This document shows, piece by piece, positions 1 through 64,000 of a DNA stretch of 64,000 nt. Origin of the DNA: Deltaproteobacteria bacterium (GTDB taxonomy: Bacteria > Desulfobacterota > Desulfobaccia > Desulfobaccales > 0-14-0-80-60-11). The first letter of the stretch is position 1, and every line of letters starts with the position of its first letter. The position numbers and the translations under genes were made by a program. The notes beneath the pieces are model-generated. The model was given only the letters and a program-made list of their open reading frames with translations, had not been told where the DNA came from and did not search any database. The stretch covers positions 1-64,000 of the forward strand of contig JAKAKP010000090.1 of assembly GCA_021813445.1 (NCBI GenBank). The letters run 5' to 3'.

Positions 1-448
1 AGCCAAAATAGACCACCCCCATCCAGGGGATGGTGGCTACCGTCACGGTATGCCCACCGAGAACCAGGATGAGCCCTCCCAGGAACTATCCGGGCGGCTC
101 CTACCTCCAGGCGAGAAATAGCCGGTCGTCGATGGTCCCCAGGATCAAAATCCAGGTGGTGCCCAAAAACAGGGATAACATCCGGGGCCACTCGGGTCGC
201 AGCCGCGGCGACCTGCCCAGGAGAGCTAACCCGAAAAAGGCGAGGAAGGCCGCCATCAAGGGCAGGAACAACGCCCACCCCCCGGTAAGAGGCGTATCTT
301 GGGGATGATGGCGTCTGCCCCCCGGGGGGGCGACTAAGCCCCATCTTTCGCCAAACTTTTTGACCTGGGGAATGGCTGCGTAGGTCGCCGCAAAACCAAA
401 GACCAGCAGTGACAAGGCCACTCCTAGGGGCATGTTCATCTCAGTCAC
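1..448 (-). pseudogene. WecA/MraY-type sugar-1-phosphate transferase, interrupted by two in-frame TAG codons, runs off the window edge
   Basis: The N-terminal part reads as a membrane prenyl-phosphate glycosyl-1-phosphate transferase, the enzyme that loads the first sugar phosphate onto undecaprenyl phosphate. There is a hydrophobic start, a GGRRHH loop, and GTIDD, the conserved acidic motif of the family. After FLAWR the frame meets TAG at 103-101 and TAG at 88-86. The same frame then continues without further stops into a hydrophobic stretch (FLGGLILVLGG, then IPWMG) that aligns without a gap to what follows GxxDD in WecA homologues. Each TAG is one C-to-T change from CAG. The start is GTG at 448, overlapping the TGA of the upstream gene (GTGA), so translation is coupled. 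A decayed gene or assembly error is most likely; amber readthrough is a weaker alternative. Confidence 0.7.
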
Positions 449-1614
449 TGGCGAAACTTACTCCGGTTTAATACCGCCTGGTAAAGCTCGGTATATTGCG
501 CGGCCAGGCGTTTAGGATTAAATAGCGCAAAGGCGCGTTTTTTTCCAGCCTCTCCCAGCTTTTTCCGCAGTTCACTATCCTTAATCAACCGGACGAGAGC
601 GTCTTTAAAGCCTGCCTCATCTGCCGGAGAGACCACATAGCCAGTCTGGCCATCCACCATGGCTTCGGCATTGCCGCCCACATCCATGGCCACGCACGGC
701 AGGCCCGCAGCCATGGATTCCAGGAGGGCAATGGAGAGCCCCTCCGAGAGGGAAGGAAAGGCAAAAATATCCATCGCTCCCAGGACTTCCGGGATATCGG
801 TCCGGAATCCCGGCAACCGTACTTTGTCTGACAAGCGCAGTTCCGCCGCCAGACTCTCCAGGGCCTGGCGCTCTTCACCCTCACCCAGGATGAGCAGTTG
901 GATCTGGGGAAACCGGGCTGCGAGATCGCTGAACCAGCGCACCAGGCTGCCATAATTTTTAAGGGGCAACAGGTTGCCAACAGAGCCCACCACTACCGCA
1001 CCCGGCGACACCCCCAATGCGGCCCTGACTGCGTTGCGCTCGCCCCGGGGCGGTTGAAAAGGGGTCAAGTCCACGGCGTTCAAGATGGTGACGATTTTAT
1101 CGGGAAGCAACCCCAGTTGCTTAATTACCGCCTGCCGTGCATCTTCGGAGACCGCCACGTACTTTGTAGCCCAACCTGCGGTCAGGCGCTCCGCCAGCCG
1201 CACCGCCTGGGAAAGTAAATCCGATGCGGTCACGTGGGTATCGACGCCGTGAATGGTATTGATGATATTCCTAATCCCGGCTAATCGTCCGGCCAGGCGG
1301 CCATAGAGATTGGCCCGCACCAGATGGCAGTGGAGGATATCCGGAGGGTCGCGCCGCAACTGGCGCACCAGGGGCCATAAAACCCGGGCATCCAGAAAGG
1401 AACGTCCCATGGGAAAAACCCGATATCCCAGGCCGGCCTCACTTATCATAGCCTGGGGGTCCAGGGCCGGCGGCGGCGCATACATCGACCAGATGGAAAA
1501 ATCAAGTTGCCCCGGATCATGGCTCCGGATCTGGGCCATAATGCAATTGCTGGGTCCGTGGCTGGTCCAGAAGGAGGTGATGAGGTGATAGACTTTAATT
1601 TTTTTTCCCGCCAT
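445..1614 (-). CDS. Glycosyltransferase family 4 (GT-B)
   Basis: A 389-residue cytoplasmic glycosyltransferase of the GT4 type, expected to add a sugar from a nucleotide donor to the growing lipid-linked glycan. The N-terminal half has the HCH segment near residue 95 and VAVSEDAR near 152. The C-terminal donor-binding half has GSVGNLLPLKNY, LPGFRTDIPEVL and the E-x7-E element EGLSIALLE near residue 287. It starts 3 bases after the upstream asparagine synthase gene and its stop overlaps the WecA-like gene, so it belongs to the polysaccharide operon. Donor and acceptor sugars cannot be read from the sequence. Confidence 0.9.
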   Translation of the reverse strand: MAGKKIKVYHLITSFWTSHGPSNCIMAQIRSHDPGQLDFSIWSMYAPPPALDPQAMISEAGLGYRVFPMGRSFLDARVLWPLVRQLRRDPPDILHCHLVRANLYGRLAGRLAGIRNIINTIHGVDTHVTASDLLSQAVRLAERLTAGWATKYVAVSEDARQAVIKQLGLLPDKIVTILNAVDLTPFQPPRGERNAVRAALGVSPGAVVVGSVGNLLPLKNYGSLVRWFSDLAARFPQIQLLILGEGEERQALESLAAELRLSDKVRLPGFRTDIPEVLGAMDIFAFPSLSEGLSIALLESMAAGLPCVAMDVGGNAEAMVDGQTGYVVSPADEAGFKDALVRLIKDSELRKKLGEAGKKRAFALFNPKRLAAQYTELYQAVLNRSKFRQ

Positions 1615-1617
1615 AAC

Positions 1618-3579
1618 CTATCGGTACGACTCCAGCCAGGCCTGGAACATCAGGACATTCCACAGATGTTGGTGCCACCGGGGATTCCCCGCCAAATGTT
1701 CTTGCCATTTTCCCCGGATGGGCTCCGGATAAAAAAAGCCGTCCTGCTGCAGCCGCGGCTCCGCCAACAGATCTTCCGCCCAATCACGCAAGGGACCCGT
1801 GAGCCACTCGGCAATGGGCACGGCAAAACCCATTTTCGGACGCTCCACCAATTCCCGGGGCACGTAGCGGCAGAGCATCTCCCGGAGCAGCCATTTACCC
1901 TGCTTATTCCGGATTTTCAGAGACAGGGGCAGGCGCCAGGCAAATTCCACCACCCGGTGATCCAACAGCGGCACCCGGGTCTCCAGGCTGACACCCATGG
2001 CCGCGCGATCCACCTTCACCAGGATATCATCCGGAAGGTAAAGCCCCAAATCATAGTACATCAGCCGTTGCACCAGGTCCGGCAAGGCCGCGGCCCGGCT
2101 CGCATCCGTCACGATAGTGGGGTATTCCCCCGCATCCCGGGCCACTTCCAGGGGCTGGTGCCACTGGGAAATCAGGCGGTAATAAACCTCTTCCGGGCTG
2201 CCGGCGCTTAAATATTCCGCCAGCTTATAAATCTTTTCCCCATAGGGTTTAACCCGCAGATGGGGGGGCAAACCCGGCTCCAGCAAGGCCAGGAGCCGGT
2301 CCCAGAAGGCTACCGGCATCCAAGTCAGGAACCTGCCTGCCCCCTGGCGGCAAAACGCGGGCAGAAGCTGGGCCAGGTCCCAAATTTCCTGGGTGCGCAC
2401 ATAGCTGGGATAACCGCCGAAGAGTTCGTCGCCGGCGTCGCCGGTGAGGGCCACGGTGACCTGGCTCCGGGCCAGCTGACACACCAGAAACGTGGGAATT
2501 TGGGAAGAATCGGCAAAAGGTTCGTCGTACAGCTCCGGCAGCCTGGGGATGACCGCCAAAGCGTCCGCGGCCGTAACATACAACTCGGTGTGGTCGGTGC
2601 CCAAGTGGCGGGCCACTACCTGGGCATGGACCGCCTCATTGAACGCATCTTCGTGAAAGCCGATGGTAAAGGTCTTGATGGGCCGGCTGCTCTGGGCCTG
2701 CATCAGGGCCACCACCGTGGAGGAATCTATGCCGCCGGACAGGAGCGCACCCAGGGGCACATCGGCCACCATCTGGCCCTTGACCGCGTCTTGCAGCAGG
2801 CAGTCTAGCTCCTCCAGGGCCTGGCTTTCCGTACCGACAAAGTGGTGACGTTGCCCCTCTTCCACCACGGCCCGGGCTGACCAGTAGGGGCAGGGTGCAG
2901 GACAGGCGCCGGGGCTCATTTCCTCCCAGGGCAGCCGCAGCAAGGTCCCCGGGGGCAGTTTGTGAATCCCCTGGAAGATGGAATAGGGCGCGGGCACATG
3001 ATGGAGGCGGAGAAACAGGGCCAGGGAGTTACGGTCGATCACCCCTTTAAAGCCGGGCCATTGCCGTAAGGCTTTAAGCTCCGAGCCGAAGAGAAAGGTC
3101 CGGTCCTGCCAGCCGTAATAGAGGGGCTTTTCCCCCACCCGGTCCCGGGCCAGGGACAACACCCTTTCCTGCCGGTCCCAGAGGGCCAGGGCAAACATGC
3201 CGATACAGCGCTTAAGCGCTTCTTCCAAGCCCCAGCGGCTGATCGCGGCCAGCAGCACTTCCGTGTCCGAGGTGCTGCGGAAGCTTTCCCCCAGGCCTTC
3301 CAACTCCTTTTTAAGCACCGGGAAATTATAAATCTCACCGTTGTAAAGGATGAGATAGCGGCCGTCGGCCGAGGCCATGGGCTGCCGTCCCAGGGGGGAT
3401 AAATCAATGATGGAGAGGCGGCGGTGCCCCAGCGCCAGCCCCAGGCCGGCATCCACCCATGACCCCGCATCGTCCGGTCCCCGATGGCTCAGGGTGCCGG
3501 CCATGGACCGGATCAAGGCCTCCAACTCCTCGCCAGGGCGGTTTGTCTGGAGGTCAAAAAAACCGGCGATGCCGCACAT
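1618..3579 (-). CDS. asnB: Asparagine synthase (glutamine-hydrolysing) family amidotransferase
   Basis: A 653-residue class II glutamine amidotransferase. It begins MCGIAG, so Cys2 is the glutaminase nucleophile after Met removal. The glutaminase domain covers about residues 2-210 (YNGEIYN at 79-85, SDTEVLL at 104-110). The synthetase domain follows, with the ATP PP-loop SGGIDSS at 281-287. AsnB proteins make asparagine from aspartate, but copies inside surface-glycan loci often amidate the carboxyl group of a uronic acid. The locus also encodes enzymes for a diamino uronic acid, so sugar amidation is a reasonable inference. A second paralogue lies at 13472-15358. Confidence 0.9.
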   Translation of the reverse strand: MCGIAGFFDLQTNRPGEELEALIRSMAGTLSHRGPDDAGSWVDAGLGLALGHRRLSIIDLSPLGRQPMASADGRYLILYNGEIYNFPVLKKELEGLGESFRSTSDTEVLLAAISRWGLEEALKRCIGMFALALWDRQERVLSLARDRVGEKPLYYGWQDRTFLFGSELKALRQWPGFKGVIDRNSLALFLRLHHVPAPYSIFQGIHKLPPGTLLRLPWEEMSPGACPAPCPYWSARAVVEEGQRHHFVGTESQALEELDCLLQDAVKGQMVADVPLGALLSGGIDSSTVVALMQAQSSRPIKTFTIGFHEDAFNEAVHAQVVARHLGTDHTELYVTAADALAVIPRLPELYDEPFADSSQIPTFLVCQLARSQVTVALTGDAGDELFGGYPSYVRTQEIWDLAQLLPAFCRQGAGRFLTWMPVAFWDRLLALLEPGLPPHLRVKPYGEKIYKLAEYLSAGSPEEVYYRLISQWHQPLEVARDAGEYPTIVTDASRAAALPDLVQRLMYYDLGLYLPDDILVKVDRAAMGVSLETRVPLLDHRVVEFAWRLPLSLKIRNKQGKWLLREMLCRYVPRELVERPKMGFAVPIAEWLTGPLRDWAEDLLAEPRLQQDGFFYPEPIRGKWQEHLAGNPRWHQHLWNVLMFQAWLESYR

Positions 3580-3618
3580 TATGAAGGTCTCCGGGAAGGC
3601 TGCGGGGGCGGGGCCTTC

Positions 3619-4737
3619 TCAAGCAAGCAGGCGTTGATATATCTTCTCCGTGTCCGTCACCATTTTTTCAATGCTAAAGAATTTTTCTATGCGGCTGCGC
3701 CCGGCCCGGCCCATGCCCACGGCCCGGCGCGGATGCTCCAGCATTTGTTGGCAGGCCTGGGCCATGGCCTCAGGGTCCTGGGGAGGCACCAGGAGTCCGG
3801 TCTCCCCGGGGATCACCAGCTCCGGGGTCCCTCCCACCGCGGTGGCGACCACCGGTTTAACTGCGGCCATGGCCTCCATAATGGCATTGGGCATGCCTTC
3901 CCACTGGGAACTGGAAACCACCAGGTCCAAGGCCCCCAGAATCTCCGGCACATCCGTCCTGACGCCGGTGAAGCAGGTGCGTTCTTCTAAGCCTAATTCC
4001 CGGGCCAACGCCCGGGTTTCCTCCAGTTTGGGGCCGCCGCCCACGCAAACAATCTGAAATCTCCGGTTGCTGCGTTGGGTCAGGGATTGCATAGCCCGGA
4101 AAAAAGTGTCATGGTCTTTGCGCTTACCGACCAGAGAGCCGATGATGCCGATGGTAAAGAGGTCCGGGGCCAGCCCCAACTCCCGCCGCATAGCCTGGGG
4201 GCTCTTGAGGTGATCGAAGGCCTTCACGTTTATGCCATTGGGGACGGAATAAACCCTTTCAGGCCGGGTCCCTTGGGTTTCCACCACCATGGCCGCGCCC
4301 GCCCGGCTATTGGCCACTATCGCCTCGGCACGAGAAACTACCAGGCGGTTGATCCAGTGGTGGAAGCAATTATTGTTCCCCCCAACAAGAGGTTCCACAT
4401 TCCTTTCGGCAACCAGGAGGGGAATCCGGCAGATTCTGGAAGTGATGAAGGCAAAGAAATTGGCTAGGGTCAAAAAGGAATGGATCAGGTCCGGCCGCCA
4501 GCGCCGGGTCAGGGCCAACAGACCCAGCAGCGGAAAAATGTCGTACCGGGGAAGATACCTCTTTAAAACCACTATGGGGATGCCCAGGGAGCGGAACCCG
4601 GGGATCATCTCTCCCGGGCTCAGAACGCACAGTAAGGGGTCGAAGCGGCGGCGGTCCAGCCTCTGCAATAAGTAAAGCAGTTGGCGTTCCGCACCGCCGA
4701 ATCCCAACTGGCCGATAACCAATAAAATCTTGCGCAC
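3619..4737 (-). CDS. Glycosyltransferase family 4 (GT-B)
   Basis: A 372-residue GT4-type glycosyltransferase. The N-terminus has the GGAERQL motif common to this family, and the C-terminal donor site has TCFTGVRTDVPEIL followed by EGMPNAIME (E-x7-E) near residue 285. The start is GTG at 4737 (MRKILLVIGQLG), which gives the usual first beta strand. It lies between a DegT aminotransferase gene upstream and the AsnB gene 39 bases downstream on the same strand, so it is part of the glycan operon. The sugar specificity is not predictable. Confidence 0.88.
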   Translation of the reverse strand: MRKILLVIGQLGFGGAERQLLYLLQRLDRRRFDPLLCVLSPGEMIPGFRSLGIPIVVLKRYLPRYDIFPLLGLLALTRRWRPDLIHSFLTLANFFAFITSRICRIPLLVAERNVEPLVGGNNNCFHHWINRLVVSRAEAIVANSRAGAAMVVETQGTRPERVYSVPNGINVKAFDHLKSPQAMRRELGLAPDLFTIGIIGSLVGKRKDHDTFFRAMQSLTQRSNRRFQIVCVGGGPKLEETRALARELGLEERTCFTGVRTDVPEILGALDLVVSSSQWEGMPNAIMEAMAAVKPVVATAVGGTPELVIPGETGLLVPPQDPEAMAQACQQMLEHPRRAVGMGRAGRSRIEKFFSIEKMVTDTEKIYQRLLA

Positions 4738-4783
4738 GCAGGCTTCCTAACAACCGCTTTCTAACCTAAATGCCCGGCCCTTA

Positions 4784-5926
4784 TCATTGCCCCTGGGAGA
4801 CCGCTTTTTTCAGGATTTCGCAGACCCGGGCCACTTTCCCTTCCGTCAGCTTGGGATAAAGGGGCAGGCTGATGGTTCTTTGGCCGATCTGGTAAGCCGC
4901 GGGGAAGTCCTCAGGCCGGTAGGCGTAGCGCTCCCGGAAATAACGGAGCACGTGCACGGCCCGGTAATTGACGGCGCAGCCCGCTCCTTGTTCCTGCACG
5001 GATTTGATGACTTCATCCCGGTCCAGCCGCGGCGGCAAAAGCACGGTGAACAGATGGTGCCCGCTCACTTCCCCCGGGACCGGGGCCTCCAGAAAATCCA
5101 GGCCCTCCACGTCCGCCAGCAACTCCCGGTAAAGGTTTTCCAAATCCTGGCGCCGCTGGCGCAAGGCGTCCAGGCGATCGATCTGATTCAGGAGCAGGGC
5201 CGCCTGGATGTCGTCCATGTTGTACTTCCAGCCCATCATCTCCATGTCCCAATGTTCGTATTTCTTGGTATAGCGGTCTGCGGCGTTTTTGGAGATGCCG
5301 TGATGCCGGGCCGAGCGGTACCAGGCCGCGTCTTCCGGGGAACTGCACACCAGGGCCCCTCCTTCCCCGCACGTCATGCTCTTGGTGGGATAAAAGGAGA
5401 AGCAGGCCGCGGCGCTGAGCTGACCCGGCCGCACCTGATCCCGGCTGCCTTCCAGGCAATGGGCCGCATCTTCCAAGAGTACCAGGCCATGTTTGGCCGC
5501 CACCCGGGCGAAGCCCCGCATGTCCACCATGCGGCCGTAAAGGTGCACCGGCAGGATCGCCCTGGTCTTGGGTGAGACGGCCGCGTCCACGGCTTCCGGG
5601 AGCAGCAGCCCGCTTTTGGGGCAGACATCCACAAAGACCGGGGTAGCCCCCGCCTCCAGGATGGCCGTAGCCGTAGCCACAAAAGTCATGGGGGTGGTGA
5701 TGACTTCATCCCCCGGACCGATGCCGTGCTTCAGGAGGACCAGGTGCATGGCCCCGGTGCAACTGGTCAGGCCCACCGCCTCGGGGCTGTCCAGATACTG
5801 GGCGAATTTCTTTTCGAAAGCCGCCACCTGGGGGCCGGTGGTGAGAAAGAGGGAGCGCAGCACCTGGTTGGCCAACTCCAGGTCTTCTTCGGTCAGATTG
5901 TGTTTGAAGAATTCGATTTTTTCCAT
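4784..5926 (-). CDS. DegT/DnrJ/EryC1/StrS family sugar aminotransferase
   Basis: A PLP-dependent aminotransferase of about 380 residues that converts a keto-sugar nucleotide to an amino-sugar. The internal-aldimine lysine is in FSFYPTKSMTCGEGG (K182), and the PLP-ring aspartate is in LEDAAH (D153). An in-frame extension to 5998 exists, but it reads as a basic, family-unlike peptide; ATG at 5926 (MEKIEFFKHN) gives the normal family start. A 165-base spacer separates it from the downstream end of the flippase gene. It is one of three family members in the locus, and its sequence differs clearly from the WbpE-like one at 18302-19423. Confidence 0.88.
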   Translation of the reverse strand: MEKIEFFKHNLTEEDLELANQVLRSLFLTTGPQVAAFEKKFAQYLDSPEAVGLTSCTGAMHLVLLKHGIGPGDEVITTPMTFVATATAILEAGATPVFVDVCPKSGLLLPEAVDAAVSPKTRAILPVHLYGRMVDMRGFARVAAKHGLVLLEDAAHCLEGSRDQVRPGQLSAAACFSFYPTKSMTCGEGGALVCSSPEDAAWYRSARHHGISKNAADRYTKKYEHWDMEMMGWKYNMDDIQAALLLNQIDRLDALRQRRQDLENLYRELLADVEGLDFLEAPVPGEVSGHHLFTVLLPPRLDRDEVIKSVQEQGAGCAVNYRAVHVLRYFRERYAYRPEDFPAAYQIGQRTISLPLYPKLTEGKVARVCEILKKAVSQGQ

Positions 5927-6090
5927 TATGCGCCTGGATCGGTTTTTGGGGATGCTAAGCCGGCATAAAGGTGCTTGGGGCCGGCTGCAGCGATTCAATC
6001 GAAATCATTTAATGTTACTATAACCTAAATAAATCAGGGCGGTAATTTAGAAAATCGTTAAATTGGGAGCCGGGGGCGGAGCCGCGACCT

Positions 6091-7617
6091 TCAAGGCTTC
6101 TGCTCCGGCCCGCCTGTACCCCTGGAGATGGCCCTGCGCAAGATAGCCATGGTCTCGCTTATCTCGTCCCGCTGAATTGCCCCGGAATATCTGGAGATGA
6201 TCACCAGAAACAGCGCCACTGCCAGGCTGCGCACTCCCAAATGCCCGGTTAGTTGCGGGAAGGGAGAAAGGTCGATGAGCAACATCAGGACCAGGTAGGC
6301 GAGGCCCAGGAAAACCAGGGGCTTGACCTCAAAGGGGATGAAGTATTGCCGTTGGTTGGTCAGGAATACCGCTCCGGTCAGGATTAACTCGATGCACACC
6401 GTGGCATAGGCTGCGCCCTGAATCCCCCAAGTCTTAATGAGGATGAAGTTGACGGGCAGACTGAGCAGGGCCGTGACCCCATAAGCCCAGATGAGATGGT
6501 AGGTCTTGCGGGCGATGAGCAGCCCCAGCCCGAAAGTGGTCCTGAGGCTGCCGATCCATAAGGCTAAAAGCAGCGGTCCCACCAGCTTGGAGGCGCCAAA
6601 ATATTTGGGACTGCCCACGATCAATTGCACCAGCGGGTAGGCGAACAGGAACATGCAGGTGGCCGCGGCCATGCCGATCAGGGCATAAACCCGGGACACC
6701 GCGGCATAGATGGAGTTGACTCCGGGCAGCTGCTGGATGGACAACGCATACGGGTAGTAGGTAATATTAAAGGTAATATCCAGAAAGAGGAGCACCGAGC
6801 AGATTTTGAGCCCTGCGGCATAAACCCCCGTGTGGCTCAGACCCACCAGGTTGACCAGGAAAATCCGGTTGATATTGGGCAGGAGCATATTGACGGCCCC
6901 GGCCAGGGCAAAGGGAATCCCCAAGGCCATCACGGCCCGGACGTCCCCCAGGGCAAAACCTGCAGCCAGATGCCGGGACACCGACCATAAGCCGATGACA
7001 GCAAACGCCGCGTAGGACAAAAGCATGCCCAGGAGGACCCCCTTAGCTCCCAATCCCAGGCTGATCACCAATATCAGGTTCAAGACGGCAACCAGCAAGG
7101 AGAGGCCCATGGTGATAAACGCGAACCGCACCGGCTCATGTTTCCATTTGTGCAGGTTCTGGGAAAACGCGAACAATCCCTGGAGGGGCAGCATCAGCAA
7201 CATCAGCACCGTCAATCCCGCCAGATTGGGTTGGCCCAGCAGGGCCTTGCTGATGGGCGTGGACCACAAGACCAGGCCTCCGGTCAGGAGGCAGGACCAG
7301 ATAAATTGAAAAAGCAGGTTGGAGGTGATGACCCGGCGCTGGCGCGCCTGATCTTCAATCTGGAAAATTAAGGCCAACCCCGAATCGATGCCCAGGATGG
7401 CGATAATCACCAGGATGGAATTGAAAGTGAGGAGGACGTCCACCTGGGCATACTCGGCCGGAGCCAGCATCCGGGTGTAGAGCGGCAGCAGGAAGAAGGA
7501 GATGGCCCGGGAAATGATGGTCCCCAGGCCGTAAATCAGGGTGTCCCCCGTGAGCCTTTTCAGGACTTCCCTGAGGTCCGGGGCCAGGGGCGGCGCGGCG
7601 TCTGTTTGATTAGACAA
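6091..7617 (-). CDS. Polysaccharide flippase, Wzx/MATE-like
   Basis: A 508-residue polytopic membrane protein with about 12-14 hydrophobic segments. It begins with the flippase-type amphipathic start LKRLTGDTLIYGLGTIISR and has the SFFLLPLYTRML segment typical of polysaccharide-biosynthesis exporters (MOP superfamily). The expected role is to flip undecaprenyl-linked repeat units to the periplasmic face before polymerisation. Its start overlaps the last 8 bases of the upstream glycosyltransferase gene, indicating coupled translation. Together with the Wzy-like protein at 23788-25086 it points to a Wzx/Wzy-dependent pathway. Confidence 0.88.
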   Translation of the reverse strand: MSNQTDAAPPLAPDLREVLKRLTGDTLIYGLGTIISRAISFFLLPLYTRMLAPAEYAQVDVLLTFNSILVIIAILGIDSGLALIFQIEDQARQRRVITSNLLFQFIWSCLLTGGLVLWSTPISKALLGQPNLAGLTVLMLLMLPLQGLFAFSQNLHKWKHEPVRFAFITMGLSLLVAVLNLILVISLGLGAKGVLLGMLLSYAAFAVIGLWSVSRHLAAGFALGDVRAVMALGIPFALAGAVNMLLPNINRIFLVNLVGLSHTGVYAAGLKICSVLLFLDITFNITYYPYALSIQQLPGVNSIYAAVSRVYALIGMAAATCMFLFAYPLVQLIVGSPKYFGASKLVGPLLLALWIGSLRTTFGLGLLIARKTYHLIWAYGVTALLSLPVNFILIKTWGIQGAAYATVCIELILTGAVFLTNQRQYFIPFEVKPLVFLGLAYLVLMLLIDLSPFPQLTGHLGVRSLAVALFLVIISRYSGAIQRDEISETMAILRRAISRGTGGPEQKP

Positions 7618-8866
7618 GGGTTGCCTTATTTACATGATGCGGCCTGCGGGCCAGGATGGATTCATAGAGCCCCAAATAGCGCCGGGCCACGACCTCACCC
7701 GCGGCATTTTGCTCCACCCAGGTGCGGCCCTGCAGCCCCAGCTCCCCCAGTTCCTCCCGGTTCCGGGCATAATGGTCCAGGGCCCGGAAAATTTCCTCCT
7801 CTGAGCTGGCGTTGATCACCGGCGGCAACTCCGGAAAAAGGGCCGTGGGAGGATAAAAATAATCGCTGTTGGACTCGGTCTGCATGAAGGTCAGCACCGG
7901 GGTGCCGCAGGCCATGGACTCCAGGGGAATGGACCCCAGCGCCCCGGCCACAAAATGGTCCGCGGTCAGATCGGCCAGGGCATACCAGTCCACCAGCTGA
8001 TGGCGGGGCAGGTGGTGGATCCATTTGACCGAGTCGCCGATCCCCAGACTGCTGATCAGATCCCGGGCCGGGGCTTCATCCGGGTAGCCCTGGGCCACCA
8101 GCACCAGGTAGAAGGCCTGGCCCTGGGCTTGGAGCCTGGCCAGGGCCCGGTAGAGCCGGTCGTTGCCTTTCTTGGAGTCGGTGTAACTGCTGGTAAAGGC
8201 CTGGCGGGTGGGGTGAAAAATGACCAGATCGTTTTCCCGGGCCTCTGGCAGCATCTGGGCCCGGAGCCGGGACCGCGCCCCGGCCTTGGGGGGAGAAAAG
8301 CGCCTGGTGTTAATGCCCAGGTGCAAATGCACAATGCGGTCTTCCAGATGCAGCCGATGCAATAAGCGGTAACCTGGTATCCACAGGCGGTTGTAAACTC
8401 CCAGCACTATGGCCGCGGCCTGGGCCATGGCCTTCCGGAAAAAGAGCGGTGCCAGGAGGTTGCGCAGGTCCAGGATCTTCCTGCCGAATTTATTGATAAA
8501 CAGCCAGGAATCATAAAAAGGCAGATGAAAGAAATCGCTGCCAAAGGGATGCCAGATAAAGGGCCGGCCGGTCTTGACCGCCAGCAGCAGGCCTTCGCCG
8601 TGGACATGGAGCAGGTCGCAGTCCGCCAGTTCCCGGAGCAAGGCCGGGGCCACTACATTTAGAGGCAAAAAAGGCTTCTCGGGATGCCGGTAGGTATGGA
8701 CCCAGGGGGCCGGCTCCTGTTCCAGTTCCGGGTCTTCGGATTGCGGCCAGCACTGGAGAGCGGCTTTGCCATTGTAGTAGAGATGCGCGTCCACCCCCAG
8801 CTCCCGGAGATACCGGGCCAGGACATAATGGTTATTACAGGTGTTGCCGATGAAGTTTACGCGCAT
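7610..8866 (-). CDS. Glycosyltransferase, GT-B fold (GT4-like)
   Basis: A 418-residue protein beginning MRVNFIGNTCNNHYVLARYL, with an HVHGEGLL segment and a C-terminal half carrying FHPTRQAF and the acceptor/donor segment GALGSIPLESMACGTPVLTF. The E-x7-E element of classical GT4 enzymes is modified here. Spacing to the upstream beta-propeller gene is 6 bases. It probably acts on the lipid-linked glycan on the cytoplasmic face. The family is clear; the sugar is not. Confidence 0.78.
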   Translation of the reverse strand: MRVNFIGNTCNNHYVLARYLRELGVDAHLYYNGKAALQCWPQSEDPELEQEPAPWVHTYRHPEKPFLPLNVVAPALLRELADCDLLHVHGEGLLLAVKTGRPFIWHPFGSDFFHLPFYDSWLFINKFGRKILDLRNLLAPLFFRKAMAQAAAIVLGVYNRLWIPGYRLLHRLHLEDRIVHLHLGINTRRFSPPKAGARSRLRAQMLPEARENDLVIFHPTRQAFTSSYTDSKKGNDRLYRALARLQAQGQAFYLVLVAQGYPDEAPARDLISSLGIGDSVKWIHHLPRHQLVDWYALADLTADHFVAGALGSIPLESMACGTPVLTFMQTESNSDYFYPPTALFPELPPVINASSEEEIFRALDHYARNREELGELGLQGRTWVEQNAAGEVVARRYLGLYESILARRPHHVNKATLV

Positions 8867-8872
8867 ACCGGC

Positions 8873-9949
8873 TCAGATAAAGACCGCGTGGTGGATGCAC
8901 CAGTTTTCATCCGCGGCCAGGACCTGGAAAAGCTGGCGTTCAACATCAAAGACGATGAGGCCGCGATTGGCGTCCAGGCCGATGAAGGTGGGGTCGGTCC
9001 AGGGCAGCACCGCCTGCAACCACTCATGCGCGGCCATGGCCGGAGGCTTGCCCGGCAGCCGGGCGGTTACCAATTTGTCCACTACCTGGAACCGGGCATC
9101 GGTGAGCCAGCACTCCCCCGCCATGGTATTGGTCACCAGCCAGCCCTGCCGGTGGGGCATGATGCCATGGGGCATGGCCTGCAAGCCCCCGATCACCACC
9201 CGCCAATCCCCGCTATCCTTATCAATTTCAATGACTTCGCCGGAGTGGCCCAGGGTGGCCAGGATCACGTCCGGCTGGCCGGGATGATAACTCGCGGAAT
9301 TGGGGTGGTTGGCGCGCTGGCTGGTCATTAAACCGTGCTCGCCGTACTCTGCCGGGTCAATGAGTTGGGCCGTGATTCCCTGGGCGCGCCAGGCCTCCTG
9401 TTGCTCCCGGTTCCGGGCCAGATAGACGCCGTCATGGTTGGGATTGAAGCCGTGTTCCCAGGCGTACCATTCCCAGCGAACCTCCCCGCTATCCAGGTCC
9501 ATTTCCAGGAGGCAGTCATAGCCCGAAGATACCACCAGAAACCGGCGGGTGTCGAGGTTGACGTCCAGGGAATGGAGAAAGGCAAAAAAAGGATGGCGGT
9601 ATTCCTGTAGGATCCGGCCCTGGAGGTCCAGTCGGAAAACCCGGTCGATTTCGCTGACCAGCAGCTCCCCGCCTCCCAGGGAAATCAAGCCCCGGGGCTC
9701 CCGGAATTCCCGGACCAGAAAGGCGTTGGCCGCGTTCAGGACCTGCCCCGGATGCAGCTCGATCCCCACCAGCAAGCCGGCGGCCACGGGCCTGGCGTCA
9801 ATGCGGCCCAGGCGGCCCCGCTCCTTGGCTTCGATGAGCCGGGTCCGCCGCTCCACCTGATCCAGGCTTTTCACCGTGAGCAGCAGGCGCGCCGGTCTCA
9901 CAACCTCCGCATTTCTGGCAAACTGGGACACATCCGTCAGCAGCATCAA
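8873..9949 (-). CDS. Beta-propeller protein of arylsulfotransferase-like architecture, function unknown
   Basis: A 358-residue protein made of repeated short beta-rich units ending in ID/LD-x-G turns (LDLQGRIL, MDLDSGEVRWEW, IDKDSGDW), so a six-bladed propeller is likely. The segment HPNSASYHPGQPD followed by GEVIEIDKDSG resembles the H-N-S ... I-D-x-x-T-G-E pattern of ASST-type propellers. I see no signal peptide, and the catalytic histidine set cannot be confirmed. An APS kinase in the same locus makes a sulfation role imaginable but unproven. It is packed 6 bases from both neighbours, within the operon. Confidence 0.6.
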   Translation of the reverse strand: MMLLTDVSQFARNAEVVRPARLLLTVKSLDQVERRTRLIEAKERGRLGRIDARPVAAGLLVGIELHPGQVLNAANAFLVREFREPRGLISLGGGELLVSEIDRVFRLDLQGRILQEYRHPFFAFLHSLDVNLDTRRFLVVSSGYDCLLEMDLDSGEVRWEWYAWEHGFNPNHDGVYLARNREQQEAWRAQGITAQLIDPAEYGEHGLMTSQRANHPNSASYHPGQPDVILATLGHSGEVIEIDKDSGDWRVVIGGLQAMPHGIMPHRQGWLVTNTMAGECWLTDARFQVVDKLVTARLPGKPPAMAAHEWLQAVLPWTDPTFIGLDANRGLIVFDVERQLFQVLAADENWCIHHAVFI

Positions 9950-9955
9950 GTAACC

Positions 9956-10777
9956 TCAGGGACCTTTCACTCCGGGAGGGTTGCTATGGTAATCGGCGGC
10001 CAACCGCCGGCTCAGGGCCTCGATCCACTCCCGCAACAGGGGCTCCGGCATGCCGCTGGGGAAGGCTCGGTGGTAGAGATGATTGTGCAAAAATTCCTGC
10101 TCCATCTCCCGGATCACCTGCCGCCAGGTCCGGGCCAAAACCTCCAGCATATCCGCGCCCCGGGCCAGCCACTGAAAGGGATGAAACAGTAATTGCAACC
10201 GGGGGTGCCCGGCCTTGATGATGTCTTCCAGTTCTTCAATGGTGTAACGCAGGTTGGAATCGGCAAAGTAAGCACAATGTTGGGTGAAGCGGTGGCCGTA
10301 CATATTAACCAGGCCGGGCACCGTGAAGTCCTCTGGCCGGTTAATCACCCAGGGCGCCAGGCTGGGGTTGTGCCAACTGAACACCGGGCTGAGTTCGGGG
10401 AGAAAGCCGCGGCTCGTCTCGAAATCGGCCCTTATTTTGGCGCTTAAGGACGCGGCATCAGTCGCAGCGGTATCCTCTAGAACATAATGGAGCCCCAGAT
10501 CGTGTCCCAATTGCTGGATTTCAATGACTTTTGCGAGACCTGGATAAGTCAGCAAATTATACAGGGGGGAACGCAATTGGAAGCAAAAGGTGGCCTGCGC
10601 GCCCAGGTCCGCATCGATCTGGGCGAATTCCCTGGCCCAACCCACAGAATAGTCGATGTCATGGCGGAGATAAACGACCTTGCCCGCGGTTTCCTGGTTT
10701 TCGGTAAAGCGTCCCCAACGGTAGCCTTCGGCCCGTATTAACTCCAGCAGCCCGCGGTAAGCTTCTACTGTGTACAT
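9956..10777 (-). CDS. Polysaccharide deacetylase-like protein (NodB fold)
   Basis: A 273-residue protein with VYLRHDIDYSVGWAREFAQ near residue 35. RHDID is the metal-site start of a polysaccharide-deacetylase-like barrel, followed by ATFCFQLRS and GHDLGLHY (second histidine pair). C-terminal HPFQW is consistent with a further barrel motif. Such proteins in glycan loci are often annotated WbmS-like or deacetylase-like without proven chemistry. It lies upstream of the beta-propeller gene by 6 bases. The start ATG at 10777 (MYTVEAYRGLLELI) is the only sensible one. Confidence 0.65.
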   Translation of the reverse strand: MYTVEAYRGLLELIRAEGYRWGRFTENQETAGKVVYLRHDIDYSVGWAREFAQIDADLGAQATFCFQLRSPLYNLLTYPGLAKVIEIQQLGHDLGLHYVLEDTAATDAASLSAKIRADFETSRGFLPELSPVFSWHNPSLAPWVINRPEDFTVPGLVNMYGHRFTQHCAYFADSNLRYTIEELEDIIKAGHPRLQLLFHPFQWLARGADMLEVLARTWRQVIREMEQEFLHNHLYHRAFPSGMPEPLLREWIEALSRRLAADYHSNPPGVKGP

Positions 10778-10925
10778 TACTTGTAATCTTAACCTATTAC
10801 GTGGTGATTAATGCAAGTCAGTGTCTCGAATTTATTGCCAAACCATTCTCAGGTCACACCGAGGTTCACATCCGGAAAAAGTATCGGCAGCGGATGCTCT
10901 AGAAACCATTTCAAACCCTCTTTTT

Positions 10926-10999
10926 CTGTCATCCTAAATGCAGTGCAGAATCTCAAGGCTTCGAAAATAAGAGATTCTCCGCTCCGCTCAGAATGACAG
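10926..10999. repeat. Dispersed inverted repeat, 'TCTGAGCGGAGCGGAGAATCT' class
   Basis: An imperfect inverted repeat. The left arm starts CTGTCATCCTAAATGCAG and the right arm ends CCGCTCAGAATGACAG. It sits in the 250-base gap between 10777 and 11028, in which I see no gene. Related copies occur at 42071-42110, 48036-48060, 52460-52553, 52619-52681 and 63711-63742, always between genes. A 60-codon reading frame over it is only a translation of the repeat. Confidence 0.75.
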
Positions 11000-11027
11000 T
11001 TTAGGGCAAACAAGGGCTGCCTGAAAT

Positions 11028-11807
11028 TCAAACCTTCCGGGCCAGTACATCAAACGCGCTATCCAGGCCCCAAAACTTGCCGGGCACAAAGGACTCCTGC
11101 GCGCCGCCCATCCTTCCTTCCGGTCCCACCGCCAGAACTTCGAAGTCCGCGCCTTGCAGCACCTTCACGGTGACGCCGCGATTCATGGCCACCGCCCCGG
11201 TCTCGGCCGACAAGCCTGATCTTCTCCCCAGGATGGTGTTTTTCAGGGTCAGGAGCCCGTAGCGCCGCGGGTCAAAATCCGGGGCAGGATTGGGGCGCTT
11301 AATAATATCGTAAAGAAAGCGCCCCAGGCCATTGGTGCTCAAATAAAACAGGCCACCGGGGCGCAAGGTGCGCCCGATCTCGGGAAGGGCGCGGCGGTAG
11401 TCAGTGAGATAAAGCACGCTGTAGCAGACCGCGGCGTCAAAACAGGCGTCCGGGAAGGGCAATGCCTCCAAGATCCCCACTGAGAAGGCCAGATTGGGGC
11501 AGTTTACCGCCTGGCTCAATTTTTGGCAGGCCGCCACCCGTTCCCGGGAGATATCGAGTCCCAGGACTTGTCGGCACATGCCGGCCAGGCTCAGGCTCCA
11601 TTGGCCCAAGCCGCAGCCGGCATCCAGCACGCACCCCCGTTGGGCGAACCCCAAGGACTGCAAACGGCGTTGATATTTCCCTAACCCCCCGGCATAAACC
11701 CGGCCCAGGAACGCCAGGGCATTGGGTCCCAGGAGGCGGTGCAACTCTCCCCATAATCCGGGCAATTCTTTCAGAGCCGCGGTATCGATTTCCAAGGTTG
11801 GGGGCAT
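11028..11807 (-). CDS. Class I SAM-dependent methyltransferase
   Basis: A 259-residue protein with the SAM-binding glycine loop VLDAGCGLGQWSLSLAG near residue 56, the acidic end of strand 2 in VLGLDISRERVAACQ, and ALPFPDACFDAAVCYSVL for motifs II and III. The C-terminal part (about residues 160-259) probably binds the acceptor. It may methylate a sugar or a lipid-linked intermediate, since it sits among glycan genes. It precedes a 250-base intergenic gap downstream. Confidence 0.82.
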   Translation of the reverse strand: MPPTLEIDTAALKELPGLWGELHRLLGPNALAFLGRVYAGGLGKYQRRLQSLGFAQRGCVLDAGCGLGQWSLSLAGMCRQVLGLDISRERVAACQKLSQAVNCPNLAFSVGILEALPFPDACFDAAVCYSVLYLTDYRRALPEIGRTLRPGGLFYLSTNGLGRFLYDIIKRPNPAPDFDPRRYGLLTLKNTILGRRSGLSAETGAVAMNRGVTVKVLQGADFEVLAVGPEGRMGGAQESFVPGKFWGLDSAFDVLARKV

Positions 11808-11868
11808 AGGCCATGTCAGGCTGGGGAATTTGTTAGGTTATACCCCTTTTAGGGCCGGACGCCAAGGT

Positions 11869-12648
11869 TCATAACCCAAGGTGGGCCCGCCAACTGGCAT
11901 CGAGGTCGCACACCCGGCGCGCCGGGTTTTTTTCTGCCAGATAATCAACCAGTTCCAGGAAAAAGGAACGGGTGCCCCTGCCAGGCTCAATCTGGTCTGC
12001 CGCCTCGGCCGCGGTTAAATCCTGGAGGGGATGTTTTTTTATCCTTTGGTAAGCGCGCAGATCCGGGGAATTAAGATAAATGTGAATGGGATGGAAGTTG
12101 AAGACTTTGAGGCCGGGGCTCAGGGGCCACCCGGGTTCCAACTGCCAGCCAGGCTGGGCCCCCTCCATTTCAAAATCGTCTTCCCAAAAGAAGGGGATGC
12201 GCACCAGGGTCTTGCCTCCCCAACGATAATTCACCGGTTGCAGGTGGGGGGTATGGGGCAGAAAGAGGGAGACATCCGCGGTAATGGCCGTTTGCGCCAG
12301 AACTTGCGCCAGCAGCGGGGTGGACTGCACCAGGGAATGGGTGCGCAGGCTCGTGGCTGCAGGCACCAGATGCAGACAGTGCCGTAAAACCGCGGCGGGC
12401 TGGTCGCCATGGGTGGAACCGGGGAGAAAATTGGGATGAATCCCCAGCTCAAATAGCTGGGGGTGCCGGCGCAAACGGTCCACCGCCGGGCTCCCATGCG
12501 TCACCATCCAGGTGGCAGGCACCTGGCGCTCCAGCAACTTCCCGGCCACAAAATCAATGACAAAATCCGGGGCCCAATCGAGATCCAGGGTGATGGCCCA
12601 GGCATCCCGATCCGACCAGGAAAAGGCAGGCATATTTTCCGGTTTCAA
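11869..12648 (-). CDS. WbmS-like polysaccharide deacetylase family protein
   Basis: A 259-residue protein. The N-terminal WAITLDLDWAPDFVIDFV carries the acidic pair of the deacetylase barrel, followed by ATWMVTHGSPAV and the histidine motif LGIHPNFLPGSTHG. Later segments IPFFWEDDFEM and FNFHPIHIYLNS match proteins annotated as WbmS-like in O-antigen loci. The catalytic chemistry of WbmS-type proteins is not established, so N- or O-deacetylation of the glycan is only an inference. A 6-base gap separates it from the upstream methyltransferase gene. Confidence 0.72.
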   Translation of the reverse strand: MKPENMPAFSWSDRDAWAITLDLDWAPDFVIDFVAGKLLERQVPATWMVTHGSPAVDRLRRHPQLFELGIHPNFLPGSTHGDQPAAVLRHCLHLVPAATSLRTHSLVQSTPLLAQVLAQTAITADVSLFLPHTPHLQPVNYRWGGKTLVRIPFFWEDDFEMEGAQPGWQLEPGWPLSPGLKVFNFHPIHIYLNSPDLRAYQRIKKHPLQDLTAAEAADQIEPGRGTRSFFLELVDYLAEKNPARRVCDLDASWRAHLGL

Positions 12649-12654
12649 GGCTGA

Positions 12655-13464
12655 TCAACCGCGTTTGCGCAAGATGTAAGTACCGCAATAATCACAGGAA
12701 TCGAAGGCTGCGGCCATTATACCACGATTGACGATTTCCGCGGCAACTTCATTTAAATGGTGGGTGTGGCTGGGAGGCTCCGGCCTGGTAAAGAGAGGCT
12801 GGACCACCCGGGACAGGAAGAGATATAAGCCCAGGTTGACATAATCGATAATTTCAAAGTATTTCTGTGCCTCCGCGGCGAACCGGGCCCGGGAGATAAA
12901 ACAATTATAGCCCACTACAGGAATTGCCGGGAGCTGGAGTTGCCCCCGGTAAAGGTTCAAACCTTCCAGTCCCTCCAGCCAGCCTTCGCTGGCCAGATAG
13001 AGTCCGCCGGGTTGCAGGGTCAGGGCGACCTGTTCCAGGGCCGCGGCCTGGTGGGGCCAATCCGGCAAATTGATCAGGCAGCGGATGGTGGTAATGGTAT
13101 CAAACGCACCGAAATTTTGGCGGATGGGCTCCAGGTCGAGGATATTTCCGGTTTCAAAGTGGATATTCTCGATCCCCGCGGCCGCGGCGTGTTCCCGGGC
13201 TGCCTTGATGAAATCCGCGACATAGTCCACCCCCACCGCCTGGCCGGTGATGCGGGCGAACCTGAGGGTGGAAAGCCCGTCGCCGCAACCCAGGTCCAGT
13301 AATTTCTGGCCCGGGGTCAAAAACCGCGCCATCGCGGTTTCGATGACGCTTTGCAGATACGGATCCCGGGCGGTGGGCCGCAGCCCCGCCGCATCCAGGC
13401 TCTGCCGGGCTGCGCTTTCCCAATGTTTTTTTATCTGTTCGATATTTGGAAATTGTTCTGACAT
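12655..13464 (-). CDS. Class I SAM-dependent methyltransferase
   Basis: A 269-residue methyltransferase with the SAM loop LLDLGCGDGLSTLRFA near residue 56, AVGVDYVADFIKAA for strand 2, and TITTIRCLINLPDW for the motif after strand 4. It lies 7 bases downstream of the second AsnB gene and 6 bases upstream of the WbmS-like gene, so the three are co-transcribed. The acceptor is unknown; a sugar or amide methylation fits the setting. Confidence 0.82.
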   Translation of the reverse strand: MSEQFPNIEQIKKHWESAARQSLDAAGLRPTARDPYLQSVIETAMARFLTPGQKLLDLGCGDGLSTLRFARITGQAVGVDYVADFIKAAREHAAAAGIENIHFETGNILDLEPIRQNFGAFDTITTIRCLINLPDWPHQAAALEQVALTLQPGGLYLASEGWLEGLEGLNLYRGQLQLPAIPVVGYNCFISRARFAAEAQKYFEIIDYVNLGLYLFLSRVVQPLFTRPEPPSHTHHLNEVAAEIVNRGIMAAAFDSCDYCGTYILRKRG

Positions 13465-13471
13465 GGGCTGG

Positions 13472-15358
13472 TCATCCGGGGAGAAATTTCCTGAGCCACC
13501 ACTCGAAACTGAGGAGCGACCAGATCAGCAAGCGGCGGTTCTTCTCCCCCTGGAGGTGCTCGCCCACCAATGCCGCCACCGTGTCCGGGCGCAGGAATTC
13601 ATAAATACGGGCCTCAGGGTCCAGAATCTGCTGGCGCACATAGTCAATGCTTTCCCCCCGGAACCAGGAGGCGTCCGGGGCGCTGAAACCCTGTTTGACG
13701 CCGTTGGTATATTCCGGGGGCAGATAGCGCCCCAGCATGCTGCGAAAAATCAATTTGCCGTCGTTGGTTTTGTCGAAATAGAGGTATTTTTTGGGGCGCA
13801 CCTCATTTTCGTCGATGCGCAGGATATTATCGACTTCCCGGAGCTTGGTGCGAACCGGCAGTTGCATGGCAAAGTCCACCAGGTCATTGTCCAGAAAGGG
13901 CACCCGGGATTCCAGGCTGTGGGCCATGCTGAGCTTGTCCTCCACCAGCAGGATGCCGTGGAGAAAGGTCTTGCATTCAAAATAGAGGGAACTGTTGAGG
14001 TATTCTTCGGGGGTGGTGAGGTTCTGGCCGCTGCCGGTGATGACCTGCCGGAAGATATCCACCGTCATGATGTCTTTGATTTCCCGCCAGATATGGGGCT
14101 GGAAGAGGCGGTGAATGATTTTGTTGGGCACCAGGCGCTGCCAGAACTTGTAATACTTCTGCACATAGTCTTCCAAGTCTAGGCTGTCCACTGCCCGGTA
14201 ATAGCGCCAGGGATAGCCTGCGAACAGTTCATCTCCCCCGGTGCCGCCCAGGATGACCTTGATGAACTTGCTGGCCAGCCGGGACACATAATAATTGGGA
14301 TAGCACTGTCCCACCCGCAGATCTTCCAGATGCCAGATCAAATCGGGAAAGACCCGCTCCATATCCCCGGCCTTGAGCACCACCTCATAGTGCTCGGTTT
14401 TGTAACGGTAGGACAGGGACTCCGCCCGATGCCGCTCATCGAAACCCAGTTCCAGACCCGAAGCCGAGGACAGGTCGAAACCCGCGGTAAAGGAGGCCAG
14501 GTAAGGAATCTCACGCGCGGCCACGGCGGTAATGGCCCCGGAATCCATGCCGCCGCTGAGGTAAGCGCCCACCGGCACGTCGCTGACCAACTGGCGCTTG
14601 ACCGCCTGGGCAAACAGCCGGTGCAGTTCCTCGACATATTCCGTTTCATCGGCCGGCTGGTCCGTTTCCCGGAAAAAGAAATCCCAATAACGGGTGATGG
14701 GGAGCCGGCCCGGAGTTGCGCCCAGGGGCAGTCTGGCCCGGCACCCTGCGGGCAGCATATGGATGCCCTGAAACAGAGTGCGGTCGGTAAAGATATTCTG
14801 AAAAGTGAAATACTCCAGTAGGGCCTCTGGAGATACGGCCCTGTTGAACTCCTGGTTGACCAGGATCGCCTTCAGTTCCGAGGAAAAATAGAAAGTCCGG
14901 CCCTGCCAGGCATAATACAAAGGCTTGACGCCATAACGGTCCCGGGCCAGAAACAATTCCTGGCGGCTCTGGTCCCAGATGGCGAAGGCGAACATGCCGT
15001 TAAAGCGGTGCACACAGTCCGGGCCCCATTGGACATAGGCGTTAAGCACCACCTCCGTGTCGCTTCTGGAAATGAAGCGATGGCCCAGGCCTTGGAGTTC
15101 GGCCCTTAGTTCCTGAAAATTATAGAGCTCGCCGTTGTAAGTGATGGCGTACTGCCGGTCAGCCGTAAGCATGGGCTGATGCCCGGCCGGAGAAAGATCG
15201 ATAATGGCCAGGCGCCGGTGCCCCAGGCCGATGAAGTTATCGATATAAAAGCCTTCTCCATCCGGGCCGCGGTGCGCCAGGGTGTGGGTCATGCGCCGCA
15301 GGCCCACCGGGGAGACGCTTCTGCCATCCAGATTGAATTCACCGACAATGCCGCACAT
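13472..15358 (-). CDS. asnB: Asparagine synthase (glutamine-hydrolysing) family amidotransferase, second copy
   Basis: A 628-residue class II amidotransferase. MCGIVG places the catalytic Cys at position 2; YNGELYN is at 74-80, SDTEVVL at 99-105, and the PP-loop SGGMDSG at 268-274. A GGTGGDELFAGYPWRYYR segment forms the second ATP and acceptor region. It diverges clearly from the AsnB at 1618-3579, so this is not a recent duplication. It lies 7 bases upstream of a methyltransferase gene. It may supply asparagine, or amidate a uronic acid carboxyl group in the glycan as WbpS-type proteins are proposed to do. Confidence 0.9.
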   Translation of the reverse strand: MCGIVGEFNLDGRSVSPVGLRRMTHTLAHRGPDGEGFYIDNFIGLGHRRLAIIDLSPAGHQPMLTADRQYAITYNGELYNFQELRAELQGLGHRFISRSDTEVVLNAYVQWGPDCVHRFNGMFAFAIWDQSRQELFLARDRYGVKPLYYAWQGRTFYFSSELKAILVNQEFNRAVSPEALLEYFTFQNIFTDRTLFQGIHMLPAGCRARLPLGATPGRLPITRYWDFFFRETDQPADETEYVEELHRLFAQAVKRQLVSDVPVGAYLSGGMDSGAITAVAAREIPYLASFTAGFDLSSASGLELGFDERHRAESLSYRYKTEHYEVVLKAGDMERVFPDLIWHLEDLRVGQCYPNYYVSRLASKFIKVILGGTGGDELFAGYPWRYYRAVDSLDLEDYVQKYYKFWQRLVPNKIIHRLFQPHIWREIKDIMTVDIFRQVITGSGQNLTTPEEYLNSSLYFECKTFLHGILLVEDKLSMAHSLESRVPFLDNDLVDFAMQLPVRTKLREVDNILRIDENEVRPKKYLYFDKTNDGKLIFRSMLGRYLPPEYTNGVKQGFSAPDASWFRGESIDYVRQQILDPEARIYEFLRPDTVAALVGEHLQGEKNRRLLIWSLLSFEWWLRKFLPG

Positions 15359-15435
15359 GTTTTCCGGCTTTTAGGGATATGGGCTGACAGCAGTCAGCTT
15401 TTTATTATGACCTGAATACCATCTGCAGTCACGGA

Positions 15436-16029
15436 TCAAAGAAAGCCGCATTGTCGGAGATAATCCAGGATCAGGCGGGCATTCTCGGCCGCGGTGTGAG
15501 TGACGGTGTCCAGGGTAATATCGGGATGCTGCGGCGGTTCATAAGGGTCGTCGATACCTGTCAGCCCCGAAATCTCGCCCCGGCGCGCCCTGGCGTATAA
15601 ACCTTTGCGATCCCGGGCTTCGCAGACCTCCAGGGGCGTATTCACAAAGACTTCCACAAAGTTATCGGAGCCGATATCCTGGCGGATTTCGTTGCGAATC
15701 TCCTGGTAGGGGCTGACCGCGGCGCAAATGACCGCACCGTCATGCCGCACGATCTCCCGGGCCACAAAACCGATGCGGCGTATATTGGCATCCCGGTCCT
15801 CCTTGCTATAACCCAGGCCTTTGGACAGCAGGGAACGCACCAGATCGCCGTCCAGCAAAGTGACTTGGCGGCCGCTGGCCGTCAGGAGTTCCGCCAGCGC
15901 CTCGGCGGTGGTGGTCTTGCCGGCGCTGCTCATGCCGGTAAGCCAGATGCAGACTCCCCGGCGGGTAGAAGGCTTCGCTAAAATTTCGTCCATGACTTCC
16001 TTAATGGGCTCGGTCATATGTCTGGCCAT
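15436..16029 (-). CDS. cysC: Adenylylsulfate (APS) kinase
   Basis: A 197-residue enzyme that phosphorylates adenosine 5'-phosphosulfate to PAPS. The P-loop is GMSSAGKTTTAEAL near residue 32. LLDGDLVRSLLSKGLGYS is the APS-binding signature, and RIGFVAREIVRHDGAVI follows as in CysC. PAPS is the donor for sulfotransferases. I see no classical sulfotransferase here, only the ASST-like propeller at 8873-9949. The gene lies inside the glycan locus, not beside sulfate assimilation genes, which suggests glycan sulfation or a signalling use rather than sulfur uptake. Confidence 0.88.
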   Translation of the reverse strand: MARHMTEPIKEVMDEILAKPSTRRGVCIWLTGMSSAGKTTTAEALAELLTASGRQVTLLDGDLVRSLLSKGLGYSKEDRDANIRRIGFVAREIVRHDGAVICAAVSPYQEIRNEIRQDIGSDNFVEVFVNTPLEVCEARDRKGLYARARRGEISGLTGIDDPYEPPQHPDITLDTVTHTAAENARLILDYLRQCGFL

Positions 16030-16086
16030 TAATCAGACCTCGAAAATATTAATTGCATTCAGGCTCTGAATGTAAAGATAAATTTT

Positions 16087-17253
16087 TCATCCGCTCCATT
16101 GGCGCAGGGCCGCGATGACGTAATCCTGTTCGGCTGGGGTCATCTGGGTATATAGGGGCAGGGTGATGGTCAGGTGATCGGCCAGATAGGCATTGGGGCA
16201 ATCTTCCGGCTTAATCCGGTACTTTTGATGATAATAGTCCAGCATATGCACCGCGTGGGTGCCCGGGCGGGTGGCGATCCCCCGGGCCTCCAGGTCGTCC
16301 ATCAGGGCGTTGCGGCGGGCATGCAGCCTGGCGAGGTTGTCCAATCCCGGCTGCTCCGGCTGAAAGAGACAGACGTAAGATTGATAACCATGGCGGCACC
16401 CGGGCTCCTGCCGGGGCGGCTGCAGCCAGCCCAGTCCGGCCAGGGCCTCGTCATAACGCCGGGCCAGGCGCGTGCGATGCTCGAGGATCCTGCCCAGGCG
16501 CTCCATCTGCACCACCCCCACGGCTCCTTGCAAATCGGTCATGCGATAATTGAATCCCACCACCTTAAACTCGGGTAAAATATAGCTTCTGGCGCCTAAA
16601 TGCCGGGCCAGATCGCTGGTGGAGGCACCGTGGTCCCGCAGAGACCGGGCCAGGACCGCGGTTTTTTCGTCCCCGGTGATGAGCATGCCGCCCTCGCCGG
16701 TGGTTATGGCCTTGCGGGGGTGAAAGCTGAAACAGCCGATATCCGCCAGGGTGCCGGCGTGACGCTCCCCATACCAGGCCCCCAAGGCGCAGGCGTCGTC
16801 CTCCACCACTTTCAGGTGATGCCTGGCCGCGATGGCCATGACCGCGTCCATGGGCGCGCTGTGGCCGAACAGGGAGACCGGCAGCAAGGCTTTGGTGCAC
16901 GGGCCGATGGCCGCCTCGATCTGGGAGACCTCCAGGTTAAAGGTCTCCAGCTCGATATCGACAAAAACCGGTTCGGCCCCCAGGCTCTCCACCACGTTGG
17001 CCGTGGCCACCCACGTAAACGCCGGGACGATTACTTCGTCTCCGGGGCCGATCCCCGAAGCCACCAGGGCCAGGTGCAGGGCGGTGGTGCAGGAAGTGGT
17101 GGCCACGGCAAAAGGCGCGCCGGTATACGCGGCAAAGCGGCGCTCGAACTCCGCGACCCGGGGGCCTTGCACCACCCAGCCGCTGGCCAGCACCTCAACT
17201 ACCGCCTGCTGTTCTTGCGTCCCCAAATATGGTTTGGAAATGGGAATTTTCAT
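16087..17253 (-). CDS. DegT/DnrJ/EryC1/StrS family sugar aminotransferase
   Basis: A 388-residue PLP-dependent sugar aminotransferase. The lysine is in CFSFHPRKAITTGEGG (K181), and the PLP-ring aspartate in VVEDDACALG (D152). The N-terminus MKIPISKPYLGTQEQQAVVE matches PseC/PglE/ArnB-like enzymes acting at C4 of UDP-4-keto sugars, but the regiochemistry cannot be decided here. It begins 10 bases after the epimerase gene and precedes cysC. Confidence 0.88.
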   Translation of the reverse strand: MKIPISKPYLGTQEQQAVVEVLASGWVVQGPRVAEFERRFAAYTGAPFAVATTSCTTALHLALVASGIGPGDEVIVPAFTWVATANVVESLGAEPVFVDIELETFNLEVSQIEAAIGPCTKALLPVSLFGHSAPMDAVMAIAARHHLKVVEDDACALGAWYGERHAGTLADIGCFSFHPRKAITTGEGGMLITGDEKTAVLARSLRDHGASTSDLARHLGARSYILPEFKVVGFNYRMTDLQGAVGVVQMERLGRILEHRTRLARRYDEALAGLGWLQPPRQEPGCRHGYQSYVCLFQPEQPGLDNLARLHARRNALMDDLEARGIATRPGTHAVHMLDYYHQKYRIKPEDCPNAYLADHLTITLPLYTQMTPAEQDYVIAALRQWSG

Positions 17254-17263
17254 CGAAAAATGC

Positions 17264-18262
17264 TCAGGTCGCCTTTTGCCGCCGCTTTTCCACTTCGGCG
17301 ATATGGGTGCGCCGCCACTCGATGAGGCGCTGAAAACCTTCCTCCAGATCCACGGTCCAGTTAAACCCCAGATCCCGGGCTGCGGTCGCAGGGTCGCCCA
17401 CCCGGTTGGTCACAAAAGTCTGCCCTGCGGGTTCATATTTGATGGGCAAATCAGAGCCCGTGAGCCGCAACAGCAACTCGGTCAGCTCCTTAATGGAGGT
17501 TTTGATGCCCCGTCCCACGTTATAGAAACCCAGGGGAATTTCGCTTTTCAGGGCGCAGACATTGGCCCGGGCCGTATCGGTGACATAGATAAAGTCATAG
17601 GACTGGCTGCCGTCGCCGAAGACCACCGGGGGCAGGCCCTTATCCAGGTTGTCCAGAATTTTCATCATCACGGCCACGTAGGTGCCTTTGTAGTCCTGGC
17701 GCGGGCCGTAGACATTCATATAGCGCAGACCCACCCCCGGCAGGCCGTAACGCTTATGGAAGGCCTTGAGCATGTGTTCACCGGCAATCTTGGTGGCCCC
17801 ATAAAAGGTCCAGTTGTTGTAGGGGTGGTCTTCGGTCATGGGTTCCGCCACCGCATCGCCGTAAACCGAGGCCGAGGAAGAATAGACCAGGCGCTTGATC
17901 TTATGGGCCACGCAGGCTTCCAAGACGTTGAAGGTGCCCCGGACGTTGACGTCAAACGCGGCCCGGGGGAACTCATGGCATTGCAGGAGCCACAGCGCGG
18001 CCAGGTGCACCACGCCATCCACCCCCTCCATGGCCGCATCCAGGATATCGGCCTGCATAATGTCGCCGCCGATTTCGAAAATCCGGCAACGGGGGTCGCG
18101 CAAAGCCTCGGTCAGGTTCTCCATGCTGCCCCGGCAGAAGTTGTCGTAAATAATGACTTCCCGGACCTCCTCTTTGAGCAGCTCCTCCACCACATGGGAA
18201 CCGATGAGACCGGCGCCGCCAATTACCAGAATCTTACTGCCAGCAAGGTCCATCCGGCACAT
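17264..18262 (-). CDS. NAD-dependent sugar epimerase/dehydratase (extended SDR)
   Basis: A 332-residue extended short-chain dehydrogenase. The Rossmann glycine motif is in ILVIGGAGLIGSHVVEEL (GxxGxxG), the catalytic Tyr-Lys pair is in FYGATKIAGEHML (YxxxK), and YSSSASVYG provides the Ser/Thr. This pattern fits UDP-sugar 4-epimerases or decarboxylase/dehydratase-type enzymes. It is located between two aminotransferase genes, so it probably makes the nucleotide-sugar precursor or epimer that one of them uses. An exact substrate cannot be assigned. Confidence 0.85.
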   Translation of the reverse strand: MCRMDLAGSKILVIGGAGLIGSHVVEELLKEEVREVIIYDNFCRGSMENLTEALRDPRCRIFEIGGDIMQADILDAAMEGVDGVVHLAALWLLQCHEFPRAAFDVNVRGTFNVLEACVAHKIKRLVYSSSASVYGDAVAEPMTEDHPYNNWTFYGATKIAGEHMLKAFHKRYGLPGVGLRYMNVYGPRQDYKGTYVAVMMKILDNLDKGLPPVVFGDGSQSYDFIYVTDTARANVCALKSEIPLGFYNVGRGIKTSIKELTELLLRLTGSDLPIKYEPAGQTFVTNRVGDPATAARDLGFNWTVDLEEGFQRLIEWRRTHIAEVEKRRQKAT

Positions 18263-18301
18263 CTCCCGTAATTCTTGAGGTCAGCATGATATTCTGCATC
18301 T

Positions 18302-19423
18302 TTAAGCCCCCAAAGCCTTAAAGATTATCTCAAAGACCTGGTCTTGCATGTAGGGATGCATGGGCAGGCTGAAGATGCGGGCCGCGGCCCGTTCGCTCAT
18401 GGGAAAATCCCCGTCCCGGTAACCCAGGTGGGTGAAGGCCTCCTGCCGGTGCAGGGGCTTGGGGTAGTAAATGGCGGTGGGGACGCCCGCGGTCTTCAGT
18501 TTGGCCTGTAATTCTTCCCGGTGGTCGCTCAAGACGGAATACTGGGCCCAGACCGAGGTGCACTCCGGGGCCACGTAAGGAACCTCCACCACCTTTTTCA
18601 GGCCTTCGCAGTAGCGTTGGGCCACTTGCTGGCGCGCCGCGACTTCCTGGTCGAAGATGTCCATTTTGGCCAAAAGGATGGCAGCCTGGAGGGTATCCAG
18701 ACGGCCGTTGATGCCGATGCGGACATTGTCGTATTTATGGACGCCCTGGCCGTGGACCCGGATGGAGCGGAGCGTCGCCGCCATTTCTTCGCTGGTGGTG
18801 AAGACGGCGCCGCCGTCGCCGTAGCCTCCCAGGGGCTTGGCCGGGAAAAAGGAGGTGGCGGCCACCTCTGCCAGGGAGCAGGCCCGCCGGCCTTTGTAAG
18901 TGCCGCCGAAAGACTGGGCCGCGTCCTCTATGACGAACAACCCGTGTTTTTTGGCCAAGGCGTTAATGGCGTCGTAGTCCGCGGGTTGACCGAAGAGGTC
19001 CACGGCGATAATGCCCTTAGGCTTTAAAGACGCGGTCCGGGGATTTTTCCCCAGATTGCCGATGGCCTGGGCCAGGGCCTCCGGGTCCAGATTAAAGGTT
19101 TTCGGGTCGATATCCACAAAGACCGGGACGGCCCCCAGCAACTGAATGACTTCGGCCGTGGCGATGAAGGTGAAGGGGGTGGTGAAGATGGCGTCCCCCG
19201 GCCCCACGCCGTAAGCCATCAAGGGCATGAGCAAGGCGTCGGTGCCGGAAGCGCAGGAAACTGCGTGTTTAGCGCCCACGTAATCCGCCAGCCGAGTCTC
19301 CAATTCCTTCACTTCCGGACCCATAATAAACTGGCAGTGGGTCAGGACTTTCTGGATCCGTTCCTGGAGTTGAGCCTGGATGGCCTGTTGCTGGGCCATT
19401 AAGTCAATAAAATTTATGGTCAA
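18302..19423 (-). CDS. WbpE/WlbC-like UDP-3-keto-sugar aminotransferase (DegT family)
   Basis: A 373-residue PLP enzyme. SFFPAKPLGGYGDGG (K196) matches the WbpE/WlbC-type signature closely, with D167 in VIEDAAQSFGG. The chosen start is TTG at 19423: AAGGAG lies 9 bases upstream, and the TTG overlaps the TGA of the upstream gene (TTGA). Longer in-frame starts to 19534 read through that gene and give non-homologous residues. With the upstream WbpB-WbpD-like fusion it forms the classic oxidation, transamination and acetylation trio that makes UDP-GlcNAc(3NAc)A-type sugars. Confidence 0.85.
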   Translation of the reverse strand: MTINFIDLMAQQQAIQAQLQERIQKVLTHCQFIMGPEVKELETRLADYVGAKHAVSCASGTDALLMPLMAYGVGPGDAIFTTPFTFIATAEVIQLLGAVPVFVDIDPKTFNLDPEALAQAIGNLGKNPRTASLKPKGIIAVDLFGQPADYDAINALAKKHGLFVIEDAAQSFGGTYKGRRACSLAEVAATSFFPAKPLGGYGDGGAVFTTSEEMAATLRSIRVHGQGVHKYDNVRIGINGRLDTLQAAILLAKMDIFDQEVAARQQVAQRYCEGLKKVVEVPYVAPECTSVWAQYSVLSDHREELQAKLKTAGVPTAIYYPKPLHRQEAFTHLGYRDGDFPMSERAAARIFSLPMHPYMQDQVFEIIFKALGA

Positions 19424-21030
19424 TGGGCTATACTCCTTTGCGCTTCGCCAAGAAGCGTCAGGCCGTTTTTCTCCTTCGTATACCGTTTGCCGCAGGCCGG
19501 GCAGCGGAATTCGGCGCTCAACTTGGTGCCGCACTCACACATCCAGCCCTGTTGCCGCGCGGGATTACCCATTACCAGGGCATAATCAGGGACATCCCGG
19601 GTTACCACCGCGCCCGCGCCCACAAAGGCATAACGGCCGATGGTATGGCCGCAGACAATGGTGGCATTAGCGCCTATGGAGGCCCCGGTTTTGACCAGGG
19701 TGGGGCGCAGTTCGTCCATCCGCCGGATATGGGCCCGGGGATTGTAAACATTGGTAAAGACCATGGAGGGGCCGCAGAACACCTGGTCTTCCAGGGTAAC
19801 GCCTTTATAGACGGAGACATTGTTTTGAATCTTGCAGCCCTTGCCGATGGTGACCTCAGGGCCGATGACCACATTCTGCCCGATGTTGCAGTTTGCCCCG
19901 ATGCGGCAATCCTTGAGGATATGGGAGAAATGCCAGATTTTGCAGCCCGGCCCGATCTCGCTGGGCTGGTCGATGCTGGCAGTCTCGTGCACAAAAAAAG
20001 AGGACTCCGGGGCCGGGGTTTCCAGCCCTGCCAGCTTAACCGGGGCGCCTTTTTGATCCAGGGAGCGCTGGCAGCCCTCCAACACCTGGAGAACCCGGAG
20101 GCCTTCGTGGCCATCGGTCCGGGGGGGGCGGCGGGTGCGGATGCATTCCAGGAAATGGGCGCACTCATCTTTGAGGGGCTCCCTGGCCTCCACCGCCACT
20201 GCCTCACCCTCGGCTTTCCGGGCCACCGGCAACCGCTCGATCCAGTCGATGGTATGGGGATAAAGGACCAGTTTCCGGTCCTTGGAGACATCGTCAAAGA
20301 CCGCCATCTTTTTGTCGCCCACCACTACCAGCATCTGCTCTTTAAAGGGATGGAGCCAGCTCACAAAAATATGGCCCTTCACCCCGCTGGCAAACGAGAA
20401 GGAAGTCAAGGTGACGTCGGCTACATGGGATTGCAGGTAACTGCCGCCGTGCGCGTTGACCTCGGTGGGCATCTCCCCTAAGAGATGAAGGATGACGGAG
20501 ATATCATGGGGGGCAAAACTCCAGAGGATATTCTCTTCAGTGCGGATTTTGCCGATATTGAGGCGGTTGGAATAAACATATTGAATCTTTCCCAGTTCCC
20601 CCGCAGCCGCCAGGCTCTTGAGTTTGAGGACCGCGGGATGGTATTGCAGGATGTGTCCCACCATCAGGATGCGGCCGGTTTGCTGGGCCAGGGCCACCAG
20701 TTCCTGGCCTTCCTTGACCTCCAGGGCCAGGGGTTTTTCCACAAAAACATCTTTGTCCGCGAGGAGCGCGGCCTTGGCCATGGAGTAATGGGAGATGGCC
20801 GGCGCCGCGATGGCCACCGCATTGATCTCGGGGTTTTGCAATACTTCGGATAGCTCGCTGGCGGTGCGTACATCGGGACAGGCCTGGATGGCCTGGGCGC
20901 ATGCCGCGGCACTGGGATCGCAGACCAGGGCCAGGGCTCCCAGTTGCGCGAAATTGCGCACCAGGTTTTTGCCCCAATAACCCGCACCTACCACCGCCAC
21001 CCGGGGAAGATTATCAATGGATTTAGTCAT
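19420..21030 (-). CDS. Fusion: Gfo/Idh/MocA-type UDP-sugar 3-dehydrogenase (WbpB-like) plus LbetaH N-acetyltransferase (WbpD-like)
   Basis: A 536-residue two-domain protein. Residues 1 to about 335 are a Gfo/Idh/MocA oxidoreductase (AVVGAGYWGKNLVRNF, DVFVEKPLALE, GHILQYHPAV). Residues from about 345 form a left-handed beta-helix of hexapeptide repeats (IGPGCKIWHFSHI, IGANCNIGQNVVIG, IGANATIVCGHTIG). The end carries a four-Cys zinc-ribbon (CECGTKL, CPACGKRY). In Pseudomonas and Bordetella these activities are separate WbpB/WlbA and WbpD/WlbB proteins that oxidise C3 and acetylate the new 3-amino group. Fusion with the adjacent WbpE-like gene makes UDP-diNAc-uronic acid synthesis likely. Confidence 0.87.
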   Translation of the reverse strand: MTKSIDNLPRVAVVGAGYWGKNLVRNFAQLGALALVCDPSAAACAQAIQACPDVRTASELSEVLQNPEINAVAIAAPAISHYSMAKAALLADKDVFVEKPLALEVKEGQELVALAQQTGRILMVGHILQYHPAVLKLKSLAAAGELGKIQYVYSNRLNIGKIRTEENILWSFAPHDISVILHLLGEMPTEVNAHGGSYLQSHVADVTLTSFSFASGVKGHIFVSWLHPFKEQMLVVVGDKKMAVFDDVSKDRKLVLYPHTIDWIERLPVARKAEGEAVAVEAREPLKDECAHFLECIRTRRPPRTDGHEGLRVLQVLEGCQRSLDQKGAPVKLAGLETPAPESSFFVHETASIDQPSEIGPGCKIWHFSHILKDCRIGANCNIGQNVVIGPEVTIGKGCKIQNNVSVYKGVTLEDQVFCGPSMVFTNVYNPRAHIRRMDELRPTLVKTGASIGANATIVCGHTIGRYAFVGAGAVVTRDVPDYALVMGNPARQQGWMCECGTKLSAEFRCPACGKRYTKEKNGLTLLGEAQRSIAH

Positions 21031-21293
21031 GGTAAGCTCTTTGGCTCTCTTTCATCTGTTGGCCAGGCAACTCCTCTGCGGCTCAAAATGATGGCTCAAG
21101 CGCTACTATAGAATACAGATAGCCAAGACCCACGGCAATAGGGACCGCCGGAAAAAAGCAGCCTTGCCGGCTAACCTCCAGAGTTTTTAGGAACTTGCGC
21201 TATTTTAGCGGTGTGGAGGATCGGCCCGGGAGCCGGCCTGCAACGGTGCAAACCTCAAAAGCAAGGCCCTGGCAAACAAACACTTGGTATTGC

Positions 21294-22520
21294 CTAAGCG
21301 GGTGTGCGCATTCTAACTTCAACCAGACGGAATAGAGTAAAGGATATCCACAAAAGTAAGATAGGGATGACAGGACAAAGTTGTCTGCCATAAGCGCTAA
21401 GCAAAGATGAGCCACCTAAATAAATAACAGATATCAAAAGGAGCATCTTTATTTCCAAGGGGATATTCCTATAACTTTTAAATGTTGGGTAAATGCATAA
21501 AGTTGCAAGAACTAATAGGAACATATTGGGAATTATATAAAACAAGGAATTCGGTGATTGTAATTTATAAGAATAAGGATAGGAAAATAGGATACGACTT
21601 ACGTTACATAGCCAGTTATAAAGATATTTCAGGGGATGCTCGCGGATGTTTTTCAAACTTTGTTTTTTGAATTCTTCATCTTGTCTCACACTGTCAAGTT
21701 TAGCGATGCGGTCGAAGAATTTATGATGGTTGGCATATAATTGGGGCTCCGAATATACCTGGCTGCGATCATACCAATTACCCAATTCTCCGCTATAGGG
21801 AGTGGACATCCAATAGAGGGACATGCCCCCGGAATTGCCCCAATAAAAAATCTTGCCGGTGAGTGAATAAGTGTAACACAGGTAGGGTAAACAAAAAATC
21901 ATGGCTATAATACTCACATATAATACGTTTATCATGTTCTTTTTTCTTCTGATAATACATGCAATTAATGATATCGCCATCATTGCCAATATAACATATC
22001 CGAATATTATTTTGGTTAAGGCAATAACTGCCAGATAAAATGAGGAAATTAGGAGATGGAATCTAATTTTCCCATCATGTTGCCCAAGTCGGCAAAAATG
22101 ATAAACGAACCCGCAAATAAGAAAAAAAACAAATATCTCAGTCAGAAGCGAAGGCAGATCTCTTAAGACCGGGGGGTATATGCCTAAGATATAGGAGATA
22201 TAAAAGGCAGCCTTTTCATTAAGGTACATTTTTAATGTGCGGAAAAAATAAATAACGGCAAAAAATAACAAGAAGGCATTTAATATCCTGGCTGGGAGCC
22301 AGCCTGATTTTACAATAACGAAGGGAGTCAGAAGCAGCGGGTAACCAGGACCATTCCAGAGGTTGAGATGATCAGGAGGACTATAATAACCATGGAATAA
22401 ATTATGAGCAAATTTTACATAGCGGAGTTCATCGTTCTCTAACTTATGATTATAGGCCAAGAAAATGATAGCCAGATAAAGCAATAGTAATGGCAAGAAA
22501 TAGATTTTTATTGCCTTCAT
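21294..22520 (-). CDS. Polytopic membrane glycosyltransferase, GT39/ArnT-PMT-like
   Basis: A 408-residue membrane protein with roughly ten hydrophobic helices. After the first helix comes the acidic pair in KLENDELRYVKFAHNL, the position of the catalytic D-E motif in PMT/ArnT-type (GT-C) enzymes, then GPGYPLLLTP. It probably transfers a sugar from a polyprenyl-phosphate donor in the periplasm. The gene is much richer in A and T, and in AAA, ATA and TTA codons, than its neighbours, which suggests recent acquisition. The gap upstream (21031-21293) and the gap 22521-22649 show no recognisable gene. Confidence 0.7.
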   Translation of the reverse strand: MKAIKIYFLPLLLLYLAIIFLAYNHKLENDELRYVKFAHNLFHGYYSPPDHLNLWNGPGYPLLLTPFVIVKSGWLPARILNAFLLFFAVIYFFRTLKMYLNEKAAFYISYILGIYPPVLRDLPSLLTEIFVFFLICGFVYHFCRLGQHDGKIRFHLLISSFYLAVIALTKIIFGYVILAMMAISLIACIIRRKKNMINVLYVSIIAMIFCLPYLCYTYSLTGKIFYWGNSGGMSLYWMSTPYSGELGNWYDRSQVYSEPQLYANHHKFFDRIAKLDSVRQDEEFKKQSLKNIREHPLKYLYNWLCNVSRILFSYPYSYKLQSPNSLFYIIPNMFLLVLATLCIYPTFKSYRNIPLEIKMLLLISVIYLGGSSLLSAYGRQLCPVIPILLLWISFTLFRLVEVRMRTPA

Positions 22521-22649
22521 CGTGGCAGCAACTCGCCAGCATCAGGGCCGCGAGACAACAGGCCTCTAGTCATGGGGGGGTGGGACGCCAGGACTGTCTC
22601 GAGATCGCCAATGCCGCACATATCAAGACCCAAATATGGAGATCCAGGT

Positions 22650-23480
22650 TTAGTTGGACGAGGCATTTGATTCAGGTGTCTTGGCCGGCTCCAAAGGCTG
22701 GCGCTGCGGCAGCCCCCGATATTTCCAGATAAATTTCCCCAGGCTGACCAGATGGTACCGCAAAAACCGCCAGCGGCGCTGGCTGTCTCTCTGGCTATGA
22801 TGCCGGAAAAGCACCTCCGGATAAGAGACCACAGCCAAGCCGGCCTGCCAGAGGCGGTAACAAAGATCCACCTCCTCCATATAAAGAAAGAATCTCTCAT
22901 CGAATGCGGGAGCTCCCCAAAACGCAGCCACCCGGTAAAACATAGCCGCGCCATAGCCCCAGTCCACCTCCAGGGGCCGGTCGCCCGGAGCATCCAATAA
23001 CAGGTGTTCCCGATAGGGACCGGCAAAGAAGCGGCGAAAGAAGCCGATTCTGGAGGCCAAAAGGGTCTTCCAGTTGTAAAACTCCCGGCAGGCCAAAATA
23101 GATTGCCCTTCAAAGGTCACGGAGCTGGGGATGAGACAGCCCACCCGGGGGTGTGCGCTCAGGTAGGCCAGGGCCTCCGCCACCTTTGCCGGGGTTGCCA
23201 GGACCAGATCGGGATTGCATAGTAAGGCCACCGCGTTCTTCTCGCCAACCTCCCGCAGTCCCCGGTTCAAACCCGCGCCATACCCGGCGTTCTTCTGATT
23301 GATGACCTGTAAGGGGAAGGGGGCGGTTAAGGCCGCCAGACTCTCTTCCGGTGAATGGTTAACGATTATCAGCCGTTTCAAAAAAGGCAGAGGCGCCAGG
23401 GAGGCAATAAAATCCGGCAGATAAGACCCGGCATGGTAATTTACCGCAATGACGTAGAAGGGGGGCAAATTGTTCATCAT
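22650..23480 (-). CDS. Glycosyltransferase family 2, rhamnosyltransferase-like
   Basis: A GT-A fold enzyme of about 276 residues. NAGYGAGLNRGL is the donor-base motif, LLCNPDLV is the D-x-D equivalent (NPD), VDWGYGAAMFYR forms the acceptor segment, and FDERFFLYMEEVDLCYRLW carries the catalytic E-D region. HHSQRDSQRR matches WbbL-like rhamnosyltransferases. The start ATG at 23480 (or the adjacent ATG at 23477) is preferred. The frame extends to 23495, but those codons translate a short direct repeat. Confidence 0.85.
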   Translation of the reverse strand: MMNNLPPFYVIAVNYHAGSYLPDFIASLAPLPFLKRLIIVNHSPEESLAALTAPFPLQVINQKNAGYGAGLNRGLREVGEKNAVALLCNPDLVLATPAKVAEALAYLSAHPRVGCLIPSSVTFEGQSILACREFYNWKTLLASRIGFFRRFFAGPYREHLLLDAPGDRPLEVDWGYGAAMFYRVAAFWGAPAFDERFFLYMEEVDLCYRLWQAGLAVVSYPEVLFRHHSQRDSQRRWRFLRYHLVSLGKFIWKYRGLPQRQPLEPAKTPESNASSN

Positions 23481-23515
23481 AAGTTCAAAGTTCAAAGTTC
23501 AAGGTTCGAGGTTAA
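23481..23515. repeat. Short direct repeats of the 'AAGTTCAAAGTTCAAGG' kind
   Basis: A low-complexity tandem of AGTTCAAAG/AGTTCAAGG units immediately upstream of the GT2 gene. Complementary units (TTGGAACTTGGAACCTGG) occur at 23795-23820 in the last codons of the Wzy-like gene, and more copies are at 62543-62575 and 62638-62672. The gap 23496-23787 holds no gene; it also contains two hairpins listed separately. Confidence 0.7.
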
Positions 23516-23547
23516 GATCGTCTTAGCCATTTATCATATCATATGCG

Positions 23548-23570
23548 TGGGCGGGCGTCTCCGCCCGCCC
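23548..23570. repeat. GC-rich hairpin (GGGCGGGCG / CGCCCGCCC)
   Basis: A perfect short palindrome, GGGCGGGCG, TCT loop, CGCCCGCCC, in the gap between the GT2 and Wzy-like genes. It has the form of the family of small intergenic palindromes seen elsewhere in the window, and no T-run follows on either strand. Confidence 0.6.
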
Positions 23571-23683
23571 CGGTAATTAGCCAAGCCCAGGCCACCAATG
23601 AGTCTCCCAATTCTTGCCGGAATTTTTCTCAATCGTTTTTGATCCAGGTATTATCGAGATTGCCGGAGGTTTTTCCGCTTATG

Positions 23684-23709
23684 TAGGGGCACAGCAAGCT
23701 GTGCCCCTG
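23684..23709. repeat. Palindrome TAGGGGCACAGC / GCTGTGCCCCTG
   Basis: A near-perfect hairpin with 11-base arms and a two-base loop in the same intergenic gap. It resembles the GTAGGGGC...GCCCCTAC repeats at 52335-52388, 56175-56200 and 63868-63933, and the inner hairpin at 58163-58188. Confidence 0.65.
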
Positions 23710-23787
23710 CCTTTGTGTTTCCAACCTGAAAAACTTTTGGAAATCATTGTATCTATGACTAGCGGAAAAATTCCCAAAGTCGGCGTC

Positions 23788-25086
23788 TTAACTTGGAACT
23801 TGGAACCTGGAACTTTGAATTTTACCTACGTTCCTAGGGATCATCCCCAGCAGCAGGTGGAAAAACCAGCACACCTGGGGATGCAGCAGCAGGTCATAAG
23901 CAAAGAAGGTCAAGATCCCCGCGGTCAGAGGCAATAATAGGGCCAAAGGGGGAATAAAGCCAAGGGACGGACTGGCGCCGAAGCTCCTCACCAATCCGGC
24001 CAGGAGCTTGATCAGGGAGAAAGAATAAAGCGCCAGAAAAGGAAAGCCCACGCCCACCATAAACGTCAGAAACATATTATCGGCGACGATGATGCTTTGC
24101 AGGGAATGGCGAAACTTTTCCCGGGTCACGTAGGGGTATTTTATCGCATAATCTTGCAGAAATTTCTCCCGGGGCGTCAGCAGGCCGATGCCCAACAGGG
24201 GATGCCGGGCGGCGATGTGCCAGGAAAACATCAGATACTCCGCGCGGTAGTAGGCCGGCTCATATTGCAGGCCGGTTCTTTCCGGGGGCAAGTGGCGGAT
24301 GAAATAAACCAGGATTGCGGACAGGGCCAGGAGAATCAGCAAAAAGTATTTCAGGCGCAGGCCGCCGTAAAAAACCGCCACCCCTCCCAGGAGCAAAGGA
24401 ATCGCCATGGCAGACCGCAGTTGGGTCAACAACAAGAGCAGATAACTCAAAGCAATGAGGATCACTCCCAGAATTTTCTGGGGCAAGCGGCCCCAAAGCA
24501 GGGCTAGCGGCGCAAACCATAGGAGCATCACCTTGGTGGCCAGGGAGTGGTATTTGGGATCCATGGCCGTGGTGATTTCACCGGTAACCCCCCAGGAGAC
24601 CAGACCTATCAGGACGAAGGCCGTTAACATCACCAGGCTGAGCAGGAGAAAGGCACGCTGCCTGGCGGGCGTATCCAGCAGGATTCTTGCTCCCCAGAAT
24701 CCCCCCAGGGCCGGGGCCAGAAGCGCGACCCCACGCAAGGTATTGGTCCGGGGCACGGCGCTGAGAAAGCCGCTCAACAGCACCAGCGCCGTCAGGAGCA
24801 GGCAAAGGCCCAGTTCCCCCCGGTTTCGAATAAAAGCCCCTTTCTTGGCGGCCCAGACGGTTGCGGCCAGAGACAGGGCGGCCAGCAAGGTGGAAAACAG
24901 GTTGGTGCGTTCTCCCGGAAGCAGGACGATGGAGGGCTGGAGAAACATCATCTGCAGGGAGGCGGCGCAAAAGAGCAGCCAGGCGATTTTTCCCGCCGGA
25001 CTCGCTTGCTCCTCTCCTGCGGCAAAGGGATGACCCGGAGACGCCGCGTCCGGCCCCAGGGGGAAGAAGTCTTCAAACCATTTCAT
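23788..25086 (-). CDS. O-antigen polymerase/ligase-like membrane protein (Wzy_C type)
   Basis: A 432-residue protein with about 11-12 hydrophobic helices and a large periplasmic loop containing RHLPPERTGLQYEPAYYRAEYL and HPLLGIGLLTPREKF. The H-P-L-x-G-x-G segment is typical of Wzy/WaaL-type proteins. It either polymerises repeat units or ligates the glycan to its anchor. The last about 11 codons (from KIQSSRFQVPS) run through a common intergenic repeat, so the true ancestral C-terminus was probably near NVGK. It begins 20 bases downstream of the OCD-family gene. Confidence 0.8.
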   Translation of the reverse strand: MKWFEDFFPLGPDAASPGHPFAAGEEQASPAGKIAWLLFCAASLQMMFLQPSIVLLPGERTNLFSTLLAALSLAATVWAAKKGAFIRNRGELGLCLLLTALVLLSGFLSAVPRTNTLRGVALLAPALGGFWGARILLDTPARQRAFLLLSLVMLTAFVLIGLVSWGVTGEITTAMDPKYHSLATKVMLLWFAPLALLWGRLPQKILGVILIALSYLLLLLTQLRSAMAIPLLLGGVAVFYGGLRLKYFLLILLALSAILVYFIRHLPPERTGLQYEPAYYRAEYLMFSWHIAARHPLLGIGLLTPREKFLQDYAIKYPYVTREKFRHSLQSIIVADNMFLTFMVGVGFPFLALYSFSLIKLLAGLVRSFGASPSLGFIPPLALLLPLTAGILTFFAYDLLLHPQVCWFFHLLLGMIPRNVGKIQSSRFQVPS

Positions 25087-25106
25087 GGCGTTGATATCGG
25101 AACATA

Positions 25107-26090
25107 TTAACGTAAAAAATTCATCTCCCGCCCCAAGCCCCGCTCTTTAGCCCGGCGGTAGACGGCAAAACCCAGGGCCAGGTCCTGGATGATCAGGCCG
25201 GTGGAATCGAAGATGGTGATTTCCTCCGGCGCGGTGCGCCCCGGCTTTTTCCCGGCCGCAATCTCTCCCAGGGAGCCGGAAATCTGCTCCGCTTTGATCC
25301 GGCCTTGGCTGAGGGCGACGTTGATCTCGCCGGAGTGGGAGGCCTGGGCCCAATCGTCCACTACGATTTTTGCCGTCTGCAAAATGGCCGGGTCCAATTC
25401 CTGCTTGCCCGCGGCGTCCGCACCGATGGCGTTGATATGGGTGCCGGGGGAGACCCAGTCCCGGAAGACCACCGGCTGGTTGCTGGGGGTGGTGGTGACC
25501 ACGATGTCCATCTGCCGCACCGCGTCCGCGGCCTCGGCTACGGGCCGGGCCGCGACCCCATGCGCGGCGCTGACCTGGTCCGCGCAAGCCTGGGAGTGGT
25601 GCAGGTGGCGGTCATAGACAAAGATTTCCCGGATGGCGCGCACTTTGAGAATCGCGGCTATCTGGGTACGGGCCTGGGCCCCGGCGCCGATGACCCCCAG
25701 GCGGGCGGCATCAGGCCGTGACAGAAATTTGGCGGCCACTCCCCCGGCCGCGCCGGTGCGGAAATCGGTGATATGGGTGCCGTCCAGGTCCGCGAACTCC
25801 ATGCCGGTATCCGGATCATTGAGCAGAATCTTGGCCATGACCGTGAGCAGGCCCTGGGCGGGGTTGGCCGGATGCACGTTGACCCACTTCAGCCCGCAGA
25901 TATGGCCCTCCGGCAAAAAGATCTCCCCGTACATGGCCCGGAAATCGCCCTTCTCCAGGGTCAGGTAAGACTTGGGGGGCATGTTCACCCGGCCTTCGCC
26001 GTAAGCCCGGAAGGCTTCCTCAGCCGCGGCCAGGGCCAGGTCCATGTCCAGGACCTGCATCACTTCGGAACCGGTCAGGACTAAGCTCAT
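25107..26090 (-). CDS. Ornithine cyclodeaminase/mu-crystallin family NAD(P)-dependent enzyme
   Basis: A 327-residue oxidoreductase. The Rossmann loop is LGVIGAGAQARTQIAAIL near residue 130; MYGEIFLPEGHICGLKWVN and the DLDGTHITDFRTGAAGG segment match the OCD/mu-crystallin family. Members include ornithine cyclodeaminase, archaeal alanine dehydrogenase and enzymes in 2,3-diaminopropionate synthesis. It is the first gene of the glycan block. A role in supplying an amino acid to decorate the glycan is possible but not shown. Confidence 0.85.
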   Translation of the reverse strand: MSLVLTGSEVMQVLDMDLALAAAEEAFRAYGEGRVNMPPKSYLTLEKGDFRAMYGEIFLPEGHICGLKWVNVHPANPAQGLLTVMAKILLNDPDTGMEFADLDGTHITDFRTGAAGGVAAKFLSRPDAARLGVIGAGAQARTQIAAILKVRAIREIFVYDRHLHHSQACADQVSAAHGVAARPVAEAADAVRQMDIVVTTTPSNQPVVFRDWVSPGTHINAIGADAAGKQELDPAILQTAKIVVDDWAQASHSGEINVALSQGRIKAEQISGSLGEIAAGKKPGRTAPEEITIFDSTGLIIQDLALGFAVYRRAKERGLGREMNFLR

Positions 26091-26100
26091 ATTTCCCTCC

Positions 26101-26160
26101 GTAAGCAGTGAGCAGTGAGCAAGCAGTGGTCAGGGGCCAGTGGTCAGGGGTCGGGGGACA
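26101..26160. repeat. Short direct repeats (GCAGTGAGCAGTGAGCA; CAGTGGTCAGGGGCCAGTGG)
   Basis: Tandem, slightly varied 8-10-base units in the gap upstream of the OCD gene. The same 'AGTGGTCAGTGGCCAGT' kind of sequence recurs at 41945-41972 and, in the other orientation, at 42119-42151. Nothing else is seen in the 26091-26183 gap. Confidence 0.65.
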
Positions 26161-26183
26161 GTATAGCTGCGAGGTTATCTTCT

Positions 26184-26527
26184 TTATTCCCCTTCAAGTT
26201 TCAGTATTCGCTCTATCTTCCGGTGGAGTTCTGGAATCTTATTTTGAATGACATCCCAAACAATATCGTAGTCAACCCCGAAGTAGTCATGAATGAGGCG
26301 ATCCCTCATTCCTGCTAGAGAACGCCAATTTATCTCAGGATATTTCTGTTTTAACTCACTAGGAATTTTCTTCGAGGCCTCGCCAATGATCTCTATGCTG
26401 CGCACATAAGCCCGCTTCAAGGTCTCGCTGCCCATGATCGATCTTTGCTCAAACCCCGGCTGTCTGAGATCAGATACCCGGTTTCATCGAGGATATGGCG
26501 CAGATACTCAAGCGGCAAGAGCGGCAT
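26184..26527 (-). pseudogene. hepT: HepT-like RNase toxin (DUF86), frameshifted
   Basis: HepT is a HEPN-domain RNase whose partner MntA adenylylates it. Here the N-terminal frame starts at ATG 26527 ([19 protein letters not shown]), overlapping the 3' end of mntA by 20 bases, and reads to GLSKDRS. The rest is in another frame from 26435 ([19 protein letters not shown]) to the stop at 26184. Joined, they give a normal HepT of about 113 residues. The RNase motif R-x4-H with the target tyrosine is intact (RDRLIHDYF). The one- or two-base shift lies about 26436-26448. Either the toxin is dead or the assembly has an indel. Confidence 0.75.
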
Positions 26528-26828
26528 ATTCCACCTCTTTTAAAATATGCGGCCCGATATAAGGACTGAGGGATTCCATTGTCACCAGTTCAATTCTGTG
26601 CTGCAAAATCTCCTCTAGCAGAAAGGATAGTTCCATAAAGGCATCAAAGGTTTTCTGTCCCGCCTCAAATTCCACCAGCAGATCAATGTCGCTGCCAGAA
26701 TATTGTTCTCCGCGCACGTATGAGCCAAATAGCCCGATCCTCCTTACTCCAAGGGCCTTGAGGCGGTCGCGGTTTTGGTGCAGGGTCTTCAATACGTCCT
26801 GTTTGGTTTTGATGGAAGTCCTCCCCAT
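26508..26828 (-). CDS. mntA: MntA-like nucleotidyltransferase antitoxin
   Basis: A minimal nucleotidyltransferase of about 106 residues. The signature GSYVRGEQYSGSDIDLLVE fits G-S-x10-D-x-D exactly, the motif MntA needs to transfer AMP to the HepT tyrosine. The start is ATG 26828 (MGRTSIKTKQDVL), because AAGGAG lies 6 bases upstream; the reading frame extends to 26885 without a ribosome site. The hepT reading frame overlaps its end. The gap 26829-27004 shows no gene. Confidence 0.85.
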   Translation of the reverse strand: MGRTSIKTKQDVLKTLHQNRDRLKALGVRRIGLFGSYVRGEQYSGSDIDLLVEFEAGQKTFDAFMELSFLLEEILQHRIELVTMESLSPYIGPHILKEVEYAALAA

Positions 26829-27004
26829 CAGAAGCTCCTTATTACCTCGCCTTATGGTGCAGTTATGATAACATTTTTTGGCCAATTCAGGGCAAAAACG
26901 CTCTTCGCCATGCCCGGAGGGGTTTTTGTACTATCCGGTGATAAGACAGAAAGGTCGAAAACCGTCAACGAAAGGGCCCCGAGACCTAAACCTTAAGCTT
27001 TGAA

Positions 27005-28723
27005 CTAATCTTCCCCGAAAAGCGGCACCACTTCAAATCTATTGACGTCCACCAGGCCCAGGTCTGTGAGTTTCAGCGCCGGGATTACCGGCAGGGCCAG
27101 GAAGGACAGGGCCATGAAAGGATCGTTCAGCCCGCCCCCCAGGGAACGGTAGGCTGCCTGCACCTGGTTGTAGGCCGCGGCCACTTCCTCCAGGGGCCGG
27201 GGGCTGATGAGGCCGGCCACGGGCAGAGGCAGGTCCGCCAGGACCCGGCCGTTGGCCACCACTGCCAGCCCGCCTTTCAGTTTCACCAGATGCTCCACGG
27301 CCTGGAGCATATCGGCTTCGTCCGCCCCCACCACCACGATATTGTGGGAATCGTGGGCTACGGAGGAGGCCAGGGCCCCCTGCTTCAGCCCGAAACCCTG
27401 GACCAGGCCGAGTCCCAGGTTGCCGGTGCGGCGGTGGCGCTCCACCACCGCCAGTTTCAACAGGTCCCGCGCCGGGTCCGCGGCCAGGCGGCCCTCCCGG
27501 ACCGGCGCAGGCAAGATGCGTTTCTCGGTGAGCAACTGACCGGGGATGAGGCCGATGACCTTGACCTTTTCCCCCGTAGCCGGGGGAGAAAAGGCTTCCA
27601 ACTCCGGCATTTTTACCTGCATGGTGGGAGATGGCGTGGTGTAGGGGGGCAGTTCCAGGCCGGAAGTCAGGCGCCCTTCCTCCACCAGCACCTTACCGTT
27701 TTTCAGGACCCGGTCGATGCGGAAGGTTTGCAGGTCCTCCACCACTACCAGGTCTGCGGCCAGGCCCGGAGCCACGGCCCCCCGGTCCGGAAGCTGGAAA
27801 TAGACTGCGGGATTGAGAGTGGCCATGGTGACGGCCGCCAGGGGGTCCAGCCCCAGGGACACAGCCAGGCGCAGGAGATGATTCAGGTGGCCGTTGCGCA
27901 ATATGTCTTCCGGGTGGCAGTCGTCGGTGACCAGCATGAGCCGGGGTAGGGTGGCCGGGGTCACCACCGGCAGCAGATCGGCCAGGTTTTTCGCCAGGCT
28001 GCCTTCCCGGAGCATGACATGAAATCCCAATTCCAATTTTTCTTTGGCTTCGCTAACTTGGGTGCATTCGTGGTCGGAGCCGATGCCCGCCAGGCGGTAA
28101 GCGTTAAGGCCCTTGCCGGAAAGCAGGGGGGCATGGCCGTCCACGGGCAGGTGGGGAAAGAGCGCGATCTTTTCTGCCAAGCCCCGGTCCCCGGCCACGA
28201 CGCCGGGAAAGTTCATCACTTCCGCCAGTCCCAGGACCCGGGGGTGGCTCACATAGGGCTTGAGATCCACGGCCTCCAGCTGCGCGCCCGCAGTTTCCAG
28301 GGGCGAGGCCGGGACACAGGAGGGCAGCAGGAAAAGGATATCCAGGGGCAGGCCTTCACTGGCATCCAGGAGATAATCCAGACCCTGGGCCCCCCAAACA
28401 TTGGCGATTTCATGGGGGTCGGCCACCACCGTGGTGGTGCCCAGGGGCAGGAGGGCCCGGGCCAGCTCCCGGGGGGTGAGCATGCTGCTTTCCAGATGCA
28501 GGTGGCCGTCGATCAGGCCCGGCAGGAGATACCGGCCCGAGAGATCCAGGCGGGGGCCGGAGTAATCCCCCAGGCCGACGATCACCCCGTCAAAGACGGC
28601 CACGTCCGTTTGCCGCCAGGCGCCGGTATAGACGTTGGCCATCCGCGCTCCCCCGAGCACCAAATCCGCAGGGACTTCCCCCCGCGCCGCCTTGAGGCGC
28701 TGCTGCCATCTTTTGATATCCAT
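27005..28723 (-). CDS. ade: Adenine deaminase
   Basis: A 572-residue metal-dependent amidohydrolase converting adenine to hypoxanthine and ammonia in purine salvage. The family start ADLVLGGARMANVYTG is followed by LPGLIDGHLHLESSML, whose H-x-H binds metal. TTTVVADPHEIANVWG, LMLVTDDCHPEDIL and HDSHNIVVVGADEADML are typical of Ade/AdeC rather than of other amidohydrolases. Length is normal for the family. It appears to be a single-gene unit, with a terminator of the upstream pair at 28879-28907 between it and those genes. Confidence 0.93.
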   Translation of the reverse strand: MDIKRWQQRLKAARGEVPADLVLGGARMANVYTGAWRQTDVAVFDGVIVGLGDYSGPRLDLSGRYLLPGLIDGHLHLESSMLTPRELARALLPLGTTTVVADPHEIANVWGAQGLDYLLDASEGLPLDILFLLPSCVPASPLETAGAQLEAVDLKPYVSHPRVLGLAEVMNFPGVVAGDRGLAEKIALFPHLPVDGHAPLLSGKGLNAYRLAGIGSDHECTQVSEAKEKLELGFHVMLREGSLAKNLADLLPVVTPATLPRLMLVTDDCHPEDILRNGHLNHLLRLAVSLGLDPLAAVTMATLNPAVYFQLPDRGAVAPGLAADLVVVEDLQTFRIDRVLKNGKVLVEEGRLTSGLELPPYTTPSPTMQVKMPELEAFSPPATGEKVKVIGLIPGQLLTEKRILPAPVREGRLAADPARDLLKLAVVERHRRTGNLGLGLVQGFGLKQGALASSVAHDSHNIVVVGADEADMLQAVEHLVKLKGGLAVVANGRVLADLPLPVAGLISPRPLEEVAAAYNQVQAAYRSLGGGLNDPFMALSFLALPVIPALKLTDLGLVDVNRFEVVPLFGED

Positions 28724-28878
28724 GTTGGCTAGTGACCTCGGAAAAATTGGTTTTTCTAGGGGGGCCTTATCCCCCCAGCCCCTGACCTCTCTCCCAAAAA
28801 ATTTCCAACACCATATTCTTAAAATGAAAGAGGCACAAGGATATCTTAGGTAGTATATCAGGTTAAAAACGGGAAAAT

Positions 28879-28907
28879 AAAAAAAGCGGCCTTGAGGCCG
28901 CTCTTTT
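28879..28907 (-). terminator. Intrinsic terminator of the Ntn-hydrolase/small-ORF pair
   Basis: A perfect 7-base-pair stem AGCGGCC / GGCCGCT with a 4-base loop. On the minus strand it is followed by seven T residues, and it is placed about 20 bases after the stop at 28925. A shorter T-run lies on the plus side, so it could work in both directions. The rest of 28724-28878 shows no gene. Confidence 0.85.
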
Positions 28908-28924
28908 ACCGGTTCAAAGAAATC

Positions 28925-29122
28925 TCACGTCTGTTTTGGGTTCACATATTTCATTCGATACCAACGAGCCGCAAGATGGCGGTATTGTGGGTCAAAAAAT
29001 GAATAAGGGCATTCTTCCTCAAATTCATTTTTACCTCTGGAGGCGGATTCTCGCCCTCTAAAATTGTACATGTCTTCCAAATAACGCTTTACATCAAAGT
29101 TTTCATCCTGTGGGCTTTGCAT
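28925..29122 (-). CDS. Small protein overlapping the Ntn-hydrolase gene, function unknown
   Basis: A 65-residue acidic and aromatic protein (MQSPQDENFDVKRYLEDMYN at the start, PQYRHLAARWYRMKYVN near the end). I do not recognise a family. Its ATG at 29122 overlaps the last 20 bases of the proteasome-like gene in another frame, so the two are translationally coupled. An upstream in-frame extension to 29188 lies wholly inside the neighbour and is unlikely to be used. It could be a substrate, regulator or partner of the Ntn-hydrolase. A terminator follows. Confidence 0.6.
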   Translation of the reverse strand: MQSPQDENFDVKRYLEDMYNFRGRESASRGKNEFEEECPYSFFDPQYRHLAARWYRMKYVNPKQT

Positions 29123-29954
29123 CGCCTTCTCCCTTTTCTGCTTCTGCCTCTGCTTGAGAGAGCAAACCTGCCAACAATTGGCTTGCATTCATTATCTCTT
29201 GTTGGCGTGGTTGAGTTACCTGGTTATATATATCACTTAAAGCACTTACCATTTCCGGAGTAATATGAATGACTTGCCCTTCTCTAACCATCGCCATGTC
29301 AGTTTCTTTGCCAACACCTGGGGCGACTTCAGAGGCTTTTTTAGCAGCATAGACAACATTAAGGCAATCTATGGTGGTACAGGAAATACTATATCTTTGT
29401 GCTATAAATGTCTGAAAAGCGTGAAGCTGACCCACCCCTATGGCATGGAACCCTATGAAGTCATAGCAGTTTGCCATGCCTGGATTAAAAATATGATAAA
29501 TATGGGCACCAGTGGAGTCAAGACCAGCGATCAGAAGCTCTATCCCATAATTAAAGTTAGCCATTTCTTGATCTAGATACCCAAAAATATCCCTAGGGAA
29601 GATGCCCAGTCCCTTATCGTAAAATGTTTGGGAGTTGATGGTGCGCGGTTTCAAAATGCGTTCTTCGGCATTTGCAATTCTATGAAACTGATACCAGTGC
29701 TTTACGATGTCCACAATCTGTTCAATAGATGGGGAGCGCCTCTGGTCGCATATGGTGAGTTTGCTCTTTGGTATGACCTCGATGGGCTTTAAGGCATCGC
29801 CGGCGGTCATGGCAATACAATATGGGGCAAGGTGATGGATTTTTGACCTTGTGTGCTCAAATTCTATGGGAGGGTATTGGGCAGTGACCATACGATCCGA
29901 TGCCACAATCGCTGTCTTACCATCCTCACAGATCGCCGAGATGCAAACCGTCAT
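29103..29954 (-). CDS. Proteasome-like Ntn-hydrolase superfamily protein
   Basis: A 283-residue protein starting MTVCISAICEDGKTAIVASD. Removal of Met1 would expose Thr2. Asp20 in ASDRMVT and Lys38 in TRSKIHHL stand where the Asp17 and Lys33 of the proteasome beta catalytic set stand. GIELLIAGLDSTGAHIYHI resembles the central beta strands. No propeptide is present. It is a stand-alone bacterial member (not HslV: no ATPase gene beside it). The C-terminal about 60 residues are helical and rich in Ala and Glu (LLSQAEAEAEKGEG). The gene and its flanks are more A/T-rich than the neighbours. Peptidase activity is inferred, not shown. Confidence 0.72.
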   Translation of the reverse strand: MTVCISAICEDGKTAIVASDRMVTAQYPPIEFEHTRSKIHHLAPYCIAMTAGDALKPIEVIPKSKLTICDQRRSPSIEQIVDIVKHWYQFHRIANAEERILKPRTINSQTFYDKGLGIFPRDIFGYLDQEMANFNYGIELLIAGLDSTGAHIYHIFNPGMANCYDFIGFHAIGVGQLHAFQTFIAQRYSISCTTIDCLNVVYAAKKASEVAPGVGKETDMAMVREGQVIHITPEMVSALSDIYNQVTQPRQQEIMNASQLLAGLLSQAEAEAEKGEGDAKPTG

Positions 29955-30142
29955 AGCTGTGCCCCACGAGCAATCTTATACGGAGCGCCCCAAAGAGCCT
30001 TTAATATACTTGAGCAAATGTTATGCCACCTTAAAAAACTATAATAAATATTTGTGAAAATATCCACGAATAATTTTTTCAAATCTTTTAACACCTTCCA
30101 TAACCTCATGTCAATATAAGAGATTAATTCTTAATCCCTAAT

Positions 30143-30158
30143 GGGAACATTTGTTCCC
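30143..30158. promoter_or_regulatory. Perfect palindrome GGGAACA-TT-TGTTCCC
   Basis: Seven-base arms with a two-base centre in the A/T-rich gap 29955-30235, which has no visible gene. The inner part fits GAAC-N4-GTTC, the form of LexA boxes in some bacteria, but it is about 190 bases upstream of the nearest start (29954), so an operator role is uncertain. Confidence 0.3.
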
Positions 30159-30235
30159 TAGATGGGGAATTTCTTCTATATCTAAATCGGTTAGTTTAGT
30201 AAAGATCAATAGAGACTCATGTCGATGAAACCTTT

Positions 30236-30685
30236 TCACCGCGGGCGGGCCCGGGAGAGGTCCAGGGCCATTTTCACTTCCGCCAGGTTCATCTGCAGAC
30301 GCCGGGCAATCTCCTCGGTGGAGCAGCCCTGGCGGTACAGATTTTCCACCTGGGAACGCAGGGACACCCCGCTTTCCCAGGGGGGCGGGGAGTCGGCGGA
30401 GCCTTGGGTCCTGGACCCCGCCCGGGAGAGATGTTTCTGAAGAGCCGTGGCTTTTTGATCCAGTTGCGCCAGGAGTTCTTCCAGATGCCGGCGCCGTTCC
30501 TCCAGGGTCGCGGCGAGTTCCACCATCTTCGCGGCTTCTTCCGGGGAAGGCTGCTCTGCCTGCAGAGCCATGATCTTCTTGTACCATGACCTGATCCGCA
30601 GCAGGGATACGGCCACCACGAAAATCAGGCCCAGCTCCAGGATCATCTGGATGAAAATCCAATATTCCATGCTTTTTGCAGTCAC
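30236..30685 (-). CDS. DUF2802-like protein at the end of the flagellar operon
   Basis: A 149-residue protein with one N-terminal membrane helix (WIFIQMILELGLIFVVAVSL), a coiled-coil about residues 45-90 rich in E, L and R, and a C-terminal helix-turn-helix-like segment (LYRQGCSTEEIARRLQMN). This layout matches DUF2802 proteins that follow fliA/flhG in many flagellar loci; their function is not known. The GTG start at 30685 has GGAG 7 bases upstream; an internal ATG at 30670 is the alternative. Confidence 0.7.
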   Translation of the reverse strand: MTAKSMEYWIFIQMILELGLIFVVAVSLLRIRSWYKKIMALQAEQPSPEEAAKMVELAATLEERRRHLEELLAQLDQKATALQKHLSRAGSRTQGSADSPPPWESGVSLRSQVENLYRQGCSTEEIARRLQMNLAEVKMALDLSRARPR

Positions 30686-30700
30686 GACTTTTCTCCGCAG

Positions 30701-30919
30701 TCAAACTTTGATGTCGATGAGGTGTTTGGGCTCACCGGTTTCTTCGGCAGCGGGCGTCTCTTCTTCTATGCCATCTTCCAATTGGGGCTCCGCGGGTTTG
30801 CGTTTCTGGGCAAAATATTGGGGTCGGGACTGGCCGCCTTTGTCGCGAACATGATCGCTGATCATGTTTTGATCCGGGGGGATAATTGGAATCCTCCCGG
30901 ACGAATCAATGCCATCCAT
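30701..30919 (-). CDS. Small acidic protein of the flagellar operon, function unknown
   Basis: A 72-residue, highly charged, probably disordered protein ending in HLIDIKV. It lies 15 bases downstream of a FliL-like gene and 15 bases upstream of the DUF2802-like gene, on the same strand, with no promoter-sized gap. I do not recognise a domain. Position and spacing support it as a real gene of the operon. Confidence 0.55.
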   Translation of the reverse strand: MDGIDSSGRIPIIPPDQNMISDHVRDKGGQSRPQYFAQKRKPAEPQLEDGIEEETPAAEETGEPKHLIDIKV

Positions 30920-30933
30920 GGTCTTTCCTCCCT

Positions 30934-31440
30934 TCAGGGGAGCAGGAGATAGCTCTGATCCACCTTGACGGCGGTAACCGCCTCCTGCCCCAGGTAGCGG
31001 TTTACTAATCCGGCCAGGATTTTTCGTCCGCCTTGCTCTGCCAGACCGGGGTCATGCTCCTTACTAACTAAAAAGTCGTAAACGATTTCTCTGAGACGCG
31101 GGGCTTGCGGGTCAATGACCCTTTTCAGTTCGGGTTGGGCAAATTCCAGGGCCAGGGCCACCCGCAGCACCCGCACCCGGGGGCCTTCCTCCTCGATCAG
31201 ATAAAAGGGGTCCAAAGGCAAGGTATTATCAGCCCGGGGTTTCTCTACAATTTTGCCCTCCACCACCGGCGAGGAATTATCAGCTCCCGGTTTCTCCCCG
31301 ATCCTGGCTTCCACGATGGGACCGGGACGGGAGGTCTCTATCTTCTTTACCTGACCCCAGCTCTGAGGGACGCCGACCCCCAAAAGGAGCACCAGCAGGA
31401 GCGAAAGGGGGGACATGAGGAGCAGCAGGCGCCGGTACAT
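30934..31440 (-). CDS. FliL-like secreted or membrane-anchored protein
   Basis: A 168-residue protein with an N-terminal hydrophobic segment (about residues 5-28, a signal anchor or signal peptide), a linker with two copies of an EAKIxExPGADN-like unit, and a C-terminal half resembling FliL (LDPFYLIEEEG, VLRVALALEF, LREIVYDFLVSKE, LAGLVNRYLG). FliL sits around the stator and helps flagellar torque. A canonical fliL heads the operon at 41210-41689, so this is a second, divergent member. Confidence 0.55.
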   Translation of the reverse strand: MYRRLLLLMSPLSLLLVLLLGVGVPQSWGQVKKIETSRPGPIVEARIGEKPGADNSSPVVEGKIVEKPRADNTLPLDPFYLIEEEGPRVRVLRVALALEFAQPELKRVIDPQAPRLREIVYDFLVSKEHDPGLAEQGGRKILAGLVNRYLGQEAVTAVKVDQSYLLLP

Positions 31441-31441
31441 C

Positions 31442-32248
31442 TTATTTTTCTCCGTAATGGAAATATTCCCGCAACTTGGCCCGGAGGCGCAACATCGCCT
31501 GGGTATGCAACTGGGAGATGCGGGATTCGGTATAGCCCATGATCTGGCCGATTTCCTTCATGGTCAGTTCTTCATAGTAATACAGGGAAATCAACAACTT
31601 TTCTTTATCAGGCAAAGCTTCAATCCCCCGCACCATGATTTCCTGGAGCTGGGAGAAGTGCACGGCCATGAACGGGTCCCGCACATTTTCGTCCTGGAGG
31701 ATTTCTGGCATATCGTTGTCCGCGACCTCAGCCGCGCCGCTGATGGCCTTCCATACTCCCTCCAGTTCCACCAAAGATACCGCCTTGGTCTCATCCAAAA
31801 GCTGGTAGAACTCTTCTATGCTGATACCCAGGGCCTCGGCCACTTCCTCCGGCTCCGCGGGGCGGCCCAGGGTCTTTTGCAATTCCGCATAAGCGTTTTC
31901 CAGGAGGTGGGTCTTTTTGCGCACGGATCTGGGAATCCAGTCCAGGCTGCGCAATTCGTCCAGGATGGCGCCCTTGATGCGGAATTCCGCATAGGTCTTG
32001 AAACTGATGTTTTTGCTGGGATCGAACTTGTGGATGGCGTCAATCAGACCGATGATCCCGGAGCTGATGAGATCGTCCAGGGAGATATGGGAGGGCAGGC
32101 GCAACGCCAGGCGCGAGGCGATATACTTGATCAGCGGCGCATATTGCAGCACCATCTGCTCTTGCCAGGAATTATCCACCTCCGCGGGCCAATACTCCGC
32201 AGACATGTCATGGGCCAAGGCTTGTTTTTTCATTTCTGTCTCTTCCAC
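31442..32248 (-). CDS. fliA: Flagellar sigma factor sigma-28
   Basis: A 268-residue sigma-70-family factor that directs RNA polymerase to late flagellar promoters. Region 2 is seen in LIKYIASRLALRLPSHIS and KNISFKTYAEFRIKGAILD, region 3 in RPAEPEEVAEALGIS, and the region 4 helix-turn-helix in LTMKEIGQIMGYTESRISQ. The listed start is GTG 32248; ATG 32233 (MKKQALAH) is an equally good alternative. It follows flhG by 9 bases. Confidence 0.93.
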   Translation of the reverse strand: MEETEMKKQALAHDMSAEYWPAEVDNSWQEQMVLQYAPLIKYIASRLALRLPSHISLDDLISSGIIGLIDAIHKFDPSKNISFKTYAEFRIKGAILDELRSLDWIPRSVRKKTHLLENAYAELQKTLGRPAEPEEVAEALGISIEEFYQLLDETKAVSLVELEGVWKAISGAAEVADNDMPEILQDENVRDPFMAVHFSQLQEIMVRGIEALPDKEKLLISLYYYEELTMKEIGQIMGYTESRISQLHTQAMLRLRAKLREYFHYGEK

Positions 32249-32257
32249 TGGAACCTG

Positions 32258-33145
32258 CTAAATCTGGTATTGCAGCAAGCGCCGCCAAAAGAACTTGATA
32301 TTGCCGTCCATTTCTTCAGGCGCGGGCATTTCCCACAGCCTCCGGGCCATTAAGGCAAAGGACTTGGCGACCCGGGATTTAGGATACAGAGTCAAAACCG
32401 GCTGTTGCTTTAAGACGGCTTTGGAGACCGCATCGTCATAAGGGATATGCCCCAGATATTCCAGGGAAATGTCACGGCCCAGGAAGCGTTCCGACACTTT
32501 CAGCAGAGTGCGGTACACCGCCTCCGCTTCCCGGGGTTGGGAGAGCCCGTTCACCAGCAGCTTGAAGCGCCGCTCATTGTGCTGTGTGGCCAAGACCTTA
32601 ATCAGGGCATAGGCGTCGGTGATGGAGGTGGGCTCATTGTTGGCCACCACCAGCCTTTCGGAGGCCGCCATGTTGAAGAACAGCACATTGCGGGAGATGC
32701 CGGCCCCGGTGTCGATCAGCACCACGTCGATGGTCTCCGAATAATTATCCAACTCGTTCAGGAGAAACATCTTCTGGTATTCATCCAGTTCCGCCAGTTC
32801 CGGAATGCCGGAGGAGGCCGGCAGGATCTTCATACCTTCGGGCCCGTCCACCAGGACTTCCGCCAGGGATTTGCGGAGCTGCAGGACATCGTGAATGGTG
32901 TACTGGGGCGCCAGCCCTAACAGGATGTCCAGGTTGCCCAAACCCAGGTCCGCATCGATGAGGAGGACTTTGAGCCCTTTTTGGGCTAAGGCCACCCCTA
33001 GGTTGGCCACGACATTGGACTTGCCCACCCCGCCCTTACCGGAGGTCACGGCAATGATCCGCAAAGGCGGGGGGGAAGGCGCAGCCAACTCCGGTGTCAG
33101 TTCGTCCAGCTCATCCGGGTCGTTAAGAAGTATGGTTGGTTTCAT
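32258..33145 (-). CDS. flhG: Flagellar number regulator FlhG (FleN/YlxH), MinD-like ATPase
   Basis: A 295-residue deviant-Walker-A ATPase. VTSGKGGVGKSNVVANLG carries the K-G-G-x-G-K motif, DADLGLGNLDILLGL follows, and VLIDTGAGISRNVLFF is the second switch. FlhG antagonises FlhF and limits flagellar number. The first about 25 residues form a short linker that could carry the FlhF-activating helix. It lies 33 bases downstream of flhF. Confidence 0.92.
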   Translation of the reverse strand: MKPTILLNDPDELDELTPELAAPSPPPLRIIAVTSGKGGVGKSNVVANLGVALAQKGLKVLLIDADLGLGNLDILLGLAPQYTIHDVLQLRKSLAEVLVDGPEGMKILPASSGIPELAELDEYQKMFLLNELDNYSETIDVVLIDTGAGISRNVLFFNMAASERLVVANNEPTSITDAYALIKVLATQHNERRFKLLVNGLSQPREAEAVYRTLLKVSERFLGRDISLEYLGHIPYDDAVSKAVLKQQPVLTLYPKSRVAKSFALMARRLWEMPAPEEMDGNIKFFWRRLLQYQI

Positions 33146-33178
33146 AAACTACTCCCAATATGATCTCAGTAATCACAC

Positions 33179-34297
33179 TCAACTCCGACGCCGCAACAAC
33201 AACTCGGTCACCCGCCGCCGGGAAGACAGTTCAATGTCTTCCGGCACCTGTTGGCCCGCGGTCAGATAAGAAACAGGCACCCGGCGATGGCATAATTGGT
33301 TGAAAATAGCAGAAAAATCATTGGTTTCGTCAATCTTCGTAATGATATAAGAAGAAATGGGCAGAACACCGAAGCGCTTGATGGCATTGATCAAATTGCT
33401 CTCTTTAGTGGTGGCGCTCAGTACCAGGTGATTTTCCAATTCCGGCATGTCCCCCAGGGATTCCTGTAATTCCTTCTGCAACCCCGGGGCATAAGGGCTG
33501 CGGCCGGCGGTGTCGATCAATATTAAATCCAGATCCGCCATCTTGTCCATGGCCTCCAGCAGTTCCTGGCGCTGGTGCACGATGAGCAGGGGCTGGCCCG
33601 TGAGCCGGGCGTACGCGGCCAGCTGATTGTGCGCCCCCAATCTCTGGTTGTCCATGGAAATCAGCCCTACGCTCCGTTTTTCATAAAGGCCGAACTTGGC
33701 CGCCAGTTTGGCGATGGTAGTGGTCTTGCCCACGCCGGTGGGACCGATGAAGGACCAATATCGGGGCTGGCCTTCTTTGGCCTTCCAGGGGTCAACCACT
33801 TCAAAGGCCTGCATCAGGTAGCGGCTGGCTACCTCTTTAAGGGTTAGCGGCTCCTCTCCGGGCTGCTCCAGCATCCCCTGCACATTGTCCAGCCAACGTT
33901 GCAGGAAGCGTTCATCCAGTCCGGACCTGGTGAGGAAGCGATAAAACATGGTCAGTTCTTTGTGCTGCATCAGCCAGGAGGGCGGACCGCTCTGCCGCAC
34001 CCACTGGTGCAACAGTTCTTTGACTTCTTCTAAATCCTCCTGGATTTGGCTGACCGGAGTCGAGGGTGACGGGAACCATTCCGTCCGGCTATCGCCGTTG
34101 CCGTCCCCATTACTGGGAAACGCGGTCATATCCACGGCTGCGGTTACTTCCACCCCCGGCCGCCGGCCCCAACCGGCCTGATTCTCTTTGAACCACCGGG
34201 ATTGAGTGGAGAGGATCACCGCTTCCGGCCCCAGCTCCTTTTTCACTTGAGACAGGGCATCCTTCAAGTCCCGAGCTAAAAATGTCTTAAGCTTCAT
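33179..34297 (-). CDS. flhF: Flagellar placement GTPase FlhF (SRP-type)
   Basis: A 372-residue SRP-family GTPase that sets the polar site for flagellar assembly. The N-terminal B domain (MKLKTFLARDLKDALSQVKK) is followed by a low-complexity linker, an N domain and the G domain: GPTGVGKTTTIAKLAAKFG, SMDNQRLGAHNQL, DTAGRSPYA and TKIDETNDF. It overlaps the end of flhA by 11 bases. Confidence 0.94.
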   Translation of the reverse strand: MKLKTFLARDLKDALSQVKKELGPEAVILSTQSRWFKENQAGWGRRPGVEVTAAVDMTAFPSNGDGNGDSRTEWFPSPSTPVSQIQEDLEEVKELLHQWVRQSGPPSWLMQHKELTMFYRFLTRSGLDERFLQRWLDNVQGMLEQPGEEPLTLKEVASRYLMQAFEVVDPWKAKEGQPRYWSFIGPTGVGKTTTIAKLAAKFGLYEKRSVGLISMDNQRLGAHNQLAAYARLTGQPLLIVHQRQELLEAMDKMADLDLILIDTAGRSPYAPGLQKELQESLGDMPELENHLVLSATTKESNLINAIKRFGVLPISSYIITKIDETNDFSAIFNQLCHRRVPVSYLTAGQQVPEDIELSSRRRVTELLLRRRS

Positions 34298-36392
34298 GGC
34301 TTAAACTCACTACTCCCATGGATTGGATGGTGGCATCGGTGACCAGCTCATGGTGGGACAAGACCCGTAAAGTGGGCAGTTGTCTTTCCACCAGGCGCCG
34401 GAGATGCCGCCGTACTCCGGGAGAACAAACAATAATGGGTTGCTGGTTTAGGGCCGTGGCCTTTTCCGCGGCTTCCTGCAAGGCTTTGATGATTTCCTGG
34501 GCCGTATCCGGGGCCATGGCCAGAAAAACGCCGTAATCCGTCTTTTGCAGGCTGTCTTTGATCAGGTCCTCGATGAAGGGGTCCAGGGAATAGACCATGA
34601 TTTTGTTGTCCGGGCCTTCCAGAGGTTTGGTTAAGGCCCGGCCCAGGCGTTGCCGCACGTATTCCGTGAGGATGTCCGGGTCTTTGGTGTAAGGGGCGTA
34701 ATCCGCCAGGGTCTCCAGGATGGTGAGCATGTCCCGGATGGAGATTCTTTCCTGGACCAGGTTCTGGAGCACCTTTTGGATGCCGCCCAGGGACAGCAGC
34801 GAGGGGGTCAGTTCCTCCACGACCTTGGGGTTGGACTGGTTCACGCGATCCAGGAGTTTCTGCACGTCCTGGCGGCCCAAGAGCTCGTGGCAGTAGGTGC
34901 GGATCACCTCCGAGAGGTGGGTGGCGATGACGCTGGCCTGATTGACCACGGTATATCCCAGGTGCTGGGCCTCTTCTTTCTTGGCCGGGGTAATCCAGAG
35001 CGCGGGCAGATTGAAAGTAGGTTCCCGGGTGGGGATGCCGTCGATCTGGCGCAGGGTGTCGCCGGGGTGCAGGGCCAGATGGTAGCCCACCATCATTTCG
35101 CCCCGGGCCACTTCCACCCCCTTGATGAGGATCACATAGCCCCCCGGCTTGAGCTGCAGGTTATCCCGGATATGGATGGGCGGCACAATCACGCCCATTT
35201 CCGTGGCGAATTGCCTCCTCAAGGCCCGGATGCGTTCCAGCAGCTCGCCGTCCTGGGATTCATCCACCAGGGGGATCAAGCCGTAGCCCGCCTCCAGCTC
35301 CAGGAGGTCCAGGGTCAGGAGGTTTTCCATGGGCTCCGGCCCCTTGAGCTTGGCCGGAGCTTTCTTGGCTTCCAGGGCCGCAGCGTCGGCCTTCTTCCGG
35401 GAGGAATGAGCCACATAAGCCAGCCCCCCGGCCAACATGGACAGGGCGATGAAGGGCACATGGGGGAGTCCCGGCACCAGGCCGATGAGGAAGATGATGC
35501 CCGCGGCCACGCTCATGGCCTGGGGTTTCAGGGTGAACTGCTTGGCGTATTCCTCTCCCAGGCTGGCTTCCGAGGCGGCCTTGCTGACGATCAAACCTGC
35601 GGCCGTGGACACTAGCAACGCCGGGATCTGGCCCACCAGACCTTCACCGATGGTCAGGAGGCTGTAAGTCTGGGCTGCGTCCCCGACGTTCATGCCGTGT
35701 TGGGCCACGCCGATGATCAGACCGCCGATGAGGTTGATGGCCATGATCAGGAGGGCCGCCATGGCCTCCCCCCGGACGAACTTGGACGCGCCGTCCATGG
35801 CCCCGTAGAATTCGCCTTCCTGGGCCAGGGCCTTCCGGCGTTTCCGGGCCTCATGATCATCGATGTAGCCGGCATTGAGGTCGGCATCAATGCTCATCTG
35901 CTTGCCGGGCATGGCATCCAAGGTGAAACGGGCCGCAACTTCGGCAATCCGGGTGGAACCCTTAATGATAACGATGAAGTTGATGACCACCAGGACTAAG
36001 AAGATGATGCCGCCCACCACATAATTGCCGCCGACCACAAAGCTGCCGAAGGAGCGGATGACCCGACCCGCAGCCTCCATCCCCTCACTGCCGTGGAGGA
36101 GGATGAGCCGGGTGGAGGCCACTTCCAGGGAGAGGCGGAACAGGGTGGTCACCAACAGCAGGGAAGGGAAGATGAAAAATTCAATGGGCTTGATGGTGTA
36201 CAAAGACAGGAGCAGTATCATCAGGGAAAAAGTGATGTTGAAGCTGAGGAGCAGGTCCAGCACGAAGGCCGGCATGGGGAAGACCATCACCAGCAGGGTG
36301 GTGATGACCCCCACGGCCACAAAAATCTCGCCCTTTTGGACGCCGATACCCTGGAGGAATGATGATTTCTGGGCCACGGGCATAGTACTCAT
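34287..36392 (-). CDS. flhA: Flagellar type III export gate protein FlhA
   Basis: A 701-residue inner-membrane export-gate protein. Residues 1 to about 330 contain eight membrane helices and the cytoplasmic FHIPEP-type loop (DAMPGKQMSIDADLNAGYID, ARKRRKALAQEGEFYGAMDG). A linker and the cytoplasmic substrate-docking domain follow (ETLADYAPYTKDPDILTEYV). Its ATG overlaps the flhB stop in ATGA form. The length is normal. Confidence 0.96.
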   Translation of the reverse strand: MSTMPVAQKSSFLQGIGVQKGEIFVAVGVITTLLVMVFPMPAFVLDLLLSFNITFSLMILLLSLYTIKPIEFFIFPSLLLVTTLFRLSLEVASTRLILLHGSEGMEAAGRVIRSFGSFVVGGNYVVGGIIFLVLVVINFIVIIKGSTRIAEVAARFTLDAMPGKQMSIDADLNAGYIDDHEARKRRKALAQEGEFYGAMDGASKFVRGEAMAALLIMAINLIGGLIIGVAQHGMNVGDAAQTYSLLTIGEGLVGQIPALLVSTAAGLIVSKAASEASLGEEYAKQFTLKPQAMSVAAGIIFLIGLVPGLPHVPFIALSMLAGGLAYVAHSSRKKADAAALEAKKAPAKLKGPEPMENLLTLDLLELEAGYGLIPLVDESQDGELLERIRALRRQFATEMGVIVPPIHIRDNLQLKPGGYVILIKGVEVARGEMMVGYHLALHPGDTLRQIDGIPTREPTFNLPALWITPAKKEEAQHLGYTVVNQASVIATHLSEVIRTYCHELLGRQDVQKLLDRVNQSNPKVVEELTPSLLSLGGIQKVLQNLVQERISIRDMLTILETLADYAPYTKDPDILTEYVRQRLGRALTKPLEGPDNKIMVYSLDPFIEDLIKDSLQKTDYGVFLAMAPDTAQEIIKALQEAAEKATALNQQPIIVCSPGVRRHLRRLVERQLPTLRVLSHHELVTDATIQSMGVVSLSHEA

Positions 36393-37468
36393 CTCGCCCC
36401 TCCTGCCGCGGCGGTGCCCCGCAACCGGTAGATATATGCCAGGACCTCAGCCACGGCCCGGTACAGGGAAGTGGGGATGGTCTTACCCACTTCCACCGTG
36501 CGGTAGAGGGACCGGGCCAGGGAGCGGTTTTCCACCCGGGGCACGCCCGCTTCTTGGGCTATGGCGATAATTTTCAGGGCAATGAACCCCCTGCCTTTGG
36601 CCACCACCTGGGGAGCCACCATGGTGGTGTTGTCGTATTTCAGGGCCACCGCGTAATGGGTGGGGTTGGTGATCACCACATCGGCGCTGGGAACATCGGC
36701 GATCATGCGCTTGGTGGCCATCTGCCGCATAAGGCTTCTGATGCGGGCCTTGACCTTGGGATCACCTTCGGTCTGCCGCATTTCGTCCTTAACTTCCTGC
36801 TTGGTCATCTTCATGCCCTTTTGGAACTGGTAGCGCTGATAGAAATAATCCAGACCTCCCAACGCCAGCAGGGCCAGGATGATGCGGGCGGACACCCGGA
36901 AAGTGGCGCCTGTCAGGGCCAAGGTCACCTGACCCACATCCTGGTTCATGAGGGGCAGCATTTCCGGCAATTCCCGCTTGACGGAGTAATAAGCCACCGC
37001 GCCGATGAGAGCGATCTTGGCCAGGGATTTTCCCAGTTCCACAAAGGTGTTTAAGGAAAAGAAACGTTTGAACCCCGCGAATACGTCCACCCGGCTAAAG
37101 TCCGGAGTGATGGGGGTGGTGGAAAAAATTTTACCCACCTGGGCATAATTACCCAGGATGGCGACCGCGGAGAGGCTGAGAAAAATCGGGGTCAACATCC
37201 CCGCTAAAGTCAGGCCGAAGCTCATGAACAGCGCGGACATCTGATTAGGCCCGACAATGCCGGGGCGGATGTGACCCAGCGAGAGCCTGAGCATTTCCAT
37301 GGACTTGCGCCCCAGCATCGGTCCCCAAATGATGAGGCTCAGCAGGGAGGTGAGGAGCACCAAAGCTCCGGACAGGTCCCGGCTCTTGGCCACCCGCCCT
37401 TTTTTCCGGGCTTCGTCCTGTCGCTTTGGAGTAGGTTGCTCTGTTTTGTCCTGGTAATCGTCCGCCAT
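36389..37468 (-). CDS. flhB: Flagellar type III export switch protein FlhB
   Basis: A 359-residue protein of the flagellar export apparatus with four membrane helices and a cytoplasmic autocleaving domain. The cleavage motif is intact: VVITNPTHYAVALKYD (N-P-T-H). The N-terminus KTEQPTPKRQDEARKKGRVA is the usual pre-helix signature. It switches export from hook to filament proteins after self-cleavage. Confidence 0.96.
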   Translation of the reverse strand: MADDYQDKTEQPTPKRQDEARKKGRVAKSRDLSGALVLLTSLLSLIIWGPMLGRKSMEMLRLSLGHIRPGIVGPNQMSALFMSFGLTLAGMLTPIFLSLSAVAILGNYAQVGKIFSTTPITPDFSRVDVFAGFKRFFSLNTFVELGKSLAKIALIGAVAYYSVKRELPEMLPLMNQDVGQVTLALTGATFRVSARIILALLALGGLDYFYQRYQFQKGMKMTKQEVKDEMRQTEGDPKVKARIRSLMRQMATKRMIADVPSADVVITNPTHYAVALKYDNTTMVAPQVVAKGRGFIALKIIAIAQEAGVPRVENRSLARSLYRTVEVGKTIPTSLYRAVAEVLAYIYRLRGTAAAGGAR

Positions 37469-37474
37469 TTTTTT

Positions 37475-37530
37475 ATCCGTTATCGGTTATCGGTTTTGTA
37501 TTTAACCGAAAACCGTAAACCGAAAACCGT
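37475..37530. repeat. Inverted and direct repeats of an AACCGAAAACCG unit between flhB and fliR
   Basis: The 64-base spacer is built of ACCGATA and ACCGAAA units in both orientations, so its transcript can fold into an imperfect hairpin. It is the longest gap in the fliL-to-flhF part of the operon after the fliN-fliM gap, and could affect RNA stability or translation of flhB. Confidence 0.6.
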
Positions 37531-37532
37531 CT

Positions 37533-38324
37533 TTAACCGTGCCAGGCCTTCAGTACCCCGATCAAGGGGTGTTGCATCCAGGAGAATTGCCCCACCACAT
37601 AAGGCCCGATGAGCATCAGGGACAGGGACAGGAAAACCAGTCCCAGGGCGATGGTCAGGGGGAAAGCCAGAATCATCACCTGCACCTGGGGCACGGTGCG
37701 GGCCACCAAGCCCATGGCAACTTGGGTCAAAAACAGGATCAGGATAATGGGAGCCATCAGTTTTACGGTCATCTGATACATCAATTGGCCCATGGGGACC
37801 AGGATGTTATAAAGGCCCCCCGGCATCATCAGCGATCCCCCCAGCGGCACTTCCGTAAAACTTTGGGCCAGGACCGCCAGCACCAGGTGGTGGGTGTTAG
37901 TGACCAGGAAAAGCACCGTAGCCAGCATCAACATGATATCGCCCATTACCGTGGTATGGACGCCGCTGTTGGGATCGATCAGGTTCACCATGCCGAACCC
38001 CATCTGTATCCCCAGAAAATCTCCAGCCATCTGCACTGCTGCGAAGATGAAGCTCACCACCAGGTTCAGGGAAAGGCCCAGGAGCAACTCCCGGAGCAGA
38101 AGCCCCACCGCGGTCAGCCAGGTGGCGGGAAAGGGGGGCAGGGAGCCGGCCACCACCGGAGTCAGGGCCAGGGAGATCACCAGGATGGAAAAGACCCGGA
38201 TCTGCGCGGGAATGAGGCGGCTATTCCAGATGGGCAAGAAGAAGAGGATGCACCCCACCCGGGTCAGCACCAGGATAAATTGTTCTAATTTCAGGACCAG
38301 CGCGGGCATCCCGTTTCCCTTCAC
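37533..38324 (-). CDS. fliR: Flagellar export apparatus protein FliR
   Basis: A 263-residue membrane protein of the export-gate complex, with about six hydrophobic helices and the family segment FLGIQMGFGMVNLIDPNSG. The start is GTG 38324, overlapping the fliQ stop in GTGA form; ATG 38309 (MPALVLKLEQF) is an alternative. FliR joins FliP and FliQ in the export channel. Confidence 0.95.
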   Translation of the reverse strand: MKGNGMPALVLKLEQFILVLTRVGCILFFLPIWNSRLIPAQIRVFSILVISLALTPVVAGSLPPFPATWLTAVGLLLRELLLGLSLNLVVSFIFAAVQMAGDFLGIQMGFGMVNLIDPNSGVHTTVMGDIMLMLATVLFLVTNTHHLVLAVLAQSFTEVPLGGSLMMPGGLYNILVPMGQLMYQMTVKLMAPIILILFLTQVAMGLVARTVPQVQVMILAFPLTIALGLVFLSLSLMLIGPYVVGQFSWMQHPLIGVLKAWHG

Positions 38325-38590
38325 CGCACGTAGTTGGGAATATTGTTAATAATTTCCTGGGTAAACGAAATCAGGTGGTTCATGATCCAGGGTAAGAGCA
38401 GGAGCAGGCCCACAAAAATCGAGATAATCTTGGGCACAAAGGTCAGGGTCATTTCCTGGATCTGGGTGGCGGCTTGCAACAGGCTGACCACGACGCCCAC
38501 TACCAGGCCGATACCCAGGATAGGCAAGGACACCAGTAGCGTCACCTGCAGGGCCTGCCGCGCCACACCGATCACTGTTTCCGGACTCAT
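38321..38590 (-). CDS. fliQ: Flagellar export apparatus protein FliQ
   Basis: An 89-residue protein of two membrane helices, typical in length. ATG 38590 (MSPETVIGVARQALQVTLLV) is chosen because GGAGGAG lies directly upstream; the open frame extends further into fliP but without homology. LLQAATQIQEMTLTFVPKI is the family signature. Confidence 0.95.
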   Translation of the reverse strand: MSPETVIGVARQALQVTLLVSLPILGIGLVVGVVVSLLQAATQIQEMTLTFVPKIISIFVGLLLLLPWIMNHLISFTQEIINNIPNYVR

Positions 38591-38609
38591 TTCTCCTCCC
38601 GATACCCGG

Positions 38610-39359
38610 TCACTGAAAACTTCGCACCAGGGAACCCACCACCAGGTTCCAGCCGTCCACCAGGACAAACAGCAAGATCTTGAACACCAGGGAAATCATC
38701 ACCGGGGGCAGCATCATCATGCCCATGGACAGCAACACCGAAGCCACCACCATGTCAATGATCAGGAAGGGCAGGTAGAGAAGAAAACCGATCTCAAACG
38801 CAGTCCTGAGTTCGCTGATCATAAAGGCCGGGATCAAGGTGGACATGGGCACGTCCTGGGGGGTTTTGGGCCGGGGCGCCTTGGAGATGTTGACGAACAG
38901 GCCCAGATCCTTTTCCCGGGTTTGCTTGAGCATGAAGGCCCGCAAGGGTTCCAAACCCCGTTTCACCGCTTCTTCACCGCTCATCTGCTGATTAATGTAA
39001 GGCTTGACCGCGTTTTGCTGGATATCCTGCCAGACCGGGGCCATGATAAAAACCGTGAGAAAGAGGGCCAGGGCAATAAGAATCTGGTTGGGGGGCATCT
39101 GCTGGGTGCCCATGGCTTGGCGCAGAAAGGAAAAGACCACGGCCAGGCGGGTGAAGGAAGTGACCATGATGATAATGGCCGGGGCCAGGGACAGAACGGT
39201 CAGGAGCAGCATGAGCTGCAAGGACAGGCTCAAACGCTCCGGGGCCAGCATCTGGTCCAGACCCAGTCCCAGGCCGCCCGCCGGGGGTGCGGCCCAGGCG
39301 GGCCTGACCGACAGGCAGAGCAGGAACAGCAAACTGACTTGGAAGATCCTTGCCTTCAT
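38610..39359 (-). CDS. fliP: Flagellar export apparatus protein FliP
   Basis: A 249-residue protein with a cleavable signal peptide (MKARIFQVSLLFLLCLS, cleavage near AWA-A) and four membrane helices. TSFTRLAVVFSFLRQAMG and PPNQILIALALFLTVF are diagnostic. ATG 39359 overlaps the fliO stop in ATGA form, which fixes the start; an in-frame extension to 39731 reads only through fliO. FliP forms the core of the export pore with FliQ and FliR. Confidence 0.96.
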   Translation of the reverse strand: MKARIFQVSLLFLLCLSVRPAWAAPPAGGLGLGLDQMLAPERLSLSLQLMLLLTVLSLAPAIIIMVTSFTRLAVVFSFLRQAMGTQQMPPNQILIALALFLTVFIMAPVWQDIQQNAVKPYINQQMSGEEAVKRGLEPLRAFMLKQTREKDLGLFVNISKAPRPKTPQDVPMSTLIPAFMISELRTAFEIGFLLYLPFLIIDMVVASVLLSMGMMMLPPVMISLVFKILLFVLVDGWNLVVGSLVRSFQ

Positions 39360-39772
39360 CCGCGTCCTTCTTTTTCCATCTTTAAAGGGGGTGCCGGCGC
39401 TTCCGCCTGGGGTTCCGGAGCCAGGGAAGTGACCAGTTGCAACTGTTCGCCGGCGCTGGCCAAAAGCAGCCTTTCTTTGCCCACCGCCACCAGAATCAGG
39501 GCCTTTTTGGGAGCCAGATAGTGAGTGGCCAGCACCTGGATAAGAGGCGACATCCCTTGGGGCCGCAGGCCCCCCCATCTCTTCCAGAGATACAGGCCCA
39601 GAACCAGCAAGCCCATCATGCCGCTCAACACCGCGGCTACCCGGAAGAGATGCTGCCAGAAAGGAAATTCCGGGGCCGCGGCGGGGGCGGCAGCCAGCCC
39701 GCCTGCGTTCTGGGCCGCGGCTGCCAACCACCCCCAGCCCCCCTGGACAAACCCCCCGAAATCCATCATCAC
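39356..39772 (-). CDS. fliO: Flagellar biosynthesis protein FliO
   Basis: A 138-residue bitopic membrane protein with a hydrophobic segment about residues 45-66 (RVAAVLSGMMGLLVLGLYLW), then a small cytoplasmic domain with THYLAPKKALILVAVGKERL. FliO helps FliP assemble. The start is within the ATG triplet at 39772-39764; the first is listed. It begins 6 bases after fliN. Confidence 0.85.
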   Translation of the reverse strand: MMMDFGGFVQGGWGWLAAAAQNAGGLAAAPAAAPEFPFWQHLFRVAAVLSGMMGLLVLGLYLWKRWGGLRPQGMSPLIQVLATHYLAPKKALILVAVGKERLLLASAGEQLQLVTSLAPEPQAEAPAPPLKMEKEGRG

Positions 39773-39778
39773 CCGGCC

Positions 39779-40180
39779 TCAGGTCAACTGTTTGATGCGT
39801 TCCAATGGACTGATGACATCCGTCAGGCGGATGCCGAACTTCTCATTGACCACCACCACTTCCCCCCGGGCGATCAGCTTTTGGTTGATCAAGATCTCCA
39901 GGGGTTCTCCAGCCAGCTTATTGAGTTCGATTACCGAACCCTGGCCCAACTGCAGGAGGTCGTTAATGATCATTTTGGCCCGGCCCAATTCCGCCGTGAT
40001 TTCCAGAGGGATGTCCAGGAGCAGCTCCAGGTTGCCTTTGCCTTTTTCCTGGCCCGGATGGCCCGCACTGGCATCAGGGGCGGCCCCTGCAGGAGCCGGC
40101 TCCCCAGCCCCGGAGGTCTGCTCCAGGGCCTTTTCCCAGTCGTAATCCATTACGCGTGGGGTATTCTGATCAGCTGCCAT
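39779..40180 (-). CDS. fliN: Flagellar motor switch protein FliN
   Basis: A 133-residue C-ring protein. A poorly conserved N-terminus rich in Ala and Pro is followed by the SpoA domain ([50 protein letters not shown]). It is part of the cytoplasmic switch that sets rotation direction and docks export substrates. GGAGG lies 12 bases upstream of the ATG. Confidence 0.94.
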
Positions 40181-40216
40181 AGTCCTATATATCCTCCAGT
40201 GTTCTTAAATAAATAA

Positions 40217-41200
40217 TTAATGTGCCGGCGTATACAGCAGGCTGCGCAGTTGAAAGGCCTTGGAGTTGCGGACCTGCCCGGCGTTCCCCAGAAACTTGGG
40301 GACGCCTTCCACCTTGGCCAACAGCGGGTCCGTTACTTTCTTTTCAAACATGATGACATCGCCGACGCTCAGGTTAATGACATCCTGGGCGTTCATCACC
40401 GTGGAACCCAATTCCACCACCACGTTCACCGTCATATTATGGAGCTGGTCATGGATGCGGTTGGTCCAACTGCTGTCTTTTTCCAGCTGTTCGCTCTGGA
40501 ACCCGGAATAGAGTTTGCCCTTGATGGGCTCGATGGTGGAGTAGGGGATGCACACGGTGATGAAGCCGTCGGTCTGTTCCATTTCCACCTGGAACTTACT
40601 GATGACCACGATGTCATTGGGGGTGGCAATGCCCACGAACATGGGGTTGATTTCCACCCTCACCAGGTGCATCTTCACCGGATGCACCGGGGCCCAGGCC
40701 TTTTCCAGGTCCTGGAAGGCCATGAGCACCACCTTGCTGATCAGGCGGCGTTCAATGGTGGTGAAGTCCCGGCCTTCGATCTTAAACCGGGTCTTGGCGG
40801 TTCCCCCTAAGAAACACTCCACCAGGGCGAAGACCAGCTTACTGTCCACCACCAGCAGACATTGGCCCCGGAGCGGGTCCATCTTGTGGATGTGGAAGCT
40901 GCTGGGCAGGGGCAGGGAGCGGAGGAATTCTCCGAATTTCACCATCTGCACGAAGTTGGTCTGGATATCCACGTTGCGCCGCAGGATCATGGACAGGGAC
41001 ACCCGGAAAGCCCTGGCGAAGTGCTCGTTGATGACTTCCAGGGTGGGCATGCGTCCGCGGATGATCCGTTCCTGGGAGGTGAAATCGTAGCTGATTACCC
41101 CCTCTTCAGGCGCGGCGGCATCGGTTTCAACGTCGATTTCCCCCTCAATCATCCCTTTGAGAAGGGCATCAACTTCTTCCTGGGAAAGGACTTTGGTCAC
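40217..41200 (-). CDS. fliM: Flagellar motor switch protein FliM
   Basis: A 327-residue C-ring protein. The N-terminal MTKVLSQEEVDALLKGM contains the motor/CheY-binding peptide, the middle domain has the CheC-like fold (EVINEHFARAFRVSLSMILR), and a C-terminal SpoA domain follows (VVELGSTVMNAQDVINLSVG). The start is GTG 41200 with AGGAG 6 bases upstream. It follows fliL by 9 bases. Confidence 0.95.
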   Translation of the reverse strand: MTKVLSQEEVDALLKGMIEGEIDVETDAAAPEEGVISYDFTSQERIIRGRMPTLEVINEHFARAFRVSLSMILRRNVDIQTNFVQMVKFGEFLRSLPLPSSFHIHKMDPLRGQCLLVVDSKLVFALVECFLGGTAKTRFKIEGRDFTTIERRLISKVVLMAFQDLEKAWAPVHPVKMHLVRVEINPMFVGIATPNDIVVISKFQVEMEQTDGFITVCIPYSTIEPIKGKLYSGFQSEQLEKDSSWTNRIHDQLHNMTVNVVVELGSTVMNAQDVINLSVGDVIMFEKKVTDPLLAKVEGVPKFLGNAGQVRNSKAFQLRSLLYTPAH

Positions 41201-41209
41201 GCTGAACTC

Positions 41210-41689
41210 CTATTGGGCCACAAATTCCGTGAAATACGCGGCGCTGATCTTTTTCCCCACGGGTATGGCTTTCAACCGGGCCATAATATCTTTTTTCAGC
41301 TGGAGCTTGCCTTCCGGAGTGGAAATATCCGGATAACTTTTACTGCTTAAGAGGAAAATAAGCTGATCCCGGATACGCGGCATGTACTTTTCCAATTCCT
41401 TGGCATCCTTTTCATTATCCACTTCCAGTTCGATCTTCACCTTGAGATAACGCCTGGCGTCCTTGTCCGCCAGGTTTACCAGAAAAGGCTCCAGAGACAT
41501 CAGGGCCTTCTGGCGGTGTTCTGCCTTGGCGGGGGTGGAATCGTCGGAGGAGAGGAGGAGGTAGCCAAAAAAGCCGCCGCCTGCCAAGAGTAAAAACAGG
41601 ACGATGAACAGGATGAGCTTCATCTTCCCTTTTTTCTTGGGGGGGGCCTCTTCCAGCGGTTCCGGGGGCAGTTCTTTCTCTCTGGCCAT
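41210..41689 (-). CDS. fliL: Flagellar basal body-associated protein FliL
   Basis: A 159-residue single-pass membrane protein that supports stator function. After a basic, proline-rich N-terminus comes the helix LILFIVLFLLLAGGGFFGYL, then the periplasmic domain (SLEPFLVNLAD, RYLKVKIELEV, IRDQLIFLLSSKSYPDI). ATG 41689 has AAGGAG 7 bases upstream and is preferred to the upstream in-frame start at 41710. It is the first gene of the operon, 40 bases below the sigma-54 promoter. Confidence 0.93.
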   Translation of the reverse strand: MAREKELPPEPLEEAPPKKKGKMKLILFIVLFLLLAGGGFFGYLLLSSDDSTPAKAEHRQKALMSLEPFLVNLADKDARRYLKVKIELEVDNEKDAKELEKYMPRIRDQLIFLLSSKSYPDISTPEGKLQLKKDIMARLKAIPVGKKISAAYFTEFVAQ

Positions 41690-41728
41690 CAACGCGCTCC
41701 TTACGCGCAATTTTTTTTAGAGACAATG

Positions 41729-41744
41729 AGCAATGATTGTGCCA
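41729..41744 (-). promoter_or_regulatory. Sigma-54 promoter of the fliL-flagellar operon
   Basis: TGGCACAATCATTGCT on the minus strand matches the -24/-12 consensus TGGCACG-N4-TTGCW with the obligatory GG-N10-GC spacing. Transcription should start about 41717, giving a short leader before fliL. Confidence 0.88.
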
Positions 41745-41773
41745 GCCGGAAAGGATAGTCATCATAGGCGCAA

Positions 41774-41791
41774 CCCTTGATCAATCAAGGG
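41774..41791. other. Palindrome CCCTTGAT / ATCAAGGG upstream of the sigma-54 promoter
   Basis: A perfect 8-base inverted repeat with a CA centre, about 30 bases upstream of the -24 element, followed by a T-run on the plus strand. It may be an operator or a terminator remnant; no plus-strand gene ends here. Confidence 0.4.
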
Positions 41792-41848
41792 GTTTTTATT
41801 TCTCGGGGGAAATAGGCGCCGGCAGGCCTGTCAAAGATTCCAGATTTT

Positions 41849-41862
41849 GTCAAAATATTGAC
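41849..41862 (-). promoter_or_regulatory. FleQ-like enhancer box upstream of fliL
   Basis: GTCAAAATATTGAC closely fits the published FleQ consensus GTCaNTAAAtTGAC. It is the core of a perfect 8-base inverted repeat, TTTGTCAA / TTGACAAA (41846-41865). It lies about 110 bases upstream of the sigma-54 -24 element, the usual place for a bacterial enhancer-binding protein. Confidence 0.65.
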
Positions 41863-41944
41863 AAAGGTAGTGTCAGGTAGCGGAAAAGATGAAGAAAACA
41901 GGGGCCGGGGCCAGGGATCTGTGCCAGAGGGCAAAAAGAGTGAT

Positions 41945-42151
41945 TAGTGGCCAGTGGTCAGTGGCCAGTAGAACCTACTTCCAAGCTTGGCGCAGGCCCA
42001 GGTCGAGACCTTTGTCTAGGTACTGAAGGGCCCGAAGCAGAGTGTTAGTATCAATCCAAAGGCCCAAAACTAGATTCTTCGGTCGCCTCTCGGCTCCCTC
42101 AGAATGACAAGTGGGGGAACTGACCACTGATCCCTGATCCCTGCCCCCTGG
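41945..42151. repeat. Cluster of dispersed intergenic repeats upstream of rlmE
   Basis: This holds AGTGGCCAGTGGTCAGTGGC direct repeats (41945-41972), a copy of the CTCAGAATGACA element (42071-42110) and TGACCACTGATCCCTGATCC (42119-42140). No gene is visible in the rest of 41866-42224. Confidence 0.6.
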
Positions 42152-42224
42152 TTTTTGATTGCCAAAGAGCGGTTCCTGTGTTAAAAGAAATCCAGTTAAT
42201 TTACCAAGATAGGCGTTTACAACC

Positions 42225-42821
42225 ATGCCTCGCCCCGGGGTGCCGGACTCTTACCGCACCAAGGCCCGGGCCGAAGGGTATGTAGCCCGGGCCATATATA
42301 AATTAAAGGCGATTGACGAAAAATACCGTCTGCTGCACCGGGGCCAGCGCGTGCTGGACTTGGGCTGCGCGCCTGGGTCCTGGCTGCAATACCTGGCCTC
42401 CCGGGTGGGACCCACCGGCGTGGTGGTAGGGGTGGACCTGACCCCTCTGGCCATCCTCGTGGCGCCGCCCATACACTTCGTTTTGGGAGATCTGGCCGCG
42501 TTGGAACTGGAAACCGTCACCGCCATCAGTGCCGATTTCGACGCGGTGGTCAGCGATATGGCCCCCAAGACTACGGGCATCAGGGAGGTGGACCAGCAAC
42601 GGTCCCTGGATCTGGTGCTGCTGGCCTGGAAGTGGGCCAGGAAGTTGCTTCGGCCCGGAGGGCATTTCTTGGTAAAGGTCTTTGAAGGCCCCGAGGTTGA
42701 GGACCTGTTCCGGGAGTTGGAGGCCGCGTTTCGCGTCTGCCGCCGGGTGAAGCCCCCGGGCTCCCGCGCAGCCAGCAAGGAGATTTATCTCCTGGCCATG
42801 AACATGAAATTTAAGGAGTAA
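42225..42821 (+). CDS. rlmE: 23S rRNA 2'-O-ribose methyltransferase RlmE (FtsJ/RrmJ)
   Basis: A 198-residue SAM-dependent methyltransferase of 23S rRNA (position U2552 in E. coli). The catalytic K-D-K-E set is visible: [22 protein letters not shown] and SKEIYLLA. The SAM loop is [15 protein letters not shown]. It lies 5 bases upstream of yebC. Confidence 0.92.
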
Positions 42822-42826
42822 GCCAG

Positions 42827-43576
42827 ATGTCCGGCCATTCCAAGTGGAGCACCATCAAGCGCAAAAAAGGAGCCCTGGACGCCAAGCGGGGCAAGGTCTT
42901 CGGCAAGCTCTCCAAGGAGATCACCGTGGCCGCCCGGATCGGCGGGGGCGACCCCACCGGCAATTCCCGTCTCCGGGCGGCGATTGCCGCGGCCAAGGCG
43001 GAAAATCTGCCCAAAGACACGATTATGAAGGCCATCCGCAAGGGCAGCGGTGAAGGCGGGGGCGCGGCCCTGGAAGAAATCGTCCTGGAAGGCTACGGCC
43101 CCGCGGGCGTGGCCCTGATGGTGGAGAGCCTCACCGACAACAAAAACCGCACCGTCTCCGATGTGCGCCATCTCATCACCAAATACGGCGGCAACCTGGG
43201 GGAGCCCGGCTGCGTGGCCTGGATGTTTGACAAAAAGGGGGTCATCGTCTTCGACCGGGAAAGCGTCAAGGAGGACGAACTCCTGGAAGCCGCGCTGGAA
43301 TGCGGTGCGGAGGACCTTCAGAGTGATGAAACGCAGTTCGAGGTTCTCACCGACCCCACCGGCTTTGTGGAGGTCAAGGAGGCCCTGGAAGCCCAGGGCT
43401 TTCAGCCCGTGCTGGCCGAATTGCAGCTGCGCCCCAAGACTACGGTGCGCATCGATGAGGAAAAACCCGCGCAACAGGTCCTGAAGCTGGTGGAGATGTT
43501 GGAAGAGCATGACGATGTCAACAATGTCTTCGCCAATTTCGACATCCCGGACCAGCTCCTGGAGGCCTTGATGTGA
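42827..43576 (+). CDS. yebC: YebC/PmpR family protein (transcription/translation regulator)
   Basis: A 249-residue protein of normal length. [20 protein letters not shown] is the diagnostic start, with GRDPTGN-like [19 protein letters not shown] and [20 protein letters not shown] in the middle. Family members act as regulators or as helpers that relieve ribosome stalling at proline runs. AGGAG lies 8 bases upstream. Its stop overlaps the ruvC GTG start. Confidence 0.95.
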
Positions 43577-44052
43577 GCCAGGTGATCCTGGGAGTGGACC
43601 CCGGCTCCCGGGACACCGGGTTCGGGGTCATCCAGGAGGCGGGGCAGCAGATCCTGCACCTGGCCTCCGGGCGCATCCACGCCGCCCGCCCTCCGTCTCT
43701 GGAAAATCGCCTGCGTCAAATATATGACGGTCTGGTAGCCCTGATCCAGGAGCACCAGCCCCAGGCCGTGGCCCTGGAGGAAATCTTCCTGGCCGCCAAC
43801 GTCAAGAGCGCCTTCACCCTGGGGCAGGTGCGGGGCGTGGTGCTGCTGGCCGCGGCCCAGGCCGCGATTCCCATTTTCCATTACCCTCCGGCCACCGTGA
43901 AAAAAACGGTAGTGGGCTACGGCCAGGCCACCAAGGCCCAGGTGCAGCTGATGGTGGCCCACCTGCTGGGGGTCAAAATCACCAACGAACACGCCGCGGA
44001 CGCCCTGGCCGTGGGCGTCTGCCACCTCTTCCACAGCCGCTGGCCGGGATAA
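43573..44052 (+). CDS. ruvC: Holliday junction resolvase RuvC
   Basis: A 159-residue endonuclease resolving Holliday junctions. The acidic active-site residues are in [30 protein letters not shown] and [13 protein letters not shown]. The GTG start overlaps the yebC stop (GTGA). In most relatives ruvA and ruvB follow at once; here ruvA is 8.8 kb away and ruvB is not in the window. Confidence 0.95.
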
Positions 44053-44281
44053 GGACTTGCATCGGTCCGTTGTTCCGCTCAGAGTTTGCTATCTGCTTTT
44101 TCACGTCTGCGTGATAAGAGAAGGAATTGGCAAGATATCAGCCTCCTCACTTCCTGAATATTACTGGTTCGTCACTTATAATCGATAATTTGCCAGCTAT
44201 AGACACTGTTTCGGGATCTCGTGAACGGCTGGGGAAAACCATGCTCAATCTTTCGGAATTTTTTCCCGACTATTTGTCTGC

Positions 44282-44303
44282 AGGGAGTGGATAATCACTC
44301 CCT
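44282..44303. other. Palindrome AGGGAGTG / CACTCCCT after ruvC
   Basis: A perfect 8-base inverted repeat with a six-base loop. It is 230 bases past ruvC and lacks a good T-run, so a terminator role is doubtful. The remaining sequence from 44053 to 44530 is A/T-rich and shows no gene. Confidence 0.4.
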
Positions 44304-44534
44304 GGTCGTTTTGAAGGGAAAGAGCCAAATATTTATCGAATAACGAATAAATGTCGATAAAAAGATTTAAGCTTACCTTTTGTTAAGCTGGTCAGGGATA
44401 GTTTAACAGTCAAAACAGCAACTTCTAATTAACCCCGCCAACCTTAGTTTTCAGCAGTAACCAGGCCTTGAGGCCATTCTCATTTTTGCAAAATTGGTCA
44501 CCCTGAAAAATTAACCATATTATTGGGGAGTCAT

Positions 44535-45163
44535 ATGGCTAATCCTTATTCCTTACGCCCTGAGCCGGTTACGACGCTGACCTATAATGATGGGGGTTAG
44601 TGACGGCTGCCACCGAACCCTTCGGCCGCCAGGCGCTTTTCGAATATGACGGCAACCGCAATCTTACCAAGATTACCGATATGGGCGGTTATGCGTCAAG
44701 CTTGACTTATGAACCGGTCCACAACTTTATCACCAATATCGCCAATGCCCGGGGTACCTGGCAATTCAACACCGAACCCGCGGACTACCTGAATCAAAAT
44801 CCTGATGGCAGGGCTATCAACGCCTATCCGCCGCCAGAGGATACAATGGGGAATAATTACCGCATTACCGTCACCAATCCCCTGGGCTCCAGGAGGAATA
44901 CTATTATTGCGCAGGAGCTCCATCATCATGGCATGTCAGGCCCGCGAATTATGTCGATTATGTTGATTTGAACCGGAGCAATTATACCTCTCCCAAAACC
45001 CGTATCATCTGGCCACTGTATCGGCTAATCCTCTTGACAGCCCGGTGATTACCCAGATTGACCTCCCTGGAGGAGGATCGAGGACAAGTAGAGGATTCGG
45101 ATTCAAAAACAGAGACCATGGGGTCTTTTCCCTAGACAAAGAGGTACTCAAAACCATTTTTTG
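44535..45163 (+). pseudogene. Rhs/YD-repeat protein remnant
   Basis: An ATG at 44535 with GGGGAG upstream begins MANPYSLRPEPVTTLTYNDG and stops at 44597-44599. Another frame from 44600 reads FGRQALFEYDGNRNLTKITD, a clear YD repeat of Rhs/wall-associated proteins, and continues to 44971. A third frame beyond 44990 (YHLATVSANPLDSPVIT) ends near 45163. Functional Rhs proteins are usually above 1000 residues, so this is debris with several frameshifts. Confidence 0.65.
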
Positions 45164-45242
45164 ATTGTGGTGGCCGAGGTTACCGCATCATCTCAGTTAC
45201 AGGCAACATGCTCCCAGGGATATTTTTCAGGAGGAGTTCCAC

Positions 45243-46484
45243 ATGAACGCCAAGAAATGGGCAATAATCCTGGTTCTGGGCGCAGTTGTTCTTCACCTCG
45301 GGGACCGGCCGGTTTTGGCCCGACAAGCCGTCATTGCCGACCACCTGGCCCCGACGGCCTATTCCTCTATTCCCGACAAGTACATCCAGCAGGCCATTTC
45401 GCAGTTTAACCTCTTTTACGGCCACACCTCCCACGGCAGCCAAATCGTCACCGGGCTGGAAATGCTGCAGGATGCCACACACTTTTTCTACCCCGCGGAA
45501 GAAACGGGACCTGACCTGGGCTACTATCCCGACTGGGTCAACATCACCCGAACCCGCCTCAATCAACCCGGCAACGACATCAATATGGTGATGTGGTCCT
45601 GGTGCGGCCAGGTATCATGGAGCAGCCAGGAAGAGATCGATACCTATCTTCAGACCATGAATAAGTTGGAACAGGATTTCCCCCAGGTGATCTTCATCTA
45701 TATGACTGGGCATACCGATGGGTCCGGCATCGACGGCAACCTCAACGTCCGCAATAACCAGATTCGGGATTATTGCCTGAAAAACGGCAAAGTCCTCTTC
45801 GACTTTGCCGACATCGAGAGCTGGAATCCGGCCGGCAGCTATTTCCCCAATACCAGCGATGACTGCGGCTGGTGCAGCGACTGGTGCACCAGCCATACCT
45901 GCCCCGACTGCGGCGGCTGCGCCCATTCCCATTGTTTGAACTGCTACCTCAAGGGCAAGGCCTTCTATTGGCTTTTAGCTCGGTTGGCGGGTTGGAACTT
46001 ATCCATCACCATCACCGCCAGCGCTGGAGCCAACGGCGCCATCTCGCCCTCCGGCGTCGTGGCGGTGGACTACGGGGCCAGCCAGACCTTTACTATCACC
46101 CCAAACAACGGCTACCATGTTGCCGATGTCCTGGTGGACGGCTCTTCGGTAGGTGCAGTTACCAGCTATACCTTTAACAATGTCACTAGCAACCACACCA
46201 TCTCTGCCACTTTCAGTAATATTACCTACACCATCTCAGCGAGTGCGGGGGCTAACGGGTCTATTTCGCCCGTGGGTACGGTATCCGTGAACCCTGGAGG
46301 CTCACAGACCTTTAGTATCACTCCCAACCGCGGCTACCGCATTGCTAGCGTGACGGTAGACGGCGGTTCAGTCGGCCGAGTGCAGAGTTATACGTTCAGC
46401 AACGTCAGTGTCAACCATACCATCACGGCCAGTTTTGCCAAAAATAGACCTCTTTCATATTTAAACCTGTTGCTGCGAAATTAA
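45243..46484 (+). CDS. Secreted protein with two InlB B-like (Flg_new_2 type) repeats and a Cys-rich N-terminal domain
   Basis: A 413-residue exported protein. ATG 45243 follows AGGAGG and gives a clean signal peptide (MNAKKWAIILVLGAVVLHLG, cleavage near VLA-R). Residues about 28-250 form an unassigned domain with LFYGHTSHGSQIVTGL and FIYMTGHTDGSGIDGN, reminiscent of SGNH-type hydrolases, and a cluster of nine Cys plus His (CGWCSDWCTSHTCPDCGG). Two beta repeats of about 70 residues follow (ITASAGANGAISPSGVV, ISASAGANGSISPVGTV). No sorting signal is visible at the end. Confidence 0.75.
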   Translation: MNAKKWAIILVLGAVVLHLGDRPVLARQAVIADHLAPTAYSSIPDKYIQQAISQFNLFYGHTSHGSQIVTGLEMLQDATHFFYPAEETGPDLGYYPDWVNITRTRLNQPGNDINMVMWSWCGQVSWSSQEEIDTYLQTMNKLEQDFPQVIFIYMTGHTDGSGIDGNLNVRNNQIRDYCLKNGKVLFDFADIESWNPAGSYFPNTSDDCGWCSDWCTSHTCPDCGGCAHSHCLNCYLKGKAFYWLLARLAGWNLSITITASAGANGAISPSGVVAVDYGASQTFTITPNNGYHVADVLVDGSSVGAVTSYTFNNVTSNHTISATFSNITYTISASAGANGSISPVGTVSVNPGGSQTFSITPNRGYRIASVTVDGGSVGRVQSYTFSNVSVNHTITASFAKNRPLSYLNLLLRN

Positions 46485-46609
46485 AGCCCATGTGGGTGTA
46501 TGGAACTTAAAGAAAGATGTGAGTAAACCCGACAAAAATGGAACAAAACTAAGTACCTGTTAACTTTGCAAATTAATCCATAATCAAAAGAGAGAAAAGA
46601 AAGAGGAGG

Positions 46610-46800
46610 TGACCTGCCCTCCGGAAACTGACCCGCATTTTAAGATAGAGTGGCAGTTGGAAGGCAGGCGGGAATACTAGCAGGAAAAGGTATGCCCAGA
46701 AGCAGATCGTTGGAAAAGATGGTAAATGCAAAGGTCCTTCCTGCAGAGCCAACAGCAAACTATCCGAAGTGCGGATCACTGCTATTTATCCATTAAATCA
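46610..46800 (+). mobile_element. Decayed IS3-family end with orfA remnant
   Basis: TGACCTGCCCTCCGGAAACT at 46610 resembles an IS3-family terminal repeat. Downstream, 46682-46717 reads RKRYAQKQIVGK, and the next frame reads KMVNAKVLPAE. These match the start of IS3 OrfA (KRYTxEQIVxKLREAEVLLAE) across a frameshift. No orfB or right end is seen. The assignment is from memory of the family and is moderate. Confidence 0.45.
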
Positions 46801-46997
46801 AAAAAATTATATCGATAATCCATATGGTTGTGTTATCAACCGGCAGGCTATCTGGCCCAGGTTCACCTGTCCACCTTCTGCGCCCTGGCCAGGCATCCTG
46901 CCCGGTCCGTTGCGGGGGCACCCGGCCGTCGGGCTGACTTAATTTTCCCCTAAAGTTTACTTGACTGTTTTACGAAGCTGTGGTTTAAGGAGAGTAG

Positions 46998-47060
46998 ATG
47001 GTTACACTCTTGGAGCCGCGGAGCTTAGCGGCAAAGAGAGAGGTTTTTCTCCAACAGTAA
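46998..47060 (+). CDS. Possible 20-residue leader peptide upstream of the Spy-like gene
   Basis: ATG 46998 with AAGGAG 5 bases upstream encodes MVTLLEPRSLAAKREVFLQQ. A TTGACT box lies at 46959-46964, with a weak -10 about 17 bases on. It could be a leader peptide, or chance; the rest of 46801-47206 shows no gene and may be a long 5' leader. Confidence 0.3.
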   Translation: MVTLLEPRSLAAKREVFLQQ

Positions 47061-47206
47061 CTGGAACAAGGTAACGCCCGGGTTCCGAAAAATCCATTAA
47101 ACGCTCCCAGAATAATTCTGTCTCCGGGCGCTCCGGAGGGGAACAGAAGGACCGCTGGGACCCCTCAGAAACTGGATGTCCAGCATCTTGCTAAAGGGAG
47201 GATAAG

Positions 47207-47683
47207 ATGAAAGGTAAGGTCATTTTCAAGGTGGGATTACTCTGCGCTATCTTGAGTCTGGTGCTGGTGGTCCCGGTCTTGGGGCAATCGGATGTGGAAC
47301 TGGGGAAACAGCTTAAGGATTATAAGGCTCAGACCTACAAGGACCTGAAGCTTGACGCCAAGCAGGTCAAGGCGCTCATGGCGGTAGAAGATAAGTGTTC
47401 CATGCAGCGCGCAGAAATCGTCGCAGCTTCCAAAAAGGCCTGGGATGATCTGCTGGCAGCCTTAAAAGAGAACAAGCCTGACGATGCCAAGATTAAGAAA
47501 CTGGTGAGCGCTTACATTAACGAGCAGGCCAAGTTGTTCAATTCATTCAGTAGCCAACTCAACGAGGAACTGGCGCAAATGACTCCGGTGCAGCAGGGCA
47601 ACTATCTGGTGGCCATGGAGAAATGGCGCGAGAAATGTATGCCCAAAGTCTGCATACCGATTACTAAACCGGCTCCTAAATAG
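47207..47683 (+). CDS. Spy/CpxP-like periplasmic protein
   Basis: A 158-residue protein with a signal peptide (MKGKVIFKVGLLCAILSLVL, cleavage after VLG) and an all-helical mature part rich in Lys, Ala and Glu. Helix-capping segments LKLDAKQVKALMAVEDKC and LAQMTPVQQGNYL resemble the L-T-x-x-Q motifs of Spy/CpxP-type chaperones and metal-resistance proteins. AGGGAGG lies about 6 bases upstream. It directly precedes the W-X-N peptide gene by 92 bases and may help handle or tolerate the exported product. Confidence 0.6.
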   Translation: MKGKVIFKVGLLCAILSLVLVVPVLGQSDVELGKQLKDYKAQTYKDLKLDAKQVKALMAVEDKCSMQRAEIVAASKKAWDDLLAALKENKPDDAKIKKLVSAYINEQAKLFNSFSSQLNEELAQMTPVQQGNYLVAMEKWREKCMPKVCIPITKPAPK

Positions 47684-47775
47684 AATTGCCGGTACTCCAA
47701 CCAGGACCGCGAATAAGCAGATTTTTAACTTACAGAAACGCCTGTCTGCCGAGGGTGAGACAGTAAGGGGAAGTC

Positions 47776-47970
47776 ATGGCAGGAAATCTTGAAGATAAAA
47801 AAGTTAAAAGTGAGGTCCTAAAGGAAATCCTGGAGGAGATCCGTCAGGAAGAAAAAAAGCGGGTCGGATTTCCCTTCTGGGGTAACTGGGGTAACTGGGG
47901 TAACTGGCGCAACTGGAGAAACTGGCACAACTGGCACAACTGGCGCAACTGGTTTAATTGGTGGACGTGA
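47776..47970 (+). CDS. Candidate RiPP precursor with nine Trp-X-Asn repeats
   Basis: A 64-residue peptide. Residues 1 to about 30 form a charged amphipathic leader (KSEVLKEILEEIRQEEKKR). After GFPF comes an unbroken run of nine W-X-N triplets (X = G, G, G, R, R, H, H, R, F), closed by WWT. The start has AAGGGG 5 bases upstream. Three-residue cyclophane enzymes of the radical SAM/SPASM class join an aromatic ring at position 1 to the beta carbon at position 3 of such triplets. Two such enzymes and an exporter follow downstream. The core would be cationic and Trp-rich. Function and modification are inferred; the repeat and gene order are seen directly. Confidence 0.8.
   Translation: MAGNLEDKKVKSEVLKEILEEIRQEEKKRVGFPFWGNWGNWGNWRNWRNWHNWHNWRNWFNWWT
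47878..47958 (+). repeat. Nine-copy, 9-base tandem repeat (TGGNNNAAC/T) in the precursor core
   Basis: Each unit is TGG, a variable codon, then AAC (AAT in the last). First and third codons are fixed, and the middle codon varies in blocks (GGT three times, then CGC, AGA, CAC, CAC, CGC, TTT). This fits slippage followed by selection at the first and third codons. Confidence 0.9.
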
Positions 47971-48035
47971 GATAAGAAGCCATTTAAACGGGCTCCATCT
48001 CCTGAGCGCTGCTAAAGATACGGGGACGACTTGGA

Positions 48036-48060
48036 CTTTTGCTGCGCTCAGAATGATTAT
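48036..48060. repeat. Partial copy of the dispersed CTCAGAATGA element
   Basis: TTTGCTGCGCTCAGAATGATT lies in the 214-base gap between the precursor and the first radical SAM gene. I see no gene in this gap; an internal promoter or processing site could lie there. Confidence 0.55.
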
Positions 48061-48184
48061 TTCTGGGGCTCACCTAGATTTGACCAAGGCAGCGGCGATC
48101 CGGATTCCCATCAGAAATAATTTGGCCTTGTGCTTTTCCAACGCCGGACTATAAGTCCAGTACCACCCCTTTCTTTGTAATTTC

Positions 48185-49450
48185 ATGCCGGAACATCTCT
48201 CCCATAACCAACCATGCCTTCCCGAGGGGGAGGCACGGCTGCCGGTGGTGCCCCAAATCCAGGTGACCCGGAACTGCAACCTGGCGTGCGGCTATTGCTT
48301 CCAGGAGCATGCCGGGGGGATCATCAGCCTGGCCACGGTGGAAACGATTCTGCAGCGGGTAATCGCCCATAATCTGGCGGTTGATCCTCTCAACCCGGTC
48401 ATCCAGGTTTACTGGCATGGCGGTGAGCCCCTCCTGGCAGGCCGCGATTTTTTCCGGACCATCATCGACTTAGAGTCCCAGTATCCCCAGCTTACCTTCG
48501 AAAACCGCATCCAGACCAACGGCACCCTGATGACCGAGGAACTGGCCCGCTTGTTTGCCGAACACCGGTTCCAGTTGGGCTTCAGCCTGGATGGGCCCAA
48601 GGAGATCCACAATCGCTACCGCTGCTTGCGCGGCTCCCGCTATGGGTCGTTTGATGACGCTAGGCGCGGCCTGGAACTGTACCGGCATCACGCCAGGGTA
48701 GACCGGGTGGCGGTGATCGCGGTGGTCACCCGGGCTGGCATCGGCCGGGCCGCGGAGCTGTTTCACTTCTTCAAAGAATTGCAGGCCGAGGTGCAACTGG
48801 ATATCTATGATGTGCGCTGGCTGGACCTGCTGCCGGGGGGCCGCGAGGGGGGAGAATTGCCGGACCTGGCCCCCCTCCCGGAAGAGGTTGGACGGTTTCT
48901 GATTGAATTGTTCGACCTCTGGTTTTATGACCAGGATCGGCAGGTGGATTTCAAGGAGTTGCGGCAAGAAGTGAAAATGGTGCTGCAGCCGGAACTAAAG
49001 CTGGGAGACCCCTTCGACAAGAAACGCTGCGACTTCCGGCGCCTGATTTTCGCGCCCGATGGCCAGGTATTCAGCTGTGACCAATGGGTGAATGATGCCC
49101 AAACGGCCCTGGGGGAGATCCACCGGGACTCCCTGGCGGACATTTTAGAGCGCAAGGCCGCGCTCTGGGAAAAGATCAAGCAAAGAATCCGGGGCTCCGG
49201 GGCGCAGATGGCCTGCGGCAGTTGCGAGTGGGGCCAGCAGTGTGGCGGCGGCTGTTTCACCTGCATGAAATATAACGCCATGCTGCTGCGGGCCCGGGCC
49301 GCGGGGCTGCCTGACAGCCGCTGGACCGACGTGGCCCTGCCCCCGGCTTGGGAGGAGATCCGGGGGGAGACGTACTATTGCCGGGGATTGTGGGCTTTTC
49401 GCCGCCACGTGCGGGAAGCCGTGCGGCGGGAGCTCGCCCATGCCGGTTGA
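48185..49450 (+). CDS. Radical SAM/SPASM peptide-modifying enzyme 1
   Basis: A 421-residue enzyme. The [4Fe-4S]-SAM motif CNLACGYC has Cys31, Cys35 and Cys38. HGGEPLL (78-84) and FSLDGP (133-138) follow the anSME/PqqE-like pattern. The SPASM domain holds auxiliary-cluster cysteines C282, C298, C344, C347, C353, C357 and C360 (CGSCEWGQQCGGGCFTC). Such enzymes act on ribosomal peptides or on sulfatases; no sulfatase gene is nearby, and the W-X-N peptide lies just upstream. No separate PqqD-like recognition protein is encoded. The ribosome site before ATG 48185 is weak. Confidence 0.88.
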   Translation: MPEHLSHNQPCLPEGEARLPVVPQIQVTRNCNLACGYCFQEHAGGIISLATVETILQRVIAHNLAVDPLNPVIQVYWHGGEPLLAGRDFFRTIIDLESQYPQLTFENRIQTNGTLMTEELARLFAEHRFQLGFSLDGPKEIHNRYRCLRGSRYGSFDDARRGLELYRHHARVDRVAVIAVVTRAGIGRAAELFHFFKELQAEVQLDIYDVRWLDLLPGGREGGELPDLAPLPEEVGRFLIELFDLWFYDQDRQVDFKELRQEVKMVLQPELKLGDPFDKKRCDFRRLIFAPDGQVFSCDQWVNDAQTALGEIHRDSLADILERKAALWEKIKQRIRGSGAQMACGSCEWGQQCGGGCFTCMKYNAMLLRARAAGLPDSRWTDVALPPAWEEIRGETYYCRGLWAFRRHVREAVRRELAHAG

Positions 49451-50549
49451 TGGCCCTGAGGCCTTTACCCTGATCCTGGAGCCGGTGCCAGGCTGCAATC
49501 TGCGGTGCCGTTACTGCTACTCCGACTGCACCGGGAGCGGCACTATGACCAGGCAGACACTGCGGACGGCTTTGGAAAAAACGGTCCGCTATGCCGCGGA
49601 CCAGGGGTTCCGGGAAATACATCTCCTCTGGCACGGGGGGGAACCCCTGCTCGCGGGCCTCGATTTTTTCAGAACTGCCCTGGAAATCCTGGCAGGGTTG
49701 ACCCCGGACCTGAGCTGCCGGCATTATCTCCAGACCAACGGCCTGCTCCTGGATGATGATTTCTGTGACTTTTTCCGCGACTACGAGTTCCAGCTCGGCC
49801 TTAGCCTCGACGGCCCCCAGGACTTGCACGACTCGATGCGCCTCGGCCCTGATGGCCGGGGAAGCCATGGGGCAGTGTTGGAAAAAGTGCGCCTGCTGGC
49901 ACGGCACGGGATGGCCCCGGGGTTTAACGCGGTCATTACCCGGGGGAGCCTGGGGCGGGAGCAGGAGATCTACCGGTATTTCCAGGGGCTGGGCCGCGGG
50001 TTCCGCGTCAACCCCGTGACTCCGGGGCTAAGCCCCGAGAACTCTATCGAATACTTGCTGCAGCCCGGGGAATACGGCAGGTTTCTCTGCCGCTTATTCG
50101 ACGCCTGGGTCGGCGCGGCCCGCCAGCGGGTCAGAGTGTCGCCCTTGGACCTGTACCTGCGGGCCCTTGCGGGTGGTGGCACATACGAATGCCAACAGCG
50201 GGAAACCTGTGTCGGCTCCTGCCTCGGGGTGAAACCCTCCGGGGATGCCGTCCTCTGCAACCGGTTCGAAACCCACCTCCTGGGCAATATCCTTGACCGG
50301 GAAATCGGGGAACTGCTGGCTGCTCCGATTTGTGAGGCTCTGCGGAGGCGGGCCGGGATGCTCTCAGCCTGCCACCCGTGCAGGTACTGGTCCATCTGCC
50401 ACGGCGGCTGCCCCCTCAACGCCTGGGTCTGCGGTCAAGACCTCCTGGCTAAGGACCCATTCTGCAAAGATTACCAGCTCATCTTTAACCACATCGAGCG
50501 CGCCCTGGCAGACCTGCAGAGAGAGCCGCACCCCCGGCCAGTACCATGA
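49440..50549 (+). CDS. Radical SAM/SPASM peptide-modifying enzyme 2
   Basis: A 369-residue enzyme, clearly related to but distinct from the preceding one. CNLRCRYC places Cys19, Cys23 and Cys26. HGGEPLL (65-71) and LSLDGP (121-126) follow. The SPASM cysteines are C257, C261, C273, C311, C314, C320, C324, C331 and C342 (CHPCRYWSICHGGC). Its ATG lies 11 bases inside the end of enzyme 1, and its own end overlaps the ABC gene, so the three proteins are made together. Two maturases may divide the core between them or install different bonds. Confidence 0.88.
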   Translation: MPVDGPEAFTLILEPVPGCNLRCRYCYSDCTGSGTMTRQTLRTALEKTVRYAADQGFREIHLLWHGGEPLLAGLDFFRTALEILAGLTPDLSCRHYLQTNGLLLDDDFCDFFRDYEFQLGLSLDGPQDLHDSMRLGPDGRGSHGAVLEKVRLLARHGMAPGFNAVITRGSLGREQEIYRYFQGLGRGFRVNPVTPGLSPENSIEYLLQPGEYGRFLCRLFDAWVGAARQRVRVSPLDLYLRALAGGGTYECQQRETCVGSCLGVKPSGDAVLCNRFETHLLGNILDREIGELLAAPICEALRRRAGMLSACHPCRYWSICHGGCPLNAWVCGQDLLAKDPFCKDYQLIFNHIERALADLQREPHPRPVP

Positions 50550-52225
50550 AATCCTGGATCGCCCACATCATTTCCCGCTATCGCTGGCCTTTAATATTGG
50601 TGGTTAGCGTGCAGCTGGGCTGCGGCCTGCTGGTGGCGCTGCAGCCGCGCTACTATCAGCGGCTGGTCAGCCTGGCCATAGAGGCTCAGCACGCCAATCT
50701 CTGGAGCACGGGGCTACCCCTGATCCTGCAACTGGCCCTGATCTTTTTGGCCATCGCCGTGCTCCAGGGGCTGCTAGGCTATATTGCCAGCGTCTTTTCT
50801 TTCAACCTGCTCAAGGAACTGCAAGGCGAATTTTTCGAAAAGGCCAGCCACCTGCCGTTGTCCTATTTTCAGCAGCAATCCGCGGGCGAATTTTTCACCA
50901 AGTTCAACAACGATATCGGCCAGGCCCAGCGCTTTTTCGCGGATTTTCTGCCCAGTGTCGGGCGGGAACTCATCACCGCGCTGGTGGTGACCGGCATCCT
51001 CCTCTTTTCCTGCCCCCTGGCCCTGACCCTGGCGGCCCTGGGCATCGTGGCCGTGACCGCGGTGCTGGTGACTTTCCTCAACCGCATTATGGGGTTTTAT
51101 GCCCGGGCCCAACGTTCCGCATGGAGTGATATTCAGCGGGTCTTTGACGAAACCATTCAGGGCATCGACACCGTCAAGGTGCTGGCGGCTGAGGGCCAAC
51201 AAGCCGCCCAATTCCACCGGTACACGGCCGGCCTGAAGAAACTGGCCATCAAGGCCGGCGCGATCCTGTCGGTGTTTTCCCCAGGGATTGAGCTGCTCAG
51301 CCAACTGGGAGGGCTGGGATTGGTGGCCCTGGCCTATTACCTGATCGCCAGCGGCAGGATGCGTCTCGAGCCTTTTTTGCTGTTCTTCTTCTATGCCGCG
51401 CTCTTGCAGATGTCGGTGACCCAACTCACCAGGTTGTTGGCCACCGTGCAAACCGAGTTGACCGGGATGCGATATCTGGCGGGATTTCTCGCGGAAGCCC
51501 CGGAAATGGAAGAAAGCCACCCCCCGGTAACCCTGCCCCGCCAGGCCGTGGCCATCGAATTAACCGATTTGACCTTCGCTTATCCCGGCGGCCGGCGGCT
51601 CTATAACCACGCGCACCTGCTGATCCCGGCCAATGCCGTCACCCTGATTGACGGCCCCAGCGGCAGCGGCAAATCCACCCTCATCAACCTAATCCTGCGC
51701 CTTTATGCCCCCGAGGCCGGGGTCATCACCATCGGCGGCATCGACATCCGCCGCCTGTCACGGACCGAGCTGCGCCGGAAAGTGGGAGTGGTCACCCAGA
51801 ATCACTTTATTTTCCAGGAAACCCTGCGGGACAACCTCCTCATTGCCCAGCCTGACGCCAGCGACCCCCGGATTTTGCAGGCCCTGGAACGGGCGCAACT
51901 GCATGACTTTGTGGCCCGGTTGCTCCAGGGCCTGGACACCGTCATGGACCCCCGGGGCGCCGGGGCCAGCACCGGGGAGCGGCAGAGGATTTGCATCGCC
52001 AGGCTGCTGTTGCGGGAGTCACCCATCATGATCCTGGATGAACCCTGGTCCAACCTGGACGACCGGGCCCGCACCCTCCTGGCCGAGGTCATCAACTCCT
52101 GTAAACGGAGCGCCACCATTTTGATTCTCAGCCATGAGCGCCATCCGGCCCTGGCGGTGGATCAACTCTACCATTTAGACGGGACCCAAGGGATTTTGAT
52201 CCGCGAGGACCCTCCGGCCGCTTAA
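50546..52225 (+). CDS. ABC exporter (fused membrane and ATPase domains), probable peptide exporter
   Basis: A 559-residue half-transporter. Residues 1 to about 310 hold six membrane helices of the type I exporter fold. The ATPase has Walker A GPSGSGKST, Q-loop VVTQNHF, Walker B IMILDEP, D-loop SNLDD and H-loop ILSHE. The signature is ASTGER instead of LSGGQ. There is no N-terminal C39 peptidase domain, so leader removal must come from elsewhere. ATG 50546 overlaps the previous stop (ATGA). Confidence 0.88.
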   Translation: MKSWIAHIISRYRWPLILVVSVQLGCGLLVALQPRYYQRLVSLAIEAQHANLWSTGLPLILQLALIFLAIAVLQGLLGYIASVFSFNLLKELQGEFFEKASHLPLSYFQQQSAGEFFTKFNNDIGQAQRFFADFLPSVGRELITALVVTGILLFSCPLALTLAALGIVAVTAVLVTFLNRIMGFYARAQRSAWSDIQRVFDETIQGIDTVKVLAAEGQQAAQFHRYTAGLKKLAIKAGAILSVFSPGIELLSQLGGLGLVALAYYLIASGRMRLEPFLLFFFYAALLQMSVTQLTRLLATVQTELTGMRYLAGFLAEAPEMEESHPPVTLPRQAVAIELTDLTFAYPGGRRLYNHAHLLIPANAVTLIDGPSGSGKSTLINLILRLYAPEAGVITIGGIDIRRLSRTELRRKVGVVTQNHFIFQETLRDNLLIAQPDASDPRILQALERAQLHDFVARLLQGLDTVMDPRGAGASTGERQRICIARLLLRESPIMILDEPWSNLDDRARTLLAEVINSCKRSATILILSHERHPALAVDQLYHLDGTQGILIREDPPAA

Positions 52226-52334
52226 AGGGCCAGGCGGCCCTGGACTATCGGCTTGCTGGCAGTCCGCTGGGAGCTGGTTGAATTTCTAGCCAAGTGCCTT
52301 ATACCAAGTTGCCATCAAAAAGGTGGGGAATGTC

Positions 52335-52388
52335 GGGGCGAACCTTGTGTTCGCCCATCAGCGCCTGGGCGAACACAAGGTTCGCCCC
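52335..52388. repeat. Palindromic GGGGCGAACCTTGTG repeat
   Basis: Arms GGGGCGAACCTTGTGTTCG and its complement flank a 10-base loop. Single-arm or paired copies recur at 56175-56200 and 63868-63933. It lies in the 634-base gap between the ABC exporter and ruvA, which has no gene. Confidence 0.85.
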
Positions 52389-52459
52389 TACGAGAAAATA
52401 CTTTTTTTGATTACGCATTGGTATTAGAAGCCATGAGACCTTTGCGAAAGTCGCCCAAC

Positions 52460-52553
52460 TTGTCATTCTGAGAGAGCGGAGCGACCGAAGAATCTCAAGT
52501 ATTCCAACTAAATACGAGAATCTTCACTCCACTGCGCTCCGGTCAGAATGACG
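52460..52553. repeat. Dispersed inverted repeat, TGTCATTCTGAG / CTCAGAATGACA class
   Basis: The left arm TTGTCATTCTGAGAGAGCGG and the right arm ending CCGGTCAGAATGACGG face each other, with AATCTC and GAATCT inside. This is the fullest copy of the element class listed at 10926-10999. Confidence 0.8.
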
Positions 52554-52618
52554 GAAAAAAAGACTTTCGCAGAAATCTCGCCATTTCAAAACCTAAACCG
52601 GCCTTAACCTATCAATCT

Positions 52619-52681
52619 GAGCGGAGCAAGAATCTCGTTTTTCCGGAGCCTGGAGATCCTTCACTGCGTTCAGGATGACAG
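52619..52681. repeat. Second adjacent copy of the TCTGAGCGGAGC element
   Basis: It begins GAGCGGAGCAAGAATCTCG and ends CACTGCGTTCAGGATGACAG. With the copy at 52460-52553 it fills most of the gap upstream of ruvA. Confidence 0.7.
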
Positions 52682-52859
52682 AAAGAGAGGTTTTGAAATT
52701 GCTTATAGGTTAATATCCTCTGTCGACTAGTATGTCCCACTTCCGTAGAAGGAGAAAATATACCTGGACTTGGGGCCGACTTTTGCATTAGAACTCCAGA
52801 AAAGAGTTGCAGGTCAGGTCCGGGATGTACTCCCCCTGACCGGCTGTGAGAGGGACTGC

Positions 52860-53441
52860 ATGATCGGTTTTCTGGAAGGCGAACTCTTTGACAAGACTCC
52901 TGTTAGGGTCACCATCAAAGTGGGGGGCGTGGGCTACTTGGCCCAGATACCCTTGTCTACTTTTTACGCCCTGCCCGAGCCTCCGGCCCCGGTGAGCCTG
53001 CACATCCATACCCGCATCCAGGACGACGCGCTCAATCTCTACGGTTTCCTCACCCATGAGGAAAAAGACATGTTCCTCCGGCTCCTGGACATTCCCCGCA
53101 TCGGCCCGGGCTTGGCTTTAAAAATCCTCAGCGGCATCTCCCCCCGGGACTTCGAAGAGGCCCTGTCCTTCAGCGACTCCCGGCGCCTGGCGAATATCCC
53201 CGGCATCGGCAAGAAGTCCGCGGACCGCATCCTCCTGGAATTGAAAGGCAAGGTGATCATCACCCCCCGGGTCCGGCCCGGGGTGGCGGGGGACCGTCCC
53301 TACCAGGACGCTCTTTCCGCGCTCATCAACCTGGGCTACCCCCGCAATGTGGCGGAGAAGGCCCTGGATACCGCCCGCAGCCAGGGCGCGGCCACCCTGG
53401 AAGACCTCCTGCGCCAGGGCCTGAAAGTATTGGCAAAATGA
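52860..53441 (+). CDS. ruvA: Holliday junction branch migration protein RuvA
   Basis: A 193-residue protein that binds Holliday junctions and loads RuvB. MIGFLEGELFDKTPVRVTIK is the normal start, so ATG 52860 is used although the frame opens at 52770. The two helix-hairpin-helix motifs are PRIGPGLALKILSGI and IPGIGKKSADRILLEL. The C-terminal RuvB-binding domain has ALINLGYPRNVAEKAL. No ruvB follows. Confidence 0.94.
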   Translation: MIGFLEGELFDKTPVRVTIKVGGVGYLAQIPLSTFYALPEPPAPVSLHIHTRIQDDALNLYGFLTHEEKDMFLRLLDIPRIGPGLALKILSGISPRDFEEALSFSDSRRLANIPGIGKKSADRILLELKGKVIITPRVRPGVAGDRPYQDALSALINLGYPRNVAEKALDTARSQGAATLEDLLRQGLKVLAK

Positions 53442-53489
53442 ACTTGGTGCCGGCCAGGAGCAAAAACATAGCGGGAGGTTTTTGACTTA

Positions 53490-54725
53490 ATGATGACTGA
53501 CCCTGAAATTCCGCTGTTCACTTTGGTTACCTGCATATCGAAGGCCTTGGATCTGGTCAGTCCGGTCCTGGTCAATCATCATCATCGGGTAGCGTATATT
53601 GCTTACAACCTGGGCCTTGCTTCAGGACTGGAAAACAAAGAGTTGAATGAATTGGCGATTGCTGGGGCATTGCACGATGTCGGGGCTCTTACCCTCAAAG
53701 AGAAATTACAGATGTTGGCATTTGAAATGGAAACGCCCCACCAACACGCCCACCGGGGATACCTCCTTCTTAATATGTTCGAACCCTTTGCCAATATAGC
53801 CACCTTGGTCCATTTTCACCATGTCCCTTGGGATGGGGGGAGCGGTTCCGAGTTTTATGGGCGCCCCGTCCCTTTTGGGAGCCACATTTTACATCTGGCT
53901 GATAGAATATCGGTGCAGTTGCAGACACCAAAAGAAGTATTGGGGCAGGTCAAGCAGATAAGCCAGCGAATTGAGGAGAAATCGGGGCAGATGTTTATGC
54001 CCTATGTGGTGGACGCGTTCCAGAATCTTGCCACCAAAGAATACTTCTGGCTGGATGTCACTTCCTCATCCCTTGACGCCCTCCTGCTGGACAAAATGAG
54101 AATGAAAGGGATCAAGTTGGATCTCGATAGGCTTCTCAGCTTCAGCAAAATGATTTGCCGAATTATAGATTTTCGCAGCTCCTTTACCGCCACGCACTCA
54201 AGCGGAGTTGCCGCAACGGCCGAAGAGTTGGCAAGATTGATAGGATTCTCGGAGCGAGATTGCCTCTCGATGAGAATTGCGGGCAATCTGCACGATTTGG
54301 GCAAGCTCGCTGTACCCACAGAGATTTTGGAAAAACCCGGCAAGCTAACCGAGCAAGAGTTTAACATCATCCGCAGTCATACCTTTTACACTCATCGCAT
54401 TCTGGAAGCTCTTCCCGGCATGGAAATCGTCAATGACTGGGCTTCCTTTCATCATGAGCGCCTCAACGGCGAAGGCTATCCATTTCATATCAATGGCCAG
54501 GATTTACCTTTGGGTTCTCGAATTGTGGCGGTGGCGGATGTCTTTACGGCTATCACCGAGGATCGGCCGTACCGGCAAGGCATGAGCAGCGAAAAGGCTT
54601 TGCAGGTATTGCAGCAAATGGCGGACGATCAAGCGTTAGATGCCCGTATAGTCTCTTTGCTGAGCCAACATTTCGAAACTATAAATTCTTTGCGGATCGC
54701 GGCTCAAGCGGAGTGCAGGGAATAA
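53490..54725 (+). CDS. Tandem HD / HD-GYP domain protein, probable cyclic-di-GMP phosphodiesterase
   Basis: A 411-residue protein with two HD modules. The N-terminal one has HHHRVAYIAYNLG and ALHDVGAL; the second has THSSGVAATAEELARL, NLHDLGKLAVP and HHERLNGEGYP. The last is the GYP signature, with Asn in place of the usual Asp of HHExxDGxGYP. ADVFTAITEDRPYR follows as in HD-GYP enzymes. No receiver or sensor domain is visible. The GGGAGG ribosome site is about 11 bases upstream. Confidence 0.85.
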   Translation: MMTDPEIPLFTLVTCISKALDLVSPVLVNHHHRVAYIAYNLGLASGLENKELNELAIAGALHDVGALTLKEKLQMLAFEMETPHQHAHRGYLLLNMFEPFANIATLVHFHHVPWDGGSGSEFYGRPVPFGSHILHLADRISVQLQTPKEVLGQVKQISQRIEEKSGQMFMPYVVDAFQNLATKEYFWLDVTSSSLDALLLDKMRMKGIKLDLDRLLSFSKMICRIIDFRSSFTATHSSGVAATAEELARLIGFSERDCLSMRIAGNLHDLGKLAVPTEILEKPGKLTEQEFNIIRSHTFYTHRILEALPGMEIVNDWASFHHERLNGEGYPFHINGQDLPLGSRIVAVADVFTAITEDRPYRQGMSSEKALQVLQQMADDQALDARIVSLLSQHFETINSLRIAAQAECRE

Positions 54726-54787
54726 TACCGGCAGTTTGAAGAAAATGCCCGATCATTTAATAATCTCATTGGAGAAATAAAATAATT

Positions 54788-54910
54788 TACCACCAAGACA
54801 CAAAGTGCACAAAGTTTCACCAAGGGAAAAAACAATTCCTTTGACGCTAAGGCGTCAAAGGAATAAGTATTTCTTGGTGTAACTTGGTGTCTTAGTGCCT
54901 TGGTGGTGAA
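54788..54910. repeat. Nested palindromic element, ACCACCAAG outer arms
   Basis: Outer arms TACCACCAAGACAC and GTGCCTTGGTGGTG enclose CACCAAG-type units and an inner perfect hairpin with 13-base arms (ATTCCTTTGACGC) at 54835-54864. The architecture is the same as in the element at 58112-58216. Confidence 0.8.
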
Positions 54911-54916
54911 GCTTTT

Positions 54917-56170
54917 ATGACTGTTTCCGCCTGCATCATTATCGGCGACAGCCGGGCCATGCCGGAATTGGAGCCGGAGTCCATCGACCTGGTGGTCACC
55001 TCTCCCCCGTATTGGCATATCAAGGACTACGGGGCGCCCGGGCAGATCGGCTACGGCCAGACCCTGCACCAATATCTGCTCGACCTCTACCATACCTGGG
55101 CCGAATGCTTCCGGGTTTTGCGGCAGGGCAGCCGTCTCTGCATCAACATCGGCGACCAGTTTGCCCGGGCCAGTATCTATGGGCGTTACAAAATCATTCC
55201 CCTGCACGCGGAATTCATCAGCCAGTGTGAGCAGATCGGCTTCGATTTCCTGGGGGCCATCATCTGGCAGAAAAAGACCACCATGAACCCCAGCGGCGGG
55301 GCCAATGTCATGGGTTCCTACCCGTTTCCCCCCAACGGCCTGGTAGAGATCGACTATGAATTTATCCTGATTTTTAAAAAGCCGGGCAAAGCTAAAGCTA
55401 TATCTAGAGATATTAAAGAACTTTCTAAATTAACTAAAGAGGAATGGAAGGAGTACTTCTCCGGCCACTGGCGCTTCGGCGGGGCCAGGCAGATCGGCCA
55501 CGAGGCCATGTTCCCGGAGGAGCTGCCCCGGCGCCTCATCCGCATGTTCACCTTTGTGGGCGGCACGGTCCTGGACCCTTTCCTGGGCAGCGGCACCACG
55601 GTCAAGGCGGCCCTAGAGCTAGGGCGCAACGCGGTGGGATATGAGATTAACGAGAGCTTCCTGGAGATGATAAGCGCCAAGACGGCCGTCAGCGACCGGC
55701 AGCCCTTTCCGGGAAACGTGATGATAATTAAAAGGGATAAAGAGTTTGCCAATCTGCCGGATATTGGCTATCATCCCAGCATCCAGGATGCGCGGCCGCA
55801 GGTGGATGAAGAAGAAGGGAATAATAAGAGGGATGCAATTTATAAAGTTACCCAGATTGTGGATGCAGAGACGATAAGATTAGATAACGGCCAGACTGTG
55901 GGTTTCTTGGGAGTAAAGATAGAAAAGAAGGCAGAAGCCCTGAATTATTTACAAACTAAGCTTTTAGGCAAAAAAATCATCCTGCGCGATGAAAATAGGG
56001 CCGATCCCGAAAATGAAGGTAATAATAAAAAGATTGCGGCCTATGTCTATTTGCGTAATAAATTATTTATAAACGGCTACTTAATCAAATCCGGACTGGC
56101 ACTGCCGGACCGGCAGGTGACCCACCGGCTGCAAGAGAAGTTCCACAAATGGGCACTTGTTCGAGACTGA
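54917..56170 (+). CDS. DNA methyltransferase (beta-class, N4/N6) fused to a thermonuclease-like domain
   Basis: A 417-residue protein. The methyltransferase part begins at once: catalytic motif IV TSPPYW (28-33) comes first and the SAM motif DPFLGSGTTVKAALELG near residue 218, the beta-class order. TSPPYW is commonly N4-cytosine or N6-adenine. Residues about 305-410 resemble a staphylococcal-nuclease fold (VTQIVDAETIRLDNG, KIAAYVYLRNKLFINGYLIK), but the catalytic R-x-x-G-I-D-x-P-E site is replaced by GFLGVKIEKK, so nuclease activity is doubtful. Patches, especially the C-terminal part, are A/T-rich. No restriction enzyme is adjacent. Confidence 0.82.
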   Translation: MTVSACIIIGDSRAMPELEPESIDLVVTSPPYWHIKDYGAPGQIGYGQTLHQYLLDLYHTWAECFRVLRQGSRLCINIGDQFARASIYGRYKIIPLHAEFISQCEQIGFDFLGAIIWQKKTTMNPSGGANVMGSYPFPPNGLVEIDYEFILIFKKPGKAKAISRDIKELSKLTKEEWKEYFSGHWRFGGARQIGHEAMFPEELPRRLIRMFTFVGGTVLDPFLGSGTTVKAALELGRNAVGYEINESFLEMISAKTAVSDRQPFPGNVMIIKRDKEFANLPDIGYHPSIQDARPQVDEEEGNNKRDAIYKVTQIVDAETIRLDNGQTVGFLGVKIEKKAEALNYLQTKLLGKKIILRDENRADPENEGNNKKIAAYVYLRNKLFINGYLIKSGLALPDRQVTHRLQEKFHKWALVRD

Positions 56171-56174
56171 TCTG

Positions 56175-56200
56175 TAGCGAACACAAGGTTCGCCCCTACA
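56175..56200. repeat. Copy of the GTAGCGAACACAAGGTTCGC repeat
   Basis: A single arm-pair form of the palindrome described at 52335-52388. In the same gap (56171-56520), 56354-56380 holds a second hairpin (GGTTCCCA / TGGGAACC). No gene is seen there. Confidence 0.75.
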
Positions 56201-56520
56201 AAAAATTCGCCTATGATGGTGAATCAGGGTTTAGATAATTGTGGCTGCTTTAAAGGAAGCCCTGACTTTGTCTTGAGGCCTGCGAGCAAGGCAGACTCAA
56301 GGCCTTGACCCTGGAACAGGTGGCTGGAAAAGTATAGATAGGGTGAGTCCAAGCCGGTTCCCAAGCAGAGCCTGGGAACCAGAAGAAAGAAAAAATGTAG
56401 GGTGGGCCTTGCGCACCAATTCTTTTGTAATTTCGATCATATGGGAGACGAACCTTACTGACAAGCAACACTCACATCTAAATATCAGGTGATGGATAAT
56501 CGATCCAGGGGGTAGCAAGC

Positions 56521-58104
56521 ATGAAGAACCCTAGTCTGAGTCATCAAGGCATCCGCAACGTCACCGCAGTCCATTGGAACATGCCCACCGGGGCCTTGTA
56601 CGAAAAAATCGTCTCCCGGGGGGAAGGCCTCGTCGCCCACCTGGGGCCGATAGTGGTGCGCACCGGCGCCTACACCGGCCGCTCCCCCAAGGATAAATTC
56701 ATCGTCGATGAACCCAGTTCCACCAAGAAACTCTCTTGGGGAGGAGAGAACCAGCCCTTTACGGTGGAAAAATTCAACCTGATCCACTACCGGCTGCTGG
56801 CCTATCTCCAGGGCCGGGACCTCTTTGTCCAGGACTGCTACGCGGGTGCGGACAAGCGCTACCAGATGTCCATCCGCCTGATCACCGCCACGGCCTGGCA
56901 GAACCTCTTTGCCCGCAACATGTTCATCCGCATCAAAGATCATAAAGAACTGGAAAACCATAAGCCGGAGTTCACCATCATCGCCGCGCCCGGGTTTCAT
57001 GCAGTGCCGGAGCTGGACGGCACCCATTCCGAGGCCTTCATCATCGTCAATTTCGCCAAGAAGCTGGTGCTCATCGGCGGCACCTCCTACGCCGGGGAGA
57101 TAAAAAAGTCGGTGTTCACCATCCTCAATTACTATCTGCCCCAGCGGGAAGTGCTGTCCATGCACTGCTCCGCCAACGAAGGCAAGAAGAGGGACGTGGC
57201 CCTTTTCTTCGGCCTCTCCGGGACCGGCAAGACCAGTCTCTCCGCGGACCCGGAGCGGAAGCTCATCGGCGACGACGAACATGGTTGGGGGGATAACGGC
57301 ATCTTTAATTTCGAGGGGGGCTGCTACGCCAAGGTCATCCGTCTCAGCCCCAAGGCCGAGCCGGACATCTATGAGTGCACCCGCAGGTTCGGGACTATCC
57401 TGGAAAACGTGGGCATGGATCTCTCCACCCGCCGCCTGGATCTGAACGACGACAGCCTCACGGAGAACACCCGGGCCGCGTATCCCATCACCCACCTGAA
57501 AAATATCGTCCGGGACGGCATGGGGGACCACCCCCAGAATATCTTTATGCTGGCCTGCGACGCGTTTGGAGTCCTGCCGCCCATTTCCCGGCTGACCCCG
57601 GAGCAGGCCGCGTACCATTTCCTCTCCGGCTATACTGCCAAGGTGGCAGGCACCGAGCGCGGTATGGGCAACGAGCCCCAGGCCACTTTCAGCACCTGTT
57701 TCGGCGCGCCCTTCCTGCCTCTGCCCCCGGCCCACTATGCCCAACTGTTCCGGGAGAAGATTTTGAAATACCGACCCGCGTGCTGGCTGGTAAATACGGG
57801 CTGGACCGGCGGTCCCTTCGGGGTGGGCCACCGCATGGAGATCGGCTACAGCCGGGCGCTGCTGCATGCGGCCATGAGCGGCAAGCTGGACAAAGCGGAG
57901 ACCTTCCAGGAACCCTTCTTCGGACTCACCGTGCCCGCAGCCTGCCCCGGCGTGCCGGAGAAGCTCTTGAATCCCCGGGACACCTGGAAAGACAAGCAGG
58001 CCTATGACGATAAGGCCAGGGAACTGTCCGCCCGTTTCCGGGATAATTTTGCCAAATACGCCCCCCACGTGGGTCAGGAAGTTCTGGGCGCGGCACCCAG
58101 GTAA
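56521..58104 (+). CDS. pckA: Phosphoenolpyruvate carboxykinase (ATP)
   Basis: A 527-residue enzyme interconverting oxaloacetate plus ATP and PEP plus CO2. The PEPCK-specific motif region is GLSGTGKTSLSADPERKLIG, with DDEHGWGDNGIFNFEGGCYA after it. RTGAYTGRSPKDKFIVDEP and GGTSYAGEIKKSVFTILNYY are the usual substrate segments. GGGGGT lies about 8 bases before the ATG. Its role is gluconeogenesis or anaplerosis. Confidence 0.96.
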   Translation: MKNPSLSHQGIRNVTAVHWNMPTGALYEKIVSRGEGLVAHLGPIVVRTGAYTGRSPKDKFIVDEPSSTKKLSWGGENQPFTVEKFNLIHYRLLAYLQGRDLFVQDCYAGADKRYQMSIRLITATAWQNLFARNMFIRIKDHKELENHKPEFTIIAAPGFHAVPELDGTHSEAFIIVNFAKKLVLIGGTSYAGEIKKSVFTILNYYLPQREVLSMHCSANEGKKRDVALFFGLSGTGKTSLSADPERKLIGDDEHGWGDNGIFNFEGGCYAKVIRLSPKAEPDIYECTRRFGTILENVGMDLSTRRLDLNDDSLTENTRAAYPITHLKNIVRDGMGDHPQNIFMLACDAFGVLPPISRLTPEQAAYHFLSGYTAKVAGTERGMGNEPQATFSTCFGAPFLPLPPAHYAQLFREKILKYRPACWLVNTGWTGGPFGVGHRMEIGYSRALLHAAMSGKLDKAETFQEPFFGLTVPAACPGVPEKLLNPRDTWKDKQAYDDKARELSARFRDNFAKYAPHVGQEVLGAAPR

Positions 58105-58111
58105 GATTTAT

Positions 58112-58216
58112 CTCACGCAAAGACGCAAAGACGCAAAGTGAAGAACGCAAAGAAATATTTTTAGGGGCACGGCTGAGGCCGTGTCCCTAAAAATTTATTT
58201 TGCGCCTTTGCGTGAG
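58112..58216. repeat. Nested palindromic element, CTCACGCAAAG outer arms
   Basis: Outer arms CTCACGCAAAGACGCAA and its near-complement end the element. ACGCAAAG repeats lie inside, and an inner perfect hairpin AGGGGCACGGC / GCCGTGTCCCT spans 58163-58188 flanked by T and A runs. It separates the convergent pckA and SGNH genes and could end transcription in both directions. Confidence 0.8.
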
Positions 58217-58283
58217 GTATCTAGCCTCGGAGTTTCAATCCCGGAAATTGGCCCCGCCCGCCAGGCGCAGGGCGACCCTACCA

Positions 58284-59591
58284 CTATTGCCGGTCTGCTT
58301 TTTTGAAGGAGACGCTCCATGGGTCTCTGGCCTCCACCGCGGCAAAGCCCCTGGCCGCCAGGACACCATAGGATTCCCGGGAAGATTCAAAGAAAACCCG
58401 GTGCCCTTCCCAGTTCCAGTGCATATCACCCCGGGGCAGATAGAGCTTGGTGCCGGTGCGGGCGTAATAAGCGGCCATAGCTGCCGTGGGATCAATCAGG
58501 AAGATGTTTTGTTTCCGGCAAAAAGTCTGGATCTTCCTATTGGGCTCCATGAGGTCGAAGCTGGAGGCCTTGAGGTTGTATTCCGCCACCGCCCTTTCCC
58601 AGTCCTGGGGGGAAACCTGATAGCGTTGGGGAAAGAGCTGCACCGCCAGGATGATGCCGCGCCGGTTGCAGTAGATTTGCAGGGCTTCCAGGATGCGGTC
58701 TAATCTATGGAAAGCTTCGGCTATTTCCGGCGGTGGGGGGGCAGTGTACATACCCAGACCATTGTTGAGGTCAAAAAGCAGGGGCGGAGTCCGATCCCCC
58801 GAACTGGTAATGGGCTCCTCCTCCTGAAACAGACGGCATAATAACTGCCGTTTACGCAGCCAACGGCCTAACTGACTCACCATCTGCTCCAGGGGCGTTT
58901 GGGGTTGGAGATAGTCCGCGGGGATATGGTATTCTTTGAGAAGCCGCAGGATCTTTTGGGAGCCCTCCTGCCGCTCAATGCGGACGTCCCCTTGAGCCAC
59001 GGTCAAGTGGTATCCACCGTCAGGTTTCAGGGAAAAGTAGGTCTGGGCAATGTCATTCCCCAGGGTGATTCCCAGAAGGACCAGATGCGGATGAAACTTC
59101 ACGCCGAAGCGATCCAGATAATATAAGGCGGTGGCCGGCTCTTCGGTCTGCGCCACCAATACTTCGCACTTGCCGTAATGGTGGTTGATCCATTCTTCCA
59201 GCATGGAGGAAAAGGTCTCCTTCTGACCCACGCGGAAGCCTGAGGTGAAAGAATCCCCCAGGGACAGGATGCGTAAGACTCCGGGTGGAGGCTGAATGCT
59301 AAATTCCCGGTCGTTCCGAAATCCCTGGGAGTTGGTAATCCAATGCACCTGGCCCCCCAGGCCGTCACTTAAGTAGGTGTTGAGGTTTTCAGGAAGATTT
59401 CCACCTGGACCCATTCCCCCTTTTTTGCTCCCTATGATATTCCCATAATCCCGCACCGACTTGCTCTGATGCTGCTCTATTACCGTCAAACTCAGTTCGG
59501 CCATGACCATGGCCGCTATAATGGCCAGAAATACTTGCAGCAGTTGCAAGCGGAAGTTTTTTGGTCTGAAAAACATAAGCTTTGGATGCAT
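58284..59591 (-). CDS. SGNH/GDSL-type hydrolase, membrane anchored
   Basis: A 435-residue protein with one N-terminal membrane helix (about residues 17-36). The catalytic Ser block is LSLGDSFTSGF, the Gly/Asn block GITLGND, and the C-terminal D-x-x-H is RGDMHWNWEGH. The domain therefore faces the periplasm and probably acts as an acyl esterase on a glycan or lipid. It is convergent with pckA and followed upstream by an ECF T-subunit gene 53 bases away. Confidence 0.78.
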   Translation of the reverse strand: MHPKLMFFRPKNFRLQLLQVFLAIIAAMVMAELSLTVIEQHQSKSVRDYGNIIGSKKGGMGPGGNLPENLNTYLSDGLGGQVHWITNSQGFRNDREFSIQPPPGVLRILSLGDSFTSGFRVGQKETFSSMLEEWINHHYGKCEVLVAQTEEPATALYYLDRFGVKFHPHLVLLGITLGNDIAQTYFSLKPDGGYHLTVAQGDVRIERQEGSQKILRLLKEYHIPADYLQPQTPLEQMVSQLGRWLRKRQLLCRLFQEEEPITSSGDRTPPLLFDLNNGLGMYTAPPPPEIAEAFHRLDRILEALQIYCNRRGIILAVQLFPQRYQVSPQDWERAVAEYNLKASSFDLMEPNRKIQTFCRKQNIFLIDPTAAMAAYYARTGTKLYLPRGDMHWNWEGHRVFFESSRESYGVLAARGFAAVEARDPWSVSFKKADRQ

Positions 59592-59643
59592 TTCCCCGTA
59601 GCCCTGGCGGTAATGCCGGGAGAAAGATCAGCGTATTTATAAG

Positions 59644-60432
59644 TTACAATTGCAATCCTGGAATTCGGTCCCATCCCGCCAGGTGCAGGGTGATGAAACC
59701 GGCCAGGAAGGCTCCGGCCAGCCCCAGGGCCAGCCAATCCCGGGGGGCCAGGCGGACTTGCAGGAGGTAGGTGCGCCTGCTGCTTCTTTGGAAGCCCCGG
59801 GTCTCCAGGGCCCAGGCCATGGTCTGGCTGCGGCGCAGGGTGAGTAGAAAAATGGGCGCCAGCAAAGGGAGGTGGCGTTTCAGCCGGGTCAAAGGGCCGC
59901 CTTCCTCCCAGACCAGCCCTCGAGCCTCCTGGGCTTCCTTCACCCTTTGGGCGGTGGCGAAGACCTCCGGCACCCAGCGCAGGGCCAGGGCAAAGGCGAA
60001 CGCGCCGGCGTAAGGCACCCGCAGCTTCACCAACCCGAGGAACAACTCTTCCACCGGTGTGGTGGCCAAAAGCACCAGGCCGGCCACCATCATAGTCCCC
60101 AATTTCAAGAAAGTGGCCAACCCGAAGGCCAGGGATTCCCGGCTCACCCGCCAGAAAAGCGGGGTCGGCCCCTGGGCCACCACCGACCAGACCGCCAGAC
60201 TGAATAGGGCCAGGATCAACAGCAGCCAACGGAGGCGGTATAGTTCCCCCCAGGCCCGGGCCAGGGCCAGATGTCCCAGGACCAGCAACGCGGCCAGGCC
60301 CACCACTTCGGGCTTTTGCGGCAGCAGCACCGCCAGGAAGCTGGCCAGCAACAGAATTATCTTGGTCCTCGGATCCAGCCGCTGGATCACATTGGCCGGG
60401 GGCAGGGCAGGGGAGGGATTATTTACTTGCAT
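59644..60432 (-). CDS. Energy-coupling factor transporter T subunit (CbiQ/EcfT-like)
   Basis: A 262-residue membrane protein with about five helices. NVIQRLDPRTKIILLLASF is the family start; the two coupling Ala-Arg motifs appear as LALRWVPEVFATAQRVKEAQ, where EAQEARG binds the ATPases. ATG 60432 (MQVNNPSP) is preferred to the in-frame start at 60504. ATPase and substrate-binding subunits are not in the window. Confidence 0.8.
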   Translation of the reverse strand: MQVNNPSPALPPANVIQRLDPRTKIILLLASFLAVLLPQKPEVVGLAALLVLGHLALARAWGELYRLRWLLLILALFSLAVWSVVAQGPTPLFWRVSRESLAFGLATFLKLGTMMVAGLVLLATTPVEELFLGLVKLRVPYAGAFAFALALRWVPEVFATAQRVKEAQEARGLVWEEGGPLTRLKRHLPLLAPIFLLTLRRSQTMAWALETRGFQRSSRRTYLLQVRLAPRDWLALGLAGAFLAGFITLHLAGWDRIPGLQL

Positions 60433-60503
60433 CCGGGCGGAACATTTCCGATACTGAATATTTATATATTCGCAAGAATTATCACTCAATAAGGAAAGCG
60501 GCA

Positions 60504-60878
60504 ATGGTTAAATATCTGGTGCTGGCCCTAATCTTCCTGGACGTAATCCTCAATGTGGCGGGCCAGTTGTCACTGAAATACGGCATGTCCCAATTCGGCA
60601 ACTTCTCCCTGTCCTTGAGCACGCTGCCCCCCGTGTTTCTGAAGGCGGCTACCAATCTCAATGTGCTGCTGGGCCTGGTCTGCTATGGCCTGGGCTTCCT
60701 GGTGTGGCTCATCGTCCTGGCCAAGGCGGAAGTGAGCTATGCCTATCCTTTGATCAGCCTGGGTTATGTCTTCACCGCGATTTTGGCCCGGGTCATGTTC
60801 GGGGAATCCGTCTCCTTTACCCGCATGGCCGGCATCCTGGTCACCTGCGTGGGGGTCTTCCTCATCGCCCGCAGCTGA
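60504..60878 (+). CDS. Half-size DMT/EamA transporter
   Basis: A 124-residue protein of four membrane helices, the size of SMR or ArnE/ArnF-like proteins. LSLKYGMSQFG and VSYAYPLISLGYVFTAILA are typical of the EamA-type repeat. GGAAAG lies a few bases upstream of ATG 60504. It is divergent from the EcfT gene. It may act as a dimer; the substrate is unknown. Confidence 0.75.
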   Translation: MVKYLVLALIFLDVILNVAGQLSLKYGMSQFGNFSLSLSTLPPVFLKAATNLNVLLGLVCYGLGFLVWLIVLAKAEVSYAYPLISLGYVFTAILARVMFGESVSFTRMAGILVTCVGVFLIARS

Positions 60879-60885
60879 GCCTACC

Positions 60886-61134
60886 TTAATCTTCCGGGGC
60901 GATCCAGATAATCTGGTGTTTGTTGACGATGAACACCTTTTCCTTTTTTCCTTCCATGGTGACATCGAAGACCGCCAGGAAAGGGTCCTTGTCCCTGGTG
61001 AAGAGATCGCTGACGCGGTTCAATTGCATCTCTTCATGATAAAGGTTTACCTGCCCCTGAAGTATCGTGCCGTCAGTGAGCTTTATGGTGACGGCGCGGA
61101 CATTGCGTCTCCGGGAAATAATCTTTACGTTCAT
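60886..61134 (-). CDS. Small conserved protein, function unknown
   Basis: An 82-residue basic protein. ATG 61134 (MNVKIISRRRNVRAVTIKLT) follows GGAGGAGG closely, so it is preferred to the longer frame from 61203. Two beta-rich segments (GTILQGQVNLY and EKVFIVNKHQIIWI) recall a small Sm-like or PilZ-adjacent barrel, but I do not assign it. It is 56 bases downstream of mtaD. Confidence 0.65.
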   Translation of the reverse strand: MNVKIISRRRNVRAVTIKLTDGTILQGQVNLYHEEMQLNRVSDLFTRDKDPFLAVFDVTMEGKKEKVFIVNKHQIIWIAPED

Positions 61135-61190
61135 CGGCTTTGCCTCCTCCGTGACGGACCGGCCGGTATGGCGCCGGGGCCGTGGGTTCG

Positions 61191-62528
61191 CTAACCGCCA
61201 CAATTATTTCGCAAACTGCGGGCCAATTCCCGGGCTCGCGCCAGGGTTTCCTCCAGGTCAAAGGAGAGGAGGCGCCGGTCCTGGACCAGCACCCGGCCGT
61301 GCACCAGCACGGTCTGGACGTCCGCACCGGTGGCCGCGTAAACCAGGTGGGAGTAAGGATCATAGATGGGGGTGAGGTGGGGCTGGTCCAGATCGATGAT
61401 CACCAGATCGGCCTTCAGTCCCGGCATGAGCGCCCCCACTTCCTGCTCCAATCCTAAAACCTTAGCACTCCCCCGGGTGGCCAGGTCCAGGGCCATGGGC
61501 GCCGGCAAGGCCGTGGGGTCCAGACGATGGACCTTTTGCAGCTTGGCCGCGGTGTCTATCTCCTGGAGCAGGTCCAGATTGTTGTTGGAGGCGCAGCCGT
61601 CGGTGCCCAGGCCCACCGGCACCCCCTGATCCAGGAGGTCCACCACCGGGGCGATGCCGGAGGCCAGCTTCATGTTGCTCTCCGGGCAGTGGGCCACGCC
61701 CGCGCCGCTGGCCGCCAGCAGTTCCAGATCGGCAGGAGTCAAGACCACCCCGTGGTCGGCCAGCAGACGGTGGCTGAGAAGCCCCAGCCGGTGGAGGTGG
61801 CCCACCGGCGTGGCCCTGTATTTGGCCTCACAGTCCGCCACTTCGGTGGCGGTTTCAGAGAGATGAATGATGAGCCGGGTATTGAGCCGGGCGGCCAGTT
61901 CCCCGCATTGCTGCAAGAGGTCCGGCGAGCAGGTATAGACCGAGTGGGGCTGGATGGCCACCTGCACCCGGGGGTGGTCCTGCCAGACGCGGCAGAGTTC
62001 TTCGCTATACTGCAAACCCGCCTGGGGCGGGCCGTAATTGGGGGAGGGAAAATCGTACAAGACCTCGCCCACTACTGCGCGGATGCCGGTTTCCGCCGCG
62101 GCCTGGGCCACCTGGGCGGACCAGAGATACATGTCGCAGAAAGTGGTGGTGCCGGACAGGAGCATCTCCGCCACCGCCAGCTTGGTGCCCCAATAAACGA
62201 AATCCCCGTTCAGATGGCGCTCCGCGGGAAAGATGTGGGCAGAGAGCCATTCCTCCAGGGGCAGATCATCGGCCAGCCCCCGGAACAGGGCCATGGCCGC
62301 ATGGGTATGGGCGTTGATTAAACCGGGAATGATGAGGCCCTGGGGATAATCCAGCACCTTGGCCGCGGCATAACGCTTCTGCAGCTCCCCTGGCGGGCCC
62401 ACGGCTACAATCTCCTCCCCCCGGATGGCCACCGCACCGGGGGAGAAGACCTCCCTCTCCGGGTTCTGGGTCAGCACCCAGGCGCCGGTGATTAATATGG
62501 AAACGGTTTCTTTTTCAGAAGCCTGCAA
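61191..62528 (-). CDS. mtaD: 5-methylthioadenosine/S-adenosylhomocysteine deaminase (MtaD)
   Basis: A 445-residue amidohydrolase deaminating S-adenosylhomocysteine, methylthioadenosine or adenosine. Metal ligands are in INAHTHAAMALFRG (H-x-H), HLSETATEV and GLGTDGCASNNNLDLL. GLADDLPLEEWLSAHIFPAE and GTTTFCDMY are typical of the MtaD family. Normal length. Together with the ade gene it suggests active purine salvage and methyl-cycle recycling. Confidence 0.9.
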   Translation of the reverse strand: MQASEKETVSILITGAWVLTQNPEREVFSPGAVAIRGEEIVAVGPPGELQKRYAAAKVLDYPQGLIIPGLINAHTHAAMALFRGLADDLPLEEWLSAHIFPAERHLNGDFVYWGTKLAVAEMLLSGTTTFCDMYLWSAQVAQAAAETGIRAVVGEVLYDFPSPNYGPPQAGLQYSEELCRVWQDHPRVQVAIQPHSVYTCSPDLLQQCGELAARLNTRLIIHLSETATEVADCEAKYRATPVGHLHRLGLLSHRLLADHGVVLTPADLELLAASGAGVAHCPESNMKLASGIAPVVDLLDQGVPVGLGTDGCASNNNLDLLQEIDTAAKLQKVHRLDPTALPAPMALDLATRGSAKVLGLEQEVGALMPGLKADLVIIDLDQPHLTPIYDPYSHLVYAATGADVQTVLVHGRVLVQDRRLLSFDLEETLARARELARSLRNNCGG

Positions 62529-62542
62529 TTCTCCCCCTTAAC

Positions 62543-62672
62543 ATAGTTCAAAGTCCAGAGTTCAAGGTTCAAGGTTGGGCCTGGTGAGTTACAAAGTATG
62601 ACTTACATCTGAAATGGGAAGCTACGATTTCTTTTCTAACTTTGAACTTTGAACCTTGAACCTTGAACTTGT
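62543..62672. repeat. Pair of facing AGTTCAAGGTTCAAGG repeats
   Basis: AGTTCAAAGTCCAGAGTTC units at 62543-62575 face TTTGAACTTTGAACCTTG at 62638-62672, so the 146-base gap forms a loose inverted repeat. It is the same family as 23481-23515. Confidence 0.65.
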
Positions 62673-62674
62673 TT

Positions 62675-63601
62675 CTAACCGATCTGCCCTTTCGTATAGG
62701 CATCCTTGAAACGCGCCCTGGTGCCCTTGGGAACCAGCAGGTGGTAGGCGCCCGGAGGCAGCGTGGTGCCTTTGATCCAGGGATTGAGGCGTTTGATGGT
62801 CTTATAATAGGTGCCGCAGGCGTCGGCCAGGGTTTTGACCGGCACCTCCTTGGTGATGGCGAAGTCCACATCATCGGCAGCCACCGGCGGATAAAGCTGG
62901 TCCGGGGGGATGTCGAAGCCATAGCGGGCCGGATCCTCCATGATGAGCTTGGCGGCAATAATCCGATGGACGTAGCGCTCCGTCTCCTCCGGCAGGCTCA
63001 GATGGTAGTAGTCACTTACCCCTTGGGCGGCCATCTCCCTCCGCACCCTGGCTTCCCCGCAGTTATACGCGGCCAGGGCCAGGGTCCAGTTGTTGAACAT
63101 CTGGTGCAATTGTTTGAGGTAGCGCAAGGCCGCGTCCGTGGCCGCAAAGAAATCCAGGCGTTCGTCGACGGCGCTGTTGGCCTTGAGTTGGAAGCGTTGG
63201 GCCGTAGGGGGGATGAATTGCCAGATACCCTGAGCCCCCGCGGAAGAACGGGCCTTGGGCCGGAAATCGCTTTCGGCCACGGCCACGTACTTCAAGTCCG
63301 GGGGCAGATGTTGCATCATGATTTTCCGCTCGATCACCGGGAAGTAACGCTGGGCCCGTTTCAGCCACATGGTGCTCTGGGCCCGGCTCCAGACGATGAT
63401 GGTGAATTCCCGGTCCAGGTCTTCCCGGACATCCGGATCGTTTACGGGCACGGGTTCGCCGCAGAGGGTCACCTTCTCCGGCACCCGGAAATAGGGAAAG
63501 GCCAAGGCCTGGACGGGCTCCGCCGGGGGCGGGGCCGGGGGCGGTGCGGGCCCCACGCCCAAAGCCAGAAAGGCCAACAGCAGCGCGACAATTACAACCA
63601 T
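62675..63601 (-). CDS. MltD-like membrane-bound lytic murein transglycosylase
   Basis: A 308-residue exported muramidase cleaving peptidoglycan glycan strands. The signal or anchor is the hydrophobic start (MVVIVALLLAFLALGVG) followed by a proline-rich linker. The SLT domain has the catalytic Glu in YVAVAESDFRPKARSSAGA, then GIWQFIPPTAQRF and LALAAYNCGE. The C-terminal about 50 residues (VPVKTLADACGTYYKTIKRL) resemble one LysM motif. It stands alone here. Confidence 0.85.
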   Translation of the reverse strand: MVVIVALLLAFLALGVGPAPPPAPPPAEPVQALAFPYFRVPEKVTLCGEPVPVNDPDVREDLDREFTIIVWSRAQSTMWLKRAQRYFPVIERKIMMQHLPPDLKYVAVAESDFRPKARSSAGAQGIWQFIPPTAQRFQLKANSAVDERLDFFAATDAALRYLKQLHQMFNNWTLALAAYNCGEARVRREMAAQGVSDYYHLSLPEETERYVHRIIAAKLIMEDPARYGFDIPPDQLYPPVAADDVDFAITKEVPVKTLADACGTYYKTIKRLNPWIKGTTLPPGAYHLLVPKGTRARFKDAYTKGQIG

Positions 63602-63867
63602 GGAAGTATCCGCAGCCTATTTTGCTGAAAAACTGGTATGCATTTACTGTAGCGGTTTCCGTCTGTCAAGTCCAGGGTGATGTGCCGGGGAAATGGATGC
63701 GGCGATTTTAAGATGCTGGGCAAGGCTCAGAATGACAAGGCCATTTTTCTGAATGGACCCTGGCATCAATCCCTCCCTCAGCAAAATTTGCTGGAAATCA
63801 GCATAATTATGTGATAAATGAATTACAGGATTTTCCTACCAATTCGCCAACAAATGGATATTTTCCC

Positions 63868-63933
63868 GTAGCGAATCTTGTATTCGCCCTGTGCCGTTTG
63901 GCAAACCTGGGCGAACACAAGGTTCGCCCCTAC
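63868..63933. repeat. Copy of the GTAGCGAATCTTGTATTCGC palindrome
   Basis: Facing arms GTAGCGAATCTTG and CACAAGGTTCGCCCCTAC, as at 52335-52388. The region 63602-64000 shows no gene; a CTCAGAATGACA half-element lies at 63711-63742. Confidence 0.75.
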
Positions 63934-64000
63934 ATGCGCATTCGTATCAGCGGGTTATAAGATCCCCCCCTTACCTCCCCATTAAACAGGGGATGAAGAA

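Follow-up and report, generated by a model that had tools for sequence, protein, structure and literature searches.

A proteasome-like gene with an overlapping small gene

The stretch of DNA analysed here (the window, 64,000 nucleotides of contig JAKAKP010000090.1 from a Deltaproteobacteria bacterium) carries on its reverse strand a gene for a proteasome-like threonine Ntn-hydrolase, whose product begins MTVCISAICEDG and whose 3' end runs into a second, much smaller gene (Table 1). The first-pass annotation had described this overlapping 65-residue gene with the right coordinates. A longer mechanical ORF opens at 29188 and would give 87 residues, and we take the ATG at 29122 as the start because GGGAG lies 7-11 nt upstream of it and because the homologue in the nearest relative begins at a comparable place. 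The small protein, hereafter the partner, belongs to no Pfam family above cut-off, and a model built from two sequences predicts helices at 11-22 and 48-59 with low confidence (pLDDT 62.8). The terminator that had been assigned to the pair is recovered by pattern, and the A/T-rich setting is borne out, at 44% G+C for the pair against 57% for the window. Promoter-like sites in the region are not in excess (4 found, against a mean of 3.2 in shuffles), and the window contains no Rfam match.

Table 1. Features of the two-gene unit and its site, in window coordinates except where residues are named
Feature	Coordinates	Strand	Remarks
Proteasome-like threonine Ntn-hydrolase gene	29103..29954	(-)	283 aa, ATG start
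Ntn-hydrolase features			Thr2, Asp20, Lys38; helical insert, residues 108-132; long C-terminal helix, residues 233-275
Partner gene	28925..29122	(-)	65 aa; overlaps 3' end of Ntn gene by 20 nt
Shine-Dalgarno-like GGGAG of partner gene	29129..29133	(-)	Within Ntn gene; from sequence
Intrinsic terminator after the pair	28880..28907	(-)	12-pair stem and T run; pattern-based
Promoter-like site, weak	30038..30066	(-)	9 of 12
Variable segment between adenine deaminase and DUF6115 genes	28746..30235	.	From blastn of flanks, ORFs and Pfam; boundaries are the end of flank similarity, approximate

Fold and catalytic residues of the enzyme

Computation shows both the fold and the catalytic residues of the enzyme. 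PF00227 (Proteasome) matches the 283-residue protein at 25.9 bits, over its cut-off of 22.4 (E 9e-6), and an AlphaFold2 model built with 20 sequences (mean pLDDT 92.6, pTM 0.85) superposes on 20S chains, so that the initial reading of a proteasome-like Ntn-hydrolase stands. When the same family was searched against the whole genome at E<=0.001, the window gene was missing from the matches, and we therefore regard the enzyme as a divergent member of PF00227. All of the best 50 VIA-align matches listed are 20S proteasome chains (Z 23.9-24.7), led by 6bdf_1 of T. acidophilum (Z 24.7 over 195 residues, rmsd 2.0, 17% identity), a beta subunit judging by its length, and the matches listed by Foldseek are likewise 20S chains. 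Anbu, HslV and BPH are not among the 50 structure matches listed by Foldseek and VIA-align, which does not exclude them.

The model combines the core strands and helices (H1 at 57-69, H2 at 77-104) with an extra helix pair, 108-118 and 121-132, set between the helix 77-104 and strand E138-146. Helices 176-185 and 194-208 are separated by eight residues, and the C-terminal helix extends over 43 residues. In most of the listed 20S chains, VIA-align superposes residue 2 of the model on residue 1, in keeping with the catalytic set of Thr2, Asp20 and Lys38 that had been proposed from the sequence. Across 29 aligned rows, the window counted, Thr2 is kept in 28 and Asp20 and Lys38 in every one; Gly173, Gly175, Lys205 and Gly215 are equally invariant, Glu209 is kept in 28 rows and Gly52 in 27. 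The first-pass annotation had named loss of Thr2 in homologues as evidence that would count against it, and such loss is confined to one row, L032 (around 5960-6888), which has Ala at this position in an otherwise intact protein and is possibly an inactive member. Threonine amidohydrolase activity is the default expectation for Ntn-hydrolases with such residues. Since the threonine is residue 2, removal of Met1 would expose it, and autoprocessing would be unneeded.

Relation to known proteasome-like systems

Which of the known systems does this enzyme resemble? Fuchs, Alva and Lupas (2021, PMC8665760) set out 22 types of proteasome-like protein other than HslV, Anbu, BPH and connectase, and the passages of their paper used here describe one of them, PHI (proteasome homologue with helical insertion), as present in bacteria and archaea; its insertion behind helices H1/H2 is longer, and some of its members end in a coiled coil. 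The same passages assign propeptides to proteasome beta and HslV and to no other homologue. It is the PHI description that the enzyme fits best, a comparison made by description and not by sequence: it has the proteasome-like core with catalytic residues, the helical insertion after H1/H2 (108-118 and 121-132 in the model) and no propeptide. It differs in its translationally coupled partner: according to these passages, neither gene neighbourhood nor co-occurrence hinted at a function for any of the new types. PMI-3 and PMI-4, as described there, share the insertion after H1/H2, and PMI-4 further occurs in phages, as does at least one distant relative of our enzyme (L018, beside a terminase small subunit gene); however, both PMI types have an extra insertion between H3 and H4, which the enzyme model lacks between its helices 176-185 and 194-208. 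Anbu, a sequence family of its own with a split-ring particle, is described with a long C-terminal helix too (PMC8665760), a resemblance by description only.

The better-known members of the family fit less well. The 20S beta subunit shares the fold and the equivalents of Thr1, Asp17 and Lys33, but differs in its low identity (17%), in lacking the extra helices and in the absence of an alpha gene from the own-genome PF00227 search. The profile comparison with HslV and 20S beta that had been suggested as a check sets both aside: the archaeal proteasome models of NCBIfam fall far below their cut-offs (TIGR03634, the 20S beta equivalog, scores 19.6 against 224 bits) and no alpha-subunit gene was found, and HslV is rejected in that no HslV model is among the NCBIfam matches listed at E<=10 and no hslU is among the 26 other window ORFs scanned. 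Connectase, in the passages of PMC8665760, is marked by an insert of two helices separating strands 3 and 4 and by the absence of H1/H2; in the model of our enzyme, H1/H2 are present and strands E22-26 and E29-33 are just two residues apart.

The enzyme had also been called stand-alone, and as far as the scan reaches we agree: none of the 26 other window ORFs scanned is HslU, a Clp-type ATPase or a proteasome ATPase, the sole marginal AAA match among them being an SRP54-type GTPase. Elsewhere in the genome, which is 97% complete, a true HslV is encoded on contig C31 (HslV model, 269-276 bits), and contig C128 encodes a second proteasome-like protein (L005:979-1683 (-), 234 aa, PF00227 E 3e-12) that matches beta-type models and falls below all NCBIfam cut-offs. 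The ORF adjoining the C128 gene is presumably a topoisomerase I gene. As the own-genome PF00227 matches lie only on C31 and C128, there is no 20S alpha gene among them.

The Pup-proteasome system of actinobacteria invites comparison as well. Pup has about 64 residues and a C-terminus of Gly-Gly-Gln/Glu, and its gene lies next to those of the proteasome. Here, too, a small protein of similar size is encoded beside a proteasome-type gene; however, the small gene lies downstream and its product has no Gly-Gly-Gln/Glu C-terminus. A Pup system was rejected on the absence of its ligase: PafA (PF03136) is absent from the genome, and in a set of 14 control genomes the same search found it in Corynebacterium glutamicum.

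The pair in the nearest relative

The nearest relative of the enzyme, 59% identical, comes from another genus of the same family (L025/L002, contig JAPLJC010000009.1). A 65-residue partner gene overlaps the enzyme gene there as well, by 11 nt, and BLASTP aligns the two partners at 49% identity over 55 positions (E 7e-21), or 45% across the whole length. Both contain the stretch PYSFFD..YR.LA.RWY.MKY.NP. Over 61 codons, the two partner genes differ at codon positions 1, 2 and 3 by 26, 14 and 27 changes, and since the fewest fall at position 2, the partner behaves like a coding gene. Both copies have a Shine-Dalgarno-like motif before the partner gene, and 3' of the L025 partner stands a GCGGCC/GGCCGC hairpin with a T run, similar to the window terminator. 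The 65-residue partner gene is real, and its coupling to the enzyme is conserved in two species. Absence of the small ORF from all relatives, also named in the first-pass annotation as evidence against it, did not come up: the nearest relative has it, although no other relative has a homologous one.

Co-occurrence of the small protein with the enzyme, proposed as a further check, was followed in 395 genomes of the phylum. With a profile built from both partners, 2 of them reach E<=1e-3, at 2e-41 and 3e-40, and the match that follows is at 0.003; these 2 are the genomes that carry the close enzyme subfamily, a co-occurrence of 2/2 that is a small number. The third of the 395 with an enzyme match, G241 (L003, enzyme 23% identical), is absent from the partner matches. 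A split-off C-terminal helix of the enzyme was considered as the source of the small protein and rejected, since the window enzyme retains that helix in its model. No description of a partner protein for such an enzyme was found in the search listings of the literature, and the passages of PMC13022661 checked for one describe none.

Could the small protein be a substrate? On this account it would be cleaved, or joined in connectase fashion to another protein, and the pair would constitute a tag-and-enzyme system, which would suit a small protein that is co-translated with a threonine Ntn enzyme. The proteasome-like family is known to include a specific ligase, connectase (PMC8665760, in the passages used here), and in one distant relative, G885 (L121), Prok-E2_E and ThiF (E1-like) genes adjoin the enzyme gene. 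We nevertheless consider a tag or substrate unlikely: the two partners end in NPKQT (window) and NPLEMQA (L025) and share no tag-like C-terminus, the genome is without a Pup ligase, the E2/E1 neighbour is found at one locus only, and the model lacks the insert that connectase has after strand 3, ahead of strand 4.

A site of gene turnover

The adenine deaminase flank (to about 28745) and the DUF6115 flank (from 30236) of the pair are conserved in the four genus-mates that hold both, G001, G002, G003 and G006. The same site spans 373 bp in G002 and 293 bp in G003, and is occupied by a hemerythrin gene in G001 and by hemerythrin and DnaJ-hemerythrin genes in G006; in the window it measures about 1.5 kb, holds the pair and has 42% G+C. 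The hemerythrin genes found at this intergenic spot lie at L100:4656-5914 and L092:640-1143, one of them with a DnaJ fusion. The downstream flanking genes are flagellar (FliM, FliP, FlhB, FlhA and others), and the intergenic spot at the end of this flagellar cluster is a site of gene turnover.

Occurrence of the pair is patchy and its location variable. The enzyme is found in 1/7 genomes of the genus and 2/22 of the family, and in L025 the pair occupies a different site, flanked by an IS1-like and a DDE transposase and near a GmrSD gene. We regard the pair as cargo that moves, because of the variable site in genus-mates, the patchy occurrence and the other location in the 59% identical relative. 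The earlier suggestion of a small mobile unit thus holds in part. In its favour are the variation of the segment among genus-mates and the transposases on either side of the pair in the nearest relative; against it, the window copy comes without a transposase inside its conserved flanks and shows no clear repeats at its ends.

The same features, an overlapping two-gene unit of patchy distribution and variable location, could suggest a toxin-antitoxin-like or defence pair, in which the enzyme would be harmful, or would act on invaders, and the small protein would restrain it. Some neighbours point the same way, namely MNT/HepT genes (window and L028), Fic and DUF6941 (L123) and GmrSD and transposase genes (L105). 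However, MNT/HepT pairs and transposases are common, the window MNT/HepT genes lie beyond adenine deaminase, the small ORF is missing in many relatives, and PADLOC, run on six proteins at E<=1, matches none of them, the enzyme and the partner included; a pair of this kind seems to us distinctly improbable. Neither plasmids nor phages yielded a match to the enzyme, and the relatives L026 and L006 had no plasmid match and L006 no phage match; for the partner, plasmids gave nothing and phages a single match, weak and partial (E 0.3). Viral-contig scans queried with the window enzyme and with the partner returned no relative, and the single PHROGs match (E 0.28) covers a portion of the C-terminal helix.

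Small ORFs in the wider enzyme family

More distant relatives of the enzyme, about 22-36% identical where measured, occur in bacterial and archaeal genomes and on viral contigs, and a scan of genome contigs recovered at least 10 loci. The alignment and tree of 29 rows are non-redundant, with the window included. Left out of them were repeats of a contig or protein (L001, L002, L007, L011, L012, L014, L015, L017, L020, L021, L023, L024, L035-L041, L106, L108, L110-L114), incomplete or fragment matches (L045, L046, L049, L054) and weak matches resembling 20S or other proteasome-like proteins (L042, L047, L048, L050, L051, L055-L089 except L071 and L072, L107).

We counted small ORFs starting within 25 nt of the enzyme stop, and compared them with control genes, which are ORFs of at least 150 aa taken by greedy choice from the same loci and from genus-mate regions, some of them possibly false. 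A first count, of ORFs of 40-90 aa with any start, gave 10/22 family rows against 39/174 control genes. With all rows the same definition gives 13/29 against 55/242 (Fisher p 0.012), a range of 55-80 aa with any start gives 9/29 against 25/242 (p 0.004), and the latter range with ATG only gives 8/29 against 9/242 (p 8e-5), p values that are not clean probabilities, as the thresholds were set post hoc and the rows are related. The window clade of seven rows (support 82/84, drawn open) has a small ORF in six, L072 being without. The clade whose members have long C-terminal tails counts eight rows: six are without a small ORF, and the other two have ORFs of 44 aa and, GTG-started, of 75 aa. Altogether, 16/29 rows are without an ORF of 40-90 aa within this distance, including L072, L071 and L043, which are near the window in the tree.

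The small proteins themselves are diverse. The partners of the window and L025 have no detectable homology to those of L016, L028, L044 and L052 (hhalign probability 0.05%); L016 and L028 match weakly (E 4e-5 in one comparison), and L044 and L016 barely at all (0.013). A small companion at the 3' end of the enzyme gene thus recurs in part of the family and is not one conserved protein family, and because 16/29 rows have no small ORF and those of other rows, L025 apart, have no detectable homology to the window partner, the enzyme type as a whole may not need a partner.

Overlapping genes are common in bacteria, and the unrelated small ORFs, or none, that distant relatives have at this place would also agree with a separate accessory gene that shares the transcript by chance, its product having no action on the enzyme. 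We rate this as decidedly unlikely, given the overlap kept in both close-subfamily copies at different genomic locations, the 2/2 co-occurrence in 395 genomes and the small ATG ORFs, which are more frequent here than at control genes, at thresholds set post hoc.

Proposed function of the pair

The reading that we favour, and to which we give about an even chance, is an accessory two-gene unit in which a propeptide-free threonine hydrolase is controlled by a dedicated small partner. Hydrolase activity, oligomeric state, partner role and substrate are inferred here. In the proposed scheme, methionine aminopeptidase would remove Met1 and so expose Thr2, which would attack amide bonds with the assistance of Asp20 and Lys38, the region of Gly52 providing a putative oxyanion site. 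Because of the helical insert and the long C-terminal helix, a layout of PHI type, the enzyme is unlikely to assemble into a degradation barrel capped by an ATPase, and probably acts instead on a few, specific targets. Fuchs et al., in the passages of PMC8665760 used here, argue from the PHI and PMI insertions against a plain ring and leave another orientation open; by that argument the insertion of our enzyme, too, speaks against such a ring.

Translation of the overlapping second gene would yield a small, probably helical protein made in step with the enzyme. From the coupling and the co-occurrence we suggest that this protein binds and controls the enzyme, most likely as a dedicated binding partner that governs its activity or its access to targets, and the unit as a whole would come and go as cargo. 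The enzyme is of a known, uncharacterised type, and what is new is its coupled partner, the first protein to test as a regulator or substrate of one such enzyme. A bolder proposal, which we regard as a long shot, is a minimal two-gene cleavage or ligation system, in which the enzyme would be paired with a co-translated small substrate or tag unrelated to Pup and ubiquitin, different lineages having independently acquired diverse small proteins at this 3' position.

Several further observations concern the surroundings of the enzyme genes. HepT-like and nucleotidyltransferase (MNT/HepT-type) genes lie in the window at 26184-26885, and an MNT/HepT-type pair is also present at L028, downstream of the enzyme. 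On the viral contig L018, the distant relative (7118-8080) stands directly upstream of the phage terminase small subunit gene (PF03592), and a relative at L124:9604-10818 has a C-terminal DUF6717 domain fusion. At L123:5206-7224 (G751, of the phylum of a Thorarchaeota record), the enzyme gene is followed on the same strand by a 65-aa ORF, DUF6941, a 67-aa ORF and Fic. The enzyme gene of G885 occupies 9368-10171 (+) of L121, with the adjoining Prok-E2_E and ThiF genes at 6848-8627 (-) on the opposite strand; this genome is apparently archaeal, because its phylum has 20S subunit matches in most genomes. Finally, short TTGAACCTTGAACCTTGAAC-type repeats occur in the window at 62640-62670 and 23480-23513, and also match between-gene DNA of a genus-mate.

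Follow-up and report, generated by a model that had tools for sequence, protein, structure and literature searches.

The window analysed here is the whole 64,000-nucleotide stretch of the contig, and it carries five genes on the forward strand that we treat as one cassette. They run in the order Spy-like protein, precursor, E1, E2 and ABC exporter, with overlaps of 11 nt between E1 and E2 and of 4 nt between E2 and the exporter gene. The cassette and the sequence features of its precursor are as follows.

47207..47683, + strand: Spy/CpxP/CnrX-like secreted four-helix protein (from its predicted fold), 158 aa, upstream of the precursor in five cassettes
47776..47970, + strand: precursor peptide, 64 aa by ORF translation, with leader at about residues 1-31 and core at about 32-64; kept in five genomes
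47878..47958, + strand: (Trp-X-Asn)9 array, precursor residues 35-61; W and N kept and X variable in five genomes
47959..47967, + strand: C-terminal Trp-Trp-Thr, identical across all five precursors; putative tenth triplet
48185..49450, + strand: E1, radical SAM/SPASM enzyme, 421 aa, CNLACGYC (Pfam/NCBIfam models, alignments)
49440..50549, + strand: E2, radical SAM/SPASM enzyme, 369 aa, CNLRCRYC (Pfam/NCBIfam models, alignments)
50546..52225, + strand: MsbA-like ABC exporter, 559 aa, Pfam ABC_membrane and ABC_tran; 76-80% identity to relatives

Organisation and distribution of the cassette

The original prediction described a four-gene RiPP system at this locus. Its 64-residue precursor with a charged leader and nine WXN triplets was borne out, as were the final position of the ABC exporter and the overlaps among the last three genes. 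The RiPP assignment also found support, but the prediction missed the gene directly 5' of the precursor (47207-47683), which occupies that position in all five cassettes and brings the count to five genes. A small precursor with a retained leader and a repeat core, together with co-occurring enzymes and an exporter, is the arrangement that characterises RiPP cassettes. Comparative genomics gives good support to reading the locus as a RiPP cassette in which a WXN precursor is combined with an exporter and two radical SAM enzymes.

Scanning 84,980 species (one genome each) with E1, by a method that reaches close relatives only, returned four close relatives at 77-82% identity. All four are Deltaproteobacteria or Syntrophobacterales metagenome-assembled genomes (G009, G013, G016 and G021 of the family set), and in all of them a WXN precursor with 7-9 units lies just 5' of E1. 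Gene-neighbourhood comparison, named in the original prediction as a check, recovered the same order in five genomes, even with the cassette divided between two contigs in G021 and a contig end falling inside the ABC gene in G013. The cassette enzymes are 69-82% identical among carriers of the same family. E1, the WXN array and E2 were found in an identical set of five of the 22 family genomes, and the situation that would have spoken against the prediction, enzymes kept where the peptide is absent, did not occur. A profile search with the precursor recovered five copies only among the family genomes (E 1e-31 to 1e-34), the next match lying at 0.026.

In the window the cassette sits between ruvC (43573-44052) and ruvA (52770-53441). 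In most relatives yebC, ruvC and ruvA lie side by side. This is also the case in the other four carriers, which have the cassette at another site, beside unrelated genes. Its location at differing places across carriers suggests that it moves as a unit. The 8.7 kb that split ruvC from ruvA here (window 44052-52770) have a counterpart in the same-genus genomes G002, G003 and G006, where this gap is also widened, so the site is one at which insertions vary within the genus. A search for plasmid relatives of E2 found none at E 1e-40. We also considered an anti-phage system and rejected it, as matches were limited to generic radical SAM and ATPase cross-hits.

The precursor array and the Spy-like partner

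The precursor (MAGNLEDKKVKSEVLKEILEEIRQEEKKRVGFPFWGNWGNWGNWRNWRNWHNWHNWRNWFNWWT) proceeds from its charged leader through FPF to the nine triplets and ends in WWT, which may represent a tenth triplet. The pattern WXNWXNW matched a single site in the 4.18 Mb genome, the precursor locus, and the reversed pattern used as a control matched none. When residues were shuffled in the six-frame translation of the window, runs of W.N triplets never exceeded two. The precursor had no matching family in the NCBIfam or Pfam model libraries, and contiguous WXN arrays did not turn up in a search of the open-access literature.

Comparison of the five genomes, with 9, 8, 8, 7 and 8 units (40 in total), revealed a strict division of constraint within the triplet. 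Trp was encoded by TGG in 40/40 units and Asn was kept in every one (36 AAC and 4 AAT codons), while the X position was filled by G, R, H, S, W, F or L through 12 codons. Variation in the array was limited to the X codons and silent Asn sites, and pairwise dN/dS of the precursor ranged from 0.04 to 0.40. The precursor evolves under coding selection, and the codon pattern indicates that selection holds W and N in the array. Array length probably shifts through gain and loss of 9-bp units. The core, predicted to be cationic, is mildly so, with a net charge of +3 computed from its sequence. Between the precursor and E1 lies a spacer of 214 nt in the window; this spacer is long and variable, contains repeats in some genomes and is partly missing in one, which gave little reason to expect a conserved RNA structure there. 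Scans for promoters and terminators returned nothing exceeding shuffled sequences.

The product of the first gene was predicted to have a signal-like N terminus followed by four helices (mean pLDDT 76). CnrX, ZraP, CpxP and Spy recurred in a fold search with this model (best E 0.015), and the score against Pfam Metal_resist was below the cut-off; the resemblance to Spy/CpxP/CnrX proteins is suggestive only. Homologs are present in 21 of the 22 family genomes, and the copies from cassettes form a separate clade in the tree (support 100/99), so the gene travels with the cassette. A dedicated secreted partner of this kind would be unusual in a RiPP cassette and would point to periplasmic handling or self-protection. 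Outside cassettes, Spy-like homologs often adjoin genes for small secreted Tyr-rich proteins (loci L112, 3785-4177 and 4824-5030; L115, 6262-6699; L116, 2784-3296; L117, 6263-6787). It is possible that Spy-like proteins pair more widely with aromatic-rich exported peptides.

The two radical SAM/SPASM enzymes

Both enzymes carry the CX3CX2C motif and match Pfam Radical_SAM; the start codon of E1 is uncertain, its ribosome-binding site not being clear. The original prediction of a SPASM domain in each stood for E1, whereas in E2 the Pfam SPASM match fell below the cut-off, though SPASM-type cysteines are present in the alignment. The closest sequence with a solved structure is the anaerobic sulfatase-maturating enzyme 4k37, and alignment with it placed the sulfatase-maturase Cys-Asp pair at C298-D299 of E1. 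The Asp beside this SPASM Cys is the proposed catalytic base of the anaerobic sulfatase-maturating enzyme. In E2 the corresponding position is Asn (N, S or C in relatives). Conversely, the first SPASM Cys is present in E2 and missing from E1 in 5/5 genomes, and one auxiliary Fe-S cluster of E1 may have three Cys ligands and another residue, or an open site. Neither enzyme combines Cys-Asp with the full SPASM Cys set, the hallmark of sulfatase maturases. As the two differ in these active-site and SPASM-Cys residues, we infer that they probably do different jobs.

E1 and E2 are about 31% identical to each other, and dN/dS among the cassette enzymes was 0.16-0.34 in the five genomes. An origin by recent duplication inside the cassette was not supported, since the trees separate the two, with weak support at depth. 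Deep nodes were weakly supported and branches long, and the trees gave E1 and E2 no firm position among cyclophane formers. Outside the cassettes, E2 relatives from this phylum reached at most 35% identity. We scanned ten of them with TIGR03942, and their scores of 411-490 bits mark them as true sulfatase maturases.

Searching the enzymes against family models, a further check named in the original prediction, did produce matches to cyclophane-maturase models, but all of them below cut-offs. The top NCBIfam model for both was DynA (NF041298; 181 bits for E1 and 239 for E2, cut-off 450), followed by the anaerobic sulfatase maturase model TIGR03942 (173 and 222, cut-off 349). DarW, AmcB, FxsB, XyeB, YhhB (113 and 133, cut-off 445) and GrrM/OscB (110 and 131, cut-off 310) ranked lower, each under its cut-off, and HxsB gave 72 and 64 bits (cut-off 370). 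Neither enzyme passed the cut-off of any curated NCBIfam model.

Proposed product, known systems and competing explanations

Several known systems resemble parts of this cassette. In triceptide systems (XncB, OscB/GrrM, MscB, YxdB, HaaB, YhhB), a radical SAM/SPASM enzyme is likewise encoded beside a short aromatic-X-X precursor, and in all five cassettes such a precursor adjoins a radical SAM/SPASM gene. XncB and OscB are proven to act on Trp-X-Asn, where they form a C-C bond between the beta-carbon of Asn at i+2 and either C6 or C7 of Trp (PMC11002830); because these enzymes make exactly that link, a Trp-Asn i,i+2 cyclophane is the best inference for the product. The cassette differs from triceptide systems in its 7-9 contiguous triplets, its two divergent enzymes, its Spy-like secreted protein and the failure of its enzymes to pass any triceptide model (GrrM/OscB, XyeB, FxsB, YhhB, AmcB). 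As far as the evidence goes, the cassette would work like a triceptide system, and its membership of that class is putative.

Dynobactin (DynA) and darobactin (DarE) have Trp cross-links and peptide export in common with the proposed cassette, and DynA supplied the top model. In both systems one enzyme makes the links, and the precursor core is short and lacks a repeat array. Anaerobic sulfatase maturases (TIGR03942) belong to the same enzyme subfamily as E1 and E2, with 4k37 nearest and Cys-Asp shared with E1; in contrast to them, the cassette contains no sulfatase, E2 lacks the Asp and E1 lacks one SPASM Cys. Elements of the arrangement have precedents elsewhere, as Aro-Xaa-Asn precursors adjoining radical SAM enzymes and multiply repeated substrates such as TVGG are already known (PMC9062424). 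In the TvgA/TvgB poly-cyclopropylglycine RiPP, a radical SAM enzyme of the sulfatase-maturase type iterates on a tandem motif (PMC9062424); there the repeat is TVGG, the ring forms within Val, and one radical SAM enzyme acts with an oxygenase, whereas we propose Trp-Asn links. The His-Xaa-Ser system (HxsB/HxsC, named in PMC9062424) also joins a triplet-repeat precursor to two radical SAM enzymes, but its motif differs and E1 and E2 score low on HxsB.

We consider it probable that the five genes form a triceptide-like RiPP cassette whose array carries W(i)-N(i+2) cyclophanes, and likely that such cyclophanes arise at several or more of the WXN units. Reaction of both side chains would be expected to leave the pattern seen, with W and N kept in all 40 units and X free. 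The sub-cut-off matches of both enzymes to cyclophane-maturase models and the loss from E2 of the sulfatase-maturase Asp count in favour as well. The cassette also contains no sulfatase-like substrate. Against cyclophanes stand the enzyme scores, which are close to those of sulfatase maturases and under all curated cut-offs, the true sulfatase maturases among the nearest E2 relatives outside the cassettes, the weak deep support in the trees and the lack of a cassette protease. In the proposed pathway, E1, E2 or both would bind the charged leader and connect an indole carbon of Trp(i) with the Asn(i+2) beta-carbon, so that three-residue cyclophanes form with 2 Da lost per ring. The untagged full-length precursor has a calculated monoisotopic mass of 8251.04 Da, which would fall to 8232.90 Da with nine rings and to 8230.88 Da with ten. 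E2 would be the likelier Trp-Asn cyclase; E1 may share in cyclisation or alter the peptide in another way, with the invariant WWT at its end and FP[F/Y]W as examples of sites. Since no protease is encoded among the cassette genes and a Pfam scan of the ABC protein found no peptidase domain, the leader would need to be removed, presumably near R29-F32, by a protease encoded outside the cassette. The product would then be exported by the MsbA-like protein, and the Spy/CpxP-like protein may handle it in the periplasm or protect the producer. That the product is antimicrobial, perhaps acting at the outer membrane like dynobactin and darobactin, is a guess.

Trp recurs every third residue and is as invariant as Asn, and the same array could carry another cross-link, either Trp(i)-Trp(i+3) or another Trp-centred C-C or C-N bond, with Asn serving in structure or recognition. 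A Trp(i)-Trp(i+3) C-N link does exist in cihunamide, though it is made by a P450 (PMC11002830), and the best-scoring model, DynA, comes from a system in which links of several types are formed. We nevertheless consider such a link unlikely, as Asn in 40/40 units is more than spacing requires and the characterised radical SAM enzymes with the nearest motif use the Asn beta-carbon. A radical SAM change to the array or the terminal Thr that forms no cross-link (epimerisation, oxidation or thioether-free desaturation) appears, if anything, slightly less likely still. E1 retains the Cys-Asp pair found in sulfatase maturases, enzymes that oxidise Ser or Cys, and the terminal Thr is invariant in five genomes, but this reading leaves the strict W-X-N repeat unexplained, and the presence of two enzymes with cyclophane-type model matches agrees better with cross-linking. 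For E1 alone the reading may be correct.

The two remaining alternatives deny any modification of the array. The peptide could be secreted unmodified, as a Trp-rich or metal-binding product, while the enzymes act on another substrate; the fold of its Spy/CnrX-like partner includes metal sensors, the array contains His, and the spacer before E1 is long and variable. This seems very improbable to us in view of the perfect co-occurrence of precursor and enzymes over 22 genomes, with no WXN precursor found without the enzymes and no other candidate substrate between the cassette genes. Lowest of all we rate a non-coding or simple-repeat artefact, an origin that WXN runs do have elsewhere. In 395 phylum genomes, three such runs occurred beyond the five cassettes. 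Two are simple repeats (L040, L042), the other lies antisense to a repeat within an autotransporter-like protein (L041), and the stretches examined around them contain no radical SAM gene. The viral-contig matches are of the same kind and likewise showed no similarity to the cassette enzymes. At this locus, by contrast, the leader is conserved, dN/dS is well below 1 and the array stands next to the enzymes in five genomes; shuffles, the genome-wide pattern search and the conservation pattern contradict chance or a repeat artefact.

If the Trp-Asn cyclophanes are confirmed, the product would carry a ladder of rigid rings whose length is unusual among natural peptides. The array raises the question of whether a single radical SAM enzyme is able to advance along a peptide, closing strained rings one after another into an uninterrupted ladder, and the five natural variants (7, 8 or 9 units) offer a ready test of iteration and direction. 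The freedom of X to vary would leave the array open to engineering. Steric constraints may restrict the closing of neighbouring strained rings at nine triplets in a row. We regard as doubtful the fullest version, in which one enzyme closes all nine WXN units iteratively and the other introduces a different ring or an oxidation at the terminal WWT; if true, it would yield a rigid exported aromatic rod with Spy-like periplasmic handling, a new architecture for cyclophane peptides.

Two further loci were noted during these searches. The only GrrM/OscB-family enzyme above the cut-off in the 395 phylum genomes (324 bits; L170, 33-2925) is flanked by a radical SAM-like ORF and a 108-aa ORF, and its SPASM Cys set appears reduced. 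In the Bacteroidales locus L013, a DynA-like radical SAM enzyme (5980-7089; 291 bits, below the cut-off of 450) adjoins two small ORFs rich in Tyr-X-Asp (5027-5164 and 5766-5972), making this locus a candidate Tyr-Asp cyclophane system.
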